From: Lutimaribacter degradans
Lineage (GTDB): Bacteria > Pseudomonadota > Alphaproteobacteria > Rhodobacterales > Rhodobacteraceae
Assembly: GCF_023703375.1 (NCBI RefSeq)
Contig: NZ_JAMQGO010000006.1
Location: 124,001-188,000, forward strand
DNA length: 64,000 bases
Direction of reading: 5' to 3'
The translations under genes and the position numbers were made by a program. Under the pieces are notes generated by a model. The model ran no database searches. It had not been told where the DNA came from and was given only the letters and a program-made list of their open reading frames with translations. Shown piece after piece: positions 1 to 64,000 of the stretch; the stretch's first letter is position 1, and each line of letters starts with the position of its first letter.

Positions 1-2062
1 CATGGCGCAGCACCAGGTCCTTTTGCAGGTCGCGCCGGTTTACCGGGGCGGCGGGCATGCCATAACTGCCATCTTCCTTCAGCTCGATATCCCACCACCA
101 TTTCTTGGAATCGTTCAGCCCGCCATTGCCCACCGCGTCATCCAGCTTCGCCAATACGGGCGCGGCTGCGGGTATGTGCATCGCCGCCCAGCGGAAAGGG
201 GCCTCGGCAAACAGCCCTTCAAGGTTCCAGGGGCAGGTTTTCATGCAGCGCCCGCACATGGCGCCGCCTTGCGTGGTAATGCGATAGGCGGCGCAACGCT
301 GGCTGTCCGATTTCCAGATCTCGTAGCCGTTGAACATCCGCTTGGGCCCGGCGGTGATGGCACCCGAGGGGCATTCGCGCGCGCACTTGTTGCAGGCTTC
401 GCAAAATCGTTGCAGGCCAAAATCTATCGGCCGGTCGTGGGCGACGGGCATGTCGGTGGTGACAGCGCCCGATTTGAGGCGCGGCCCGAGGAAGGGGTTC
501 AGGATCACCTCGCCGATCCGGCTTACCTCGCCCAGGCCCGACAAAAGCAAAAGCGGCGGTTGCAGCACCTCGCCATCCATCACGCTGTGGGCCTTGGCCG
601 AGAACCCGAGGTTGCGAATCTGTTGGGCAATAACGCTGCCCAAGATCGAAAAGCGCAGATAGGCGCGCATGGATTGCGCGACCGAGATCCAGTCGTCGCC
701 CGAGGCGCCTTCCATCGTCTCGTAGCCCTGGTCGACGATCATGGAAATCGCCTGGTCGTGCGGCGGGTCGATCGGGTCGCCAAGGGCGTCATGCGAATAC
801 CAGGCCCATTCGGGACAGCGCGACAGGCCCACGGCATCCATTCCCAGGAAATAACTTGCAGCTTTCAGGTTGGCCGCGTTTCGCGCGGGGTCTGTGGTGA
901 TGCGCGGGCTTGCCGCTGGGCCATCCTGCAGCAGAACAAAGGCCCCCAACGCGCGCCGCTGCGCCAGCGACGGCGCCTGCCTACGTACGTAAAGACCACC
1001 CGCCGCACCCTTTTGCAGCGCGCGGCCCATATCACCGAATTGCGCCCGGGCGAACAGGTCGGTGCGTTTGGGCACGCGGGCGACGTTGGGCTCGTCGATA
1101 TAGGTGGTGGGGTCGTCCACCCGTTTGAGCGTTTCGAACGGGTGCGGGCCGTCGGCGAAATCGCGGTTGGCGTAAGGGTCGGCGGTGCGGCCGGTTTTAG
1201 CGGTGTGGCCAGTTCCCAACTGCCAGCCGGGGCCGCGCATCCAATACCAGGGCTGCCGGTCCATCGGGGCCAGCGGGGCATCGCAGGCAAGAGCTATATC
1301 CGTCGTGATCACGCTCAGCCCGTAGCGATGGCCCAGCCAGGGCGCAGCCAGATCGGAATCGACCAGTCCCGCCGCCACCGCCAGCCGGTTCATGCAGACA
1401 TCGGCCGCAGCACCGGAATGTGCCCGCGCATCCCATCCCAGTAGGCGGATGTAATTTGCCAGCACCGTGGCGGTTTCAGCGCCACGCAGGCACGCGCGCT
1501 GGGCTTGCGCATTCATGATCCAGTCGCTGCCCGGCTCGTCCTCACGCGGGTCTCGCGGCCAGGCATAAAGCAATACCAGCGCGTGGGTGTGGTGCGAGAT
1601 CGGCGCGGGCGGGGTTTCGACGCTGCTGCGCAAATCGGCCATGACCTGGTCGATGCCGGCGGCCAGGGTATTGGTCTGTTCGGTGCGCAGCCGGTCGGTC
1701 AGGGGGGCTATGGCGGGATTTTCCACTGCCGAATCCAGCCAGGCGAGCTTGGGAATGCGCGCCACGCCAGCCATGTCCGCATCACAGAAATGAGCGAACG
1801 CCTTCAGGTGATTGGCCCTTTCGACAGGGTCGGCAGGAATTTCCGAGCGCGCGGGATTGGCCGCCCCGGTTCGCAGCACGTCAAGCATGGCCTGCGCGTC
1901 GCGCATGGCGTTCACGATGCTGGCGGGGTCATCGGGGCGCTCAAATCCCACCGGCGTGGCATGGGGCACGCCCGAAAGGTCGGGCATCGCCCCGCGTTTC
2001 AGCCGGTCAACGGGATAGGGCCCCAGGTGCAGGGGCCGGTTACGGGTGGAAAACAGGCGCAT
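1..2062 (-). CDS. Reductive dehalogenase, catabolic NpRdhA/BhbA-like (C-terminus beyond window)
   Basis: Reads leftward from ATG at 2062, behind a GGAGGG ribosome site, and stays open to the window edge, so at least 686 residues are visible and the C-terminus is missing. Around residues 553-605 are two ferredoxin-type cluster motifs, CxxCxxCxxxCP (CEACNKCARECP) and Cx12CxxCxxxCP (ending CGRCMKTCPW), the pattern of corrinoid reductive dehalogenases. The preceding region (SYFLGMDAVG, GASGDDWISVAQSMRAYLR) resembles the cobalamin-binding core of the non-respiratory NpRdhA type. The N-terminal part looks like a degenerate second copy of that core (AHFCDADMAGVAR, AQAQRACLRGAE), as known for NpRdhA. 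No Tat signal is seen, so it is probably cytoplasmic. Family members often carry a fused NAD(P)H reductase module at the C-terminus, which cannot be judged here. It lies 72 bp downstream of the enamidase gene on the same strand, probably in one operon. QueG is unlikely because of the length and the second core copy. Confidence 0.87.
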   Translation of the reverse strand, partial: MRLFSTRNRPLHLGPYPVDRLKRGAMPDLSGVPHATPVGFERPDDPASIVNAMRDAQAMLDVLRTGAANPARSEIPADPVERANHLKAFAHFCDADMAGVARIPKLAWLDSAVENPAIAPLTDRLRTEQTNTLAAGIDQVMADLRSSVETPPAPISHHTHALVLLYAWPRDPREDEPGSDWIMNAQAQRACLRGAETATVLANYIRLLGWDARAHSGAAADVCMNRLAVAAGLVDSDLAAPWLGHRYGLSVITTDIALACDAPLAPMDRQPWYWMRGPGWQLGTGHTAKTGRTADPYANRDFADGPHPFETLKRVDDPTTYIDEPNVARVPKRTDLFARAQFGDMGRALQKGAAGGLYVRRQAPSLAQRRALGAFVLLQDGPAASPRITTDPARNAANLKAASYFLGMDAVGLSRCPEWAWYSHDALGDPIDPPHDQAISMIVDQGYETMEGASGDDWISVAQSMRAYLRFSILGSVIAQQIRNLGFSAKAHSVMDGEVLQPPLLLLSGLGEVSRIGEVILNPFLGPRLKSGAVTTDMPVAHDRPIDFGLQRFCEACNKCARECPSGAITAGPKRMFNGYEIWKSDSQRCAAYRITTQGGAMCGRCMKTCPWNLEGLFAEAPFRWAAMHIPAAAPVLAKLDDAVGNGGLNDSKKWWWDIELKEDGSYGMPAAPVNRRDLQKDLVLRH

Positions 2063-2134
2063 CGGCCCTCCGTTCAGGTCGGGCGCTCAGGATGCAGCGC
2101 GGGGCCTGCAGGATCAAGCAAACCCCGGCAGATT

Positions 2135-3310
2135 TCATGCCATAACCTGGGGCAACCGCGTTGCGGGCGGCGTGTTCCGGCTGCGGGTCGACCGCACGAT
2201 GCCGTCGATGATCGTCATGCCCACGCCGGGCAGGTTGCCCAGTTGCACGGATTCAAGCATGTGCTTTCCGGGTGCGTGCTGGGCCTGGTCCATTAGGACG
2301 AAATCGGCGGCACGACCTTCCTCGATGATGCCACAATCCAGTTCGCGCCGACGTGCCGTGTTCCCGTTGGCAAAGCAGAACGCTACCTCGGCCGGGATGT
2401 TGCCCAGCGAAGACAGCAGCGCCACCATCCGCAGGATGCCCAGAGGCTGCACGCCCGAGCCGGCCGGCCCGTCTGTGCCCAGGATCAACTGGTCCATCTT
2501 GTCCAGCTCGCGCGCGGTGTTCAGCGTCAGAAGGGCTGCGCGTTCGTTGCCGTTATGCACGATTTCCAGCGCCGCCTTGCAGTTTTCGCACAGGCACACG
2601 ATCTGGTCGTCGGGCAGGGCGGAATGGCCCCCGTTGATGTGGCCCACCACGTCGGTGCCGGTTTCCAGTACCATGTCAGCGTCGATCAGCCCCGAACCGG
2701 GAATCGAGGGCCCACCGGTATGGATGGTGCTTTGCATCCCGTATTTGCGTGCCCAGCCGATCATCTTGTTGGCGGTCTTGCCGTCCTTGACGGTGCCCAG
2801 CCCGACCTCGCCGATCAGGCGCACGCCGGCCTCGGCCATTTCCTTGAAATCCTCTTCTTCAAGGCCCTGCTGCAGCAGCGGCGCGCCGGCATGGACCTTC
2901 ATCCCCGAGGGGCGCAGGTTTTCGTACCAGCGCTGCGCGGCGATCGCCATTGCCTTGGTGCCGATCGGGTCGTTGGGGCGGCCGGGCATATGCACTTCGC
3001 CCGCGGAAATCATTGTCGTTACACCGCCATGCAGGGTGCTGTCGATCCAGTGCAGTTGTTGCTGTCGGGGGGTATAGTCGCCGACCACCGGGTGCACGTG
3101 GCTGTCGATCAGCCCCGGCGCCAGCGTGACGCCATTGGCATCAATCTCAGTGGTCGCGCCGGTGGTGTCCATGTCGGCCTCGCGGCCCCATGCTGAAATG
3201 CGCCCGTCTATGGCGATCAGGCAGTCGCCGTCGAAAATCGGCTCTTCCATCTTGCCCGACAGGATCAGGCCGATATTGCGGATAACTAGTTTCTGCGGCG
3301 TGTCGGACAT
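2135..3310 (-). CDS. ena: Enamidase (6-oxo-1,4,5,6-tetrahydronicotinate amidohydrolase-like)
   Basis: A 391-residue amidohydrolase that closely resembles the enamidase of Eubacterium barkeri nicotinate fermentation. That enzyme opens the reduced ring of tetrahydro-6-oxonicotinate to 2-formylglutarate and ammonia. Shared blocks include VIRNIG, LHGGVTTMISAG, GEVGLGTVK, HTGGPSIPGS and SRNTPPA near the C-terminus. Candidate metal ligands are H71 and H73 (HVH), E168 as bridging residue, H197, H224 and D280, the layout of a binuclear metal amidohydrolase. It is the first gene of the leftward operon and diverges from the hydroxylase genes. A related cyclic amidase acting on another reduced N-heterocycle is possible, but similarity to enamidase is stronger than to dihydroorotase or hydantoinase. 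The assignment is from recalled family sequence, not a search. Confidence 0.85.
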   Translation of the reverse strand: MSDTPQKLVIRNIGLILSGKMEEPIFDGDCLIAIDGRISAWGREADMDTTGATTEIDANGVTLAPGLIDSHVHPVVGDYTPRQQQLHWIDSTLHGGVTTMISAGEVHMPGRPNDPIGTKAMAIAAQRWYENLRPSGMKVHAGAPLLQQGLEEEDFKEMAEAGVRLIGEVGLGTVKDGKTANKMIGWARKYGMQSTIHTGGPSIPGSGLIDADMVLETGTDVVGHINGGHSALPDDQIVCLCENCKAALEIVHNGNERAALLTLNTARELDKMDQLILGTDGPAGSGVQPLGILRMVALLSSLGNIPAEVAFCFANGNTARRRELDCGIIEEGRAADFVLMDQAQHAPGKHMLESVQLGNLPGVGMTIIDGIVRSTRSRNTPPATRLPQVMA

Positions 3311-3467
3311 GGCCGTGCCCCTTCTGTTGATTTCATTTGAACGCTAACAGAATTGGCAGATCGATCAAGCGGGCGCTTTTGCAGATGCAGCATGTTCGAA
3401 AGGGTTTGACAGAATCCCCCGTGCCGCGCTTTCTTGTATGTGTGCAAATGAAATTGGCGGAGGGCAC
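3311..3467. promoter_or_regulatory. Divergent control region with mirrored leaders
   Basis: This gap separates the leftward enamidase operon from the rightward hydroxylase operon. Each gene is preceded by a similar leader: TTTCATTTG at 3331-3339 and its exact reverse complement CAAATGAAA at 3445-3453, followed on each coding strand by a purine-rich ribosome site and GGCAC (CAGAAGGGGCAC leftward, CGGAGGGCAC rightward). A TTGACA -35-like hexamer lies at 3406-3411 on the plus strand, without a convincing -10 at normal spacing. The symmetry suggests a shared operator or a duplicated leader; the regulator is unknown, with the MarR protein at 10700-11128 as the nearest candidate. Confidence 0.5.
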
Positions 3468-4295
3468 ATGGGGTTTCACCGGCCTGACAGGATCGAGGAT
3501 GCGCTTGCGGCCTTGGCAAGCGGCGCCTCGGTGATCGCGGGGGGCACCGATTGGTACCCGTCGCGCGGCGATGGGCCGGTGCCCATGAACGTGCTGGACG
3601 TGACGCGCCTGCAGGGGTTTCGCGGCATCACGCGCGACGGGGCCGGGTGGCGCATTGGCGCAGCCACCACCTGGACCGACATTGCGCGCGCCGACTTGCC
3701 GCCCGCTTTTGACGGGTTGAAGCGGGCCGCGCGAGAGGTCGGCGGACTACAGATCCAGAACGCGGGCACACTGGGCGGCAACCTGTGCAACGCCTCGCCC
3801 GCAGCTGACGGGATGCCGCCGCTGCTGACGCTGGACCCAAAGGTTGAACTGATCGGCCCGCATGGCGCGCGCGAGGTTCCCTTGGCCGATTTCGTGACCG
3901 GCCCGCGCCAGGCCGACCTGCGCGAGGGCGAGTTGCTGGCCGCGCTGCACATCCCCGACCCCGGGCCATCGGCGGGCGGTTTCATCAAGCTGGGTGCGCG
4001 GAAATACCTGGTGATCTCGATCGCCATGGTCGCGGCGCTTGTCCATGTCGAAGGCGGGCGCGTGGCCTGGGCGCGTGTGGCCGTTGGGGCCTGTTCGCCG
4101 GTTGCGCGGCGCCTGTCGGCGCTTGAGGCCGACCTGCAGGGCGTGGCGGTCAACGCCTTGGCCGGTGCGGTGCGCCCCGATCATCTGAAAGATCTGTCGC
4201 CCATCGGCGATGTGCGCGGCAGCGCGGGCTATCGCCTTGACGCTGTGGCAGAATTGGTAGGCCGGGCCATAGCGCAGGCGGCAAGGGGGGCATGA
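3468..4295 (+). CDS. FAD-binding subunit of a molybdenum hydroxylase (xanthine dehydrogenase family)
   Basis: A 275-residue medium (FAD) subunit of the CoxM/XdhB type. The FAD pyrophosphate-binding motifs are present: VIAGGTDWYP near residues 26-35 and TLGGNLCNASPAADG near residue 100. It would pass electrons from the iron-sulfur clusters of the large subunit to NAD+ or another acceptor. I chose ATG 3468 because GGAGG lies four bases upstream; an in-frame ATG at 3438 would put the ribosome site inside the gene. Its stop overlaps the start of the next gene (ATGA), so the two are translationally coupled. The genes around it point to a nicotinate-like substrate rather than xanthine. Confidence 0.88.
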   Translation: MGFHRPDRIEDALAALASGASVIAGGTDWYPSRGDGPVPMNVLDVTRLQGFRGITRDGAGWRIGAATTWTDIARADLPPAFDGLKRAAREVGGLQIQNAGTLGGNLCNASPAADGMPPLLTLDPKVELIGPHGAREVPLADFVTGPRQADLREGELLAALHIPDPGPSAGGFIKLGARKYLVISIAMVAALVHVEGGRVAWARVAVGACSPVARRLSALEADLQGVAVNALAGAVRPDHLKDLSPIGDVRGSAGYRLDAVAELVGRAIAQAARGA

Positions 4296-7039
4296 TGGAC
4301 GACCAGACGGCAATCACGCGCACGGGTTTCAAGCTGAACGGGCAGGCGGTGTCGGTCGATGCCGACCCGGGTGAACGGCTGTCACACTCCTTGCGCGAAC
4401 GGCTGGGCGCGCGCGACGTAAAGGTGGGGTGCAACGCGGGCGATTGCGGGGCTTGTACGGTGCTGGTCGATGGCGCGGCGGTCTGTGCCTGCCTGATGCC
4501 GACGGCGCGGGCCGATGGCGCGCAGGTCGATACGCTGACAGGGCTGGTACGCAGCGACGAAGGTGCCCGCCTGGCGCTGGCGTTCCAGGCCCACCAGGCC
4601 GCGCAATGCGGTATCTGCACGCCAGGCATGATGGTCAGCGCCGTGGCGCTGCTGCGCGATGTCGGCGCGCCGACAGCCCAACAGGTGCGCGATGCCCTGG
4701 GCGGGGTTTTGTGCCGCTGTACCGGCTATGCCAAGATCGTCGATGCGATCGTGGCCGCCGGCGCGGGCAACGTGGCCCAGGCAGAGGTCAGCGGTGCGGT
4801 AGGCACGGCCCTGACCCGGCTGGATGGTGCGCCCAAGGTCGACGGGCGCGAGGCGTTCGGCGATGATGTGGCGCCCGATGGTGCGCTTGCGCTGCGGGTG
4901 ATCCGCTCGCCCCACTTCCACGCACGATTCACCCTTGGGGATATTGACGGGTTTCGGGCGGCGCATCCTTGGGTGGCATTGGTGTTGACAGCGGATGACG
5001 TGCCCGGAAGCAACGCCTTTGGCGTGATCCCGGGGTTCGAGGATCAGCCCGTTTTCGCCGAAGGTTATGCCCGGTTCCGCGGCGAGCCGATCGCCGCCAT
5101 CGTTGGCTCGGCCGACCAGTTGGCCCGCTTCGACGCGTCCGATTTTCCGGTCACCTGGGAAGACCTGCCGCCGATCCTGGATGTTGCTGAGGCGATGGCC
5201 GATGGCGCGCCCGAACTGCACAAGGGGCACGCGCAAAACGTGATGACCGGTGGTTTCGTGCGGCACGGGCAGGCCGATGACGCGCTGGCGCGTGCCGATG
5301 TGGTGGCCGAGGGCGATTTCACCACTGGCTTTGTCGAGCACGCCTATATCGAGCCCGAAGCCGGGTTTGCCGAGGTCGTGGATGGCCGCGTGCATGTGCA
5401 TGCCTGCACGCAGGCCCCGGTGATGGACCAGCAAATGCTGGCCAAGGCATTGGCCTTGCCACTTGAAAGCATCCGCATCGTGCCGACAGCCACCGGGGGT
5501 GGGTTTGGCTCGAAGCTCGATGTTTCCGTGCAGCCATTCCTTGCGCTGGCCGCGCTGAAACTGGGCCAGCCGGTGCGCATGGCCTATTCGCGCATCGAAT
5601 CGATGCAATCGACCACCAAACGCCATCCCGCGCAGATCAGCCTTAAAATCGGCGCGTGCAAGGATGGCACGCTGTCGGGGATGCATTTCGAGGGGCTGTT
5701 CAACACTGGTGCTTATGCCAGTTGGGGGCCGACCGTGGCCAACCGTGTGCCGATCCATGCCTCGGGGCCCTATCGCGTGGCCGATTACCTGGCACAGGCG
5801 CGCGGAATCTACACCAACGGCCCGCCCGCGGGTGCGTTTCGCGGCTTTGGCGTGCCGCAATCGGCCATCGCGCAAGAGGTTTTGTTCGACGAACTCGCCG
5901 ATCAGCTTGGCATAGACGCACTGGATTTTCGTCTGAAGAACGCGCTGGTAAACGGCGTGCCCACGGTTTGCGGGCAAGTGTTCGATCAGGGTGTTGGCAT
6001 CAAGCCCTGCTTCGAGGCGCTGCGCCCCGCCTGGGCCGAATGGGGTGCGGCCTGCGCGGCGTTCAACGCTGAAAACGATACGCTGAAACGTGGCGTCGGC
6101 ATTGCCGGGGGCTGGTACGGCTGCGGCAACACCTCGTTGCCCAACCCCTCGACCATCAAGGCCGGTCTGCGTGCCGACGGCACGGTTGTGCTGCACCAGG
6201 GCGCTGCGGATATCGGCCAAGGCTCGAATACGGTTATCACGCAGATCTTCGCACAGGCATTGGGCGTTGATCCGCGCGACGTACTGATCAAGGGGGGCGA
6301 TACCGATGTCACGCCGGACGCGGGCAAGACCTCGGCCAGCCGGCAGACTTTCGTCACCGGCAACGCCGCGCGGCTGTCGGGCACGGCGCTTCGGCGGCAG
6401 GTGCTGGCGCTGGTCAACGCGCCCGAGGACGCGGTTCTTCGGCTCGGGCCGGATGCCCATGTGCAGGATGGCAGCGGCGCGCATGATCTGCGGCTTGACC
6501 AGCTCCCCGCCGATTCCGAGGGTTTCGTGATGCGCGTGGCCGAAACCTATGACCCGCCGACCGAGCCCCTGGATGAAAACGGCCAGGGCGTGCCTTATGC
6601 GCAGTTCGGCTATGCCGCGCACCTGGCACTGGTTGAGGTCGACACAAGGCTGGGCACCGCGCGCGTGCTGCGGTTCAAGGCCGCCCATGACGTGGGCCGC
6701 GCAATAAACCCGCTTCTGATCGAGGGTCAGGTCGAAGGCGGGGTGGCGCAGGGGCTGGGCCTTGCCCTGATGGAGGAATACATCCCAGGCCGCACCGAGA
6801 ACCTGCACGATTACCTGATCCCCACCTTCGGTGACATGCCGGAGATCGAAACCCTTGTCATCGAAGAAGAGGACGCGCACGGCCCCTTTGGCGCAAAGGG
6901 GCTGGGTGAACACGCGCTGATCCCCACGGCACCCGCGATTTTGAATGCCATTGCGCGTGCCACCGGCGCACGGCTGCGGCAGGTGCCCGTCACGCCCGCG
7001 CGCTTGCGCGCGGCGTTGAAGGAGGCGGGCCATGCGTGA
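4292..7039 (+). CDS. Molybdenum hydroxylase, fused [2Fe-2S] and molybdopterin subunits; probable nicotinate-type dehydrogenase
   Basis: A 915-residue fusion. Residues 1-160 form the small subunit: C47, C52, C55 and C67 for the plant-type [2Fe-2S] cluster, and C106, C109, C141 and C143 for the second cluster (CGICTPG, CRCTG). Residues from about 165 onward are the molybdopterin-binding CoxL/XdhB-like part, with GGGFGSK, GAFRGFG and, near the C-terminus, GAKGLGEH, whose E873 is the expected catalytic glutamate. Members hydroxylate N-heteroaromatic rings with water as the oxygen source. With the FAD subunit just upstream and the ring reductase and enamidase nearby, the likely reaction is hydroxylation of a nicotinate-like acid at C6. 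An annotation as xanthine dehydrogenase would be generic. In Eubacterium barkeri these parts are separate polypeptides; fused iron-sulfur/Mo subunits are known elsewhere in the family. Confidence 0.85.
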   Translation: MMDDQTAITRTGFKLNGQAVSVDADPGERLSHSLRERLGARDVKVGCNAGDCGACTVLVDGAAVCACLMPTARADGAQVDTLTGLVRSDEGARLALAFQAHQAAQCGICTPGMMVSAVALLRDVGAPTAQQVRDALGGVLCRCTGYAKIVDAIVAAGAGNVAQAEVSGAVGTALTRLDGAPKVDGREAFGDDVAPDGALALRVIRSPHFHARFTLGDIDGFRAAHPWVALVLTADDVPGSNAFGVIPGFEDQPVFAEGYARFRGEPIAAIVGSADQLARFDASDFPVTWEDLPPILDVAEAMADGAPELHKGHAQNVMTGGFVRHGQADDALARADVVAEGDFTTGFVEHAYIEPEAGFAEVVDGRVHVHACTQAPVMDQQMLAKALALPLESIRIVPTATGGGFGSKLDVSVQPFLALAALKLGQPVRMAYSRIESMQSTTKRHPAQISLKIGACKDGTLSGMHFEGLFNTGAYASWGPTVANRVPIHASGPYRVADYLAQARGIYTNGPPAGAFRGFGVPQSAIAQEVLFDELADQLGIDALDFRLKNALVNGVPTVCGQVFDQGVGIKPCFEALRPAWAEWGAACAAFNAENDTLKRGVGIAGGWYGCGNTSLPNPSTIKAGLRADGTVVLHQGAADIGQGSNTVITQIFAQALGVDPRDVLIKGGDTDVTPDAGKTSASRQTFVTGNAARLSGTALRRQVLALVNAPEDAVLRLGPDAHVQDGSGAHDLRLDQLPADSEGFVMRVAETYDPPTEPLDENGQGVPYAQFGYAAHLALVEVDTRLGTARVLRFKAAHDVGRAINPLLIEGQVEGGVAQGLGLALMEEYIPGRTENLHDYLIPTFGDMPEIETLVIEEEDAHGPFGAKGLGEHALIPTAPAILNAIARATGARLRQVPVTPARLRAALKEAGHA

Positions 7040-7111
7040 GGCGATGATGTTGGCCCCGGCGTGACCTGCGGCAAAGCCGCCGCTCCCTGAGAAAAGATGT
7101 AGGAACCCGAG

Positions 7112-8608
7112 ATGCCTGACGATACCCCCCGCCGCCCCAAGCCGGAAAAGATCCGTTGCGATGCCTGCCCGGTCATGTGCTACATCGCCGACGGCAAGGC
7201 TGGCGCCTGCGACCGTTATGCCAATCACGGGGGGGAACTGGTGCGGCTCGATCCGCTGACGGTGATCCAGTCAGGCGCGCGGGCGGTTGCGTTCCTGCAT
7301 GATGATGCACAGGCCCAGGATTGGGATGGCGACGTGATCCAGGGTGACCGGACCTTTGTAACTGCCGTGGGGGCTGGCACCACTTATCCCGATTACAAGC
7401 CCGCGCCCTTCATCGTCAGCCAGGATGTCGAAGGGGTGGACATGGTCACCGTCGTGACCGAGGGAATATTCAGCTACTGCGGCGTCAAGGTCAAGATCGA
7501 CACCGATCGCCATATCGGCCACGAGCGCGCCGTGGTGCGCGTGGATGGCGAGGCGATCGGCCATGTGATGACCTCGGAATACGGCTCGAAAATGCTGTCG
7601 CTGGGCGGCGTCGAGCATTTGACAGGGGGCAGCAAGAAAGAGGGCCGCGTGACCTGCGATGCGCTGCTGCGCCTGTGCAATCGCGACGCTGTGGAAATGC
7701 AGATCGACGGGGGCGCCACGCTGGTGGTGCAGGCCGGAAAGCCACCTGTCATCAATGGGGCGCCCGAGAAATTGATGCGCGTCGGCTGTGGCTCGGCCAC
7801 GATCGGGATGTTCGCCAAGCAGTGGGAAGGTCACGTAGACGAGGTGATCGTGGTGGATGATCATATCACCGGTGTGCTGACCGAGCACGAGGCTGGCAAA
7901 CAGCTGGGCATGCGACCCTCGGGGATAAGGATCAACGGCCGCCGCTCGACGCCGGGGCGCTATTTCCAGGTGGCCGAACCGGGCACCGGCTGGGGGGGCA
8001 CCGATGTTGATGACCCGTTGACGGTCTTGCGCCCCGCCGATCCAAAGAACGCCTGGCCCGGTTTGCGGCTGCTGATGGTTTCGACGACGGGTGAGCAATG
8101 GGCCTTTTTCACGCTTGACGAAGAGTTGCAGCCACAACCGGCCGACATCACGCCGCCGCTGCTTAAAACCTGCGAGCGCATCGCGGAAAACTGCGAACCG
8201 TCGCTTTGCTCGGTTCTGTTCATGGGCGGTGCAGGGGGCAGCCTGCGTGCCGGTGTCACTGAAAACCCGGTGCGCCTGACCCATTCGGTCAAGGATGCGC
8301 TGACATATGTCAGCTGTGGCGGGGCCGAGGCCTATGTCTGGCCCGGTGGTGGTATCACCTTCATGGCCGATGTGATGGATATGCCCACGAATTCGTTCGG
8401 TTACGTGCCGACCCCCGCGTTGGTCGCACCCATTGAATTCACCCTGCGGGCCGAGGACTACGCCGCGTTGGGCGGGCACACGGAACATGTGCAGCCGGTT
8501 GACTCCGTGCTGAACCCCGAGATCCGCAAGGTGCTGCCGCAGGGCGGGCCTGATCCGCATACGCGCCAGCACCACCGATGGAGCCATTCACGCAAGGGGC
8601 GCAAATGA
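7112..8608 (+). CDS. hnr: 6-hydroxynicotinate reductase-like protein
   Basis: A 498-residue protein that I recognise as the family annotated 6-hydroxynicotinate reductase, which in Eubacterium barkeri reduces 6-hydroxynicotinate to tetrahydro-6-oxonicotinate with reduced ferredoxin and carries FAD and iron-sulfur centres. At the N-terminus C16, C19, C23 and C33 (CDACPVMC plus AGACDRY) can ligate an iron-sulfur cluster. The body is soluble and glycine-rich (GAGTTYPDYKPAPF, GGAGGSLRAGVT, SCGGAEAYVWPGGG), without membrane segments. ATG 7112 follows an AGGAAC ribosome site. It comes 72 bp after the Mo hydroxylase and overlaps the next gene by four bases. Function is by family recollection and context. 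No ferredoxin gene is visible in the window. Confidence 0.78.
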   Translation: MPDDTPRRPKPEKIRCDACPVMCYIADGKAGACDRYANHGGELVRLDPLTVIQSGARAVAFLHDDAQAQDWDGDVIQGDRTFVTAVGAGTTYPDYKPAPFIVSQDVEGVDMVTVVTEGIFSYCGVKVKIDTDRHIGHERAVVRVDGEAIGHVMTSEYGSKMLSLGGVEHLTGGSKKEGRVTCDALLRLCNRDAVEMQIDGGATLVVQAGKPPVINGAPEKLMRVGCGSATIGMFAKQWEGHVDEVIVVDDHITGVLTEHEAGKQLGMRPSGIRINGRRSTPGRYFQVAEPGTGWGGTDVDDPLTVLRPADPKNAWPGLRLLMVSTTGEQWAFFTLDEELQPQPADITPPLLKTCERIAENCEPSLCSVLFMGGAGGSLRAGVTENPVRLTHSVKDALTYVSCGGAEAYVWPGGGITFMADVMDMPTNSFGYVPTPALVAPIEFTLRAEDYAALGGHTEHVQPVDSVLNPEIRKVLPQGGPDPHTRQHHRWSHSRKGRK

Positions 8609-9474
8609 CCGGACCTGTCGCCGCCATCCTGCCCGGCCAGCGCTTGCATTTGCAGCACGGGCCCATCGACCTGGTGATCGGGGCGGATGGCGACCGTGAC
8701 GCCGCTTTTGCTGCTGCAACAGACCGCTTCCAAACCGTGTTGGAGGAACTCGTGCAGGAGTTGCCGCTGCTGCGCCGCCCGGTGGGGGATGCGCCTGCCG
8801 GCCTGGTGGCGCAACGCATGCACGCAGCATGCATACCCCAGGCCGAGGGTGTCACCTTTGTCACGCCAATGGCCGCGGTGGCCGGATCGGTTGCTGATGA
8901 GGTTCTGGCCGCGATGGTTGCCGCAGCGCCGCTGACCCGCGCCTATGTAAACAACGGCGGCGATATCGCGCTGTACCTTGGTCCGGGCGCGCGGTTCGAG
9001 ATCGGTCTGGCCGGTCTGGATGGCATCGGCCTGGGCAGGGCCTGTGTCGATGCGGACATGGCGGTGCGTGGCGTGGCGACCAGTGGCGCGGGCGGGCGCA
9101 GCCTGAGCCTGGGGATCGCCGACAGCGTGACTGTTCTGGCGGCCAATGCCGCTGCGGCGGATGTGGCGGCCACGCTGATCGCGGGGGCGGTCGACCTGGC
9201 CGATCATCCCGAAATTCGACGCGTGCCCGCAAGCGACGTGCAGGATGACAGTGACCTGGGCGACCGCCCGGTCGTGCGTGCGGTCGGTCTGTTGACCCCG
9301 GATGAGGTGGCACGTGCCTTGGCAGCCGGTGTTGCGGCGGCAAGGCAGATGCGGCAGCGTGGGCTGATCGTCGGCGCGGCGCTTATGCTGCGCGGGCAGG
9401 CGCGCGTGGTGGGCGATATCGCCCCGCGTGCCGTTCATGACAAACAAGAAGAAGGAATCCTGGCCCATGCCTGA
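8605..9474 (+). CDS. UPF0280 family ApbE-like protein
   Basis: A 289-residue protein of the UPF0280 family, distantly related to ApbE flavin transferases; the motif VNNGGDIALYLG near residues 115-126 matches the ApbE NxGGD signature. ApbE proteins attach FMN covalently to flavoproteins, but UPF0280 members have no proven role, so flavin handling for the ring reductase is only a suggestion. I chose ATG 8605, which overlaps the stop of the reductase gene (ATGA) and follows AAGGGGC; an in-frame ATG at 8578 is the alternative. Its 3' end overlaps the next gene by 8 bp, so the genes are translationally coupled. Confidence 0.75.
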   Translation: MTGPVAAILPGQRLHLQHGPIDLVIGADGDRDAAFAAATDRFQTVLEELVQELPLLRRPVGDAPAGLVAQRMHAACIPQAEGVTFVTPMAAVAGSVADEVLAAMVAAAPLTRAYVNNGGDIALYLGPGARFEIGLAGLDGIGLGRACVDADMAVRGVATSGAGGRSLSLGIADSVTVLAANAAAADVAATLIAGAVDLADHPEIRRVPASDVQDDSDLGDRPVVRAVGLLTPDEVARALAAGVAAARQMRQRGLIVGAALMLRGQARVVGDIAPRAVHDKQEEGILAHA

Positions 9475-10051
9475 CGTGGAAATCCGAAAGATCCTGACCA
9501 CCGTCGAAGAGGTGTTTCACGAGGGCGGACCGCGCGCCAACGTGCCCTATCGCCGGGCGGCCATCGTGGCCGTGATCGCCAACCCCTACGCCGGTGAATA
9601 TGTCGAGGATATCCAGCCCTTCATGGAAGACCTCAAACCGTTGGGTGTGATGATGGCGCAGCGGCTGGTCGAAGCGCTGGGTGGCGATTCGTCGGTTGTC
9701 GAAGGCTACGGCAAGGGCGCCATCGTGGGCCTTGAGGGTGAGGTTGAGCACGGCGCGTTGTGGCACGCGCCGGGTGGCTACGCGATGCGCGAGGTACTGG
9801 GAGGCTCCAAGGCCATCGTGCCGTCGACCAAGAAAGTGGGCGGGCCGGGCACCCGGCTGGACGTGCCCGTGACGCATACCGATGCGTCCTATGTGCGCAG
9901 CCATTTTGACGCGATCGAGGTGGGGCTGAACGATGCACCGCGCGCGAGAGAGATGGCGGTTGTTCTCGTGATGACAACGGGCGCGCGCGTGCATGACCGT
10001 GCGGGCGGGTTGGCTGCCAAGGACATCAAGGGAGAGGATGGTTTGAGATGA
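9467..10051 (+). CDS. AA_synth (DUF1185) family protein, copy 1
   Basis: A 194-residue protein of the AA_synth/DUF1185 family (named 'amino acid synthesis' with no proven reaction). Recognisable blocks are RRAAIVAVIANPYAG, GYGKGAIVG, EHGALWHAP, VPSTKKVGGPG and DASYVRSHFD. It is a soluble protein with no cysteine cluster or signal. ATG 9467 is preceded by GAAGGAA inside the end of the upstream gene, and the stop overlaps the start of copy 2 (ATGA). Its place directly after the ring reductase and UPF0280 genes suggests an unassigned step or an accessory role in the same heterocycle pathway. Confidence 0.75.
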   Translation: MPDVEIRKILTTVEEVFHEGGPRANVPYRRAAIVAVIANPYAGEYVEDIQPFMEDLKPLGVMMAQRLVEALGGDSSVVEGYGKGAIVGLEGEVEHGALWHAPGGYAMREVLGGSKAIVPSTKKVGGPGTRLDVPVTHTDASYVRSHFDAIEVGLNDAPRAREMAVVLVMTTGARVHDRAGGLAAKDIKGEDGLR

Positions 10052-10632
10052 GCGCGGATATTCGCAAACTGGCTGTCTGGGTCGAAGAAACACACACCGA
10101 GATAGGCAAACGGATCGACCCGCCCACCCGCAAGGCGGTGGCCGTGGCGGTGATCGCCAACCCCTTTGCCGGGCACTACCATGACGATCTTTCGGAACTG
10201 ATGGAGATCGGCGCCGAACTGGGCGGCTTGCTGGGCGAACGGGCCGTGGCCGCTCTGGGCATCGCGCCGGAACAGGCCGAAAGTTATGGCAAGGCCGCAA
10301 TGGTCGGCGAGAATGGCGAACTGGAACATGCTGCCGCCATCCTGCACCCGAAACTGGGTGCACCCTTGCGGAAAGCGGTGGAAAAGGGGGCGGCGCTGGT
10401 GCCGTCGTCCAAGAAAATGGGTGGGCCCGGTCAGGACCTGGACGTGCCTTTGGGCCACAAGGATGCGGCCTATGTGCGGAGCCATTTCGACGGGGTGGAA
10501 GTGCGGTTGAACGATGCGCCGCGTGCTGATGAAATCCTCGTCGCCGTGGCCGTGACCGACAGCGGTCGCCCCTTGCCACGCGTGGGCGGGCTGACCCATG
10601 ACGAGGCCGAAGGAAAAGACGGGCTGCGTTGA
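10048..10632 (+). CDS. AA_synth (DUF1185) family protein, copy 2
   Basis: A 194-residue paralogue of the preceding gene, of identical length, with the same blocks in the same order: RKAVAVAVIANPFAG, SYGKAAMVG, EHAAAILHP, VPSSKKMGGPG and DAAYVRSHFDGVE. The two have diverged widely outside these blocks, so this is an old duplication that may form a hetero-oligomer or act on two related intermediates. It ends the operon that starts at 3468. No reaction is established for the family, and I assign none. Confidence 0.75.
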   Translation: MSADIRKLAVWVEETHTEIGKRIDPPTRKAVAVAVIANPFAGHYHDDLSELMEIGAELGGLLGERAVAALGIAPEQAESYGKAAMVGENGELEHAAAILHPKLGAPLRKAVEKGAALVPSSKKMGGPGQDLDVPLGHKDAAYVRSHFDGVEVRLNDAPRADEILVAVAVTDSGRPLPRVGGLTHDEAEGKDGLR

Positions 10633-10646
10633 TACGGGCCGTGGCG

Positions 10647-10666
10647 GTGGGCAGGCCTGCCCACCC
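10647..10666. repeat. Perfect 20-bp palindrome between convergent genes
   Basis: GGTGGGCAGGCCTGCCCACC is a perfect palindrome, followed by CTACG. It lies between the end of the rightward operon (10632) and the end of the leftward MarR gene (10700). GTAGGGTGGGC-type palindromes occur as dispersed repeats in many proteobacteria. No second copy was noticed in this window. It could act as a bidirectional terminator stem, although no T-run follows. Confidence 0.5.
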
Positions 10667-10699
10667 TACGCGGCCATCGTTACGGCGCTTTTGGAGAAC

Positions 10700-11128
10700 T
10701 CAAAGCTTGTCCAGCAACGCCAAAAGCCGGGTCAGTTCGCGCTGGGTCAGCTTGGCGGCGGTGGCGCGTGAAATCTCGGTCGCGGTGGCCACGGCCCGGT
10801 CTGCGAACATGTGGCCCTCGTCGGTCAGGGAAATCACCAGCCGGCGCAGGTCCGTCGGGCTTTTGCGGCTTTCCACCAACCCCTTGGCGCGCAGCCTGTC
10901 GACCACGCCCTTGGTTGTCGCGGCGTCGAGCCCGACGCGCCGGCCCAGGTCGTTTTGAGAGATCGGCCCGGTTTCACGCAGCCGTGCCAGGATGGCGAAC
11001 TGGGTGGGCGTGACCTCGGGCATCATGCGGGCGAACAGTTCAAGATGTTTCTGGTTCGCCAGCCGCAGCTTGAAACCGATCTGGTCCTCAAGCCGGTATT
11101 CCGTGTCGGTGTTGACGTTCATGTCCAT
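10700..11128 (-). CDS. MarR family transcriptional regulator
   Basis: A winged-helix regulator of about 142 residues. The DNA-binding core is clear: TPTQFAILARL, then GPISQNDLGRRVGLDAATTKGVVDRL (recognition helix), and the wing SRKSPTDLRRLVISLT. Such proteins usually bind palindromes near their own gene and are released by small aromatic ligands. The start is uncertain: ATG 11128 follows GGCGGAACGG; ATG 11122 and GTG 11152 are alternatives. It faces away from the Rieske-fragment/ABC importer operon and shares its promoter region, so it probably controls that operon and perhaps the heterocycle genes. Confidence 0.85.
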   Translation of the reverse strand: MDMNVNTDTEYRLEDQIGFKLRLANQKHLELFARMMPEVTPTQFAILARLRETGPISQNDLGRRVGLDAATTKGVVDRLRAKGLVESRKSPTDLRRLVISLTDEGHMFADRAVATATEISRATAAKLTQRELTRLLALLDKL

Positions 11129-11205
11129 CCGTTCCGCCCAGTTTGGAACCACTCTTTCACGTTATTCGCGCATGGTCCAATATTTGCGGGAATACGGGGG
11201 CAGAA

Positions 11206-11225
11206 ATTGTTTGACAACTAACAAT
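11206..11225. promoter_or_regulatory. Candidate MarR operator overlapping a -35-like hexamer
   Basis: ATTGTT at 11206-11211 and AACAAT at 11220-11225 form an inverted repeat with an 8-bp spacer, a size typical of MarR sites. A TTGACA hexamer (11211-11216) lies inside, so binding would block a rightward promoter. No good -10 is seen at 17 bp. The site sits between the MarR gene and the divergent gene at 11299. Confidence 0.45.
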
Positions 11226-11298
11226 ATGATGGTGCCCAATCGAGACACGGTGCCGCAGCTGCGAGCGAGTCTGAATGCCAGCAAGGGAGTGGTCGCGC

Positions 11299-11793
11299 AT
11301 GAGTTTTGTCCAAAATGTCCGGCCTGTCGCCGGCTGGTCGCGCGATTTCGGCGATACGCTGAAACCGGTCATGACCGGTGGGCGGGCCAAGGAGATGTTT
11401 TGCGCCTCGGCGGGCCGGATCGTCGAGCGGATTTATTTTGGCCGCGTCGATGCGGGGCGCAACCTGCCCGAGGATGCCCCCTTGCATTACGTGATCCGCG
11501 TGACCGAAGATTACGCAATCGACCACTGGATGCATATGCGCAGCATGGCGCAGGATCATGACAAGGCCCGCGCCCGTATGGATGCGGTGCTCCGGGGCGA
11601 CTGTGAAGAGGATAAGCAGGTGCTGGGCGCCATTCACGAGGAAGAGCAGAGGCCGCAGACACGAAAGCCCGTTCGCATCGCCATCGACAAGGCGCCGAAT
11701 GTTTACAGCAAGCGCATCCGCGATCTGGTCGATGCGGAAACGTCAGAATATCCGGGAGAACCGGAAAGGCCGACATTCGTTCAGCACGACTGA
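11299..11793 (+). CDS. Free-standing Rieske oxygenase C-terminal (VanA_C-like) domain
   Basis: A 164-residue soluble protein without a signal peptide. Its second half resembles the C-terminal part of the alpha subunit of VanA-like Rieske oxygenases: HYVIRVTEDYAIDHW, then an acidic turn CEEDKQVLGAIH (compare FxxDxxVLEAQQ in the family), then AIDKAPNVYSKRIRDLVDAE. No Rieske cluster motif (CxH...CxxH) and no full iron-binding triad are present, and nothing upstream in frame could supply them. ATG 11299 follows AAGGGAG at 11283-11289; an in-frame ATG at 11275 lacks one. It lies 32 bp before the ABC importer genes and is probably co-transcribed with them. It may be a decayed oxygenase or a binding protein; the assignment is moderate. 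Confidence 0.55.
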   Translation: MSFVQNVRPVAGWSRDFGDTLKPVMTGGRAKEMFCASAGRIVERIYFGRVDAGRNLPEDAPLHYVIRVTEDYAIDHWMHMRSMAQDHDKARARMDAVLRGDCEEDKQVLGAIHEEEQRPQTRKPVRIAIDKAPNVYSKRIRDLVDAETSEYPGEPERPTFVQHD

Positions 11794-11825
11794 GGCTGAA
11801 CAGGAACCAACAGAGAGGGAAGAAA

Positions 11826-13031
11826 ATGAAAAGAAAGACATTTCTCAAAGGCATGATCGGGGCCGCCGCGCTGGCCGCGATGCCGCTGAGTGCCGCCGCG
11901 CAAGACCCCATCAAGATCGGCGAGATCAACCACTACAAACGCATGGCTGCCTTTGCCGAGCCCTACAGGAACGGGATCGAACTGGCGCTTGAACAGGTGA
12001 ACGAAAACGGTGGCGTGATGGGCCGGCCGCTGGAATTCATCTTTCGCGATGACCAGGGCGAGCCCGGCGAGGCGATCAAGATCGCCGAAGAACTGATGAC
12101 CCGCGACGGCGCGGTGATGCTGACCGGCTCGATCCTGTCGAATGTCGGTCTGGCGATCTCGTCGCTGGCGGCGCAGCGCGGCTATGTCTACTTGGCGTCC
12201 GAGCCGCTGGCCGACAGCCTGGTCTGGGAGTCGGGCAACGACTACACCTTCCGGCTGCGTACCTCGACCTACATGCAGGCCGCCATGCTGGCCGAAGAGG
12301 CGGCCAAGACCGATGCCACGACATTCGCGACGATCGCGCCCAACTATGCCTATGGCAAGGATGCGGTGTCGGCCTTCAAGGAAAATCTGCTGCGGCTGAA
12401 ACCGGAAGCCGAATTCGTGGCCGAGCAGTGGCCCGCCCTGTTCAAGATCGACGCCGGGGCCGAGGTCCAGGCGCTCGAACGGTCCAAGCCTGACGCCATC
12501 TACAACGTGACCTTTGGGCCGGACCTGGGCAAATTCGTGCGTGAAGGTACTGACCGTGGTCTGTTCGAAGGCCGTCAGGTTTTCGGCCTGCTGTCGGGCG
12601 AACCCGAGTACCTGGACCCGCTGGGTGCCGAGGCACCCGAGGGTTGGATCGTGACCGGCTATCCCTGGTATGATCTGAAAGAGGGCGCGGCGGGCGCGTT
12701 CGTTTCCGCCTATCAAGAGCGGTGGGACGACTATCCGCGGCTGGGGTCGATCGTGGGTTACATGACCGTGCAATCCATCGCCGCAGCACTGGAAAAGGCC
12801 GGCAGCACCGAAACCGACGCGATCCGCGAGGCGTTCAAGGACCTCACGCTGGACACGCCGATGGGTGAAATCACCTATCGCGGCATCGACCACCAGTCGA
12901 CCATGGGCGCCTACGTGGGCACACTCGCCTTGCGTGACGACAAGGGCGTGATGGTGGATTGGGTCTACAAGGATGGCGCCGATTACCTGCCGTCCGACGA
13001 AGAGGTCAGCAAGCTCCGCCCGGCGGACTGA
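11826..13031 (+). CDS. ABC importer substrate-binding protein, branched-chain amino acid/aromatic type
   Basis: A 401-residue periplasmic binding protein of the Peripla_BP_6 (LivJ-like) class. Residues 1-26 are a signal peptide with a basic start (MKRKTF), a hydrophobic core and the cleavage site AAAQ. The mature start IKIGEINHY, the block NENGGVMGRPLEFIFRDDQG and the phrase AIYNVTFGPDL are typical. Although named for branched-chain amino acids, this class also imports aromatic acids, amides and urea. The preceding MarR gene and the catabolic genes suggest that it delivers the aromatic substrate. AGAGAGGGAAG precedes the ATG. It is the second gene of the operon that starts at 11299. Confidence 0.88.
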   Translation: MKRKTFLKGMIGAAALAAMPLSAAAQDPIKIGEINHYKRMAAFAEPYRNGIELALEQVNENGGVMGRPLEFIFRDDQGEPGEAIKIAEELMTRDGAVMLTGSILSNVGLAISSLAAQRGYVYLASEPLADSLVWESGNDYTFRLRTSTYMQAAMLAEEAAKTDATTFATIAPNYAYGKDAVSAFKENLLRLKPEAEFVAEQWPALFKIDAGAEVQALERSKPDAIYNVTFGPDLGKFVREGTDRGLFEGRQVFGLLSGEPEYLDPLGAEAPEGWIVTGYPWYDLKEGAAGAFVSAYQERWDDYPRLGSIVGYMTVQSIAAALEKAGSTETDAIREAFKDLTLDTPMGEITYRGIDHQSTMGAYVGTLALRDDKGVMVDWVYKDGADYLPSDEEVSKLRPAD

Positions 13032-13111
13032 TCCGCGCGATATCGATACCCGCCGCGCGGTCAGCGCCGTGCGGCGGGGCATTTCCCACATAAACCAGGA
13101 CAGGGATGTAG

Positions 13112-14974
13112 ATGGGCCTTTTCATCGCTCAGCTATTGACGGGGCTTGCCAATGCAGGGGCGCTTTTCATGGTCGCCTCGGGGCTTAGCCTGATCTTTGG
13201 CGTCACCCGCATCGTAAATTTCGCGCATGGCAGTTTCTACATGCTGGGCGCCTATGTCGGTTACACTCTGATTCAGGTGCTTCCCGGCGTGGTCGGATTC
13301 TGGGGGGCCATCCTACTGGCGGGGCTGGCCGTGGGGCTGATCGGCATGTTGGTCGAAATCCTGGTGCTGCGCCCCGTCTATCGCGCGCCCGAGCTGTTTC
13401 AACTGGTTGCCACTTTCGGGGTGATCCTTGTGATTCAGGACCTGGCACTGATGACATGGGGCCCCGAGGATCTGCTGGGCCCGCGTTCACCGGGGCTGGT
13501 CGGCGTGGTGCGCATCATGGGTGAACCCGTTCCGAAATACGATATCGCCTTGCTGGTGATCACGCCCTTCGTGGCGCTGGCCTTGTGGTACCTGATGACG
13601 CAGACGCGCGTTGGCGTGCTTGTGCGCGCCGCGACCCAGGACCGGGAAATGGTGGGCGCGCTGGGTGTAAACCAGGCATGGCTGTTCACGGGCGTCTTCG
13701 CGTTGGGGTGTGGCCTGGCTGGGCTGGGCGGGGCTTTGCAACTGCCCAAGGGCGGTGCGGACCTGATGATGGATTTCAACATCCTGACGGCCGTGTTCGT
13801 GGTGGTGGTGATCGGCGGCATGGGGTCTTTGCCCGGCGCCTACCTGGCCGCAGTGATCATCAGCGTTCTGAACGTGTTCGGCGTGACCTACATTCCGCAA
13901 TCCACCCTTGTGCTGATGTTCATCGTCATGGTGCTGGTGCTGATGATCCGTCCCTACGGCCTGTTTGGCCGCGAAGAGGTGGCCGGTGAGCACGGCCAGG
14001 TCGGCGAGCCCGAGCGCCCGATCAAACCCGCCGGTTTGCAGGTGCGCCTGCTGGTGGCCGCGGGCGTGGCGGCACTGGCGGCGCTGCCGCTTTATGGCTC
14101 GGGCTTCATGCAGGTTCTTACAACCGACATCCTGATCTTCTGCCTGTTTGCCGCCTCGCTGCATTTCCTGCTGGGTCTGGGCGGGCTGGTCAGCTTTGGG
14201 CACGCGGCCTATTTCGGCGGTGGCGCCTACGTGGCCGGGCTGTTGGTGAAACATGCCGGCACGCCGATGGAGTTGGCGTTTATCCTGGCGCCGCTTGGCG
14301 CGGGTCTGGGCGCGTTCATCATCGGCTGGGTGTGCCTGCGGTTGACGGGCGTCTACTTCGCCATGCTGACGTTGGCTTTCGCACAACTGCTGTGGAGCCT
14401 GGTGTTCCAATGGGGCGAATTCACCGGCGGTGACGATGGCATCCTGGGGCTATGGCCCGCGAAATGGTTGAGCGGCACGACGCCCTATTTCTACTTTACC
14501 CTGGTCTTCAGCGTGGGGGGCGTACTGTTCTTGAGACATGTCGCGCATTCGCCCTTTGGCTATGCCTTGCGCGCCGCGCGTGACAGCGAACGCCAGGCCG
14601 AGGCGACGGGTATCAACACACGTCGCGTGCGTATGCTGGCCTTTTCCTTCGCGGGCTTCATGGCCGGGCTGGCGGGCGGTTTGTTCGTCTTCTCCAAAGG
14701 CAGCATTTTCCCCAACGAGCTTGAGATCACGCGCAGTTTCGACGCGTTGATCGTGGTGTTCCTGGGCGGTGTGAAAACCCTTTCGGGTGGCATCGTCGGC
14801 GCCGCCTTCTTCAAGGGGGTCGAGGACGTGCTGACCCGCTTTGAATATTGGAGGCTTGCCATGGGTCTGTTGATTATCGGTGTGGTCATCCTCGCGCCTG
14901 ACGGGATCGTGGGAACATTGCGCAAATGGGCCGAGCGGCTGGGCGTGCTGAAAAGAGCGGAGGACGAGTCATGA
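13112..14974 (+). CDS. ABC importer permease, LivH-LivM fusion
   Basis: A 620-residue inner-membrane protein that combines both permeases of a Liv-type importer. Residues 1-290 are LivH-like (GLSLIFGVTRIVNFAHG near the start, and FVVVVIGGMGSLPGA). A charged linker at about 288-310 (GREEVAGEHGQVGEPERPIK) follows, and residues 310-610 are LivM-like (GGLVSFGHAAYFGGGAYVAG, LRAARDSERQAEATGI). Many hydrophobic segments occur in both halves. In most importers of this class these are two genes; fusions are known but less common. The stop overlaps the start of the ATPase gene (ATGA). Confidence 0.9.
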   Translation: MGLFIAQLLTGLANAGALFMVASGLSLIFGVTRIVNFAHGSFYMLGAYVGYTLIQVLPGVVGFWGAILLAGLAVGLIGMLVEILVLRPVYRAPELFQLVATFGVILVIQDLALMTWGPEDLLGPRSPGLVGVVRIMGEPVPKYDIALLVITPFVALALWYLMTQTRVGVLVRAATQDREMVGALGVNQAWLFTGVFALGCGLAGLGGALQLPKGGADLMMDFNILTAVFVVVVIGGMGSLPGAYLAAVIISVLNVFGVTYIPQSTLVLMFIVMVLVLMIRPYGLFGREEVAGEHGQVGEPERPIKPAGLQVRLLVAAGVAALAALPLYGSGFMQVLTTDILIFCLFAASLHFLLGLGGLVSFGHAAYFGGGAYVAGLLVKHAGTPMELAFILAPLGAGLGAFIIGWVCLRLTGVYFAMLTLAFAQLLWSLVFQWGEFTGGDDGILGLWPAKWLSGTTPYFYFTLVFSVGGVLFLRHVAHSPFGYALRAARDSERQAEATGINTRRVRMLAFSFAGFMAGLAGGLFVFSKGSIFPNELEITRSFDALIVVFLGGVKTLSGGIVGAAFFKGVEDVLTRFEYWRLAMGLLIIGVVILAPDGIVGTLRKWAERLGVLKRAEDES

Positions 14975-15750
14975 GCGTGGTTCTGGAAACCCGGGGCCTG
15001 ACCAAGGCCTTTGGCGGGCTGGTGGCGGTGAACGACGTATCGTTACAGTTGCACAAGGGCGAGTTGCTGGCACTGATCGGGCCCAACGGCGCAGGCAAAA
15101 GCACGTGTTTCAACATGCTGATGGGGCAGTTGCGCCCCACCAAGGGCAGCGTGCACCTTATGGGAGAGGACATAACCGGGCTTTCGCCGCGCGTAATCTG
15201 GCGTCGGGGCGTCGGGCGGACGTTCCAGATCACGGCCACCTATGCCTCGATGACGGTGGTTGAAAATGTTCAGATGGCGCTGCTGTCGCATAATCACCAG
15301 GTGCTGAAGGTGCTGCCCTATGCGCACAAGATGCACCGCGACCGCGCGCATGAGCTGCTTGAGATGGTCGGCATGGCCGAACAGGCGGATCGCCATTGCG
15401 CGGTCCTGGCCTACGGTGATCTCAAGCGGCTGGAGTTGGCCATCGCGTTGGCGCATGAGCCGACGCTGTTGCTGATGGACGAACCCACGGCCGGCATGGC
15501 CCCGCGAGAGCGGATCGCGCTGATGCAACTGACGGCGGATATCGTGCGCGACCAGGGTGTAAGTGTGCTGTTCACCGAACATGACATGGACGTGGTGTTT
15601 GCCCATTCGCATCGCATCATGGTGCTGAACCGCGGGCAGTTGATTGCCGATGGCAATGTCGAAGCCATTCGAAACGACCCCCGCGTGCAAGAGGTGTACC
15701 TTGGCGGCGGCACCGTGTTCAAATCGGAAGACGAGGCAGAAGATGCTTGA
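14971..15750 (+). CDS. livG: ABC importer ATPase, LivG-like
   Basis: A 259-residue cytoplasmic ATPase that powers the importer. It has Walker A GPNGAGKST near residue 38, the family's long insert, and Walker B LLLMDEPTAGMAP with the extended LivG tail. The signature region reads AYGDLKRLELA instead of the usual LSYGxQRRLE form, a small deviation. The start at 14971 overlaps the permease stop, and the end overlaps the second ATPase by 8 bp, so the four importer genes form one tightly coupled unit. Confidence 0.92.
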   Translation: MSVVLETRGLTKAFGGLVAVNDVSLQLHKGELLALIGPNGAGKSTCFNMLMGQLRPTKGSVHLMGEDITGLSPRVIWRRGVGRTFQITATYASMTVVENVQMALLSHNHQVLKVLPYAHKMHRDRAHELLEMVGMAEQADRHCAVLAYGDLKRLELAIALAHEPTLLLMDEPTAGMAPRERIALMQLTADIVRDQGVSVLFTEHDMDVVFAHSHRIMVLNRGQLIADGNVEAIRNDPRVQEVYLGGGTVFKSEDEAEDA

Positions 15751-16444
15751 ACTGAGCGCGGTCAATTCCTTTTACGGCAAGGCACATGTGCTGAACGACC
15801 TGAGTTTCACGGTCGCGCGCGGGCAGGTGGTGGCATTACTTGGCCGCAATGGCGCGGGCAAGACCACGACGATGAAATCCATCATGCAACTGGTGCAGCC
15901 GCGCAGCGGCAAGGTGACGTTCCAGGGCCAGGACATCACCGGCATGCCCACGCACAAGGTGGCCAAGCTGGGGCTGGGCTATGTTCCCGAAGAGCGGCGA
16001 ATCTTTACCGATCTGACAGTGGCCGAAAACCTTGAGGTTGGCCGCCAGCCGCCGCGTGATGGCACCTATGCCTGGACGACCGACATGCTTTTCGACCTGT
16101 TCCCGAACCTGGCCGAGCGGCGCGGCAACCGCGGCAAGGCCCTTTCCGGGGGAGAGCAGCAGATGTTGACCATTGCGCGCACGCTGATGGGCAACCCCAG
16201 CCTGGTTTTGCTCGATGAACCGAGCGAGGGCATCGCCCCCGTGATCGTTGAACAGATGGTCAACGTGATCAAGACGCTCAAGGCTGACGGGCTGACGGTG
16301 CTGTTGTCAGAGCAGAACCTGCATTTCGCCCGCGCGGTGGCCGATATGGCGGTGATCATCGAGGGGGGCACACAGAAATTCAACGGCACGCTGGAAGAGC
16401 TGAATGCCCATCCCGAGATCCGCGACGCCTACCTTTCGATTTGA
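15743..16444 (+). CDS. livF: ABC importer ATPase, LivF-like
   Basis: The second ATPase of the importer, 233 residues. It begins MLELSAVNSFYGKAHVL, the usual LivF opening, then has Walker A GRNGAGKTT, signature LSGGEQQMLTIAR and Walker B LVLLDEPSEGIAP. ATG 15743 lies inside the end of the LivG gene. It is the last gene of the catabolic and uptake region; no terminator hairpin with a T-run was seen in the 87 bp that follow. Confidence 0.92.
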   Translation: MLELSAVNSFYGKAHVLNDLSFTVARGQVVALLGRNGAGKTTTMKSIMQLVQPRSGKVTFQGQDITGMPTHKVAKLGLGYVPEERRIFTDLTVAENLEVGRQPPRDGTYAWTTDMLFDLFPNLAERRGNRGKALSGGEQQMLTIARTLMGNPSLVLLDEPSEGIAPVIVEQMVNVIKTLKADGLTVLLSEQNLHFARAVADMAVIIEGGTQKFNGTLEELNAHPEIRDAYLSI

Positions 16445-16531
16445 TCGGTACGGATGTGTTGCCCTTGCGCACTATCGCGGCGGGGGTATCGGCGCTAGGA
16501 AAGTCGCTGGGGGCGGTTGAAGGGAGCGGTC

Positions 16532-17450
16532 ATGATCCGTTTTTTCGCGGCGATTCTGGTGGGATGTCTTGGCGTTGTCAGCACCGCGTCGGCCGAAGAG
16601 GCCCGGCGCTACCTGGGCCAAGGGCTTTTGCTGACAAATGACAGCTTCGGCGATTTCAAGGATCGCTGGCGGACCGGGTCGATCCAGGCAAGCCATGTCT
16701 GGGGGCCGACATGGTCGGGGCAAATGCCCCAGAGGTTCGGTCAGCTGATCGAACTGCGCTGGGGCGGGCAGGTCATGGCCCCCGCCAGTCTGAGCGCGCC
16801 CAACCCGACGGACCGACCTTATGCCGGTGCGCTTTTCGCCGGGCTTCACACCCATTTCCGCCGGGGCGCTGCAGATATGTCACTGGGTACCGACCTGGTG
16901 ATGACCGGGCCGCAAACGGGCCTCGACGATCTGCAACAGTCGCTGCACGATCTGCTTGGGGTGGCTGGTCCGTCACCCGGCGTGCGAGCCAACCAGATCG
17001 ACGATGGCCTGCATCCAACCCTTGTGTTCGAGATCGGGCGCGACATTTCCCTGGGCTCGTCGGCGACATTGCACCCGTTTGTCGAAGGACGTTGGGGCGA
17101 TGAAACCTTGGTGCGCGCGGGCGCCGACCTGGTGTTCGGCCAGGTGGGGCAAGGAGCCTTGATGGTACGCGACATGGTATCGGGCCATCGATATCGCGCT
17201 GTGCAACCATCGTTCAGGGGGGGCGGCGCTGGTGCTTGGGGGTGATGTCGCCCATGTCTCTGACAGTATCTACCTGCCTGCCGATCGTGGGTATGATTTG
17301 ACCGACATGCGCACACGTCTGCGGCTGGGTGTGCATCATGACGGGCGCCTTGGCAGCCTGTTCTATGGCCTGACCTGGCTCGGCAAGGAATTCGAGGCAC
17401 AGCCCGACGGGCAACTGACAGGGTCGCTGCGCCTCAGGGTTCGTTTTTGA
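16532..17450 (+). pseudogene. LpxR-like lipid A deacylase (DUF2219) gene with frameshift at a G7 run
   Basis: The first frame, from ATG 16532 behind GAAGGGAG, has a signal peptide (MIRFFAAILVG...STASAEE) and the outer-membrane LpxR family start GQGLLLTNDSFG, followed by NPTDRPYAGALFAG. It stops early at 17245. The rest of the protein (LVLGGDVAHVSDS to a C-terminal RLRVRF) is in the next frame up to 17450. Seven Gs at 17217-17223 lie at the break; with six Gs the frame would join cleanly as SFRGAALVLGGDVAHV, giving about 305 residues, a normal family length that ends in phenylalanine like other beta-barrels. LpxR removes the 3'-acyloxyacyl chain of lipid A. The extra G could be a sequencing error, a true mutation or phase variation. 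Confidence 0.75.
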
Positions 17451-17573
17451 CCGGTGTGTCACGGTGCATGAAGATCACGCTTTAACGCCTTGGCAAGAAA
17501 AACCTTTCCGTGACGAATCGGCTCTGTTATCCTCGGGACAATAATAAAACTGAGGCAGATATACAGGCAGAGC

Positions 17574-18641
17574 ATGGGAACGGGCTTTGGAGGCACGTTC
17601 GTCATCTCCTGGTCGCAAACGGAAGTCGACGGTCTCGTGGCCGCACCTGTCGAATCCTTGTCGGTGGGTGCAGCCTGGGCGTGGCGCGGAGAGGCCGTGC
17701 GCGTGGACGGCCCCGGCGACGTGTTGCGGCTGGAGCAGGCGGATGGCGAAGACAATGTCAGGCGGCGTGCGGCGCACATGGTGCGGCGCCTGGTAGGGGC
17801 GGCCATCAGTGGCCAGCGCGACTTGCATCAGGTGGGCACACCTGAAATGTCGGATGACAGCGCCATAGTCGTGACCGATGGCGCGCAGACCTATACAATC
17901 ACGATGATCGAGGTGGGCCCCGGTGCTTCACCCTTGTTGATGTTCCTTGACAAGATTCCACCTCGCGGCCGTGATCTTTGGGTCGTGCATCACACGATCG
18001 ACAACGTCACGCAGCAAAACCCGATGGGTCCGTCCAGCGGTGGGGTGATCTGTTTCACCCCCGGCACGTGGATCAGCACGCCCGATGGGCCGCGCCTGGT
18101 CCAGGACCTGCGCGAAGGCGATCATGTCCAGACAAGAGACAGCGGCGCGCAAGAGGTACTGTGGATCGGCAGCCGCAGGATGACTGGCGCGCGGCTTTTC
18201 GCGATGCCCAAGCTGCGCCCGATCCGAATCCGGGCGGGCGCTTTGGGGATCGAACGCCCCGACCAGGAATTGATCGTGTCGCCCGAACACCGCATGTTGG
18301 TGCGGGGGCGTGCCGCGCAGGCTCTGTTCAACACACCCGAAGTATTGGTCGCGGCACGCGATCTGGTCAACGGGTCGACCGTGGCCGTGGACACCAATTT
18401 AAGGCAGGTGACCTATATTCATCTGCTTTTGCCCCAGCACCAGGTGGTTTGGGCAAACGGTGTGGAAAGCGAAAGTTTCCACCCCGCCAACGCGGCGCTC
18501 AGCACGCTGGCCGAAGAGGATCGCGCCCGGCTTCTGGCCCTGCACCCCGAGTTGGAATACGACCCCACAAGCTATGGCAGTTACGCCCGGCGCAACCTGT
18601 CGCGCTCGGAGGCGGCTATTTTGCAGCACGAGGCGGCCTGA
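17574..18641 (+). CDS. Hint (Hedgehog/intein) domain protein
   Basis: A 355-residue protein. The C-terminal half, from about residue 158, is a Hint_2 domain: CFTPGTWISTPDG at its start (the cysteine is the candidate nucleophile), VQDLREGDHVQTRD, then SPEHRMLVRG and LLPQHQVVWANGVESESFHP. Such proteins are abundant in Rhodobacteraceae, often attached to secreted proteins, and autoprocessing has rarely been shown. Residues 1-150 are of unknown fold, without a classical signal peptide. The ribosome site for ATG 17574 is weak, so the start is uncertain. The gene ends 3 bp before the convergent TetR gene. Confidence 0.85.
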   Translation: MGTGFGGTFVISWSQTEVDGLVAAPVESLSVGAAWAWRGEAVRVDGPGDVLRLEQADGEDNVRRRAAHMVRRLVGAAISGQRDLHQVGTPEMSDDSAIVVTDGAQTYTITMIEVGPGASPLLMFLDKIPPRGRDLWVVHHTIDNVTQQNPMGPSSGGVICFTPGTWISTPDGPRLVQDLREGDHVQTRDSGAQEVLWIGSRRMTGARLFAMPKLRPIRIRAGALGIERPDQELIVSPEHRMLVRGRAAQALFNTPEVLVAARDLVNGSTVAVDTNLRQVTYIHLLLPQHQVVWANGVESESFHPANAALSTLAEEDRARLLALHPELEYDPTSYGSYARRNLSRSEAAILQHEAA

Positions 18642-18644
18642 TCT

Positions 18645-19274
18645 TCACACGCCGGGTTGCGGTGCGCAGACCTGAACCGCTGCATGGGCAACCGGCGCAA
18701 GTTGCGATGCCGGCGTGCCCGCGCGTGCGCGTACCATTATTCCGCGGGCGACGGCCGCCAAAAGCATGCCCTGAACCCGCGGCGCGATAGCGCCGCTATC
18801 AGCGGCGGCCTCGGCGGCAATGCGGTCTGCCAGCCGCGTCTCAAGCGCGGAAAACCTTGTCTCCAACTCGGTCTTGAACCTCGGGTTGGTGCCGGCGGCA
18901 TCGCTTAAAACACATGATATGAGACAGCCGTTGGGCCCGTGTTGCCCGGTGGCCAGTGCCACCACCTTTTCAAAGAAGGCCGCAAGGTCCGATGTCAGAG
19001 AGCCACCTTGGTCAAGCGCGGCAAGCATCGGGGCGATGCGCGTTTCAACGTAGTGTTGAAGAGCGGCGAGGAACAAACCCTCCTTGCCGTCATACTTCTT
19101 GTAGAGGCTTGCACGCGGCAAACCGGTAGCCCGGCACAACGTATCGACCGAGGACGCCTCGTAACCCTCGGCCCAGAAAACCGTCATCGCGGCCTCAAGC
19201 ACCTGGGCCTGCCCGGCTTTCGGGGGGCGGCCGCGCCGTTTCGCGCCTTGTTCCTCACTGGTTTTTGAACTCAT
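18645..19274 (-). CDS. TetR/AcrR family regulator
   Basis: A 209-residue repressor-type protein. The N-terminal helix-turn-helix region is clear: RGRPPK, VLEAAMTVFWAEGYEASSVDTLC, GLPRASLYKKYDGKEGLF. The C-terminal ligand domain contains NGCLISCVLSDAAG, typical of the NemR/AcrR-like branch whose members sense electrophiles or oxidants. I chose ATG 19274 over an upstream TTG at 19310. It is divergent from the AhpD-like gene with an 86-bp shared gap that holds a palindrome, so it most likely represses that gene and itself. Confidence 0.9.
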   Translation of the reverse strand: MSSKTSEEQGAKRRGRPPKAGQAQVLEAAMTVFWAEGYEASSVDTLCRATGLPRASLYKKYDGKEGLFLAALQHYVETRIAPMLAALDQGGSLTSDLAAFFEKVVALATGQHGPNGCLISCVLSDAAGTNPRFKTELETRFSALETRLADRIAAEAAADSGAIAPRVQGMLLAAVARGIMVRARAGTPASQLAPVAHAAVQVCAPQPGV

Positions 19275-19326
19275 CGTTCTGAAAATACCTTTCTTTAAAA
19301 AGCGCGTCAATGTAAGCGTAATTAGC

Positions 19327-19340
19327 AGAACAAACGTTCT
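19327..19340. promoter_or_regulatory. Candidate TetR operator
   Basis: AGAACAAACGTTCT is an inverted repeat (AGAAC, four-base spacer, GTTCT) in the gap between the TetR gene and the AhpD-like gene. It lies 20 bp before the ATG of the latter and just upstream of its AAGGAG, where bound repressor would block transcription. Confidence 0.45.
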
Positions 19341-19360
19341 ATAGAAAAGGAGCTACTTTC

Positions 19361-19927
19361 ATGAGCCGAGGCCCTCTTATGTCGATTGAACCAGTCACGC
19401 TGGAAACCGCACAACCACGCGCCCGTGACCTGATGGAAACCGCGAAATCCAACCTTGGTTTCGTGCCCAACATGTATACCTACATGGGCGTGCAGCCGAG
19501 CGTTCTGGCCGGTTACATGCAAACCTATGCAGATTTTCGCGAAAACTCGGGGTTTACACCGCCCGAGCAAGAAGTGGTATTTCTGACCATCAGCAAGGTC
19601 AACGGTTGTGATTATTGCACCGCTGCGCATTCCATGATCGCCGACAAGAAGTCAGGCGTGCCCGAGGATGTCCTGAAAGCGTTGCGCGCCGGTGAAGACC
19701 TGCCCGATGCCAAACTTGCGGCGCTGTCGCATTTCGTGGAATCGATGGTGGTTTCTCGCGGGAACCCTGGCAAAGAGGCGGTCGATACCTTCCTGGACGC
19801 CGGGTATAGCAAGGACCATGTTCTGGGCATCGTTGTTGCCATCGCGTGCAAGACGTTCTCGAACTATGTCAACCATCTTGCCGGCACGCCGGTCGACGCG
19901 GCCTTCGCGGATTACAAGGTCGATTGA
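19361..19927 (+). CDS. Carboxymuconolactone decarboxylase/AhpD-like protein
   Basis: A 188-residue AhpD-like protein of the carboxymuconolactone decarboxylase superfamily. The redox motif with its acid/base histidine is CDYCTAAHSMIA near residue 85 (CxxC followed by H). Members reduce peroxides or thiol adducts; true decarboxylases lack this CxxC pair. AAGGAG lies 8 bases before ATG 19361. It is under likely control of the divergent TetR protein, which suggests an oxidative- or electrophile-stress role. A small inverted repeat (AAGCGGCC...GGCCGCTT, about 19952-19984) follows the gene and may terminate transcription. Confidence 0.88.
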   Translation: MSRGPLMSIEPVTLETAQPRARDLMETAKSNLGFVPNMYTYMGVQPSVLAGYMQTYADFRENSGFTPPEQEVVFLTISKVNGCDYCTAAHSMIADKKSGVPEDVLKALRAGEDLPDAKLAALSHFVESMVVSRGNPGKEAVDTFLDAGYSKDHVLGIVVAIACKTFSNYVNHLAGTPVDAAFADYKVD

Positions 19928-19997
19928 CCAAGATGCATCGGTGGTACCCGCAAGCGGCCAATGGGGTAATCCCTTGGGCCGCTTGTGCGACAAGCGG

Positions 19998-20025
19998 TTG
20001 ACTCCGGGCCGGGCACGCGTATAAG
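19998..20025 (+). promoter_or_regulatory. Predicted sigma-70 promoter of rpsD
   Basis: TTGACT at 19998-20003, a 16-bp spacer and TATAAG at 20020-20025 make a good housekeeping promoter. It gives a leader of about 90 bases before the rpsD start, long enough for autoregulatory structure, though none was recognised. Confidence 0.65.
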
Positions 20026-20121
20026 CGCGGCTTCATTGGTGTTGGTGGCCCCCGCAAGGGGATGCCTGTCGGGAGCAATCCAGAGGACAACGCCCTTCAC
20101 ATTCTAAGAAGGAGATCAGCC

Positions 20122-20742
20122 GTGACCAAACGCACGTCTGCCAAGTACAAGATTGACCGCCGGATGGGTGAAAACATCTGGGGCCGCCCGAAATCCCCCG
20201 TCAACCGCCGCGAATATGGCCCCGGCCAGCACGGTCAGCGCCGCAAGGGCAAGATGAGCGATTTTGGCCTGCAGCTGCGCGCCAAGCAAAAGCTCAAGGG
20301 GTATTACGGCGACCTGACGGAAAAACAGTTCCGCCGCATCTTCCGCGAAGCCGAGCGTCAGCGCGGCGACACCGGTGAGCTGCTTGTCGGTCTGCTGGAG
20401 CGCCGCCTGGACGCGGTTGTTTACCGCGCCAAGTTCGTTGCAACCGTCTTTGCCGCACGACAGTTCGTGAACCATGGCCATGTCCTGGTGAACGGTAAGC
20501 GCGTCAACATTCCCTCCTACCGCGTGAAAGAGGGTGACGTGATCGAAGTCCGCGAAAAGTCCAAGCAGATGGCCGCGCTGCTCGAGGCCACCCAACTGCC
20601 CGAGCGTGACGTGCCCGATTACATCGATGCCGACCATTCCAAGATGACGGCGACCTTCGTCCGCACTCCCGGCTTGGGCGATGTGCCCTATCCGGTGATG
20701 ATGGAACCGAACCTGGTCATCGAATTCTACGCGCAGAACTGA
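20122..20742 (+). CDS. rpsD: 30S ribosomal protein S4
   Basis: A 206-residue S4, a primary 16S rRNA-binding protein and small-subunit assembly nucleator. It starts with GTG at 20122 behind a strong AAGGAG ([15 protein letters not shown]), has the conserved [10 protein letters not shown] block, and an S4 RNA-binding domain in the second half ([28 protein letters not shown]). Unlike in enterics it is monocistronic, with its own promoter and terminator. Length and order of motifs are normal. Confidence 0.97.
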
Positions 20743-20768
20743 TCTGCGCCGACCCTTTGTAACGATGG

Positions 20769-20804
20769 AAACCCGCCCGGCCCGGCCGCGGCGGGTTTTC
20801 CTTT
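20769..20804 (+). terminator. Rho-independent terminator after rpsD
   Basis: AAACCCGCC at 20769-20777 pairs with GGCGGGTTT at 20790-20798; the stem is GC-rich and is followed by TTTTCCTTT. Confidence 0.8.
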
Positions 20805-20903
20805 GCCCGACTTGTGCATGGGCGCAACATCGGCCCGCGCCCCGGCGTTTGGTTCTTTCCATGCGGAACACCCCCAGCTAAAGACGGGGCAAGGAGTGCT
20901 GCC

Positions 20904-21989
20904 ATGACCAAGATCACCCCACAACCCGGTATATTGGACATTGCCCCCTACGTGGGCGGGGCCAGCCAGGTGGCCGGACGGACGGATGCGGTAAAGCTCA
21001 GCTCGAACGAGAACCCGTTTGGCCCATCCGAGGCTGCGATCGAGGCGTTCCGTCGCGCCGGGTTCGATCTCCATCGCTATCCGCCAACCGATCACGCGGC
21101 CTTGCGCGGCGCCATCGCCGATGCGCACGGGCTGGATGCCGCGCGGATCATCTGCGGCGTCGGCAGCGACGAGATCTTGCACCTGCTGTGCCAGGCCTAC
21201 GCGGGCCCCGGCGACGAGGTGATTCATACCGAGCACGGCTTTGCCATCTATCGCATTGGCGCGCTGGCCGCCGGCGCTACGCCTGTCGAAGTGGCGGAAA
21301 ATGAGCGCACGACCGATGTCGATGCCATTCTGGCGGCCTGCGGCCCGGCAACAAGGCTGGTGTTCATCGCCAACCCCAACAACCCCACAGGCACGATGAT
21401 CGGCGCGGAGGAGGTACAGCGGCTGGCCGATGGCATCCCCGATACTGCGCTTTTGGTGCTGGACGGCGCCTATGCCGAGTATGTCGAGGGTTTTGATGGC
21501 GGCGCGGCGCTGGTCGATCAGCGCGACAACGTCGTGATGACACGCACCTTTTCAAAAATATACGGCCTTGGCGGTCTGCGCGTCGGCTGGGGGTATGGGC
21601 CGGCGCATGTGATCGACGTGTTGAACCGCATTCGTGGACCTTTCAACCTGTCGGGCCCCGCGCTGGCGGCGGCCGAGGCCGCGGTGAAAGACCAGGCATG
21701 GGTTGCGAAATGCCGGGCTGACAATCGTCGACTGCGTGCTTGGCTGATCGATGTTCTGGAAGGTCATGGCGTGCCCTGCGACCCAAGCGAGGCGAATTTC
21801 ATCCTGGCCCGTTTCACCGACGCCGACGAGGCCGAGGCCTGTAACGCCTACCTGCTGTCGCAAGGGCTGATCGTGCGGTCGGTGGCCGGCTACAACCTGC
21901 CCGCCTGTTTGCGCATCACAATTGGTGACGAGGCGTCGTGCCGCCGCGTCGCCCACGCCATCGGCCAATTCAAGGAGGGCGCGCGGTGA
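20904..21989 (+). CDS. hisC: Histidinol-phosphate aminotransferase family
   Basis: A 361-residue PLP-dependent class I/II aminotransferase of the HisC type. Marks are [12 protein letters not shown] near the start, NPNNPTGT, and the PLP lysine in [20 protein letters not shown]. The ATG follows AAGGAG. It is translationally coupled (GTGA overlap) to a prephenate-type dehydrogenase, so it may serve phenylalanine and tyrosine synthesis as well as histidine, a known dual use of HisC-like enzymes in alphaproteobacteria. Confidence 0.93.
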
Positions 21990-22906
21990 GCGTTATCTAT
22001 GACCGCGTCGCCCTGATCGGCCTGGGGCTGATTGCCGGGTCGATGTCGCTGGCAATGCGCCGGCGGGGCCTGGCGGGCGAGGTGACAGGGTACGCACGTA
22101 GCGCCGAAACACGCGACACCGCGCGCCGGATCGGTCTGGTCGACCGAGTTTGCGATAGTGCGGCCGAGGCCGTGGAAGGCGCCGACCTGGTGGTTCTGTG
22201 CGTGCCTGTTGGTGCCATGGAGGCGGTGGCCGTCGATATCGCGCCGCACCTTAAGACGGGTGCCACGTTATCCGATGTGGGCTCGACCAAGCGGGCGGTG
22301 ATAGATGCAGTCGGCCCGCACGTGCCGCAGGGCGTGCACTTCATTCCTGCGCATCCGTTGGCGGGAACCGAACATTCCGGCCCGGAATCAGGCTTTGCCA
22401 AGCTTTTCGACAATCGTTGGTGCCTGCTTGTGCCCGAGGGCGGTGTGGACGACGCGGCGATGGCAAACCTGCGTTTGCTTTGGGAAGGTATGGGCGCGCA
22501 TGTCGACCAGATGGAGCCCGACCACCATGACCTCGTGCTGGCGGTGACCAGCCACGCGCCGCACCTTATCGCCTACACGATGGTGGGTGTGGCCGATGAC
22601 CTGCGCCGGGTGACCGACAGCGAGGTGATCAAGTATTCCGCCGCCGGTTTCCGCGATTTCACCCGGATTGCCGCCAGCGACCCGACAATGTGGCGCGACG
22701 TGTTCCTGTCGAACAAGGACGCGACGCTCGAAATCCTGGGTCGCTTCACCGAAGAGTTGTTCGCACTGCAACGCGCGATCCGCACCGGCGATGGCGACCA
22801 CCTGTTCGACTATTTTTCGCGCACCCGCGCCATTCGACGCGGCATTATCGAGGCTGGCCAGGATACCGACGCGCCCGATTTCGGCCGGGGGAAACAGGGC
22901 GAATGA
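21986..22906 (+). CDS. tyrA: Prephenate/arogenate (cyclohexadienyl) dehydrogenase
   Basis: A 306-residue TyrA-type oxidoreductase of tyrosine synthesis. The nucleotide-binding motif GLGLIAGS is at residues 11-18, and the catalytic region has SDVGSTK and [17 protein letters not shown], where the histidines bind and orient the substrate. The C-terminal helical domain carries [11 protein letters not shown]. It starts with GTG at 21986, overlapping the hisC stop, and its own stop overlaps the extensin-like gene. There is no fused chorismate mutase or ACT domain, so feedback regulation is not evident. Confidence 0.92.
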
Positions 22907-23652
22907 AGGGGCTGGCGGCTGTTCTGGTTCTGCTGCTGGCCGGTGCCGCCCTGGCCGAGGCCCCCGACACTTCGCTGCGCCCGGTTCTGCGCACAGATGC
23001 AGCCGACCCGTCACAGGCCGAGCCCACGGGCAACCGTGGAAGGCTCGGCCTTTTCCAGTCATTGCGCCCACGCGAACGCAGCGACAACGTGGAGCGGCGC
23101 GCCCGTCAGTCGCGCGCCGCGCTGCGCCGTGGCGCCGTTTGTGGCGATGCGGATTTGCAAGGTGATGTCCTGGGGCGCGTCACGGGTCAAATGCGCGGCT
23201 GCGGCATCGACAACGCCGTGCGGCTGAAATCGGTGTCGGGCGTGCGCCTGTCCTCGCCGGTCACGGTAGATTGCGGAACCGCGAAGGCGTTGAAATCCTG
23301 GGTCGAGCGCGGGATGCGCCCGGCGGTGGGCAACCGGGGCGGGGGCGTTGACAGTATCCGGGTCTTTGCAAGCTATGCCTGCCGCACCCGAAACAGCCAA
23401 AAGGGCGCACGCATTTCCGAGCACGGAAAAGGCCGGGCGCTTGATATCGGCGCCTTTGGTTTGCGAAACGGGGCCGAGATCAGCGTGCTGCGCGATTGGG
23501 GGAAGAGCCGCGAGGGTCGAATACTGCGCAAGATGCACCGCACCGCCTGCGGCCCTTTTGGCACCGTGCTGGGCCCCGAGGCCAACCGGTTTCACCGCGA
23601 TCATTTCCATTTCGATACGGCCGGGTATCGCAGCGGCACCTTTTGCCGGTAA
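22903..23652 (+). CDS. Extensin-like/D-Ala-D-Ala carboxypeptidase-like exported protein
   Basis: A 249-residue exported protein with a signal peptide ([20 protein letters not shown]). The extensin-like domain spans about residues 75-249. The metal site typical of this fold is visible as SEHGKGRALDIGAF and, near the end, RDHFHFD, with conserved cysteines (GDADLQG preceded by a Cys, CGI, CGT, CGP, a terminal CR). The domain belongs to the LAS-type zinc peptidase fold, so action on peptidoglycan is inferred. The start overlaps the tyrA stop, a common coupling in the group without an evident functional link. Confidence 0.85.
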   Translation: MKGLAAVLVLLLAGAALAEAPDTSLRPVLRTDAADPSQAEPTGNRGRLGLFQSLRPRERSDNVERRARQSRAALRRGAVCGDADLQGDVLGRVTGQMRGCGIDNAVRLKSVSGVRLSSPVTVDCGTAKALKSWVERGMRPAVGNRGGGVDSIRVFASYACRTRNSQKGARISEHGKGRALDIGAFGLRNGAEISVLRDWGKSREGRILRKMHRTACGPFGTVLGPEANRFHRDHFHFDTAGYRSGTFCR

Positions 23653-23678
23653 ACGGCTGCGACCTGTTGGCCCGATAG

Positions 23679-23697
23679 CCGGGCGAACGCCGCCCGG
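23679..23697. terminator. GC-rich hairpin between convergent genes
   Basis: CCGGGCG at 23679-23685 pairs with CGCCCGG at 23691-23697 around a five-base loop, between the ends of two converging genes. No T-run follows, so terminator function is tentative. Confidence 0.35.
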
Positions 23698-23703
23698 AAT
23701 GGG

Positions 23704-24705
23704 TCAGCGCAATCGGATGATGGGTGCGCGGCCAATGGGCACCGGGCCAAGAAACACCCGCCCACCGCGAAAGTCGAGAGGCACATCGAGCGTTTGCCTG
23801 TTGCCGGAAAGCTGCGCCAGAGTGGCAAGCCCGGTTTCGATCTGGTCGGCCAGAACGTCGGGTATTTGCCCGGAGGCCCGGGCGAGGTGCAGTATTTCGC
23901 GCCAATTGCGGGCCTTCACATCAATCCTTCCACTGGGTCGGCCTTGATCGTCGATATCAAGACGGCCTGCCAGAGCCAATTCCAGGTCACCCCAGCGGGC
24001 CTTGGCCAGTCTTACGGTCACTTGCGTGGGCTGGGGGCGGGTTTGTTCCAGTGCGCGCCTGTCCCACGGGCGGGTGAAGGTGGCCTCGATATCGGCGCGA
24101 AAGGCGCTGAGCGTTTGCGGCAACTGGCCGCCGGTGTCGATGCGCAACCGCGTGGCGCGCGCCGGGGCCAGGTTGTCGGCGGCCCAGCCCAATTGATAAG
24201 TGGCCTCGGTTTCTGCGACACGCTCCACCGCCAGCCGTAGTGATGTCATCGCGGTGGTGTTCCCGCCTTCGTCGGTAATGGCCAGCGTGTCGGCCACGAG
24301 GTTGGCCCGGTTGAGCGGCAACAGGCCTTCGGCACCCAGGACGACGCTTGCCTGCATCTCGCTGTTGGTGATCTCGTATTTCTGCGTGGGTGTGGCCAGA
24401 AGGTGCTGCCCCGGCCATGTGGCGATCACGTGGTTGGGCCTGTAGCTCAGCGCGAAAACCTGGAGAAACGGGGCCTCCCATGCCCAGCCGGTTTCAGGGT
24501 CGGCCAGGCGAATATCGCTCAGCGTGGTGTCGAAACGGTTGGGAAAACCGCGCACGGCGATTTCGCTGGCCTCGGCCACCCAGCCCTCGGCGCGGCGCGC
24601 ATCGAACCACACGGCATAGCCGGTGCGCGTGCCCGTGGCGCCGGCCCACCAGTATCCTGCCCAGGCCAGGGCGCCAATCACGATTACGAATAGCAGGCGT
24701 TTCAT
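23704..24705 (-). CDS. DUF2125 family protein
   Basis: A 333-residue protein with one N-terminal membrane anchor or uncleaved signal (KRLLFVIVIGALAWAGYWW), followed by a mainly beta-rich periplasmic domain. GWVAEASEIAVRGFPNRFD and the RIDVKARNW stretch are typical of the DUF2125 family, widespread in alphaproteobacteria and of unknown function; the fold may resemble AsmA-like lipid-transfer proteins, but that is a guess. It is divergent from the ChaC-like gene. Confidence 0.75.
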   Translation of the reverse strand: MKRLLFVIVIGALAWAGYWWAGATGTRTGYAVWFDARRAEGWVAEASEIAVRGFPNRFDTTLSDIRLADPETGWAWEAPFLQVFALSYRPNHVIATWPGQHLLATPTQKYEITNSEMQASVVLGAEGLLPLNRANLVADTLAITDEGGNTTAMTSLRLAVERVAETEATYQLGWAADNLAPARATRLRIDTGGQLPQTLSAFRADIEATFTRPWDRRALEQTRPQPTQVTVRLAKARWGDLELALAGRLDIDDQGRPSGRIDVKARNWREILHLARASGQIPDVLADQIETGLATLAQLSGNRQTLDVPLDFRGGRVFLGPVPIGRAPIIRLR

Positions 24706-24771
24706 CGGGGCACCCCTTTTCCTTTGCCGCGCCGTGGTGTTTACAAGGGCGGCAAGCAAAGGGCCAGATGC

Positions 24772-25302
24772 ATGACGATGTGGGTTTTCGGATACGGGTC
24801 GCTTTTATGGAACCCCGGGTTTCCGGTGGCTGATCGCGTATTGGCGCGGTTGCCGGATTATCACCGTAGTTTCTGCATGCGCTCGGTCCATCATCGCGGC
24901 ACGCCCGAGAAACCGGGGCTGGTGCTGGCACTGGATGAATGGCCTGGCGCGGCCTGCACCGGCTTGGGTTTGGCAGTGGCGCCCGGCGCCGAGGACGAAA
25001 CGCTAGACTATCTGCGCGAGCGAGAACTTGTCAGCTCGGCCTACGTTGAAAAGCGGCTTTGGCTTGACCTGACGGATGGCCGGCGGGTTGAAGCAGTGGC
25101 TTATGTCGTCGACGCGGCGCACGAACAGTATTGCGGCGACATGCCGCTGGAAGAACAGGCACAGACCATCGCCTGCGCGTTGGGTGGGCGTGGGCCAAAC
25201 CCCGAGTACCTGCACAACACGGTGGCACATTTGCGGCAATTGGGCATCGAGGACGGCGACCTGGAGTGGCTGGACGAACGGGTGCGGGTGATCTGTGGAT
25301 AG
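24772..25302 (+). CDS. Gamma-glutamylcyclotransferase, ChaC-like
   Basis: A 176-residue ChaC-type enzyme, which converts gamma-glutamyl peptides, chiefly glutathione, to 5-oxoproline and Cys-Gly. The substrate loop VFGYGSLLWNPGF is at the N-terminus, and the catalytic glutamate region is LRERELVSSAYVEKRLWL. Start at ATG 24772 (MTMW); ATG 24778 is also possible. It is cytosolic, of normal length, and lies 66 bp from the divergent DUF2125 gene. Confidence 0.88.
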   Translation: MTMWVFGYGSLLWNPGFPVADRVLARLPDYHRSFCMRSVHHRGTPEKPGLVLALDEWPGAACTGLGLAVAPGAEDETLDYLRERELVSSAYVEKRLWLDLTDGRRVEAVAYVVDAAHEQYCGDMPLEEQAQTIACALGGRGPNPEYLHNTVAHLRQLGIEDGDLEWLDERVRVICG

Positions 25303-25368
25303 TCCTTGGATTATGCCGGGCGAGGCTCTAGGATTGCCCAAAGAAAACAAGTGTCAGGAGCTGTCCTG

Positions 25369-26583
25369 ATGGATCAGCCGGACCGCGAGGCCGAGCCGCA
25401 ATTTACCCGACCTGTGCGTCAGATTTTTCTGATGCTGATTGTGCTATTGCTGACCGGTGTCGTCGTGGCGCTGGCGCTGCCGACGATCTTGCCGATATTC
25501 GAGGCAAACCCTTATCTGAACGGCTTTATCTTCTTCGTTTTCGTTCTGGGCGTGGTGGCCTGCTTCTACCAGGTGGCGCAACTGTTCAATTCCGTTCGCT
25601 GGATCGGCGATTTCGCGGGCGGGGGTGACGCGGGCCGTGCCCCGGTTTTGCTGGCACCCTTGGCCACCTTGTTGCGCACGCGCGGCAAGCGGATGCAAAT
25701 CGGGGCGACATCGACCCGCTCGATCCTGGATTCCGTCGGTACCCGCATTGACGAAGACCGCGAGATCACGCGCTATATCGTCAATCTTTTGATCTTCCTG
25801 GGCCTCTTGGGCACGTTCTACGGTCTGGCCACGACAGTTCCGGCACTTATCGACACCATTCGCGGCATGGCCCCGCAAGAGGGTGAAGAGGGGTTGGCGA
25901 TATTTGGCCGCCTGATGGGCGGGCTCGAGGCGCAGCTTTCGGGGATGGGCGTTGCGTTCGGTTCATCCCTGCTGGGCCTGGCCGGTTCGCTGGTCGTGGG
26001 GCTGCTGGAATTGTTCGCGGGCCACGGCCAGAACCGGTTCTACCGCGAACTGGAGGAATGGCTGAGTTCGATCACCCGGCTGGGTTTCTCTGGCGAGGGA
26101 GAGGGCACCGGCGATCAAGGCGCGATGGTCCAGTTGATCGACCACATGGCCGAGCAGATGGAGGGCCTGCGCGAAATGCACGCCGCGGGCGAGGCGGGCC
26201 GGCAGGAACTTGAAGGGCAACTGGGGCTCTTGGCGGCATCGGTCGAGCGCCTGACCGACAGGCTGGCCGGTACGGGGCAGGTGCATGATGCGCTGACCCG
26301 CGTGGCGGAAAGCCAAGAGAACCTGGTCGACGTGATGGTGAACCAGGAACGTGGCGAGGGCATGGATGCCGAAAGCCGGATGCGCCTGCGTTCGATCGAC
26401 GTGCAATTGCTGCGGATCCTCGAAGAGTTGAGCGCGGGGCGGCAGGAAACCATGACCGAACTGCGCACCGACCTGGCTGCCTTGACGCGGGCGGTTGGCC
26501 AGACACGGCGCCCGGCCAGCACGCGCAAGATGTGGCCGACCGACAAGGCCCGCCCCGACGCGGAGCCGGGGCAGGAGGGCTGA
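25369..26583 (+). CDS. MotA/TolQ/ExbB-like proton-channel protein
   Basis: A 404-residue inner-membrane protein. Helices lie at about residues 16-38 and 46-68, and, after a cytoplasmic loop, at about 135-160 (IVNLLIFLGLLGTFYGLATTV) and 190-215 (GVAFGSSLLGLAGSLVVGLLEL), the arrangement of the MotA_ExbB domain. A cytoplasmic tail of about 170 residues follows with helical, partly coiled-coil content. ATG 25369 follows CAGGAG. The next gene, 3 bp on, is an OmpA-like partner with one membrane helix, so the two probably form a proton-driven stator that bears on peptidoglycan. The pair resembles the membrane part of Zorya systems, but no ZorC, ZorD or ZorE is near. Confidence 0.85.
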   Translation: MDQPDREAEPQFTRPVRQIFLMLIVLLLTGVVVALALPTILPIFEANPYLNGFIFFVFVLGVVACFYQVAQLFNSVRWIGDFAGGGDAGRAPVLLAPLATLLRTRGKRMQIGATSTRSILDSVGTRIDEDREITRYIVNLLIFLGLLGTFYGLATTVPALIDTIRGMAPQEGEEGLAIFGRLMGGLEAQLSGMGVAFGSSLLGLAGSLVVGLLELFAGHGQNRFYRELEEWLSSITRLGFSGEGEGTGDQGAMVQLIDHMAEQMEGLREMHAAGEAGRQELEGQLGLLAASVERLTDRLAGTGQVHDALTRVAESQENLVDVMVNQERGEGMDAESRMRLRSIDVQLLRILEELSAGRQETMTELRTDLAALTRAVGQTRRPASTRKMWPTDKARPDAEPGQEG

Positions 26584-26586
26584 GGC

Positions 26587-28875
26587 ATGGCCCTGTCGCG
26601 GCGCACCGGGCAACGGTTTCAGGGCTCGATCTGGCCGGGCTTCGTGGATGCTGTCACCGGGCTTTTGATGGTGTTGGTTTTCGTGCTGACCATTTTCATG
26701 GTTGTGCAATTCGTGCTGCGCGAAACGATCTCGGGCCAGGATAAGCGGCTGGATGCGCTGTCCTCGGAAATCGCGGCGCTTGCACAGGCGCTGGGGCTGG
26801 AGCGGCGTCGCAATGCTGCGTTGACAGACCAGGTCGGCGAACTGGATGCAACGCTCAGTGCCGCGCGCGAAGAAGCAGCGGCACAATCGGCGTTGATCGA
26901 TAGCCTGCGTGCCGATCTGGGCGCCCGCGAGGCCGAATTGACGGCGGCACAATCGCGGATCACCGATTTCGAAGCGCAGGTCGCCGCGTTGATTGCCGAG
27001 CGTGACTCGGCACAAGAGCAAGTGTCAGATCTGCGTGGCGAGCGGGCCGAGTTGCTGAGCGAGCAAGAGGCGCTGAACGCGGCCCTGGCTCAGGCACGCG
27101 ACGAGTTGGATGCTGGCGCCGAGGCTGCGCGCCTGGCGGCCGCCCGACGCGAGGCGCTGGAGGCGCTGATCGCCGATCTGCGCGCGCGCAATGCCGAGGC
27201 TGCGGATACCGCTGCGGGCTTGAGCTCGCAGGTAGACACCTTGGAACAGCAGTTGAGCGAGGAAGAGGCCGCGCGACTGGCCGAGGCCGAGGCCGCGGCC
27301 GCCCTTCGGAAACGGTTGGAAGAGGCTGACGCCGAATTGACCGCGATGACCATGGCCCTGGAGGAAGAGCGCGCCCGCGCCGAAGAAACCCTGACCCTGC
27401 TGGCCGCCGCCGAAGAGGCACAGGAGGATCTGAACACGCGCCTTGCGCAAGCGTTGCTGGCACAAGAGGATACCGAGGGTAACCTGGCCGCGGCTCTTCT
27501 GGCACGAGACACTGCGCAAGATTCGCTGGCTGCGGCCGAAGCCGAGATTGCCCGCCTGCAAACCGACCTGGAACGCGCCCAGGAAGGCCGCGAGATCACG
27601 GTCACGCAGTTGACCGAGATTCAAGAGGCGCTTGCGCGCGCCGTGGCCGAGGCCGACGAGAACGCTGCCACCGTTACCGACCTGCGCCAGGAGTTGAACG
27701 AAACCCGGGCCGCGTTGGCCACCGCGCGCGGCGAGGCGGAAGAGCGGTTGTCCGCGGTGCAGGCTGACAACGCCGAACTGGAAGAGCGCCTGGCGCAGGC
27801 ACTGGCCGCGCAGCAAGAGGCGCAGGGTGAAATGGCCGATGCCGAGGCCGCGCTGGAGCGTGCGCTGGCCGAGAAGTTGGCCGCCGAACGGCAAGCCGAA
27901 ACCTTGCGGGCCGAGGCGGCGGAAGACGAGGCCGCGATTCGCGCGGAACTGGAGCGTGCGCTTGCCGCCAAGCTGGCCGCCGAGGCGCGCGCGAACGAGG
28001 CCGAACAGGCGCTCAATGCCAGCCAGACGGATGTGCAGCAACAACTGGCCGAGGCCCTGGCCGCGAAACTGGCTGCCGAAAGCCGCGCCGAAGAGGCGCT
28101 GAGCAAGGCTGACCGCCAGGCTGCGCTGCTGGCACAGGCCGAGCGCGAGCTTGAGGCGGCGGAATCGGCCAGTACCGAGGCGCAGCGACAGGAGGCCCTG
28201 CTTAACCGGCAGGTCGCCGCGTTGCGCACGCAACTGGGCGAGTTGCGGGCGCTTTTGGACGACTACGAGGAACGCGATGCCGCCGCACAGGTGCAGATCG
28301 AATCCCTTGGCGCCGACTTGAACGCCGCGCTGGCGCGGGTGGCCGCGGAAGAACGCCGCCGCCGCATACTGGAAGAGGAAGAACGCAAGCGGCTGGAGGC
28401 CGAGAAGGTCGATCTTGAACGGTATCGCAGCGAGTTCTTCGGGCGCCTGCGCGACATCCTGGGCGACCAGGAAGGCGTGCGGATCGACGGGGACCGGTTC
28501 GTGTTTTCCTCCGAAGTGCTGTTCGATCCGGGCAGCGCCGACCTGAGCACTGAAGGCGAACGCGAGATCGCCAAGGTTGCCGGCATCCTGCGCAACGTGG
28601 CTGGGGAAATCCCTGACGGTATCGACTGGATCATCCGCGTCGACGGGCATACCGACAACGTGCCGCTTTCCGGTTTGGGAGAGTTCTCGGACAACTGGGA
28701 ACTTAGCCAGGCACGTGCGCTTTCGGTGGTGCGTTACATGATAAATTTCCTGGGCATTCCGCCCGACAGGCTGGCTGCGAACGGGTTTGGCCAGTACCAG
28801 CCCGTCGACCCCGCCGATACCGACGAGGCCCGGGCGCAGAACCGGCGTATCGAACTGAAACTGACCGAGCGTTAA
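26587..28875 (+). CDS. OmpA/MotB-like peptidoglycan-binding protein with long coiled coil
   Basis: A 762-residue protein. A membrane helix (LLMVLVFVLTIFMVVQF) lies at about residues 22-40, as in MotB and TolR. Residues about 45-620 are an almost unbroken Ala/Glu/Leu/Arg coiled coil. Three copies of a 32-residue unit with the core ALAxKLAAE start at 27853, 27949 and 28045, exactly 96 bp apart. The C-terminal 130 residues form an OmpA domain (FVFSSEVLFDPGSADLS, VDGHTDNVPL, NRRIELKL) that binds peptidoglycan. The coil could span the periplasm several times over if extended. It is partner to the MotA-like gene upstream. Its stop shares bases with the convergent M23 gene (TTAA at 28872-28875). Confidence 0.87.
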   Translation: MALSRRTGQRFQGSIWPGFVDAVTGLLMVLVFVLTIFMVVQFVLRETISGQDKRLDALSSEIAALAQALGLERRRNAALTDQVGELDATLSAAREEAAAQSALIDSLRADLGAREAELTAAQSRITDFEAQVAALIAERDSAQEQVSDLRGERAELLSEQEALNAALAQARDELDAGAEAARLAAARREALEALIADLRARNAEAADTAAGLSSQVDTLEQQLSEEEAARLAEAEAAAALRKRLEEADAELTAMTMALEEERARAEETLTLLAAAEEAQEDLNTRLAQALLAQEDTEGNLAAALLARDTAQDSLAAAEAEIARLQTDLERAQEGREITVTQLTEIQEALARAVAEADENAATVTDLRQELNETRAALATARGEAEERLSAVQADNAELEERLAQALAAQQEAQGEMADAEAALERALAEKLAAERQAETLRAEAAEDEAAIRAELERALAAKLAAEARANEAEQALNASQTDVQQQLAEALAAKLAAESRAEEALSKADRQAALLAQAERELEAAESASTEAQRQEALLNRQVAALRTQLGELRALLDDYEERDAAAQVQIESLGADLNAALARVAAEERRRRILEEEERKRLEAEKVDLERYRSEFFGRLRDILGDQEGVRIDGDRFVFSSEVLFDPGSADLSTEGEREIAKVAGILRNVAGEIPDGIDWIIRVDGHTDNVPLSGLGEFSDNWELSQARALSVVRYMINFLGIPPDRLAANGFGQYQPVDPADTDEARAQNRRIELKLTER

Positions 28876-29834
28876 TCGACGCGGAGTTGCGTCTGCATCT
28901 GGTCTATCACGCGGCCCGCGCGGATCAGCGTAACTTCGCCACGATAGCTGCCGCTTGCCATCGGGCTGCGCAACCGCTTGCCTGCGGCGCGAAACAACTG
29001 CGCCTTGGCGTCGGCGACAGCGGCATCGTGGCTGAAGAAACGGGTGCCATCGGGGGATTCGATGACCAAGCGTATCGTGTCACCGGCCTTGGCCCCGAAA
29101 GCATAGCCCCACAAGACCACGGCATCGGTACTGGCCGGCAGCGTTCCGGCATGGGCGGTGCCATCCTTGATCGCGTCATAGGCGGGCACGGCATCGGCAA
29201 ATCCGGCCGACAACAACCCGCCGGGCATGTAATCGAGCGTCGCCGACCAAAGCGGGCTGTCATCCACCATGTCGCACGTGATCTGACCGTCGGGGTCGAA
29301 CGGGTCGACAACCTTGCCATCCTGTCGCACGGACAGGTGCAGATGGGGAAACTGGGTGCGCCCGGAAAAGCCGATTTTGCCAAGCACGGTGTTCATTGCC
29401 ACGCGCTGACCGGGTTCTACTGTGATGCTGCCGCGCTTCATGTGGCAATATTGGGTCTGCCAGCCGCCGCCGTGGTCGATGACCACGCCGTTGCCGCAAT
29501 CCTTGCCTTCGAATTCGGGTGACCAGCCGGTATCGGGCAACTCGTCGCGCGTGCCAGCAACCGTGCCGGGGGCCGCAGCCAGCACATCCACTCCTGCACG
29601 CATCGCCGCGAAAGAGGGCAGGCCGAAATCGGTTCCCTTGTGCCCGTCATAGCTAAGCGGGCCACAGGTGAAATCATGTGCGCCGGGGCCGTTGTCATGA
29701 TCGACATATTGCTGAATGAAGCAACTGTCCCCCAATGTGCAATCGACCGGAATCGCAAGGGGCAGATCGCGTGCGGCGGCCGATGTGGCCGCCGCAACGC
29801 ATATCATGAATATGGGCGCCGTAAGCGCGCGCAT
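28872..29834 (-). CDS. M23 family metallopeptidase, exported
   Basis: A 320-residue exported peptidase of the LytM/M23 type, which cuts peptidoglycan crosslinks or serves as an amidase activator. The signal peptide is RALTAPIFMICVAAATSAAA. Zinc-site motifs are HKGTDFG near residue 65 and, further on, HLHLSVR, with GNGVVIDHGGGW in between. Real start ATG 29834; the upstream TTG is not needed, because this ATG overlaps the clpA stop (TGATG). A C-terminal extension of about 130 residues has no recognised domain. Confidence 0.87.
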   Translation of the reverse strand: MRALTAPIFMICVAAATSAAARDLPLAIPVDCTLGDSCFIQQYVDHDNGPGAHDFTCGPLSYDGHKGTDFGLPSFAAMRAGVDVLAAAPGTVAGTRDELPDTGWSPEFEGKDCGNGVVIDHGGGWQTQYCHMKRGSITVEPGQRVAMNTVLGKIGFSGRTQFPHLHLSVRQDGKVVDPFDPDGQITCDMVDDSPLWSATLDYMPGGLLSAGFADAVPAYDAIKDGTAHAGTLPASTDAVVLWGYAFGAKAGDTIRLVIESPDGTRFFSHDAAVADAKAQLFRAAGKRLRSPMASGSYRGEVTLIRAGRVIDQMQTQLRVD

Positions 29835-32161
29835 CAATCCGCCGTCAAAAGCGGTGGCTTGTTGCCTGACAGGCGGGGGTTTCCCGGTCCTTCGATGCGC
29901 AGGTCAATCTCGCCGTTCTTGACGCCGACCTTGACCAGCCCGCCCTTGGACAGCTTGCCGAACAGCAGTTCTTCGGCCAGCGGTTTCTTGATGTATTCCT
30001 GGATCACCCGGCCAAGCGGGCGGGCGCCCATCTTGTCGTCATACCCCTTGTTGCCCAGCCATTCGGCGGCGGCCTTGGTCAGTTCGATGGACACGTTGCG
30101 ATCCATCAACTGTGCCTCAAGCTGAAGCACGAATTTCTCGACGACCTGCATGATCACCGATTTCGGCAGAGGCCGGAAGCTGATGACGGCATCCAGGCGG
30201 TTGCGGAATTCCGGGGTAAAGGTGCGTTCGATCGCGGCCGTGTCTTCGCCTTCGCGCCGGTCGCGGCCAAAGCCGATGGCCGCCTTGGCCTGCTCGGTCG
30301 CGCCCGCGTTCGATGTCATGATGAGGATCACGTTGCGGAAATCCACCGTGCGCCCGTTGTGGTCGGTCAAGCTGCCGTGATCCATCACCTGCAACAAGAT
30401 GTTGTAGACATCCGGGTGGGCCTTTTCGATCTCGTCGAGCAACAGCACGCAATGCGGGTGCTGGTCGACGCCATCGGTCAACTGACCACCCTGGTCGAAC
30501 CCGACATAGCCCGGTGGCGCGCCGATCAGGCGGCTGACCGCGTGCTTCTCCATGTATTCCGACATGTCAAAACGCAGCAATTCCACCCCAAGCGTATCGG
30601 CCAGTTGCTTGGCCACTTCGGTCTTGCCCACGCCGGTGGGGCCGGCAAACAGGTAGTTCCCGATGGGCTTTTCAGGCTCACGAAGGCCGGCACGGGCCAG
30701 CTTGATCGCGCTTGAAAGTGCCTCGATCGCCGGATCCTGGCCAAAGACGACGCGCTTGAGCGTTCTTTCCAGATCCTTGAGCACCTCGGCATCGTCTTTC
30801 GAGACGTTTTTCGGCGGGATGCGGGCAATCTTGGCCACGACATTCTCGATTTCCTTGGTGCCGATCGTCTTGCGGCGCTTGGATTCGGCCACAAGGTGCT
30901 GCGCCGCGCCGGCTTCGTCTATCACGTCGATGGCCTTGTCGGGCAGCTTGCGGTCATTGATGTAGCGGGCCGAAAGTTCAACCGCCGTCTTGATCGCGTC
31001 ATTGGTGAACTTGACGCTGTGATGCTCTTCGAAATAGGGCTTCAGGCCCCTGAGAATCTTGATCGCATCCTCGGTGGTCGGTTCGTTCACGTCGATTTTC
31101 TGGAACCGGCGGCTGAGCGCACGATCCTTTTCGAAATGCTGGCGGTATTCCTTGTAGGTGGTCGAGCCCATGCATCGCAGCTTGCCGCCCTGCAATGCGG
31201 GCTTCAGCAGGTTCGAGGCATCCATTGCCCCGCCCGAGGTGGCACCCGCGCCGATCACCGTGTGAATCTCGTCGATGAACAGCACAGCGTCGGGGTGGTT
31301 TTCCAGCTCGGTCACCACGGCCTTGAGCCGTTCCTCGAAATCGCCACGGTAGCGAGTGCCCGCCAGAAGCGCGCCCATATCGAGGCTGAAAATGGTGGTT
31401 TTCGACAGCACCTGCGGAGTTTCGCCTTGCACGACCTTGCGGGCCAGGCCCTCGGCGATGGCGGTTTTGCCCACGCCCGGGTCTCCCACAAGCAGCGGGT
31501 TGTTCTTGCGACGACGGCACAGCACCTGGATGCAACGGTCAACCTCGTAGCTGCGACCGATCAGCGGATCGACATCGCCGGTGCGCGCCTTTTCGTTCAG
31601 GTCGACGCAATATTTTGCCAAGGCCGATTCACCTTCGGTCACTTTCTCAGAGCCTTGGTTGATTTCTTCCGCCTCGGGCGTGGTCGCGCCGCTTACAGGA
31701 CGGCTTTCGCCGTAAGCAGGGTCTTTCGCCACGCCATGCGCGATGAAATTCACCGCGTCATAGCGGGTCATGTCCTGCTCTTGCAGGAAATAGGCGGCGT
31801 TTGATTCCCGCTCGGCGAAGATGGCGACCAGCACGTTCGCGCCTGTCACCTCGGTCCGGCCCGAGCTTTGCACGTGGATTGCAGCCCGCTGGATCACCCG
31901 CTGGAACGCGGCTGTCGGGACCGCCTCGGAGCCGTCAATATCGGTGACAAGGTTCTCAAGATCCTCGTCGATGAATTCGACCAGCGTCTGGCGCAATTCC
32001 TCGGTGTCCACGGAGCATGCTTTCATCACGCGTGCGGCATCTGGCTCGTCCACAAGGGCAAGCAGCAGATGCTCCAGCGTTGCGAATTCGTGGCGGCGCG
32101 CATTGGCCAGCGCCAGCGCCGCGTGGATTGCTTGTTCGAGCGTGTTCGAGAATGAAGGCAC
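29834..32161 (-). CDS. clpA: ATP-dependent Clp protease ATP-binding subunit ClpA
   Basis: A 775-residue AAA+ unfoldase, partner of ClpP. The N-domain begins PSFSNTLEQAIHAALALAN (ClpS-binding side), the first AAA module has GDPGVGKTAIAEGLA and FIDEIHTVIGAG, the second GPTGVGKTEVAKQLA and LLLDEIEKAHPD. I chose the GTG at 32161 because typical ClpA starts right here and AGGAG lies 8 bases upstream; the ATG at 32185 has no such site. There is no ClpB-like middle domain. clpS is not in the 160 bp upstream. Confidence 0.95.
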   Translation of the reverse strand: MPSFSNTLEQAIHAALALANARRHEFATLEHLLLALVDEPDAARVMKACSVDTEELRQTLVEFIDEDLENLVTDIDGSEAVPTAAFQRVIQRAAIHVQSSGRTEVTGANVLVAIFAERESNAAYFLQEQDMTRYDAVNFIAHGVAKDPAYGESRPVSGATTPEAEEINQGSEKVTEGESALAKYCVDLNEKARTGDVDPLIGRSYEVDRCIQVLCRRRKNNPLLVGDPGVGKTAIAEGLARKVVQGETPQVLSKTTIFSLDMGALLAGTRYRGDFEERLKAVVTELENHPDAVLFIDEIHTVIGAGATSGGAMDASNLLKPALQGGKLRCMGSTTYKEYRQHFEKDRALSRRFQKIDVNEPTTEDAIKILRGLKPYFEEHHSVKFTNDAIKTAVELSARYINDRKLPDKAIDVIDEAGAAQHLVAESKRRKTIGTKEIENVVAKIARIPPKNVSKDDAEVLKDLERTLKRVVFGQDPAIEALSSAIKLARAGLREPEKPIGNYLFAGPTGVGKTEVAKQLADTLGVELLRFDMSEYMEKHAVSRLIGAPPGYVGFDQGGQLTDGVDQHPHCVLLLDEIEKAHPDVYNILLQVMDHGSLTDHNGRTVDFRNVILIMTSNAGATEQAKAAIGFGRDRREGEDTAAIERTFTPEFRNRLDAVISFRPLPKSVIMQVVEKFVLQLEAQLMDRNVSIELTKAAAEWLGNKGYDDKMGARPLGRVIQEYIKKPLAEELLFGKLSKGGLVKVGVKNGEIDLRIEGPGNPRLSGNKPPLLTAD

Positions 32162-32325
32162 GATGCGTGCTCCTGTCTTGTTCAATCGGCCGGTTCGTCA
32201 TGCGATCCAACCATGGGCCTCATGCTATTAAAGTTTGGTCGATAACGGCCGCGCTTCAAGTGTTTTCTGGTACGGAGCGATCACAATTGCCGATCGCAGG
32301 CTCGCCCCGCCCTTTGATTGACCGC

Positions 32326-33093
32326 CTAGAATGCGTCCTTGCGTCGGCGCACTTCGGCAAAGACCTCGTCAGGTGCGGCCCCTTCCATGCCGACACCTTG
32401 TCGCACGCCCGGTTGATCGGCGCGCAGAAACGGGTTTGTCTCCAACTCAACGGATAGCAGCGAGGGGACAGTGGGCAGCCCCTTGGCGCGGGCTTCGCCG
32501 ATGCGGTCGATACGAGACATAAGTCTTGTGTTGCCGGGTTCAATGGTCTGTGCAAATCGCGCGTTCGTAGCGGTGTATTCATGGCCCGAACAAATCAGCG
32601 TTTCGGGCGGGAGCGCGGCCAGTTTCTGCAGGCTTTGCCACATCTGGCCGGGTGTCCCTTCGAACAGGCGCCCGCAGCCCAGGGCCATCAGGCTGTCGGC
32701 GGTGAAGGCCACCTGGCTTTCGGGGAAATGAAAGGCGATATGCCCAACGGTGTGGCCAGATACGTCGATGACATGACCGCTTTCCCCCCCGATCTGCACC
32801 GTGTCACCTTCGGCCACGCCGATATCCAGCGGCGGTAGCCGATGCGCGTCGGCGGTGGCCCCGACGACCTTGGCGGGATAGGCCGCCAGCACGGCGTCGA
32901 TGCCCTGAACGTGATCAAGATGGTGATGGGTAAGCAGGATATGTGTGAGCTGCCAGCCGCGGCGGTCAAGCTCTTCCAGAATCGGGCCGGCTTCGGGAAC
33001 GTCGATCAGTGCGGTTTCGCCGCTGGCCTTGTCATGTGCCAGGAAAGCGTAGTTGTCACTGAGGCATGGGATGGTCACGATCTCAAGGGGCAT
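32326..33093 (-). CDS. gloB: Hydroxyacylglutathione hydrolase (glyoxalase II)
   Basis: A 255-residue metallo-beta-lactamase fold enzyme that hydrolyses S-lactoylglutathione in methylglyoxal detoxification. The metal motif THHHLDH is at residues 55-61. SGHTVGHIAFHF, FTADSLMALGCGRLFEG and CSGHEYTATNARFA complete the binuclear site and the GloB-specific C-terminal part, including the final RRRKDAF. Length is normal. It diverges from a methyltransferase gene. Confidence 0.94.
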   Translation of the reverse strand: MPLEIVTIPCLSDNYAFLAHDKASGETALIDVPEAGPILEELDRRGWQLTHILLTHHHLDHVQGIDAVLAAYPAKVVGATADAHRLPPLDIGVAEGDTVQIGGESGHVIDVSGHTVGHIAFHFPESQVAFTADSLMALGCGRLFEGTPGQMWQSLQKLAALPPETLICSGHEYTATNARFAQTIEPGNTRLMSRIDRIGEARAKGLPTVPSLLSVELETNPFLRADQPGVRQGVGMEGAAPDEVFAEVRRRKDAF

Positions 33094-33155
33094 GGCGTTT
33101 CATCCTTTGCTTGGTATTGTCGGGAGTACAGTGACTGATCAGAGGCCGACCCGCA

Positions 33156-33908
33156 ATGCATCTGGATGTGCAGGATCTGCGTAATTTCTACTACCGCAGC
33201 AGCTTGGGGCGCGCGGCCCAGAAAACTGTCAGAAACGCCGTGCTTGAGCTCTGGCCCGAGGCGCAGGGCCAGACGGTCGTGGGGTTCGGTTTTGCCGTGC
33301 CGCTGTTGCGCCCCTACCTGAAAGACGCGCGCCGGGTGATCGGGTTGATGCCCGGGCCGCAAGGCGTGATGCCCTGGCCCGCCGGTCAACCCAATGTCAG
33401 CGTGCTATGCGAAGAAACGCTGTGGCCGCTGGAAACGGGACATGTGGACAGGTTGCTGTTGATGCACGGCTTGGAGACCAGTGAGAATCCAACCGCGCTG
33501 CTCGATGAGTGTTTCCGCGTGCTTGGGCCGGGCGGCAAGGCGTTGTTCATCGTGCCGAACCGCGGCGGGTTGTGGTCGCGCAGCGACCGCACGCCCTTTG
33601 GCTACGGCCGCCCTTACACGCTGAGCCAGATCGAGGCGCAGCTCAAGCGCCACCATTTTCTGCCCGAACGCCATGTCACGACCTTGCACCAGCCGCCCAG
33701 CCAGCGGCGGTTCTGGCGCAAGACCGCGGGGTTCTGGGAAACCGCCGGGCGCCGCTTGCCGTTGGCCTTGGCGGGCGGCGTGCTGATTGTCGAGGCCAGC
33801 AAGCGCGTTCATGCGCCAACCAGTGGCCTGACCGAGGCGGTACGTCGCCCCCTGGGGGTGCTCGATGGTCTGGGCAAGCCGGTTACCGGCAGGCGATCGG
33901 AGCTTTGA
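33156..33908 (+). CDS. Class I SAM-dependent methyltransferase
   Basis: A 250-residue protein of the Methyltransf_11 type. The SAM-binding loop is degenerate ([15 protein letters not shown]), the middle acidic region is [16 protein letters not shown], and the post-motif [23 protein letters not shown] is typical. Substrate is unknown. The same arrangement, methyltransferase divergent from gloB, is familiar in Rhodobacteraceae and gives no strong clue. The C-terminal 40 residues are basic and may be disordered. Confidence 0.8.
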
Positions 33909-34214
33909 ACAGGCCCGCCCCGTGTGATAGCGTTAACGAAATCGGGGCAGGGATGTCCGAGGAATCGAAAAACCTGCGACCAGTTCGTAAAAAATGTTGC
34001 ACAAGAAATGCGCAGAATGGGCCGAACTTTCGCTAAGTAATTGAAAACATGATCAAACGCTTTGTGCGAGTATGTTTTATAGCAGGTTGATAGCTTAGGA
34101 TTGCTCTGCTACACCCCTGCCGAATTTCCGTGCCTTGATAACAGTCAGGCTGTGCAATCACCCCCGGGGCCTGAAGGCCATTCAAACCGGGGCCAGAATA
34201 TCGGAAGGGTGGAC
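33909..34214. other. 306-bp intergenic region upstream of the ATP synthase operon
   Basis: No gene with coding character was found here. The segment is AT-richer than its surroundings around 33970-34080 (GTAAAAAATG, TTGAAAACATG, TATGTTTTATAG), as expected for a strong promoter region, with TTGAAA at 34041-34046 and TATGTT at 34071-34076 as imperfectly spaced hexamers. A weak stem GCCCCG...CGGGGC lies at about 33918-33950. The atpH leader probably starts in its right half. Confidence 0.4.
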
Positions 34215-34775
34215 GTGTCCGAACCAGCTTCGATTTCCTCCGGCATCGCCGCGCGCTATGCCACGGCCGTCTTTGAATTGGCCAAAGAAGATAAATCCGT
34301 TGCCAAGATCGAAAAAGACCTGGACGCTCTGGAAGCCGCGCTGACCGACAGCGAAGATTTCCGCGCCCTGATCTCATCACCGATCTACTCGCGCGATGAG
34401 CAGGGCAAGGCGATCGCAGCGCTGGCCAAGAAGATGGGCCTGACCGCAGTGGTCACAAATGTGCTGGGCCTGATGGCGCAAAAGCGCCGTCTTTTCGTTC
34501 TGCCCTACATGATTTCCGCCCTGCGTGCACAGATCGCGGAAGACAAGGGCGAAGTCACCGCCGACGTGGTAAGCGCCAAGGCCCTTACCAAGACCCAGGC
34601 CGAAAAGCTGGCGAAAACGCTGAAAGAGCGTGTGGGCAAGGATGTGAAAATCAACGCGACCGTCGATGAAAGTCTTATCGGCGGTCTTATCGTCAAAGTG
34701 GGTTCGAAGATGATCGATACCTCGATCGCTTCGAAGCTGAACTCCCTCCAGAATGCAATGAAAGAGGTCGGATAA
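34215..34775 (+). CDS. atpH: ATP synthase F1 delta subunit
   Basis: A 186-residue delta subunit (OSCP homologue) that joins F1 to the peripheral stalk. I chose GTG 34215 ([21 protein letters not shown]), six bases after GGAAGG. A GTG two codons upstream sits too close to the ribosome site. The C-terminal block [18 protein letters not shown] is diagnostic. It is first in the atpHAGDC operon, and its stop directly abuts the atpA start. Confidence 0.94.
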
Positions 34776-36311
34776 ATGGGTATCCAAGCGGCAGAGATTT
34801 CTGCGATCCTGAAGGACCAGATCAAGAATTTCGGTCAAGAGGCCGAGGTGGCCGAGGTTGGCCGGGTGCTGTCGGTTGGCGACGGTATTGCCCGTGTGCA
34901 TGGCCTCGACAACATTCAGGCCGGTGAGATGGTCGAATTTCCCGGTGGTATTCAGGGCATGGCCCTGAACCTGGAAGCCGACAATGTCGGTATCGTGATC
35001 TTCGGCTCGGACCGTGAAATTGGCGAAGGTGACACGGTAAAGCGCACCAACTCGATCGTGGACGTGCCCACCGGCCCCGAATTGCTGGGTCGCGTCGTCG
35101 ATGGCCTGGGCAATCCGGTGGATGGCAAGGGCCCGATCAAGGCGACCGAGCGTCGCGTGGCCGACGTCAAGGCGCCGGGCATCATCCCGCGTAAATCGGT
35201 GCACGAGCCGATGGCAACCGGCCTCAAGGCCGTTGACGCCATGATCCCGATCGGCCGTGGCCAGCGCGAGCTGATCATTGGCGACCGTCAGACTGGCAAG
35301 ACCGCCGTGGCGCTCGACACGATCCTGAACCAGAAAACCTACAACGACGCTGCAAAAGACGAGAGCGACAAGCTGTATTGCGTCTACGTCGCCATCGGCC
35401 AGAAGCGGTCGACCGTGGCCCAGCTCGTGAAGAAACTGGAAGAAAGCGGCGCTATCGAATACTCGATCGTGGTGGCTGCCACCGCGTCGGACCCCGCGCC
35501 GATGCAGTTCCTGGCGCCCTATGCCGCGACAGCGATGGCCGAGTATTTCCGCGACAACGGCAAGCACGCGCTGATCATCTATGATGACTTGTCGAAGCAA
35601 GCCGTGGCCTACCGCCAGATGTCGCTGCTGCTGCGCCGCCCGCCGGGCCGCGAAGCCTACCCCGGCGACGTTTTCTACCTGCACTCCCGCCTGCTGGAGC
35701 GTTCGGCCAAGCTGAACGAGGATAACGGCTCGGGCTCGCTGACCGCGTTGCCGATCATCGAAACCCAGGGCGGCGACGTGTCGGCCTTTATTCCGACCAA
35801 CGTGATCTCGATCACCGATGGCCAGATATTCTTGGAAACGGAACTGTTTTACCAAGGTATCCGTCCGGCCGTGAACACGGGTCTGTCGGTTTCGCGCGTT
35901 GGGTCGTCGGCCCAGACGAACGCGATGAAATCGGTCGCTGGTCCGGTGAAGCTGTCGCTGGCACAGTATCGTGAAATGGCGGCATTCGCTCAGTTCGGCT
36001 CCGACCTCGACGCTGCTACCCAGCAGTTGCTGAACCGTGGTGCACGCCTGACCGAACTGATGAAGCAGCCGCAGTATTCGCCGCTGACAAACTCCGAGAT
36101 CGTCTGCGTGATCTACGCCGGCACCAACGGCTATCTCGACAATATCGACGTCAAGGATGTGGGTCGTTTCGAACAAGGCCTGCTGAAACACCTGCGCGGC
36201 AAGCACCAGGGCCTGCTGGACTGGCTCACCACCGAAGACCCCAAGGTAAAGGGTGAGGCCGAAGACAAGATCAAGGCCGCGCTGGACGAATACGCCGCCG
36301 ATTTCTCGTAA
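34776..36311 (+). CDS. atpA: ATP synthase F1 alpha subunit
   Basis: The 511-residue non-catalytic alpha subunit. The nucleotide-binding P-loop is [14 protein letters not shown] near residue 170, followed by [14 protein letters not shown] and the signature [17 protein letters not shown]. It forms the alpha3beta3 hexamer with AtpD on the inner membrane. Length and motifs are normal. Confidence 0.98.
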
Positions 36312-36323
36312 GGAGACGAGGCT

Positions 36324-37208
36324 ATGCCAAGTCTTAAGGACCTGAAAAACCGGATCGAGTCGGTCAAATCGACCCGCAAGATCACAAAGGCCATGCAGAT
36401 GGTGGCCGCCGCGAAGCTGCGGCGGGCACAGGATGCGGCCGAGTCGGCCCGCCCCTATGCTGAACGGTTCAATGCCGTTCTGGCAGGGCTGGCGGCCTCG
36501 GTCGGCGATTCCGACAGCGCGCCCAAGCTGCTGACGGGAACCGGAAAGGATGACGTGCACCTATTGGTCGTGATGACGGCCGAGCGCGGGCTTTGCGGCG
36601 GCTTCAACGCCAACATCGCCAAGCTGGCCAAGAACCATGCTGCCAAGCTCAAAGGGCAGGGCAAGACAGTCAAAATCCTGACTGTCGGCAAGAAGGGCCG
36701 CGACAGCATGAGGCGGGACTATGGTGACCTGTTCGTCGGTCACGTGGACCTGACCGAGGTCAAACGAGTGGGCTACACGGACGCGCAGGGCATTGCGCGG
36801 GATATCCTGAACCGTTTTGACGACGGTGAATTCGACGTTGCAACGATCTTCTACTCGGAGTTCGTGAACGTCGTCAGCCAGATTCCGACCGCCCAGCAGA
36901 TCATCCCGGCCGATTACGACACCGCGGACGAGGGCGACAGCGACGGCAGCACCACGCTGTACGATTACGAGCCGGACGAAGAGGCCATTCTGGCCGATCT
37001 TTTGCCGCGCGGCGTGGCGACGCAGATTTTCACAGCGCTGCTGGAAAACGCGGCGTCCGAACAGGGCGCGCGCATGTCGGCGATGGACAACGCTACACGC
37101 AACGCGGGCGAAATGATCGACAAGCTGACGATCGAATACAACCGCTCGCGCCAGGCCGTGATCACCAACGAGCTTATTGAAATCATCTCGGGCGCCGAGG
37201 CGCTCTAA
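36324..37208 (+). CDS. atpG: ATP synthase F1 gamma subunit
   Basis: The 294-residue central rotor shaft. It starts [20 protein letters not shown], with [16 protein letters not shown] in the long N-terminal helix and the signature [21 protein letters not shown] before the C-terminal helix. It lies between the alpha and beta genes, 12 bp after atpA, behind AAGGAGA. Confidence 0.97.
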
Positions 37209-37226
37209 GAGGACGGAGACGAATAG

Positions 37227-38651
<1,425 letters not shown>

Positions 38652-38719
38652 CCTGGGATCAGCGGGCGCCCGTCGCCGACGCGCGCCCCGGCCCGGGGAC
38701 ACTCGCAAGGAGAATTACG

Positions 38720-39151
38720 ATGGCAGAGACAATGCAATTCGACCTCGTCAGCCCGGAACGGCGCGTTGCGTCGCTTCAGGTGGCGGCGGTTCAGATCCCC
38801 GGCGCTGATGGCGATCTTACGGCGATGAAAGACCATGCGCCGTTGATTACCACCCTGCGTCCCGGTGTTCTGAGCGTGGACGGCCCGGACGGGGAGGCCA
38901 AGTTTGTCGTGACCGGCGGTTTCGCCGAGATCAGCAGCGCGGGCGCCAGCATCCTGGCCGAGCGGGCTGTGCCCGTCGAGGACATGACGCAAGAGATTTA
39001 CCACGATATGGTCAAATCTGCGCATGAGGCTCACGCGAAGGCGCGTGAGACCTTCCAGAACGAGCCCGGCCCGGTGGATGACGCCGCAAAGTTGCTGGCA
39101 GACATGGTTGCCATGGGCGACCATATCGGGATTTCACCGCCCAACCTGTGA
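38720..39151 (+). CDS. atpC: ATP synthase F1 epsilon subunit
   Basis: A 143-residue epsilon subunit ([44 protein letters not shown]), which forms the lower rotor and can inhibit hydrolysis through its C-terminal helices. It is the last gene of the operon, 68 bp after atpD, behind AAGGAGAA, and is followed by a strong terminator. Confidence 0.95.
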
Positions 39152-39170
39152 TCTGGGTACCCAAGGTTCA

Positions 39171-39198
39171 AAGCCCCCGTCTTGGACGGGGGCTTTTT
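39171..39198 (+). terminator. Rho-independent terminator of the atp operon
   Basis: AAGCCCCCGTC at 39171-39181 pairs perfectly with GACGGGGGCTT at 39185-39195, with a three-base loop and a run of five Ts. It ends the atpHAGDC transcript. Confidence 0.9.
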
Positions 39199-39267
39199 CA
39201 TTTTTGTTCCAAAATTATGCCGAATTTGTCCAGTATGGTAGGCTGAAGGCGAAAGAGTTCAGATCTG

Positions 39268-39618
39268 ATGAAAAAACTGGGAACGCACAGAATCGGCATC
39301 GATCAGGGCGACAATGTTCTGTTTTCCGACTACGAAGACGGCGGCGAAATGTGGACGGGCGACGGCCCGCGCGAAAGACGGAAATCCGTAGACTTCTCCG
39401 AGCGATTCTGCTCGCCGCCGGTGGTGCAGTGTTCGCTCAGTATGTGGGATGTTGATCACGCCACGAACGTGCGCGCCGATGTCAGCGCCGAAAATATCAG
39501 CGACACCGGCTTTGACCTGGTTTTTCGAACATGGGGCAATACGCGCGTGGCCCGCGCCCGCGTCGGCTGGATGGCGATCGGCGAGGTCAGCAACGACGAC
39601 GATTGGGATCTGTACTGA
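39268..39618 (+). CDS. H-type lectin domain protein
   Basis: A 116-residue protein that is almost entirely one H-type lectin domain: FSERFCSPPVVQCSLSMWDVD, NVRADVSAENISDTGFDLVF, RTWGNTRVARARVGWMAIG. The domain is known from snail agglutinin and discoidin, where it binds GalNAc as a hexamer. No signal peptide is visible, so its location and ligand are unknown. It stands alone after the ATP synthase terminator, convergent with prs. Confidence 0.75.
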   Translation: MKKLGTHRIGIDQGDNVLFSDYEDGGEMWTGDGPRERRKSVDFSERFCSPPVVQCSLSMWDVDHATNVRADVSAENISDTGFDLVFRTWGNTRVARARVGWMAIGEVSNDDDWDLY

Positions 39619-39641
39619 CCACGCGCGATACTGCCGCGGTT

Positions 39642-40652
39642 TTACAGGATACCTTCGTAAATCGGGCCGAGCGTTTCGGTTTCGAACAGCGACGACACGC
39701 TTGTGCCATTCCAGATATTCAGGATGGCCTGCGCAAAGATCGGTGCTGTTGGCAAGATCCGGATGTTGGATGCTGCTTTGACATTGTCTGTCGCCTCGAT
39801 CGAGTCGGTGATGACAAGGGAGTTCATCACCGATTTGGTTATCCGTTCGACCGCAGGGCCCGACAGCACGCCATGCGTGATGTAGCTGTGCACCTCGGTT
39901 GCGCCATGTGACATCAGCACTTCGGCGGCCTTGCACAAGGTCCCGGCGGTGTCGCAGATATCGTCGACGATGATACATTTCTTGCCGGAGACATCTCCGA
40001 TCACAGTCATTTCCGCGATCTCGCCCGGCCTTTCACGGCGTTTGTCGACGATCGACAGCGGTGCGTTAATCCGCTTGGCAAGTTCACGTGCCCGCGCCAC
40101 GCCGCCCACATCGGGGCTGACCACCATCACATCTTCCAGCGTATCCTTGAACTGGTGCAGAATATCCAGTGCGAAAACCGGCGAGGCATAAAGGTTATCG
40201 ACCGGGATATCGAAGAAGCCCTGAATCTGGGCGGCGTGGAGATCCATGGTCAGCACCCGTTCGATTCCGGCTTCGACCATCATGTTGGCCACCAGCTTGG
40301 CGGAAATGGGCGTGCGCGCCTTCGAGCGACGATCTTGCCGCGCGTAGCCGAAATACGGGATCACGGCGGTGATCCGCGATGCCGAAGACCGCCGCAGCGC
40401 GTCTGAAATGATCAGCAGCTCCATCAGGTTGTCATTGGCCGGGTTCGAAGTCGGCTGAATGATGAACATGTCTTCGCCGCGGACGTTTTCGTAAACTTCG
40501 ACGAAAATCTCCTGGTCGTTGAAACGCTCCACGCGGGCATCGACTAGGTTTTGCGAAATGCCGCGATGCATCGACATCCGGCGGGCGATGGCGTTGGCCA
40601 GAGGCAGATTGGCATTGCCGGTGATAAGTTTGGGTTCGGTCATGGAGGGCAT
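39642..40652 (-). CDS. prs: Ribose-phosphate pyrophosphokinase
   Basis: A 336-residue PRPP synthase that makes 5-phosphoribosyl diphosphate for nucleotides, histidine and tryptophan. The pyrophosphokinase motif is [18 protein letters not shown], and the PRPP-binding loop is [30 protein letters not shown] is typical of the N-terminal half. ATG 40652 follows GGAACAG; ATG 40643 lacks a ribosome site. The C-terminal part is normal. Confidence 0.96.
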
Positions 40653-40755
40653 GAGGACTGTTCCGGGAAAGCTGTGAATGACAGATTCGTGACGTTGACA
40701 CTGCCTATCATCTGAATACGTTCGGGCAAACCTATGCATTCGGGGAGCCGCGCAA

Positions 40756-41355
40756 ATGGCCCATGTCGATTACTTTTTCTCCACCCTATCGCCCTATTGC
40801 TACCTGGCGGGCGGCCGGTTGGAGAAAATCGCCGCACACCACGGCGCGACCATCACCTATAAACCCTTTGACCTGGTTGCCGCCTTTCCGCGCACCGGCG
40901 GCGCCCCTGTCGATCAGCGCCACCCATCCCGCACCGCCTATCGCGCCCAAGAGCTGCCGCGCCAGGCGAAGAAACTGGGAATGCCGTTGAATTTCCAACC
41001 CGCACATTTCCCGACGAATGCAGCGCCGTCTTCTTATGCGATCATAGCGGCACAGTCGGCGGAAGGTGGCGACCTGGGGGGGCTGGTGCATGGTATCTTG
41101 CGCGCCGTCTGGGTCGAGCAAAAGGATATCGCGCAGGATGACGTGATCCGCGGTTGCCTGTCGGCCGCCGGTTTCGATCCGAGCCTGGCCGACAAGGGGC
41201 TGCTGGCAGGGGCCGAAACTTATGCTGCAAATACCGAAGAGGCCGTCACGCGCGGGGTATTCGGTGCGCCCTTTTATATCACCGACGGGGGGCAGATGTT
41301 CTGGGGGCAGGATCGGCTGGCAGACCTTGATGCCCACCTGGCGGGGGATCTGTGA
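40756..41355 (+). CDS. 2-hydroxychromene-2-carboxylate isomerase/DsbA-family protein
   Basis: A 199-residue thioredoxin-fold protein of the kappa-class GST/HCCA isomerase group. It opens [16 protein letters not shown], where the serine in the SPYCYL turn takes the place of the DsbA active cysteine and would contact glutathione. Near the end [22 protein letters not shown] is the family hallmark. True isomerases act in naphthalene degradation; here there is no such context, so a general glutathione-linked role is more likely. The stop overlaps the next gene (TGATG). Confidence 0.85.
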
Positions 41356-42191
41356 TGCCTGTCGATCGGCGTGGTGGCGTGGATACGCATTGGGTGCGCA
41401 TGGGGCACGGCCACCGCAAGGCCCTGTTGCTGCATTGTTCGTTGGGTCATTCCGGTGGCTGGCAGGGCGTGGCGCGGTACCTGGACGACATGCTGGACAT
41501 GACGGCCTTTGATTTGCCGGGCCATGGCCGCAGCGCGGATTGGGACGGGGTCAGCGACCTGCAAACCGTGTCGATGAACATGGCGCTGGATTTTCTGGAT
41601 CCTGACCAGCCGTTGGACCTGATCGGCCACAGTTTCGGCGGTACGATTGCCCTGCGCATCGCGGTTGAGCGACCGGAACTGGTGCGCAGCCTTGTGTTGA
41701 TCGAGCCGGTGTTCTTTGCCGTGGCCATGGCCGATCGGCCTGACCTGCTGGACATGCATGATCAGGACCTGGGGCCCTACTACCGCGCGATGCAGGCGGG
41801 TGAGTTGGAAGAGGCCACGCGCATCTTCAGCGGTTTCTGGGGCGATGGCCGCGCGTGGGATACGATCCCGGCGCCGCAGCGCGCCGCCATGGTCAAGCGT
41901 ATTCGCCTCGTGCATGCAGGCCACCCGCAGATCTATGGCGACAAGGCCGGTATCCTTGCCAGTGGCGCGCTTGATCGTCTGTCACATCCGACCCTGCTGA
42001 TCGAGGGGGGCGACTCGCCCCCCTATGTCGCGGCCATCAATGACGGCTTGATGAAGCGCTTGCGGCGGGCCGAACGGATCGTTGTCGATGGGGCAGGGCA
42101 CATGGTCCCGATCACCCACCCAGAAGAAGTGGCCGCGCAGGTGCGCGGTTTCCTTGAAAGCGTGCCCGAGAAACAGCCGGTGCTGCCCTGA
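41355..42191 (+). CDS. Alpha/beta-fold hydrolase
   Basis: A 278-residue hydrolase. The oxyanion region is LLHCSLGHSGGW, the nucleophile elbow GHSFGG near residue 95, and the catalytic histidine lies in GAGHMVPITHPEEVA. The cap domain spans roughly residues 125-205. The substrate is unknown; carbon-carbon or ester hydrolysis are both possible. It is translationally coupled to the isomerase-like gene, and the two probably act together. Confidence 0.85.
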   Translation: MPVDRRGGVDTHWVRMGHGHRKALLLHCSLGHSGGWQGVARYLDDMLDMTAFDLPGHGRSADWDGVSDLQTVSMNMALDFLDPDQPLDLIGHSFGGTIALRIAVERPELVRSLVLIEPVFFAVAMADRPDLLDMHDQDLGPYYRAMQAGELEEATRIFSGFWGDGRAWDTIPAPQRAAMVKRIRLVHAGHPQIYGDKAGILASGALDRLSHPTLLIEGGDSPPYVAAINDGLMKRLRRAERIVVDGAGHMVPITHPEEVAAQVRGFLESVPEKQPVLP

Positions 42192-42197
42192 CGCGGG

Positions 42198-43244
42198 TCA
42201 GCCTTTCGCGATCTCGACGAACTGGTCGATCTGTTTTGCGCTGATCGACCAGTCGGCCACCAGGCGGCAGGGCAGCGGTTCGTCCGGGTCGCCCTTGTTC
42301 AGGTCGCCATCCAGCACGTAATACATGGCGCCGGCCTTGTTCAGCCGCTGATGCGCGGCGCGGGGCATTTGCGCGAAGATGATATTGGCCTCCGGCTGGT
42401 GCAGCATCTCGACACCGGGTATTCCGGCCAACCCATCGGCCAGGCGCCTGCAATTGGCGTTGGCCGCGCGGGCCGACGTCAGCCACAGGTCGTCGGTCAG
42501 ATAGGCCTCCATCTGGGCGGAAAGATACCGGTGCTTGGAAAACAGATGGGCGCCCCGCTTGCGCCGCAGTTCGAACTCCCACGCTTTCTCGGGGTTGAAG
42601 AAAATCACCGCCTCGACCCCGGGGCAGCCGTTTTTCGTGCCGCCGAAACTGACCGCGTCGATACCCGCCTTCCACGTCATTTCCGCCGGGCTGCAGCCGA
42701 GCGCCACCAGGGCGTTGGCAAAGCGCGCGCCGTCCAGATGCGCCTTTTGGCCAAAGTCACGGGCGACGCCTGTCAACGCGGCCAGTTCTTCCAGGCTGTA
42801 GACGCGGCCCTTTTCGGTAACCTGCGTGATCGAGACCGGGCCACGCTGCGGCCCATGAACACCGCGGGTTTCCTCGGCGGCCATTGCCTTGTGCAGGGTG
42901 TCTGGTGTCATCTTGTCGCTGTCGCCCACAAGCGTCAGCTTGGCACCACCCATGTAGAACTCGGGTGCGTTGCACTCGTCCTCGTGGATGTGGGCCACGG
43001 GTGAGCAGAATACCGTCTGCCAGGGCTCGCTCATGCAGGCCAGAGCCAGAGAATTGGCCGCGGTGCCGGTGGCCACAAGGTAAACCGCCGCCTCTGGCGC
43101 TTCGAACAGCTCGCGAATACGGGCCCGGACACGCTCCATGATGGTGTCGGCCCCATAAGGCAGGGCATAGCCTGCGTTGGCGTCAATCAATGCCTGCATT
43201 ATGGACGGATGCGCAGGCCCTGCATTGTCAGAGGCAAAAAACAT
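42198..43244 (-). CDS. Low-specificity L-threonine aldolase
   Basis: A 348-residue PLP enzyme of the fold-type I beta-eliminating lyase group, which splits threonine or allo-threonine to glycine and acetaldehyde. It starts MFFASDNAGPAHPSIMQAL, contains ATGTAANSLALA, HLDGARFANAL and the PLP lysine in VSFGGTKNGCPG. Start ATG 43244 overlaps the stop of UPF0260 upstream. It is last in a leftward operon with UPF0260 and ribF. Confidence 0.9.
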   Translation of the reverse strand: MFFASDNAGPAHPSIMQALIDANAGYALPYGADTIMERVRARIRELFEAPEAAVYLVATGTAANSLALACMSEPWQTVFCSPVAHIHEDECNAPEFYMGGAKLTLVGDSDKMTPDTLHKAMAAEETRGVHGPQRGPVSITQVTEKGRVYSLEELAALTGVARDFGQKAHLDGARFANALVALGCSPAEMTWKAGIDAVSFGGTKNGCPGVEAVIFFNPEKAWEFELRRKRGAHLFSKHRYLSAQMEAYLTDDLWLTSARAANANCRRLADGLAGIPGVEMLHQPEANIIFAQMPRAAHQRLNKAGAMYYVLDGDLNKGDPDEPLPCRLVADWSISAKQIDQFVEIAKG

Positions 43245-43696
43245 CAGGTGGGCTCCTCGATTATGTGATCTTCCCAATCGTCGTCGTCGATTTCGAATTC
43301 TGGCACGGTACGGGCCTGCATGGAAACGCCCGCGCGGTGCACGCTGTCCGGATCGCCCGAGAGCAGCGGATGCCAATCAAACAAAGGCTGACCCTGCCAA
43401 AGCAGCTTGTAGGCACAGGTTTCGGGCATCCAGTACAAGTTCCGATCCATGTTGCCGGGCTTGAGAACGATGCATTCGGGCACGAATTGATGACGTATCT
43501 GGTACTGGCTGCACCGACAGGTCGCATCGTCGAACAGGCGGCAGGCGACATTAGTCAGCGCCACCTCGCCGGTGTCTTCGTCTTCTAGCTTGTTCATGCA
43601 GCATTTGCCGCAGCCGTCGCACAGCGCCTCCCACTCGGCATGGGTCATCCGTTCCAGCGGCACGGTTTCCCAGAAGCGTGGGCGCAGCGACGTCAT
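43244..43696 (-). CDS. UPF0260 (YcgN/YkgJ-like) cysteine-cluster protein
   Basis: A 150-residue protein with the YkgJ-type cluster CDGCGKCC near residue 26 and more cysteines in ACRLFDDATCRCSQY and PETCAYKLLW, which probably bind zinc or an iron-sulfur cluster. The function is unknown. Start at ATG 43696 (TSLRPRFWE), which overlaps the end of ribF. Confidence 0.87.
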   Translation of the reverse strand: MTSLRPRFWETVPLERMTHAEWEALCDGCGKCCMNKLEDEDTGEVALTNVACRLFDDATCRCSQYQIRHQFVPECIVLKPGNMDRNLYWMPETCAYKLLWQGQPLFDWHPLLSGDPDSVHRAGVSMQARTVPEFEIDDDDWEDHIIEEPT

Positions 43697-44631
43697 AGCG
43701 CGCCAAGGATGTCGCGGGCGCGGCCGCAATCTGCATCCATCTGGGCGATCAGCGCATCGAGACCGTCAAAGTTTTCTTCGGGGCGCAGAAACTCGACCAG
43801 CCCAATCGACAGTTCCGCACCGTAAAGGTCACCGGAGAAATCGAAAATGAAGGTTTCCAGGTTGGGGCGCTCGCCATTGAACATCGGTCGCACGCCGATG
43901 GATGCCGCGCCGTGATAGGCGCCCTTGTGCGGCCCGTCCAGAACGTCGACCAGCACGGCATAGACGCCGAAACGAGGCGGGTGCAGCCCGTCTATCGACA
44001 TGTTCGCGGTGGGATAGCCCAGCTCCCGGCCACGCTGTTCGCCGCCGATCACGGCACCGTCGATGCGGTGCCAGTGGCCCAGCATGGCAGCCGCGTCGCG
44101 CGGGCGGCCTTCGGCCAGCGCATTGCGGATCGCGGTCGAGGAAACCTCGCCCTGTTCGCCGGCAATCAGCTTGGCAACCGTCACGCCGAAACCCATTTGC
44201 CGGCCAAACCTTTGCAGGTCGTCCGCGTCGCCCGCACGGCCCTTGCCGAAACAGAAATCGGCCCCGACAACGACGTGGCGCAGGCCGAGGCCATCGTGAA
44301 TCACGTTGCGTGCGAAATCCTCGGGAGAGAGGCTGGCCAGGGCGGCGTTAAACTTCAATTCGTACAGCCGTTCAATTCCCAGCTTTTGCAGCCGGTGTGC
44401 GCGGGCCTCGGGGCCCATCAGACGAAAGGGCGGGGCATCGGGTGCGAAATACTGGCGCGGGTGTGGCTCGAACGTCATCACGCCCAGCGGTGCGCCGATG
44501 GCATCGCCGGCGGCGCGGGCCTGGTCTATCACCGATTGGTGGCCCATGTGCACGCCGTCGAAATTACCGATGGCTGCGCTGGCACCCCGGTCTTCCTCGG
44601 CCACGAATGTATAGTCGCGGATGATACGCAT
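43693..44631 (-). CDS. ribF: Bifunctional riboflavin kinase/FAD synthetase
   Basis: A 312-residue enzyme that makes FMN and FAD from riboflavin. The N-terminal nucleotidyltransferase half has AIGNFDGVHMGHQSV, VVGADFCFGKGRAG and EVSSTAIRNAL; the C-terminal kinase half has GRELGYPTANM and AASIGVRPMFNG. Start ATG 44631 (MRIIRDY). Order and length are normal. It is first in the ribF-UPF0260-aldolase run. Confidence 0.95.
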   Translation of the reverse strand: MRIIRDYTFVAEEDRGASAAIGNFDGVHMGHQSVIDQARAAGDAIGAPLGVMTFEPHPRQYFAPDAPPFRLMGPEARAHRLQKLGIERLYELKFNAALASLSPEDFARNVIHDGLGLRHVVVGADFCFGKGRAGDADDLQRFGRQMGFGVTVAKLIAGEQGEVSSTAIRNALAEGRPRDAAAMLGHWHRIDGAVIGGEQRGRELGYPTANMSIDGLHPPRFGVYAVLVDVLDGPHKGAYHGAASIGVRPMFNGERPNLETFIFDFSGDLYGAELSIGLVEFLRPEENFDGLDALIAQMDADCGRARDILGAL

Positions 44632-44681
44632 GGGCGCAGGGTTAGCCGCGCGTGCAAGATGGTGCAAGCGGCGAAAGTTGC

Positions 44682-45125
44682 CTAGTCGAACTTGCCCGAG
44701 GGGGCCAGCACGGTGGCTTCGCCGATCAGCACTTTCTTTCCATCGACCGTGCAGCGGGTTTCCAGGCGCACGCGACGCTTGGCGTGGTCAATGCCGATCA
44801 CCTCGACCTCGGCCAGAACGGTGTCGCCGGGGCGTACGGGGCCCAGGAATGTAAGGGACTGGCCCATGTAGATCGTGCCGTGGCCCGGCAGTTGCTCGCC
44901 TATCACTGCCGAGATCAGGCCGGCCGTCAGCATCCCGTGGGCAATACGCCCTTCGAAAATCGTTTCGCTGGCGTAATCGGCGTCCATATGCACCGGGTTG
45001 CGGTCGGTCGATACCCGGGCGAACATTTCGATATCTTCGTCGGTGATGGTTTTGCGCAGGTGGCGCACCATTCCCATCTCGATCTCCTCGATCGTGATGG
45101 TTCCGCGCGGCAGGTTGTCCAACAT
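44682..45125 (-). CDS. MaoC-like (R)-specific enoyl-CoA hydratase
   Basis: A 147-residue hot-dog fold protein. The hydratase motif is ARVSTDRNPVHMDADYA (Asp and His are the catalytic pair), followed by GRIAHGML. It hydrates trans-2-enoyl-CoA, linking beta-oxidation to polyhydroxyalkanoate or acting in an acyl-CoA pathway; short MaoC proteins of this length include PhaJ. I chose ATG 45125 because GGAGGG lies five bases before it; ATG 45167 is an alternative. Confidence 0.87.
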   Translation of the reverse strand: MLDNLPRGTITIEEIEMGMVRHLRKTITDEDIEMFARVSTDRNPVHMDADYASETIFEGRIAHGMLTAGLISAVIGEQLPGHGTIYMGQSLTFLGPVRPGDTVLAEVEVIGIDHAKRRVRLETRCTVDGKKVLIGEATVLAPSGKFD

Positions 45126-45226
45126 CCGACCCTCCGTCTGGTCGTTCAGGTAATTTTCGGACGACAATTCGCCCCATGCGGCAACTTTATTTCTTTGCAG
45201 GCGCAGAAAATCAAGCGTTAAATATA

Positions 45227-46102
45227 TCAGCGCAACTGCCCGATGGCATAGGTCGGGCTGGACATTTCATTTTCCAGATAGGCATTTAACGCGTCTGGGT
45301 CAGGCTGCTGCGCGGTTTTGGTTTCCGCCCTGGCCAGCCCGCCGGTGATGAACAGGGAATCGATATCCTCGCCCATGGCCCCTTGAACGTCGGTGGCGAT
45401 ACCATCGCCCACGGCCAGAATCGCCCCGTTGCGCACGTCGCGCCCCAGGGCGGTCAGGCGGCGGCGCGCCAGGTCGTAGATGGGCGGATGCGGCTTGCCG
45501 AAATAAAGGCTTTCGCCCCCCATCTCGGTATAAAGCCGGGCCAGCGCCCCGGCGCACCATTCGCGCACCTCGCCCCGGTCGACAACGATATCGGGATTGG
45601 CACAAAGCAGCTTAAGCCCTTTCTGCTTTGCGTACAGAAACTGGGGGCGGTTCACATCCGGGTCGGCCATGGGGTCGAAAGGTCCGCAGCAAACGATACC
45701 TTCCGCATCTTTCAGGTCGACCATCTGGATATCGACAGGATCCTCGATGATCTCCATAGGCGCAAAGAAACCTTGGTCACGCTCCCATTCGCCCATGAAC
45801 CAAACTTTTTCACCGACAAAACCACGGAACATCGCGGCGCGTGCGCTGTCACCGCTGGTGGCGATCGTGTCCCATGCATCGTCGGGCACGCCGAATATGT
45901 GCAATTGCTCTTCCACGCCCTTGCGGGGCTTGGGCGAATTGGTGACCAGCACGACCGTGCCGCCCCTTTGGCGATAGCCCTGCAACGCCGCCACGGCCGA
46001 AGGGATGGCCTGCACCCCGTCATGCACGCACCCCCAAAGATCGACGAACATCGCGTCGTAACGGTCAGAGATATCGGCAAGCGATTCGATGATCTGGGTC
46101 AT
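45227..46102 (-). CDS. HAD superfamily (subfamily IIA, TIGR01459-like) hydrolase
   Basis: A 291-residue NagD-like phosphatase. The nucleophile loop reads MFVDLWGCVHDG, so the second aspartate of the usual DxD is a tryptophan, which I recall as normal for this subgroup. VLVTNSPKPRKG gives motif II and FGKPHPPIYDLA plus AVGDGIATDVQGA give motifs III and IV. The substrate is not known. It stands upstream of the MaoC gene on the same strand. Confidence 0.85.
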   Translation of the reverse strand: MTQIIESLADISDRYDAMFVDLWGCVHDGVQAIPSAVAALQGYRQRGGTVVLVTNSPKPRKGVEEQLHIFGVPDDAWDTIATSGDSARAAMFRGFVGEKVWFMGEWERDQGFFAPMEIIEDPVDIQMVDLKDAEGIVCCGPFDPMADPDVNRPQFLYAKQKGLKLLCANPDIVVDRGEVREWCAGALARLYTEMGGESLYFGKPHPPIYDLARRRLTALGRDVRNGAILAVGDGIATDVQGAMGEDIDSLFITGGLARAETKTAQQPDPDALNAYLENEMSSPTYAIGQLR

Positions 46103-46198
46103 GGCGGGCCCTTTCTGGCACTATGGAGTCCATGCAAAAGACAAACACGTGCTATATGCATCGCCCGCGCCGGATTGGCCACAGCTTGCTTGTGCCTG

Positions 46199-46684
46199 TC
46201 AGGCGGCTTCGGTCAGAAGCGCGCGAAGATCAAGCGGCGCGTTACTCATCTTCAACATGCCCTCGGCGTCGCGAGGCCAGTCGGCTTGCGGGCGGTCGCG
46301 GTAGATTTCTATCCCGTTGCCGTCGGGGTCGCGGAAATAGATAGCTTCGGACACGCCATGATCGGCGGCGCCGTCAATCTCGATTCCCGCCTTCACGACG
46401 CGGGCAAGGGCATCGGCCAATGCCGGTCTGTCGGGATAGAGAAATGCGACATGGTAAAGCCCGGTGTGGTGTGGCGCGGGCGGCGTGCCGCCATGGCTTT
46501 CCCAGGTGTTCAGGCCGATATGGTGGTGATAGCCGCCAGCCGACAAGAACGCGGCCTGGCTACCATATCGTTGTTGCAGTTCGAATCCCATCACGTCGCT
46601 GTAAAAGGCGATGGCGCGATCAAGGTTGGCCACTTTCAGGTGAACATGGCCGATTCGAGTGTCAGGGTGTGCTGTCTGGGGCAA
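46199..46684 (-). CDS. VOC family (glyoxalase/dioxygenase fold) protein
   Basis: A 161-residue vicinal-oxygen-chelate protein similar to CatE/2,3-dihydroxybiphenyl dioxygenase-type proteins. The metal motifs are IGHVHLKVANLDRAIAFY, then HHIGLNTW and, near the end, FRDPDGNGIEIYRD. I chose TTG 46684 because AAAGGAG lies seven bases before it; the in-frame ATG at 46762 has no ribosome site. The substrate is unknown. Confidence 0.82.
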   Translation of the reverse strand: MPQTAHPDTRIGHVHLKVANLDRAIAFYSDVMGFELQQRYGSQAAFLSAGGYHHHIGLNTWESHGGTPPAPHHTGLYHVAFLYPDRPALADALARVVKAGIEIDGAADHGVSEAIYFRDPDGNGIEIYRDRPQADWPRDAEGMLKMSNAPLDLRALLTEAA

Positions 46685-46789
46685 GGCGTGTCTCCTTTGG
46701 ATGGAAAGATACCCCTGCGCCGTCTTGCGGAAAAGATGCCGAATAGCACCGCTGATGTGCAAATATGGGAGGCTCTGCGCCTTGTCACG

Positions 46790-46814
46790 AAAAAGGGCAC
46801 CGCGAACGGTGCCC
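46790..46814 (-). terminator. Rho-independent terminator of the pyrophosphatase gene
   Basis: On the minus strand GGGCACCG, loop TTCG and CGGTGCCC form an 8-bp stem followed by five Ts. It lies 26 bp after the end of the pyrophosphatase gene. Confidence 0.85.
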
Positions 46815-46840
46815 TTCCCAAACCAAGGTCGCGTCCCGGA

Positions 46841-47761
46841 TCAGAGCGTCAGAACCGGGATGATCTGCTTTTTGCGGCTCATCACACCCGGCAGCACCAC
46901 GGTGTCCCCGGTGACGGTCGCCCCAAAGGATTTCTCGGCCAGTGTTTTCACCGTTTTGTTCGGCACCAGCAGCGTGGCCTCTTCCTTGATGATGTCCACG
47001 ATGAACAAAAGCACCTCGTCAACGCCGTCCTCGGCGCAGACGGTCTTGAAGCTGTCCATCAGGCTTGCCTTGCGATCCAGCGGGATCGCGGGTGCGGTGG
47101 TTTCCAGCACCGAAACGCGGAACTTGGTGCCGCCAACCTCGTATTCCTTGCTGTCCATGCGGATCAGCTCGGCGTCGGAAAAGGCCGACACGTCGGATTT
47201 CGCGGCGAACATCTCGGCGGCGTAGTCGGCCAGGCTCACGCCCAGCTCACCGGCCAGTTTCTCGGCCACGGCGCGATCATGGTCGGTGGTGGTGGGGCTG
47301 CGGAACTCCAGCGTGTCCGACAGGATGCAGGACAGCGCCGCGCCCTTGATTGCCTCGGGCATCTTGGCCGCGTCATCGCCCATCAGGTCGATCATGATGG
47401 TGGCAGTGCAGGCCAACGGGCGCATGGTGATGTCGATCGGCCCCTTGGTTTCCAGCCCGCCTACCAGCTTGTGGTGGTCGATTATGGCGCGGATATCCGC
47501 GCTGTTCACGTTCGCGGGCAGTTCGGCGGGGTTGTTGGTGTCGACGATCACGACGGGCGCGTCAGCCTCGACATCGGCGATGATCTCGGGCTTTTCCAGG
47601 TTCCAGCGCTCCAGCACGAACGCGGCCTCGGTATTCGGTTCGCCCAGCAAAACGGGCTTGGCCGCCTCGCCCTTGATCTCGTTCAGGTACCAGGCCCAGA
47701 TGATGGGCGAGCCGGTGGAATCGGTGTCGGGTGACTTGTGCCCGAAAACAAGCGTGGTCAT
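46841..47761 (-). CDS. ppaC: Manganese-dependent inorganic pyrophosphatase
   Basis: A 306-residue family II pyrophosphatase of the DHH superfamily, which splits diphosphate to phosphate. It has VFGHKSPDTDSTG, VDTNNPAEL, the DHH motif IIDHHKLVG and the C-terminal DHHA2 domain with the conserved MSRKKQIIPVL. ATG 47761 begins TTLVFGHKSP. It is cytosolic, monocistronic and has its own terminator. Many proteobacteria use family I instead; family II is frequent in Rhodobacteraceae. Confidence 0.95.
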   Translation of the reverse strand: MTTLVFGHKSPDTDSTGSPIIWAWYLNEIKGEAAKPVLLGEPNTEAAFVLERWNLEKPEIIADVEADAPVVIVDTNNPAELPANVNSADIRAIIDHHKLVGGLETKGPIDITMRPLACTATIMIDLMGDDAAKMPEAIKGAALSCILSDTLEFRSPTTTDHDRAVAEKLAGELGVSLADYAAEMFAAKSDVSAFSDAELIRMDSKEYEVGGTKFRVSVLETTAPAIPLDRKASLMDSFKTVCAEDGVDEVLLFIVDIIKEEATLLVPNKTVKTLAEKSFGATVTGDTVVLPGVMSRKKQIIPVLTL

Positions 47762-47898
47762 TGCGGATGCCTCGTTCGAAAAATGTGATTTCGCGCGCCT
47801 TATAGGGTTGCGTCCGGGCTTTGTCACCTGCTGCAATGCGGCGAAGACGCAACGCATGGCGGATTTGCATCAGCGCGCGGGCAGGGCATGATTGGCCG

Positions 47899-48585
47899 AT
47901 GGGGCAAATGGCGGAAACCGATCTTTACGCGCCGGTCAAGGCATTCCTGGAAAGCCGGGGCTTTGCCGTCAAGGCCGAGGTAGGCGGCGTGGACGTGATG
48001 GCCTGCCGCGACGACGAGCCACCCGTGATCGTCGAACTGAAGGCGGGTTTTTCACTGGTGCTGCTGCACCAGGCCTGTGACCGGCTGGCGCTGACCGAGC
48101 GTGTTTACGTCTGCGTGCCGCGTCGCACGGGGCGGGCAAGCTGGTCGGCACTGAAGGCAAATATCAAGCTGTGCCGCAGGTTGGGGCTGGGGGTGATAAC
48201 GGTGCGGCCGCGGGATGGCCTGGTCGAGGTTCATGTCGAACCGGGCCCATACGCCCCACGCCGCAACAAGACGAGGACCGCGCGGTTGTTGCGCGATTTC
48301 GCGCGGCTTGACGGCGACCCGAACCTGGGCGGCACGCGGGGGCGTGTGATGACCGCCTATCGCCAGGATGCGCGCGCGGTGGCGATGCACCTTGCCGATG
48401 CAGGGCCATCCAAGGGCGCCGATGTGGCGCGGGCAACCGGGGTGCCCAACGCCACGCGGATCATGGCCGACAACCATTATGGCTGGTTCCGGCGCTTGCG
48501 CGTCGGCGTGTACGAACTGACCGAGACGGGGCGAGCGATGGCTGACGCACCGGCGCGTATGGACAGCGCGTCCACCGATACCTAG
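47899..48585 (+). CDS. DUF2161 (PD-(D/E)XK-like) protein
   Basis: A 228-residue protein of the DUF2161 family. The N-terminal part has the restriction-like core GGVDVMACRDDEPPVIVELKAG (Asp, then E-x-K), near residues 28-50. The middle part is basic, and a winged-helix-like end (GADVARATGVPNATRIMADNHYG) may bind DNA. Family function is not established. Start ATG 47899; ATG 47908 is also possible. It diverges from the pyrophosphatase gene. Confidence 0.78.
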   Translation: MGQMAETDLYAPVKAFLESRGFAVKAEVGGVDVMACRDDEPPVIVELKAGFSLVLLHQACDRLALTERVYVCVPRRTGRASWSALKANIKLCRRLGLGVITVRPRDGLVEVHVEPGPYAPRRNKTRTARLLRDFARLDGDPNLGGTRGRVMTAYRQDARAVAMHLADAGPSKGADVARATGVPNATRIMADNHYGWFRRLRVGVYELTETGRAMADAPARMDSASTDT

Positions 48586-48661
48586 GTTGGGCGGAGCGAG
48601 GACGACCTCCCCCATCCGGGTATCATTTCGGGACGGCCCGGCCAAACAGGATGGGACCAAG

Positions 48662-49081
48662 ATGCGCACCAGACGCGACCGTATTCGTCATGCAATCAGT
48701 TTCGAAATCTTGGGCCTTGCGCTGGTCGTGCCCCTTGGCGCGGCCGGGTTCGGGATGCCCGCAACCGACCTGGGGGTTGTCGCCGTCTTTGCCGCCAGCA
48801 TGGCAACGGTATGGAACTACCTCTACAACATCTGGTTCGACCGGGCGATGAAGCGTCTGCGGGGCAGCGTTCACAAAACCTACGGCCTGCGGGTTGTCCA
48901 TGCGGTGCTGTTCGAATGCGGGTTGTTGATTGCCACGCTGCCGTTTTTCGCCTGGTACCTGGGTATTGGCCTGTGGCAGGCCTTCCTGATGGATTTTTCC
49001 TTCGTGGCTTTCTACCTGGTCTACGCTTTTCTTTTCAACCTGACCTATGACCGGGTGTTCCCTTTGCCGAAAGACGCCTAG
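48662..49081 (+). CDS. PACE family efflux transporter
   Basis: A 139-residue membrane protein with four helices in two bacterial-transmembrane-pair repeats: RRDRIRHAISFEILGLALVVPL (with the conserved E in the first helix) and the second copy YGLRVVHAVLFECGLLIATLP. Each repeat ends in a YLYNIWFD / FLFNLTYDRVFP motif. AceI of Acinetobacter pumps chlorhexidine, and short diamines are probable natural substrates. It is transcribed alone. Confidence 0.88.
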   Translation: MRTRRDRIRHAISFEILGLALVVPLGAAGFGMPATDLGVVAVFAASMATVWNYLYNIWFDRAMKRLRGSVHKTYGLRVVHAVLFECGLLIATLPFFAWYLGIGLWQAFLMDFSFVAFYLVYAFLFNLTYDRVFPLPKDA

Positions 49082-49097
49082 CCGGGCTTCCGTGCGA

Positions 49098-50078
49098 TCA
49101 CGGGTCGAAAGGCAGCGGTGCGATATCGAAACCTTGCTGCTCCAAAAGCTGCAAAACGCCGTTTTCGCCCGGCAGGTGCGCTGCGCCGGCGGCAATGAAG
49201 ATATCGCCCGACTGTTCCTGCAGCAACTCAACCCAGGCGCGGTTGCGCTGTGTCAGCAAGATATCTTCGAACTGGGCGAACTCCTCAACGGCCGTCTTGC
49301 CGCCCTGTTCGACGGAAAGCAGGCGCGAATATTCCCACAGCAGCGCGATCTCGCCCGACAGGTAACGTTGCAGCAAGGTATGCTGCAGGTCGTCGGCGTG
49401 ATCGGCAAAGGCAAAAGACAGGCGCAGCATTTCAAGCTGTTCGTCCATGTCATATCCATCGGTCAGGGTCATGACCGTGCGCCAATCCTCAAGCGAGAGG
49501 TCGGGCACGCCTTGGGTTGCGGCGGATTCGGCCAGTGCCATGTCTATGCCTTCGGCATCCAGAGCGCCGCTACGCGCCTGGCATGGCCCGATTCCCAGCA
49601 TCATCGAACCCCAGATCGGCTTCATCTTAGCGGCCATGAAAGAGGGAAAACCGCGTGCTTCCATCTGGGTCTTGAAAAGCTGCCATTCCGCTTCGCTCAG
49701 CAGGTCGGGCAGGGTGGGCCCCTGCGTTATGAACATTAGTGACGGGTCGCTGCCAAAAGCGCGCTGGGTGCGCGCCTTGTCATCCCGGTTCATTTCAAAA
49801 TAGGCGGCATCGGCCCGCGCGATCACGGGGGCCAGCGCGTTCGCGTGGGCTTCGGTGCGCTTATGGCGAATATGGTAGGTGCCAAAGATCGTCAGACGCG
49901 TATCCCCGCGGGTGGCCTGCCACAAAAGGCCTTCTGGATAAGGCGTTTCGGCCACCGCCGCATCCAGCGAAGCGCGCGTTTCCGCGGGCAGTTCGGCGAT
50001 AAGGTCGCTGCCCTCGCACAGGGCCAGGGCCGGACCGGCCAACCCCAGAAATAACAACAATCCAACCAGCAGGCGCAT
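49098..50078 (-). CDS. TraB/GumN family exported protein
   Basis: A 326-residue protein with a signal peptide (MRLLVGLLLFLGLAGPALAL). The TraB/GumN domain begins FGTYHIRHKRTEAH and ends GDIFIAAGAAHLPGENGVLQLLEQQGF; its HxR and AAGxxHLPG motifs recall Tiki-type metalloproteases. Function in bacteria is not established. ATG 50078 follows AAAGGACC; ATG codons further upstream do not fit the signal peptide. Confidence 0.85.
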   Translation of the reverse strand: MRLLVGLLLFLGLAGPALALCEGSDLIAELPAETRASLDAAVAETPYPEGLLWQATRGDTRLTIFGTYHIRHKRTEAHANALAPVIARADAAYFEMNRDDKARTQRAFGSDPSLMFITQGPTLPDLLSEAEWQLFKTQMEARGFPSFMAAKMKPIWGSMMLGIGPCQARSGALDAEGIDMALAESAATQGVPDLSLEDWRTVMTLTDGYDMDEQLEMLRLSFAFADHADDLQHTLLQRYLSGEIALLWEYSRLLSVEQGGKTAVEEFAQFEDILLTQRNRAWVELLQEQSGDIFIAAGAAHLPGENGVLQLLEQQGFDIAPLPFDP

Positions 50079-50199
50079 GGGCGGTCCTTTTCTATGATCC
50101 ATCTGCAACCTAGTGGTCGGAACGGGTGGTATCAATTCGGCCCAAAATTTTTGCATACGCATGTTGACTTGGAAAATGCTTGTCCCTAGCTATGCGCTG

Positions 50200-50226
50200 T
50201 TAGCACTCGTCTAGTGCGAGTGATAA
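50200..50226. promoter_or_regulatory. CIRCE operator of groESL
   Basis: TTAGCACTC, nine bases and GAGTGATAA match the HrcA-binding CIRCE element (TTAGCACTC-N9-GAGTGCTAA) with a single change. A TTGACT -35 (50164-50169) with TAGCTA at 17 bp lies just upstream. So groESL is repressed by HrcA and induced by heat. Confidence 0.93.
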
Positions 50227-50285
50227 CGGTCCTTCGGGGAGCGAGGGGCCTATAGAGAGAAACTTTGAGCCAAGGAGCCTCAGAG

Positions 50286-50573
50286 ATGGCATTTACACCG
50301 CTTCATGACCGCGTGCTTGTTCGCCGCGTAGAGAGCGAAGAGAAAACCTCAGGCGGCCTGATCATTCCCGACAGCGCCAAGGAAAAGCCTGCGGAAGGCG
50401 TTGTCGTTGCGGTTGGCGCTGGCGCCAAGGACGATGACGGCGATCGTATCAAGCTGGACGTCAAGGAAGGCGACAAGGTGCTGTTCGGCAAGTGGTCGGG
50501 CACCGAGGTCACCATTGACGGCGAAGAGATGCTGATCATGAAGGAAAACGACATCATGGGCATCATCGCCTGA
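50286..50573 (+). CDS. groS: Co-chaperonin GroES
   Basis: A 95-residue GroES, the heptameric lid of the chaperonin. [19 protein letters not shown], the mobile loop [18 protein letters not shown] and [21 protein letters not shown] are typical. ATG 50286 follows AAGGAG. It is controlled by CIRCE and co-transcribed with groEL, 69 bp downstream. Confidence 0.98.
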
Positions 50574-50624
50574 GGCCAAGCGCCACAGGACGACCCCATG
50601 AACCGCTTTTCCCAAACCAAATAA

Positions 50625-52286
<1,662 letters not shown>

Positions 52287-52313
52287 TCAGCCGCGCCAAT
52301 CGCGTGAAAGTTC

Positions 52314-52348
52314 GGGCCGCTCCCTTGCAGAGGGCGGCCCTTTCTTTT
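52314..52348 (+). terminator. Rho-independent terminator after groEL
   Basis: GGGCCGC at 52314-52320 pairs with GCGGCCC at 52334-52340, followed by TTTCTTTT. Confidence 0.85.
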
Positions 52349-52389
52349 GGCCGTTGCCTTTGTCGCGCGGGGTGGTCACAACGGCGGGT

Positions 52390-53250
52390 ATGCGTCTTTT
52401 CCTGCTGATATCCGTGACAATGCTGGCTTTTGCCGGAAACTCGGTGCTGACTCGCGTGGCGGTGGCTGCGGGTGACGCGGGGCCGTCAAGTTTTGCAATG
52501 GTGCGCCTGATGGCAGGCGCGGCGATCTTGCTGATCCTTTTGGGGTGGCGCAACAGGCGCCATCTGCAACCCCGGTGGCGCCCGGCCGGCGCGGCGATGC
52601 TGGCGCTGTATGTCGTGGGGTTTTCACTGGCCTATCGCTGGCTTGATGCAGGGCTGGGTGCCCTTGTCTTGTTCGGCGTGGTGCAACTTGTGATGTTCGC
52701 GGGCGCGCTGATGCGCGGCGAATATGTTGCGCCGCTGCGCTATGCCGGGGCGGTGTTGGCCATGGCGGGGCTGGCGGTGCTGGTCTGGCCGCAAGGCGTG
52801 GCCGCGCCCGACCCGCTGGGCACGGCGATGATGGCGGCGGCGGGGCTTGGCTGGGGCATGTACTCGTTGCGCGGGCAGGGCGTGGCAGATCCGCTGGTCG
52901 ATACGACATGGAGCTTCGTCTGGGCCGTGCCCGCAGGCGTCGCCCTGTTCCTGGCCTGGCCGGATGGCATGACATCGCGTGGGTTTATCCTTGCAGTGCT
53001 GTCGGGGGCCGTCATGTCGGGGCTAGGCTACGCCCTTTGGTACCAGGTATTGCCCCGCATCGCGGCCAGCACGGCCGCCTTGGCGCAACTTACCGTGCCG
53101 GTGATTGCGCAGGCCGGTGGCAGCCTTTTCCTGTCGGAACCATTGAGCCTGCGCTTTGCGCTTGCCGCGGCCCTGGTTCTGGGCGGGGTGGCGTTGGGCT
53201 TGCGCGCGCGCCGGGTGAAAAGCCCGCACGCGCCGGGACAGCGCCACTAG
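52390..53250 (+). CDS. DMT superfamily (EamA) transporter
   Basis: A 286-residue membrane protein with about ten hydrophobic segments in two EamA repeats. It begins MRLFLLISVTMLAFAGNSVLTR, and the second repeat has GTAMMAAAGLGWGMYSLRGQG. Substrates of the family are metabolites or amino acids; none can be named. Start at ATG 52390; the TTG at 52354 is unlikely. The stop overlaps the convergent Nudix stop by three bases. Confidence 0.9.
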   Translation: MRLFLLISVTMLAFAGNSVLTRVAVAAGDAGPSSFAMVRLMAGAAILLILLGWRNRRHLQPRWRPAGAAMLALYVVGFSLAYRWLDAGLGALVLFGVVQLVMFAGALMRGEYVAPLRYAGAVLAMAGLAVLVWPQGVAAPDPLGTAMMAAAGLGWGMYSLRGQGVADPLVDTTWSFVWAVPAGVALFLAWPDGMTSRGFILAVLSGAVMSGLGYALWYQVLPRIAASTAALAQLTVPVIAQAGGSLFLSEPLSLRFALAAALVLGGVALGLRARRVKSPHAPGQRH

Positions 53251-53690
53251 CGCAGGATCGGTTCCAGCGGATCGTAAAGCAGCCCATCACCCCAGGCGAC
53301 TTCGGGCAGGCTGTCGGGTTTGAACCGGATACCGGCCATTTCGTCGCGCGTGAAAAAGCGCCGTTGCGTCACAATGCCCTCTGGGTCTTTCCAGGTCTCG
53401 TCAAGTTGCCCACCTGTAACGGAGCAGCGAAAATAAATATCGACCTGGTGAAAATCGCCCGATGGGTCATGAAACTCGTTCACGAGGCAGGGTGCGCCCA
53501 CGGCGATGCGCAGGCCGGTTTCCTCGTACACCTCGCGGACCAGGTTGTCGGGCAGCGAACTGCCCCGCTCCGCGCCCCCTCCGGGCACGCACCACAGGTC
53601 CGACAGCCCATCTGGCCAGGCATTGACCAGTAGCAACCGGTCGGATTGGTCGAGTATCACAGCGCGTACGGCGATGCGGGGCGGGGGCAT
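53247..53690 (-). CDS. Nudix hydrolase family protein with altered Nudix box
   Basis: A 147-residue Nudix-fold protein. The Nudix box region GGGAERGSSLPDNLVREVYEETGL keeps REVYEETGL, but the glutamate normally at the end of GX5E is a serine. The REVYEE glutamates needed for metal binding are kept, so activity is possible; the change may alter it. ATG 53690 has AAAGG at nine bases. It ends against the EamA transporter gene, and the substrate is unknown. Confidence 0.85.
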   Translation of the reverse strand: MPPPRIAVRAVILDQSDRLLLVNAWPDGLSDLWCVPGGGAERGSSLPDNLVREVYEETGLRIAVGAPCLVNEFHDPSGDFHQVDIYFRCSVTGGQLDETWKDPEGIVTQRRFFTRDEMAGIRFKPDSLPEVAWGDGLLYDPLEPILR

Positions 53691-53751
53691 ATGAGCGCCT
53701 TTCGCAAGAACAGGGCTTTTGTAGGCACGCATGGCCCGCTATCTCAAGTGC

Positions 53752-54483
53752 ATGAAACGCCTCGCCACCCTTTTGTTGATGCTGATGCCATTGCCCGCCA
53801 CCGCGGGAGAGTGCGTCGTTCTCCTGCATGGGTTGGCACGCACGCAGTCGTCGTTCCTTTTGATGGAGGAATCGCTGACACGGCGTGGGTACACGGTGGT
53901 TGCACCCGGCTATCCGTCGACGGAAGAGACGATTGCCAACCTGGCGATCAACACCCTGCCGCAGGCGGTGGCGCAATGCGGTGACGACCGGGTGCATATA
54001 GTGACCCATTCGATGGGCGGTATCCTGACGCGTTATTGGCTGATCGGGAACCGACCGGACAATCTGGGCCGCGTTGTGATGCTGTCGCCGCCCAACAAGG
54101 GGTCTGAAATCGTGGATGCGTTGGGTGAAATCGAGGCATTCGGCTGGATGAACGGACCGGCGGGCCAGCAATTGCGCAGCGACGAAAAGGGTATGCCGGC
54201 ACATCTGCCGCCGGTGGATTTCGACCTTGGCGTGATCGCGGGGGATCGGTCGCTCAACCCGTTCTTCTCGATGATGATCGAGGGGCCGGACGATGGCAAG
54301 GTGGGCGTCTCGTCGACGCGGGTGGCGGGCATGGCCGACCACCTGGTCTTGCCGGTGACGCATACATTCATGATGAACAGCCCACTGGTTATCGCTCAGG
54401 TGATGTATTTCCTTGAACAAGGGGCATTTGACCCGGACATGACGCTTGCCGCCGCGGTCGAGTACATGGGGCGGCAGGAATGA
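53752..54483 (+). CDS. Exported alpha/beta hydrolase, lipase-like
   Basis: A 243-residue protein with a signal peptide ([19 protein letters not shown]). The lipase core has [14 protein letters not shown] and the elbow HSMGG near residue 91, then [13 protein letters not shown] and a late HTFMM with the likely catalytic histidine. ATG 53731 would add seven residues and is an alternative. It is coupled to phnM by an ATGA overlap, which may be chance. The related RefSeq-type description would be 'alpha/beta hydrolase'; the substrate is unknown. Confidence 0.82.
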
Positions 54484-55625
54484 GCGCGCCGCACCTGACC
54501 ATCACCGGGGCGCAGGTGCTGCGCCCGGACGGGATGAGCGATGCGCCTGTCGGGGTTGCCGACGGCGTGATCGCCGACCGGGGCGAGGGCGCCGTTGTCA
54601 ACATGCCCGGCTGCACGGTTCTACCCGGCATGGTAGATATCCACGGCGATGGGTTCGAGCGTCACCTGGCCCCGCGCCGGGGGGCGATGACCGACATGGG
54701 CGTCGGGCTGGCCGCGGTCGAGGCCGAACTGGCCGCCAATGGCATCACGACCGCCATGCTGGCGCAATTCTGGAGTTGGGAAGGCGGGTTGCGCAGCCCT
54801 GATTTCGCCCTTCGTTTCCTGGAGGCGTTGAACGCATATCAGGGGTTTGGCACCGATATGCGCGCGCAGTTGCGGTTCGAGACCCATATGCTGGACGATT
54901 ACACCGCGCTGCACGAAACCGTCGCGCGCTTTGGCGTGGGGCAGGTGGTGTTCAACGACCATCTGCCGCATGACGCGTTGAACAAGGGCAAGCGGCCGCC
55001 GCGCCTGACTGGCCAGGCGCTGAAATCGGGGCGTAACCCCGATGCGCATCTGGCCATGATGCAGGGCCTGCACGCACGCGGCGCCGAGGTGCCGGATGCC
55101 GTGGCCGCGCTGGCGGCGCGGCTGGGTGCGGCCGGGGTGATTTTGGGCAGCCATGATGACGCCCTTCCCGAAACGCGCGAGTGGTGGCGTGCACGGGGGG
55201 TGACCCTGTCGGAGTTTCCCGAAACCGAAGAGGCCGCGCATGCCGCACGGGCGGGCGATGACGGTATCGTTTTGGGTGGGCCCAACGTGATGCGCGGCAA
55301 CAGCCATGCCGGCAAGGTGTCGGCCCGCCACTTGATCGGTCTTGGCCTGTGCGATGCGTTGGCATCGGATTACTTTTACCCCGCGCCGCTACGGGCGGCG
55401 CAGATCATGGCAGTCGAGATCGGCCTTGAACGCGCTTGGGCGTTGGTATCGGACGGGCCCGCGCGGTTGCTTGGGCTGCCCGACCGGGGCCGGATCGCGC
55501 TCGGGCTGCGTGCCGACCTGGTGGTGCTGGACAGGGCCGGGCGCGTCTGCCTGACCATGGCGGGCGGGCGAATCACCCACGCCAATGGCGCGGGCGCGGC
55601 GGCGCTTTTGGCGGCGCGATATTGA
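54480..55625 (+). CDS. phnM: Alpha-D-ribose 1-methylphosphonate 5-triphosphate diphosphatase
   Basis: A 381-residue amidohydrolase-fold enzyme of the carbon-phosphorus lyase pathway, which removes diphosphate from the ribosyl-methylphosphonate intermediate. PhnM marks are [42 protein letters not shown] and [10 protein letters not shown], and later [13 protein letters not shown] and LASDYFYPA. No other phn gene is in the window, so this is an orphan copy, whose role may differ from the operon copy. The start overlaps the lipase-like gene. Confidence 0.93.
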
Positions 55626-55699
55626 CCCTGGTCAATGTGCGTTGCGCTGCATGAAGCTATGATTCCCGCATTAGGTGAAAGCAGAAAGGAGGCTTTGGA

Positions 55700-56116
55700 A
55701 TGGTTGAAAAGAATCAGTCCGGGGGCCTTTGGCCCGCGATTTACGATCCGCTTCGGCAGATGGGCCACAAGCTGGCCGAGTGGCTGTCGCCGGCGTCGGA
55801 TGCCTCGACCGATGGCAACATCTATCGCATCACGATGGAATTGCCGGGCGTCGGCGAGGACGATATCGACCTATCGGTGCATGACGGGATGGTGACCGTG
55901 AAAGGCGAAAAGACGGACAGCCGCGAGGAAAAGGGCGACACCTGGTATTTCAGCGAACGGCAATATGGCAGTTTCAGCCGCAGTTTTCGCCTGCCTGCAG
56001 ATGCGGATGAGGCCAAGGTTGCCGCGCAACTGAAAGACGGCGTTCTGCTGATCGAGGTGGGGCGCAAGGCGCCCGCGGCCGGCAAGGCCACCAAGGTGAA
56101 GATCAACCGCGCCTGA
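55700..56116 (+). CDS. Small heat shock protein, Hsp20
   Basis: A 138-residue alpha-crystallin domain chaperone. The domain runs from about residue 40: YRITMELPGVGEDDIDLSV, VKGEK, RQYGSFSRSFRLP, and ends in AAQLKDGVLLIEVGRK. AAAGGAGG precedes ATG 55700 by nine bases. A C-terminal IXI-like anchor is not clear (KVKINRA). It is followed by a terminator shared with the converging nitroreductase. Confidence 0.93.
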   Translation: MVEKNQSGGLWPAIYDPLRQMGHKLAEWLSPASDASTDGNIYRITMELPGVGEDDIDLSVHDGMVTVKGEKTDSREEKGDTWYFSERQYGSFSRSFRLPADADEAKVAAQLKDGVLLIEVGRKAPAAGKATKVKINRA

Positions 56117-56208
56117 CATCGCGGTGCCCGCCTGAGGTCGCGCCCGCCCGCGCACCCCGCAACCGCAGGCGGGCGGGTGCGTTACCTGCGGCTGCTGGAC
56201 GGGATTCT

Positions 56209-56235
56209 GCCCGCTGCGGCCCGTAGCGGGCTTTT
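56209..56235 (+). terminator. Rho-independent terminator after hsp20
   Basis: GCCCGCT at 56209-56215 pairs with AGCGGGC at 56225-56231, followed by TTTT. A second GC-rich inverted repeat (GCCCGCC...GGCGGGC) lies about 30 bp upstream. Confidence 0.7.
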
Positions 56236-56252
56236 CGTGTGAAAGACGATGA

Positions 56253-56930
56253 TCAGTTTTCAACCCAATCGATAACCTGCGCAGGGTCGGCGCGCTCGGT
56301 GCGAAAGGTGTTGGCCGGGTGGTCTGGGTCTTCAAGACCCAGTGCGATGCCGCACAGGATGAGGCGCGTGTCGGGAATGTTGAGCACGGCCCGAACGGTG
56401 GGGGCGTATGCGGCGATGGCGGCTTGTGGGATCGTGGCTACGCCAAGGGCCTGCGCGGCAAGGGTAAAGGCCGCGACGAAGCCGCCGCTGTCCATCGCGC
56501 CATAGGCGCCAAGATCGGCCTCGGACGAGATGATCGCGACGTGGGGTGCGTTGAAGAAACGGTAATTCTCAAGCATCTGTTGCGTGCGCCCGGCACGGTC
56601 GTCACGCGCGATCCCCACTGCCTCGTAAAGCTGAAAACCGCAGGTGCGGCGACGTTCCTGGTAGATGCCGGTGTATTGGCTGGGCCAGTCGAGATCGGGC
56701 TTTGGCGCCTCGTGTTCCACTGCCTCAAGCAATGCGGTGCTGAGTCTTTTGGTGGCAGGTGGTTGGGTCACGCTGACTTGCCACGGTTGGGCGTTGCACC
56801 AGCTCGGCACTCGCTGGGCGGTTTCAACGATGCGGGTGATCGTGTCCGCCGGCAGCGGGTCCGGGCGAAAGCCGCGGCAACTGTGGCGCTGGCTCAGCAG
56901 GTCGAGAAGCGTGGCGTGAGCTGCGGTCAT
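56253..56930 (-). CDS. Nitroreductase family protein
   Basis: A 225-residue FMN-dependent oxidoreductase. It has LLDLLSQRHSCRGFRPDPL, QRVPSWCNAQPWQVSV (FMN contact) and MDSGGFVAAFTLAAQALG, and ends in LGLEDPDHPANTFRTERA. Substrates can be nitro compounds, quinones or enones; none is certain. ATG 56930 follows AAAGGAAACC. It is transcribed alone toward hsp20. Confidence 0.9.
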   Translation of the reverse strand: MTAAHATLLDLLSQRHSCRGFRPDPLPADTITRIVETAQRVPSWCNAQPWQVSVTQPPATKRLSTALLEAVEHEAPKPDLDWPSQYTGIYQERRRTCGFQLYEAVGIARDDRAGRTQQMLENYRFFNAPHVAIISSEADLGAYGAMDSGGFVAAFTLAAQALGVATIPQAAIAAYAPTVRAVLNIPDTRLILCGIALGLEDPDHPANTFRTERADPAQVIDWVEN

Positions 56931-57044
56931 ATGGTTTCCTTTGCGGTGGTGGGTTTGGGCGATGGGAAGCGTGGAGGACTTAGGCCAGCCCGTTCGGGAT
57001 GGCGCGGCCCTGCCGGGGGAGCCTGCCAAAGCGGACGCATCGCA

Positions 57045-58163
57045 TTACAGCGCCCCCTGGTTCAACGCCACGAGATAGCCCACCGCCCCGGCCAGGATCA
57101 GCCCGGCCAACACGGCGACCGCGATTTTCCACGTCGACCAGGGCCGTTCGCCCTGCACCCGGCCAGTGCGGCCATTCACGACGAAGCGATAGGTGGTGCC
57201 GCGATACTTGTAGGCGGCCAGCCACACCGGCAGCAGGATATGTTTGAACGTCACGTCACTGACATCGGTGTCGATATCGTGCACGCGCTGGCGATCGCCG
57301 CCGATGTCGAAACGAACATCGCGTTCGATCACGCGATGCATGGTCCGGCGCGCTTCGCCATAGCCTTCTTCAACGCCCACGGCGTAGCCTTCGGCGCGGA
57401 AACCTGCAAGGAATTCGGGATGATAGGGTTCCAGCGCCGCCAAATCCCAGGGTTCGAGCGCGTCGGTAAAGCGTTTGGGCAGGCTGCGCGAGGCCAACAC
57501 CAGAACATCGTCGAAAAACCGCTGTACCCGGCCCGAGGCGGGTGACCATCGGATTTTCATCACGCGTTGTGCCTGGCGCTTGCCGTTCACGGTGATATGG
57601 CGGGTTTCGTAATAGATCGTGCCGCGTTCGCCACGATAGCGGCTGCGGGTCTGGGCATCGAACGTCCAGTAAGGCACGTAGATGCCATTCATCTTTCGGC
57701 CCTTGCGCGCGTATTGCTGTAAACCGTTCGGCGCGAACCACAGGCCGCCCAGCCAGGTTTTCATTGCATCATGCGCTGCCCGTTCGTCCAGTGCAAAGGG
57801 CAGAACACCGCGCGGTTTGATATGCCTGTGCGTGCCGGTATCGGTGACAACGGGGGTCGCGCAGAACGGACATTCCTTGGCATGGACGGTTTCCGAAAAC
57901 TCGACCTGGGCCGCGCAGTTTGGACAGGTGGTGACACGGGTTTCCTCGATCTCCTGGGCGGGCAGTTGTTCGTCGATCGCCTTTTGAAAATCCAGCTCGC
58001 GGATGCCGCCCCGCCACGGGCCGTGGTTGGTGACTTCCTGGCTGGCGCCGCAATGGTCGCAGACCAGCCGTCCGGCAGCCGGATCAAACCGAAGGTCGGC
58101 GCCGCATTGGTCGCATGGAAACCGGTGCTCTTGGAGCGGGGCAGAGGCGGGTGTGTCGGTCAT
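57045..58163 (-). CDS. Zinc-ribbon membrane protein (primosomal-N'-like zinc finger)
   Basis: A 372-residue protein. Two zinc ribbons lie at the N-terminus: CDQCGADLRF...CDHCG (residues 17-39) and CPNCAAQVEF...CPFCATP (about 80-103). The middle part (GIYVPYWTFDAQTRSRYRGERG, LLPVWLAAYKYRGTTYRFVVNG) is of unknown fold, and a single membrane helix lies at the C-terminus (IAVAVLAGLILAGAVGYLVAL). Related proteins are often annotated as TFIIB-type zinc-ribbon or primosomal-protein-like. It is last in the leftward cluster, 189 bp after the SPFH gene. Confidence 0.8.
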   Translation of the reverse strand: MTDTPASAPLQEHRFPCDQCGADLRFDPAAGRLVCDHCGASQEVTNHGPWRGGIRELDFQKAIDEQLPAQEIEETRVTTCPNCAAQVEFSETVHAKECPFCATPVVTDTGTHRHIKPRGVLPFALDERAAHDAMKTWLGGLWFAPNGLQQYARKGRKMNGIYVPYWTFDAQTRSRYRGERGTIYYETRHITVNGKRQAQRVMKIRWSPASGRVQRFFDDVLVLASRSLPKRFTDALEPWDLAALEPYHPEFLAGFRAEGYAVGVEEGYGEARRTMHRVIERDVRFDIGGDRQRVHDIDTDVSDVTFKHILLPVWLAAYKYRGTTYRFVVNGRTGRVQGERPWSTWKIAVAVLAGLILAGAVGYLVALNQGAL

Positions 58164-58352
58164 GAGCCTAAAGGTATATGTGTCGCGCGTGCGGGGGAGT
58201 GGGGCGCTGTGGCCCAAGGTGCCGCAAGAGGTGGATTGCACGATGCGGCGCGGTGGAAAAGGGCCGGGCCCGCAAAAGCCACCATGATCCCCGGTGACGA
58301 TAGGCCCGCCACGCCGCAGCCCCGACTGCGCGCGTGGCACCAAGTACTCGCG

Positions 58353-59465
58353 TCATGCGCCGGGCGGCGGGGGCGGTGGCAGGATGGTGAACAATTGTGC
58401 CAGCTCGGCCACGTCCTCGGCCCGCAGCCAGCCATCCTGGCCGGGTGTCCACACATAGGTGTCGCGCGTCAGCTCGCCCTGGCCGACCATCTTGCCCATA
58501 TCGGCCTTGGAGAACGGGCCCTTTGTCTCGCCTTTCACGGCGATATGCCAGACATGCTCTACCGGCGGGGGCGGCGGGGCTGCGGGGGCGCCGGCCTGTG
58601 CGGGGGCAGCACCCCAGGGGCCCTGCTGCGCCATCTGGTTGGCCATCGCCATACCCATACCCATGCCAAGGCCCGCACCCATGCCGGCGCCTGCCTCGCC
58701 ACCGCGGGCCATTGCCTCGCCCGCGGAATACTGGGTGAACTTGTTCAGATCGCCCACCAGCCCCATGCTGGTGCGCTTGTCCAGCGCCTGTTCGACGGCG
58801 GGCGGCAGGCTGATGTTCTCGATATAGAATTCGGGCGTGGTCAGCCCGTATTCGGCTACCTTGGAGGACAGCTCGGTCGCGACCAGCTTGCCCAGCTCGC
58901 GGGTGTTGGCGGCCATGTCGAGCACCGGAATACCACTGCCCGCGATCACGCGCGAAAATTCCTGCACGATGATGTTGCGGATCTGGTAGCTGATTTCATC
59001 CATCGTGAATTCGCCGTCGGTGCCGACGATTTCCACGAGAAAGCGCGCCGGGTCGTTCACCTTGACGGCATAGGTGCCGAAGGCGCGCAAACGCACCGGG
59101 CCGAATTCGGGGTCGCGACACATGATCGGGTTCTTGGTGCCCCATTTCAGATCGGTGAACCGGGTGGTGTTCACGAAATAGATTTCCGACTTGAAGGGCG
59201 ATTTGAACCCGTGATGCCAATGCTGAAGCGTGGTCATGACGGGCATGTTGTTGGTTTCCAGCATGTACAGCCCGGGTGTGAACACGTCGGCCAACTGGCC
59301 CTCGTGGACAAAGACCGCCGACTGCCCCTCGCGCACGGTCAGCTTGGCGCCATACTTGATTTCGTGGCCCTCGCGCTCGAACCGCCAGACCATGGTGTCG
59401 CGGCTGTCATCCGTCCATTCGATGACGTCGATGAATTCACCGCTGAGAAAATCCAGAATACCCAT
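58353..59465 (-). CDS. SPFH domain protein with C-terminal GYF domain
   Basis: A 370-residue protein. Residues 20-250 are an SPFH/band-7-like (YdjI type) domain: MVWRFEREGHEIKYGAKLTVREGQSAVF, FGTYAVKVNDPARFL, LTTPEFYIENISLPPAVE. A Gly/Met-rich stretch follows (GMGAGLGMGMGMAM), then Ala/Pro, and then a GYF_2 domain at about 310-355 (WHIAVKGETKGPFSKADM). There is no membrane helix at the N-terminus. It probably assembles on membranes with the other proteins of the cluster. Confidence 0.88.
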   Translation of the reverse strand: MGILDFLSGEFIDVIEWTDDSRDTMVWRFEREGHEIKYGAKLTVREGQSAVFVHEGQLADVFTPGLYMLETNNMPVMTTLQHWHHGFKSPFKSEIYFVNTTRFTDLKWGTKNPIMCRDPEFGPVRLRAFGTYAVKVNDPARFLVEIVGTDGEFTMDEISYQIRNIIVQEFSRVIAGSGIPVLDMAANTRELGKLVATELSSKVAEYGLTTPEFYIENISLPPAVEQALDKRTSMGLVGDLNKFTQYSAGEAMARGGEAGAGMGAGLGMGMGMAMANQMAQQGPWGAAPAQAGAPAAPPPPPVEHVWHIAVKGETKGPFSKADMGKMVGQGELTRDTYVWTPGQDGWLRAEDVAELAQLFTILPPPPPPGA

Positions 59466-59506
59466 TCTTGTCGTCCTTTTCTTGCCGCCCTGGCGGGCGT
59501 GCCTGA

Positions 59507-60460
59507 TTACGATGGCCCGCCGGCCAGGGCGCGCGCACGCGCGGAAAAGATCGGGCGCGCCTGTTCCGGCGTCATGCCGGGTGACAGGCGCGGATCGTAT
59601 AGCATTTTCAAAAGCTTCTCGTCATGCGTCGTCAGCAGCGCGAATTCGTCGTCATCGTTGAAGATCGAAGGCCGCGCAAGCGGGCTGTCATTGGCCAGGC
59701 CCAACCCCTGTGCCAGCTCTTCGTGCACGCAGGAGCGGCGCAAAAGATCGGGGTGTTCAGCCCGCACAATGGCAATGGCGCGGCGATAGACGTGATCGTT
59801 GTCGGCATCCGAGAAAGCGACCACGAGGCAATGGATCGAGCGGGGGATATTCCGGATCACGCCCATTGACGTGGAATTGATGTTGGGCACCAGTTGCCGG
59901 ATGCGCGACATGGCGGCGGGGCGGTCATCCTCACCCAAAACCAGGACATGGAAATTGCCGTTTGAGCTGGCATTGATGGGGTGGCCCGTGATCCGCGACA
60001 AACGGCCGGCGTAGTCTTCTATCATCATACGGTCCGCCCTGCGTTGCTTGGGCGGAACGCTGGCGCCGAATTCGACCGTCAGGCGCACGGGCTCGGTCCA
60101 GCGGCGTAAATGGCCGGGCGTGTTACGGGCTGACATCAGACCGCGCCCGCGTTCGTACTCGTCGTAGAAGGCCAGACGCTCGAAATTGCGGATCAGTGTT
60201 TCGGCGTCATAGGGCGTGTCGACGCCACCGCCATCGGTGCGCAGCAACCCCTGTGCCAACAGATCGGCCTGCACCTTCCTGTAATAACGCGTCAGCGCGT
60301 TGCTGGCCGCCGACGGTTGCGTTTCACTGGGCGGGCGTGCCGCAACGCGTTTCTCGGGCCGCAGTTCCGGACGGACCGATGTTTGCCGTGTCGTGTCATT
60401 ACAGCCGGCCAGGGCCAGGGCCCCGGCCAGAGCTATGGTCGCCAGCACACCTTGCCGCAT
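59507..60460 (-). CDS. DUF2927 family lipoprotein
   Basis: A 317-residue exported lipoprotein: the signal peptide MRQGVLATIALAGALALAGC ends in the lipobox LAGC. The DUF2927 core includes LTRYYRKVQADLLAQGLLRTDGGGVDTPYDAETLIRNF-type sequence with VRLTVEFGASVPP, and the metalloprotease-like motif SCVHEELAQGLGLAND (HEELAQGLG resembles HExxHxxG without the second H). Its role is unknown. Six bases separate it from telA. Confidence 0.85.
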   Translation of the reverse strand: MRQGVLATIALAGALALAGCNDTTRQTSVRPELRPEKRVAARPPSETQPSAASNALTRYYRKVQADLLAQGLLRTDGGGVDTPYDAETLIRNFERLAFYDEYERGRGLMSARNTPGHLRRWTEPVRLTVEFGASVPPKQRRADRMMIEDYAGRLSRITGHPINASSNGNFHVLVLGEDDRPAAMSRIRQLVPNINSTSMGVIRNIPRSIHCLVVAFSDADNDHVYRRAIAIVRAEHPDLLRRSCVHEELAQGLGLANDSPLARPSIFNDDDEFALLTTHDEKLLKMLYDPRLSPGMTPEQARPIFSARARALAGGPS

Positions 60461-60466
60461 GACGGA

Positions 60467-61666
60467 TCAGGCCCCGGGCACGGATGTGCCGGCGTTGTCG
60501 CCCACGCCATCGCGACGCGAGCTGGCCGCGGCCAGCGTATCGCGCAGCTCGGATTCCATCTTCTTCAACTCTTCCTCGGCCTTGGCGCGGCGGGCCTTGC
60601 CTTCATCGGCGATCTGCAGCGATTCCTCGATCGTGCCGATCAGGTCGGCATTGGCCTGCTTGATCGCCTCGATGTCGAAGACACCCCGCTCCATTTCCTG
60701 GCGGATCATGCGGTTGCTTTCGCGCAGGTTCTGGGCATTGGCCGTCAACAACTCGTTGGTCAGGTCGTTGGCGTCGCGCACGGCTGCGGCGGCCTCGGCG
60801 CTGCGCTGGATCGTGACGGCCTGCGCCAGCTGGGTTTCCCACAGCGGCACGGTGTTCACCAGGGTTGAGTTGATCTTGGTGACAAGCGATTTGTCGTTTT
60901 CCTGCACCAGCCGGATCGAGGGCAGCGACTGCATGGTCACCTGGCGCGTCAGTTTCAGATCGTGCACCCGGCGTTCCAGGTCGTCGCGGGCGGCGCGCAG
61001 GTCGCGCAGTTCCTGCGCCTTCATCACCTGGTCGTCCTCGGGCGCGGCCTGCACCTCGGCCTCTTTCGCGGGTATGTCGGTTTCGTCCAGTTCGGCCAGC
61101 TTGGCCTCGCCTGCCGCGATGTAAAGCGCAAGCTCGTCATAGAAGGCAAGCGTTTTTTCATAGAGCATATCGAGCGACTTTATGTCTTTCAGCAACGTGT
61201 GTTCGTGCTTGAGCAAGTCTTCGGTGATGCGGTCGATCTGGCCCTGCACTTCTTCGAAGCGCGCGGTGAACTTGGCAAAGGGCGCGGCACGGCCCAGCAG
61301 CTTTTCCCACCACGAACGTTCGCGACGCACGTCCAACTCACTGACGGAAAAACCGCGGATCGTGGTGACGATACCGCGCAAACTGTCGCCGGCGGGGCCC
61401 ACATCCTTGTTGCGCACCCCTTGCAGCATGGATTGGCTGATTTCCTGCAACTCTGCCTGCGCGGCCGAGCCGAAGGCGACGATCGAATTGGTGTCGGCCA
61501 TGTCGATCTCGCCCATCCGCTGGCGGATTTCGGCGCTTTGCTGGGCGTCCGCCTTGGCGAGCGGCACGATTTCATCGGCCTGGCCGGGATCTGGCAGTAT
61601 GACGGCGTTGACCTCGTCGACCATCGTCAGCGTTTCCTCGGCTTTTTGTTGTGTTTCGGTAGACAT
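60467..61666 (-). CDS. Toxic anion resistance protein, TelA family
   Basis: A 399-residue, mostly helical cytoplasmic protein of the TelA family. Typical blocks are SIVAFGSAAQAELQEISQSML, GDSLRGIVTTIRGF and, in the second half, SIRLVQENDKSLVTKINSTLVNTVPLWETQL. TelA is tied to tellurite resistance on plasmids, but most chromosomal copies have unknown function. It follows XpaC by 27 bp, the usual partner. Confidence 0.92.
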   Translation of the reverse strand: MSTETQQKAEETLTMVDEVNAVILPDPGQADEIVPLAKADAQQSAEIRQRMGEIDMADTNSIVAFGSAAQAELQEISQSMLQGVRNKDVGPAGDSLRGIVTTIRGFSVSELDVRRERSWWEKLLGRAAPFAKFTARFEEVQGQIDRITEDLLKHEHTLLKDIKSLDMLYEKTLAFYDELALYIAAGEAKLAELDETDIPAKEAEVQAAPEDDQVMKAQELRDLRAARDDLERRVHDLKLTRQVTMQSLPSIRLVQENDKSLVTKINSTLVNTVPLWETQLAQAVTIQRSAEAAAAVRDANDLTNELLTANAQNLRESNRMIRQEMERGVFDIEAIKQANADLIGTIEESLQIADEGKARRAKAEEELKKMESELRDTLAAASSRRDGVGDNAGTSVPGA

Positions 61667-61693
61667 GGGCTTTCCCTCACGTGTTGCTGGCGG

Positions 61694-62563
61694 TCAATCT
61701 GACCGCATTCCTTCGCGCTGTAGACGATCGCGCAGAACCTCGATTTCCACGGTCAGATCGCTGTGATCGTCAAGCAGCAGCCTTTTGGTCTTCGCGCCGA
61801 ACTGTTCTTCGAGGTCGGTCAGCAGCATCAAGTAATCAGATTTCGCCTGCGTGCTTTGGTTGCGCGCGTAGATATCGGCAAACTTCATCGTCGCGTCGCG
61901 CGCGCCCATCAGATAGACGGACATGTATTTGCGCGCGGCAGTCAGATCACGGGGGTCATCCTCGACAGTGCGCAGCATGTCGCGCACCACGGCCTGGAAA
62001 CGCGCCACGCGGTCGGCGACACCGCGGTCGCCTGCGCGCTTCGCGGCATCCGTCATCGCGGCAAGGTGTTTTTCCGCCTCGTCCACGGCGCGGGCCACGC
62101 GGTCGGTCTGGAACTGGTCGATGCCATCCATGCCCTTGTCGCGCATCGGGTCTAGCCCGAACGAGAACGCGTGCAACCCCGCGCCGAGCAGGGCAAAGAT
62201 AATCGCTTCGATCACGCCGAAACCCGCGATTCCGGCCAGCCCCAGCCCCAGCCCTGTTAGGGCCGAACCAAACAGCTTGCGCGGCGCGCCGGGGCGGCGC
62301 GCGACCTTGCGTGCATCATAGGCCTCTTGCGCCAGGATTCCCTCGCGCGTCATCCAAGCCGCCAGCAGCAGCAGCGCCAGCGCACCAAGGTATTGCGCCA
62401 TTTGCACGGGTGGCGAGGTGAAGGCCGTCCAGATCAGCGGCAACGGCACGATGAACATCATGTTCACTCGCGCGCCTGCACGTGTCGGGTTGGAGCCGCG
62501 ATAATTGCCCGGTGCGTTCGGGGTGCCGTCGGGGCTGTATTTTCCACCAAACCGTTGTGCCAT
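61694..62563 (-). CDS. XpaC-like protein (5-bromo-4-chloroindolyl phosphate hydrolysis family)
   Basis: A 289-residue protein. The N-terminus is basic (AQRFGGKYSPDG), with hydrophobic stretches at about 35-60 (MIFVPLPLIWTAF region, YLGALALLLLAAW) and about 95-125 (GLGLGLAGIAGFGVIEAII). A helical cytoplasmic domain follows. XpaC and TelA genes are paired in many bacteria. ATG 62563 follows a ribosome site (GGAGGCGCC) inside the upstream small gene. Confidence 0.87.
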   Translation of the reverse strand: MAQRFGGKYSPDGTPNAPGNYRGSNPTRAGARVNMMFIVPLPLIWTAFTSPPVQMAQYLGALALLLLAAWMTREGILAQEAYDARKVARRPGAPRKLFGSALTGLGLGLAGIAGFGVIEAIIFALLGAGLHAFSFGLDPMRDKGMDGIDQFQTDRVARAVDEAEKHLAAMTDAAKRAGDRGVADRVARFQAVVRDMLRTVEDDPRDLTAARKYMSVYLMGARDATMKFADIYARNQSTQAKSDYLMLLTDLEEQFGAKTKRLLLDDHSDLTVEIEVLRDRLQREGMRSD

Positions 62564-62567
62564 GAAC

Positions 62568-62651
62568 TCAGGCGCCTCCTGCAAGGGCGGCATAGAGGAT
62601 CAATATGACAAGCAGAACATATGAAAGCTTCTGCAACCCGGTGTCGGACAT
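62568..62651 (-). CDS. 27-residue membrane peptide
   Basis: A very short gene reading MSDTGLQKLS, a hydrophobic stretch YVLLVILILYAALAGG, and a final A, then TGA. AAAGGGGGG lies just before the ATG at 62651, and the stop is 4 bp before the XpaC start, with the XpaC ribosome site inside its last codons. So it may be a real one-helix peptide or a translation leader for XpaC. There is no homology that I can cite. Confidence 0.55.
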   Translation of the reverse strand: MSDTGLQKLSYVLLVILILYAALAGGA

Positions 62652-62732
62652 GCGCCCCCCTTTGGCGTGAACGTTACCAAAAGGTAGGGGATGGATGCCA
62701 CGCTTGCTAGGGGGAAGATAGCGGAGGTGCCA

Positions 62733-63602
62733 TTAGCGGCGGCCTTTGTCCGATTTTCGGCCCGGCCGTGACAGGCGCCGCGACGGGTCTGCGGCGCCGC
62801 GCGTAGGCTTGCCCGGCTTGCGCGGGCCCCGCCGCACGCTGCGTTCGGGTTGCGTTTCGCCCATGTCCTCGGGCGTCAGGCCCAACTGGTCGCGCAGGAT
62901 GCGGCGGCGCACCTCTTCGACTTGGCCACGCGCCAGCTTGCCCAGTTGGAATGGCCCGTAAGAGACGCGAATCAAGCGGTTCACGGTCAGGCCCACCGCC
63001 TCCATCGCGCGACGGATCTCGCGGTTCTTGCCCTCTCGGATGCCCACGGTCAGCCATGCGTTGGCGCCCTGCTGGCGGTCAAGCGATGCCTCCATCGGCT
63101 GGAAGGTCTGGCCATCGGACTCGATGCCGCGGCGCAGGGGCTCCAGCGTGGCATCATCCACCCGGCCCTTGACCCGCACGCGGTAGCGCCGCAGCCAGCC
63201 CGTGCTGGGCAATTCCAGTTGGCGCTTGATTCCGCCATCGTTGGTCAGCAGCAAAAGCCCTTCGGAATTCAGGTCAAGCCTGCCAACGCTCATCACCCGG
63301 GGCATGTCGGCAGGCAGTTTGTCGAAAATCGTTTCGCGGCCCTGTTCATCGCTCGTGGTCGTCACCAGGCCCGTCGGCTTGTGATACAGCCACAGGCGCG
63401 GCGGCTCGGGCGCGGCCAGGGGTTGGCCGTCCACGGTGATCGCGTCGGTGGCTCCGACGTTCAGCGCGGGGCTGTCGATCGTCTTGCCGTTGACGGTGAC
63501 GCGGCCCTCCGCGATCAGGCGTTCGGCCTCGCGCCGGCTGGCGCGGCCGGCACGGGCGATGACCTTGGCGATGCGTTCGCCCTGTTTGCTTGTGTCGTTC
63601 AT
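62733..63602 (-). CDS. rluB: Pseudouridine synthase, RsuA/RluB type
   Basis: A 289-residue rRNA pseudouridine synthase. An S4 domain ([31 protein letters not shown] region) lies at residues 10-57, followed by the catalytic [18 protein letters not shown] (Asp is the catalytic residue). The C-terminal tail of about 45 residues is very basic ([13 protein letters not shown]...). Subtype RluB is a guess; RluE/RsuA are alternatives. ATG 63602 diverges from tadA. Confidence 0.9.
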
Positions 63603-63664
63603 GCGCGGTGTATGCCGCAAAGCGCAGCCTTGCGAAAGCGCCCTTTGCACGGCATGTGCAAGGG

Positions 63665-64000
63665 ATGGAGTTCGCAAGCCACATGCAGACCGCGTTGGAC
63701 GAGGCGCGCGCCGCCGCCGACCGGGGCGAGGTGCCGGTGGGGGCCGTCGTGGTGGCGCCGGGCGGGCAGGTGATCGCGCGGGCAAGCAACCGCACACGCA
63801 CGTTGCACGACCCGACGGCCCATGCCGAGGTGCTGGCCATCCGCGCGGCCTGTGCCGCGCTGGGCCAGGAACGGCTGCCGGGGCATGACCTCTATGTCAC
63901 GCTGGAGCCCTGCCCGATGTGCGCCGCGGCGATATCCTTTGCGCGTATCCGGCGGCTTTACTACGCGGCAAACGACCCGAAATCGGGGGGCGTGGCCCAT
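63665..64000 (+). CDS. tadA: tRNA-adenosine deaminase TadA (3' end beyond window)
   Basis: The first 112 residues of TadA, which deaminates A34 of tRNA-Arg(ACG) to inosine. The start is [20 protein letters not shown], then VPVGAVVV; the zinc and catalytic site HAEVLAIR (H and E) and PCPMCAAA (two Cys) are present. The last residues in the window are GGVAH. The C-terminus is cut by the window edge. Confidence 0.95.

Follow-up and report, generated by a model that had tools for sequence, protein, structure and literature searches.

Nicotinate is vitamin B3, and its reductive degradation is the closest described setting for the locus presented here. The gene cluster for this route has been published for Azorhizobium caulinodans, Bradyrhizobium, and strain SG-6C; it carries a putative nicotinate transporter, and its proteins of unknown function were left without an assigned role (PMC3511419). 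The system of Eubacterium barkeri is of the same type. UPF0280 can be compared with the ApbE/Ftp/FmnB family of FAD:protein FMN transferases (PF02424), for which the ApbE catalytic triad has been described (PMC12052999). DUF1185 proteins form hexamers, and BB2672 (3BYQ) and SPO0826 (2QTP) have no assigned function and were named as amino acid related because their genes neighbor branched-chain-amino-acid-type transporters (PMC2954203). A further DUF1185 homolog, TgnF of Acinetobacter baylyi, is encoded in a pyridine-ring degradation cluster near a semialdehyde step; it reportedly stimulates succinic semialdehyde oxidation in trigonelline breakdown, a pathway in which the ring is opened oxygenolytically, whereas opening is reductive in the pathway considered here (cited in PMC7913881). 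This effect qualifies the original prediction that DUF1185 proteins have no known reaction. HcdD, a DUF1185 protein encoded in a coumarin cluster that involves no nitrogen chemistry, showed no such stimulation when examined for it (PMC7913881).

The window analyzed is a 64,000-nucleotide stretch of the Lutimaribacter degradans genome. Judged by sequence, four consecutive genes, hnr, UPF0280, DUF1185-A, and DUF1185-B, lie inside a reductive nicotinate degradation cluster of the published type, together with a hydroxylase, an enamidase, and a transporter (Table 1). The Hnr homolog with its Fe-S ligands, the enamidase, which matches PDB 2vun (ENAMIDASE) over its full length (E value of 1.4e-106), and the molybdenum hydroxylase are all present; the family domains of the last fit a molybdenum nicotinate hydroxylase, nicotinate being its predicted substrate. 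The cluster differs from that of PMC3511419 in that the 2Fe-2S and molybdenum subunits of the hydroxylase are fused, the DUF1185 proteins represent two clades, and the enamidase gene is followed by one for a fused reductive dehalogenase.

Table 1. Features of the nicotinate degradation cluster (positions within the window)
Feature	Position	Strand	Description
hnr-like (6-hydroxynicotinate reductase-like)	7112..8608	+	498 aa, iron-sulfur protein
UPF0280 (PRK04334)	8605..9474	+	289 aa, ApbE fold, proposed Hnr flavin maturase
DUF1185-A (PF06684 AA_synth)	9467..10051	+	194 aa, BB2672/3BYQ clade, linked to Hnr-UPF0280
DUF1185-B (PF06684 AA_synth)	10048..10632	+	194 aa, SPO0826/2QTP clade, linked to enamidase
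Enamidase (1,4,5,6-tetrahydro-6-oxonicotinate opening)	2135..3310	-	391 aa, PDB 2vun match
Xanthine dehydrogenase family hydroxylase, FAD subunit; probable nicotinate hydroxylase	3438..4295	+	PF00941, PF03450
Fused 2Fe-2S and molybdopterin subunit, same hydroxylase	4292..7039	+	PF00111, PF01799, PF01315, PF02738, PF20256
MarR family regulator	10700..11152	-	Conserved across many hnr loci
Branched-chain-amino-acid-type ABC transporter (binding protein, fused permease, two ATPases)	11826..16444	+	Probable nicotinate importer

The sequence confirms that the four genes overlap by 4, 8, and 4 bp, as had been claimed, and the overlaps support the operon-like coupling proposed with them. UPF0280 and DUF1185-B both start within an ATGA that overlaps the preceding gene by 4 bp, and the ATG of DUF1185-A lies 8 bp inside UPF0280; the raw sequence offers alternative upstream starts at 8578 (ATG) for UPF0280 and at 9428 or 9437 for DUF1185-A. 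Nearly all alphaproteobacterial loci with enough flanking sequence show the four-gene arrangement again, as do three loci from outside the Alphaproteobacteria, sometimes in rearranged form. Since it recurs across these loci, the arrangement is far beyond chance.

Co-occurrence was surveyed in 289 alphaproteobacterial genomes, which are related to each other, so that Fisher values overstate independence. The comparison of gene contexts stayed within the Pseudomonadota. All 44 genomes with Hnr, from about 28 families, have a strong UPF0280 match, and no other genome of the set has one; the two genes neighbor each other or are located on broken contigs. On plasmids, UPF0280 accompanies Hnr in 26 of 26 records, and the sole plasmid UPF0280 without Hnr directly follows an IS1071 transposase. 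The original prediction would have failed had these families rarely occurred next to such reductases; they are not rare there, with UPF0280 present in 44/44 Hnr genomes and some DUF1185 protein in 39/44. The link between UPF0280 and Hnr is nearly certain. Co-occurrence of genes is not biochemistry. ApbE is missing from 22/46 Hnr genomes, and neither a canonical ApbE nor an FMN_bind protein was found in the L. degradans genome. UPF0280 relatives occur in control methanogens, organisms not known to degrade nicotinate, so the family has other clients or roles.

That UPF0280 is ApbE-like, as had been proposed, is borne out by its fold and by profile comparison. The protein belongs to NCBIfam NF003322 (PRK04334.1-2; 359 bits against a cutoff of 290, E value of 1e-107), and its AF2 model (pLDDT of 91.9) retrieved 2o34 first in Foldseek and then only ApbE/Ftp/FmnB structures, including 7esc (E value of 1.7e-5, probability of 1.0). 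It is not picked up by the PF02424 model, but hhalign against an ApbE profile gave a probability of 92.9 and an E value of 3.6e-7. UPF0280 shares the (I)ATSG motif and the AD..AT metal motif with ApbE and retains Ser160 and Asp186 of the triad, both invariant in 28 sequences. The general-base His (His257 in Vibrio cholerae) is absent: the HxxDPxTG loop is deleted, and Leu, Phe, or Met stands at the aligned place.

Hnr itself matched no family in Pfam, NCBIfam, or PDB, although its homologs on plasmids carry the annotation 6-hydroxynicotinate reductase. Nine Cys residues are invariant (16, 19, 23, 33, 123, 182, 189, 226, and 361). The AF2 model, built with 24 sequences, was poor (pLDDT of 60.7) and had no match in PDB. 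The strict ApbE target motif, D-x-x-[STG]-[GAS]-A-[TS], was found in 0/81 Hnr homologs. The nearest match, a loose GSAT at Thr230, is present in 61/81, with Ala in 20/81, and was dropped on that ground; DGGAT near residue 203 is not conserved and was dropped as well. The E. barkeri enzyme reportedly carries covalent flavin (Alhapel, 2006). The best reading is that UPF0280 is a dedicated flavin maturase of Hnr, to which it would transfer the flavin.

The two DUF1185 proteins match PF06684 (now AA_synth) with 240 and 248 bits against a gathering score of 27, and this was their only Pfam family at E ≤ 0.001. They fall into separate old clades: DUF1185-A is nearest to BB2672 (205 bits) and DUF1185-B to SPO0826 (350 bits). 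Both clades share R6, N38, K82, E93, H94, R108, D156, E162, R174, and R178, some of which adjoin the dimer-interface cavity of 3BYQ (PMC2954203). DUF1185-B and true enamidase occur in exactly the same 19 of the 289 genomes, from 13 families, and one of these (G082) has neither Hnr nor UPF0280. In several genomes (G001, G007, G065, G185, and G279) DUF1185-B adjoins the enamidase gene while Hnr-UPF0280 lies elsewhere. DUF1185-B-like genes (63 to 74% identity) without true enamidase were seen in G080, G195, and G104. DUF1185-A stays with Hnr/UPF0280 and is missing from many Hnr genomes. The split between A and B rules out Hnr, enamidase, and twin DUF1185 as one inseparable block. Because DUF1185-B is present in the same 19 genomes as enamidase, one of them lacking Hnr, its most likely target is the product of ring opening, 2-formylglutarate or the enamine, rather than the reductase. 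The suggestion that DUF1185 could handle 2-formylglutarate thus fits DUF1185-B, which follows enamidase in 19/19 genomes; treatment of A and B as one unit with the reductase is not supported. Overall, the original prediction is about half right.

True enamidase is missing from 26/44 Hnr genomes, and a hydantoinase pair, HyuA/HyuB, often stands in its place. Aldehyde:ferredoxin oxidoreductase was found in 12/44 genomes searched (43 with Hnr), in 3 beside enamidase, and was not found in the L. degradans genome; with this distribution, it was rejected both as a general donor of electrons and as a sink for aldehyde.

Elsewhere, DUF1185 genes occur in Rut- and trigonelline-like ring-opening operons with an α/β hydrolase, flavin reductase, LLM oxygenase, and aldehyde dehydrogenase. 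RutC/Rid enamine deaminases are likewise encoded with flavin oxygenase, flavin reductase, α/β hydrolase, and permease (PMC8113886); DUF1185 proteins are hexamers rather than trimers, and the product here is a dicarboxylate. No Rid family match was found in the DUF1185 proteins in Pfam at E ≤ 0.001, so DUF1185 would be at most a functional analog. Rid proteins are small and oligomeric, with a chorismate mutase-like fold, which we count as a likeness; we know of no sequence similarity between RutC/Rid and DUF1185.

We propose that the four genes form the middle of an aerobic reductive nicotinate degradation operon. The molybdenum hydroxylase would produce 6-hydroxynicotinate, ring reduction by Hnr would yield the lactam 1,4,5,6-tetrahydro-6-oxonicotinate, and enamidase would open it to 2-formylglutarate, leading towards glutarate. 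UPF0280, as a cytosolic single-client ApbE relative, would bind FAD and place flavin, probably covalently, on Hnr. DUF1185-B would take the enamidase product into an Arg-, Glu-, and His-rich intersubunit pocket, and either process the enamine 2-(aminomethylene)glutarate in a RutC/RidA-like job or promote tautomerization/decarboxylation of 2-formylglutarate to glutarate semialdehyde. The purified enamidase of E. barkeri reportedly yields 2-formylglutarate unaided, which weakens the enamine version. DUF1185-A may be a sister enzyme of the Hnr/UPF0280 half, kept also where HyuA/HyuB replace enamidase. We consider the scheme as a whole, with maturase, ring-opening-step enzyme, and sister enzyme, to have an even chance of being correct. 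Of its parts, the gene order, the co-occurrence, the clades, and the UPF0280 fold are shown, while flavin transfer and what the two DUF1185 proteins act on and catalyze are inferred. A bolder version is possible but doubtful: UPF0280 as a cytosolic, single-client flavin transferase working without the general base of ApbE on a nonstandard Hnr site, combined with DUF1185 as a new family processing aminomethylene- or formyl-dicarboxylates, a RutC-like role in an unrelated protein, with clade B serving enamidase pathways.

UPF0280 might instead be a permanent FAD- or FMN-binding subunit, a partner of Hnr in electron transfer, or an FAD pyrophosphatase. The strict 1:1 linkage and the gene overlap are as compatible with a subunit as with a maturase, and the missing His loop and the absence of a conserved target motif in Hnr point the same way; however, the only fold matches are ApbE-type transferases and 2o34, the Asp/Ser and metal motifs are kept, and no conserved Cys for clusters was found in the UPF0280 alignment. 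This alternative is less likely than not. A similar question arises for DUF1185, which had been viewed as one unit with, or a stabilizer of, the reductase. Overlapping genes and the hexameric state of the family (PMC2954203) would suit structural partners that stabilize or hetero-oligomerize with Hnr, but DUF1185-B tracks enamidase, 23 of the 26 enamidase-less Hnr genomes lack any DUF1185-B-like gene, DUF1185-B is present in Hnr-less G082, DUF1185-A has its own gaps among Hnr genomes, and the invariant Arg, Glu, His, and Lys of two old clades point to catalysis. The structural role is highly improbable.

A helper of aldehyde dehydrogenase, freeing a semialdehyde from its hydrate, lactol, or enamine as is said of TgnF for TgnE, is rather unlikely. 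The stimulation reported for TgnF (cited in PMC7913881), the aldehyde dehydrogenases that DUF1185 adjoins in LLM clusters, and its place beside aldehyde:ferredoxin oxidoreductase and enamidase in G001 speak for it; the nicotinate clusters examined contain no conserved aldehyde dehydrogenase, and HcdD showed no comparable effect (PMC7913881). A role in amino acid metabolism, as in the name "amino acid synthesis", has very little probability: it was drawn from neighboring branched-chain-amino-acid-type transporters (PMC2954203), yet DUF1185-B is closely related to SPO0826, and the transporter here belongs to a nicotinate cluster, so that nicotinate import explains the argument.

The cluster type was already published; new are the same-genome match of Hnr and UPF0280, the A/B split of DUF1185 with the match of B to enamidase, and HyuA/HyuB in the place of enamidase, a co-occurrence predicting that the ATP-dependent pair replaces enamidase in many genomes. 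Both UPF0280 and DUF1185 are widespread, and neither family has a settled reaction; DUF1185 is labeled "amino acid synthesis" on weak grounds. Exact co-occurrence names a client for UPF0280, Hnr, and a metabolic step for DUF1185-B, that of enamidase. The question of covalent flavin and the missing step of pyridine breakdown can thereby be tested directly on two or three purified proteins.

The four coupled genes lie where the original prediction had placed them, and their overlaps of 4 bp (hnr/UPF0280), 8 bp (UPF0280/DUF1185-A) and 4 bp (DUF1185-A/DUF1185-B) are seen in the window. The product of hnr, a 6-hydroxynicotinate reductase-like protein (Hnr), matched no curated family. Surrounding the four genes are a divergent enamidase (PDB 2vun, E 1.4e-106), a two-gene molybdenum hydroxylase, a MarR regulator and a branched-chain-amino-acid-type ABC transporter. 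The same type of reductive nicotinate cluster was drawn previously for Azorhizobium, Bradyrhizobium and strain SG-6C, with two of its conserved proteins left as unknown (PMC3511419).

Features of the hnr region (window positions unless a locus or contig is named)
Feature	Position	Strand	Assignment
hnr	7112-8608	+	plasmid homologues annotated 6-hydroxynicotinate reductase
UPF0280	8605-9474	+	NCBIfam NF003322, score above cut-off
DUF1185-A	9467-10051	+	Pfam PF06684 (current name AA_synth)
DUF1185-B	10048-10632	+	Pfam PF06684 (current name AA_synth)
Fused catabolic reductive dehalogenase	2-2062; full gene L225:4869-8063 = G000:C43:122868-126062	-	TIGR02486, 4ras
VanA-type Rieske oxygenase remnant, 164 aa	11299-11793	+	intact counterparts elsewhere

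Hnr (>300 bits) occurs in 44 of 289 alphaproteobacterial genomes, spanning about 28 families, and strong UPF0280 matches occur in exactly those 44 (Fisher 4e-53, a value overstated because the genomes are related). There the two genes are neighbors or else placed at contig ends; another 45 loci, with up to 10 kb of flank, also have UPF0280 with Hnr in every case where the flanking sequence extends far enough. UPF0280 is also present on all 26 plasmid records with Hnr, and the sole plasmid copy without Hnr, in Hydrogenophaga BPS33, immediately follows an IS1071 transposase and is therefore probably a remnant. Three non-alphaproteobacterial genomes keep hnr, UPF0280 and DUF1185 grouped, with the usual hydroxylase absent from the cluster. 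In one genome (G028 C1:2969811-2971261) hnr is split between two open frames that overlap, probably through a frameshift.

The E. barkeri reductase reportedly holds covalent flavin, and the original prediction was that UPF0280 might deliver flavin to Hnr. The confident AF2 model of UPF0280 (pLDDT 91.9; 28 homologues) retrieved 2o34 (DUF375) in Foldseek and thereafter, at high probability, only ApbE, Ftp and FmnB FMN transferases. Against a profile of 25 ApbE sequences (E 3.6e-7), ATSG and the ADVAAT metal motif align; within the ApbE triad Asp285-Ser241-His257 (PMC12052999), Asp and Ser are invariant in UPF0280, and the loop carrying His is missing. A strict ApbE target motif was not found in 81 Hnr sequences, the best candidate being GSAT at Thr230, which is Ala in 20 of them. 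Neither a canonical ApbE nor an FMN_bind protein was found in the window's own genome, and ApbE is absent from 22 of 46 Hnr genomes. Together, co-occurrence, fold, motifs and ApbE absence make it very likely that Hnr is the client of UPF0280, and give flavin installation on Hnr roughly even chances. The partnership is well supported, the transfer chemistry putative: covalent FMN transfer by an ApbE mechanism may occur.

The DUF1185 twins had been proposed to handle 2-formylglutarate or to stabilize the reductase. DUF1185-B, with 73% or more identity to the copy in the window, is found in 19 of 289 genomes (13 families), the identical set to those with true enamidase (at least 64%). One of these (G082) has neither Hnr nor UPF0280, which argues against the reductase partnership; action on the ring-opening product is the part that stands. 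In five genomes (G001, G007, G065, G185, G279) DUF1185-B adjoins enamidase apart from Hnr, and in three (G060, G202, G210) a DUF1185 gene adjoins even distant enamidase paralogues (39-43%). True enamidase is absent from 26 of the 44 Hnr genomes, where only A-type genes lie by UPF0280; a B-like gene (63-74%) is present in three (G080, G195, G104). HyuA is near the cluster or its DUF1185-A in 16 of these 26, with HyuB wherever the flank reaches (loci include L153, L161, L163, L165, L173, L177, L178, L179 and L189), and HyuB occurs in none of 32 Hnr loci containing enamidase. This hydantoinase pair (PF01968/PF02538) is a predicted ATP-dependent replacement of enamidase.

Recent duplication as the origin of the twins is ruled out by the tree, in which 56 A-type sequences, joined by two further A-like ones, and 51 B-type sequences form separate clades, DUF1185-A near BB2672/3BYQ and DUF1185-B near SPO0826/2QTP. 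Practically invariant in A, B and other DUF1185 members are R6, N38, K82, G87, E93, H94, R108, D156, E162, R174 and R178; in 3BYQ, conserved residues, among them His93, Arg176 and Glu90, adjoin a large dimer-interface cavity (PMC2954203). Outside nicotinate clusters, DUF1185 recurs in a row with genes for an a/b hydrolase, a flavin reductase, an LLM flavin oxygenase and an aldehyde dehydrogenase, frequently accompanied by a cytosine permease. This layout resembles that of the Rut pyrimidine pathway, whose RutC acts as an aminoacrylate deaminase (PMC8113886). The DUF1185 homologue TgnF, of trigonelline degradation, reportedly stimulates succinic semialdehyde oxidation (cited in PMC7913881). By their chemistry, the nicotinate and trigonelline routes would both run via a 2-(aminomethylene) or 2-formyl dicarboxylate to a semialdehyde. 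Enamidase linkage, Rut-like layout, TgnF and this shared intermediate therefore make the enamidase product the best-supported point of action for DUF1185-B, which may hydrolyze the enamine, tautomerize or decarboxylate 2-formylglutarate, or only assist the next dehydrogenase. The published label "amino acid synthesis" was based on neighboring branched-chain-amino-acid-type transporters (PMC2954203); those of this cluster are probably nicotinate importers.

The 1064-aa dehalogenase (TIGR02486 203 bits, 4ras E 5e-155) directly follows enamidase on the same strand, and its tail resembles phthalate dioxygenase reductase (2pia E 2e-53). It recurs in only three close relatives among the hnr loci searched (L033, L036, L072) and hints that the substrates may be halogenated nicotinates or pyridines. 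The Rieske oxygenase remnant has lost most of its Rieske half; at about 16 other hnr loci the gene is intact (about 350 aa) and occupies this position or one close by. A tungsten/molybdenum aldehyde:ferredoxin oxidoreductase (PF01314) adjoins enamidase in three genomes (G001 C88:67291-70175, G194 C129:75488-78459, G287 C68:144991-147950), beside DUF1185-B as well in G001, and could oxidize the aldehyde product and feed low-potential electrons to a ferredoxin-dependent Hnr. A ferredoxin reductase-like gene (PF00970) near hnr (L055:15270-16076, L057, L058, L110, L111) is a candidate electron donor of Hnr.

The value of this cluster is that it offers one client and one step for two families of unknown function.
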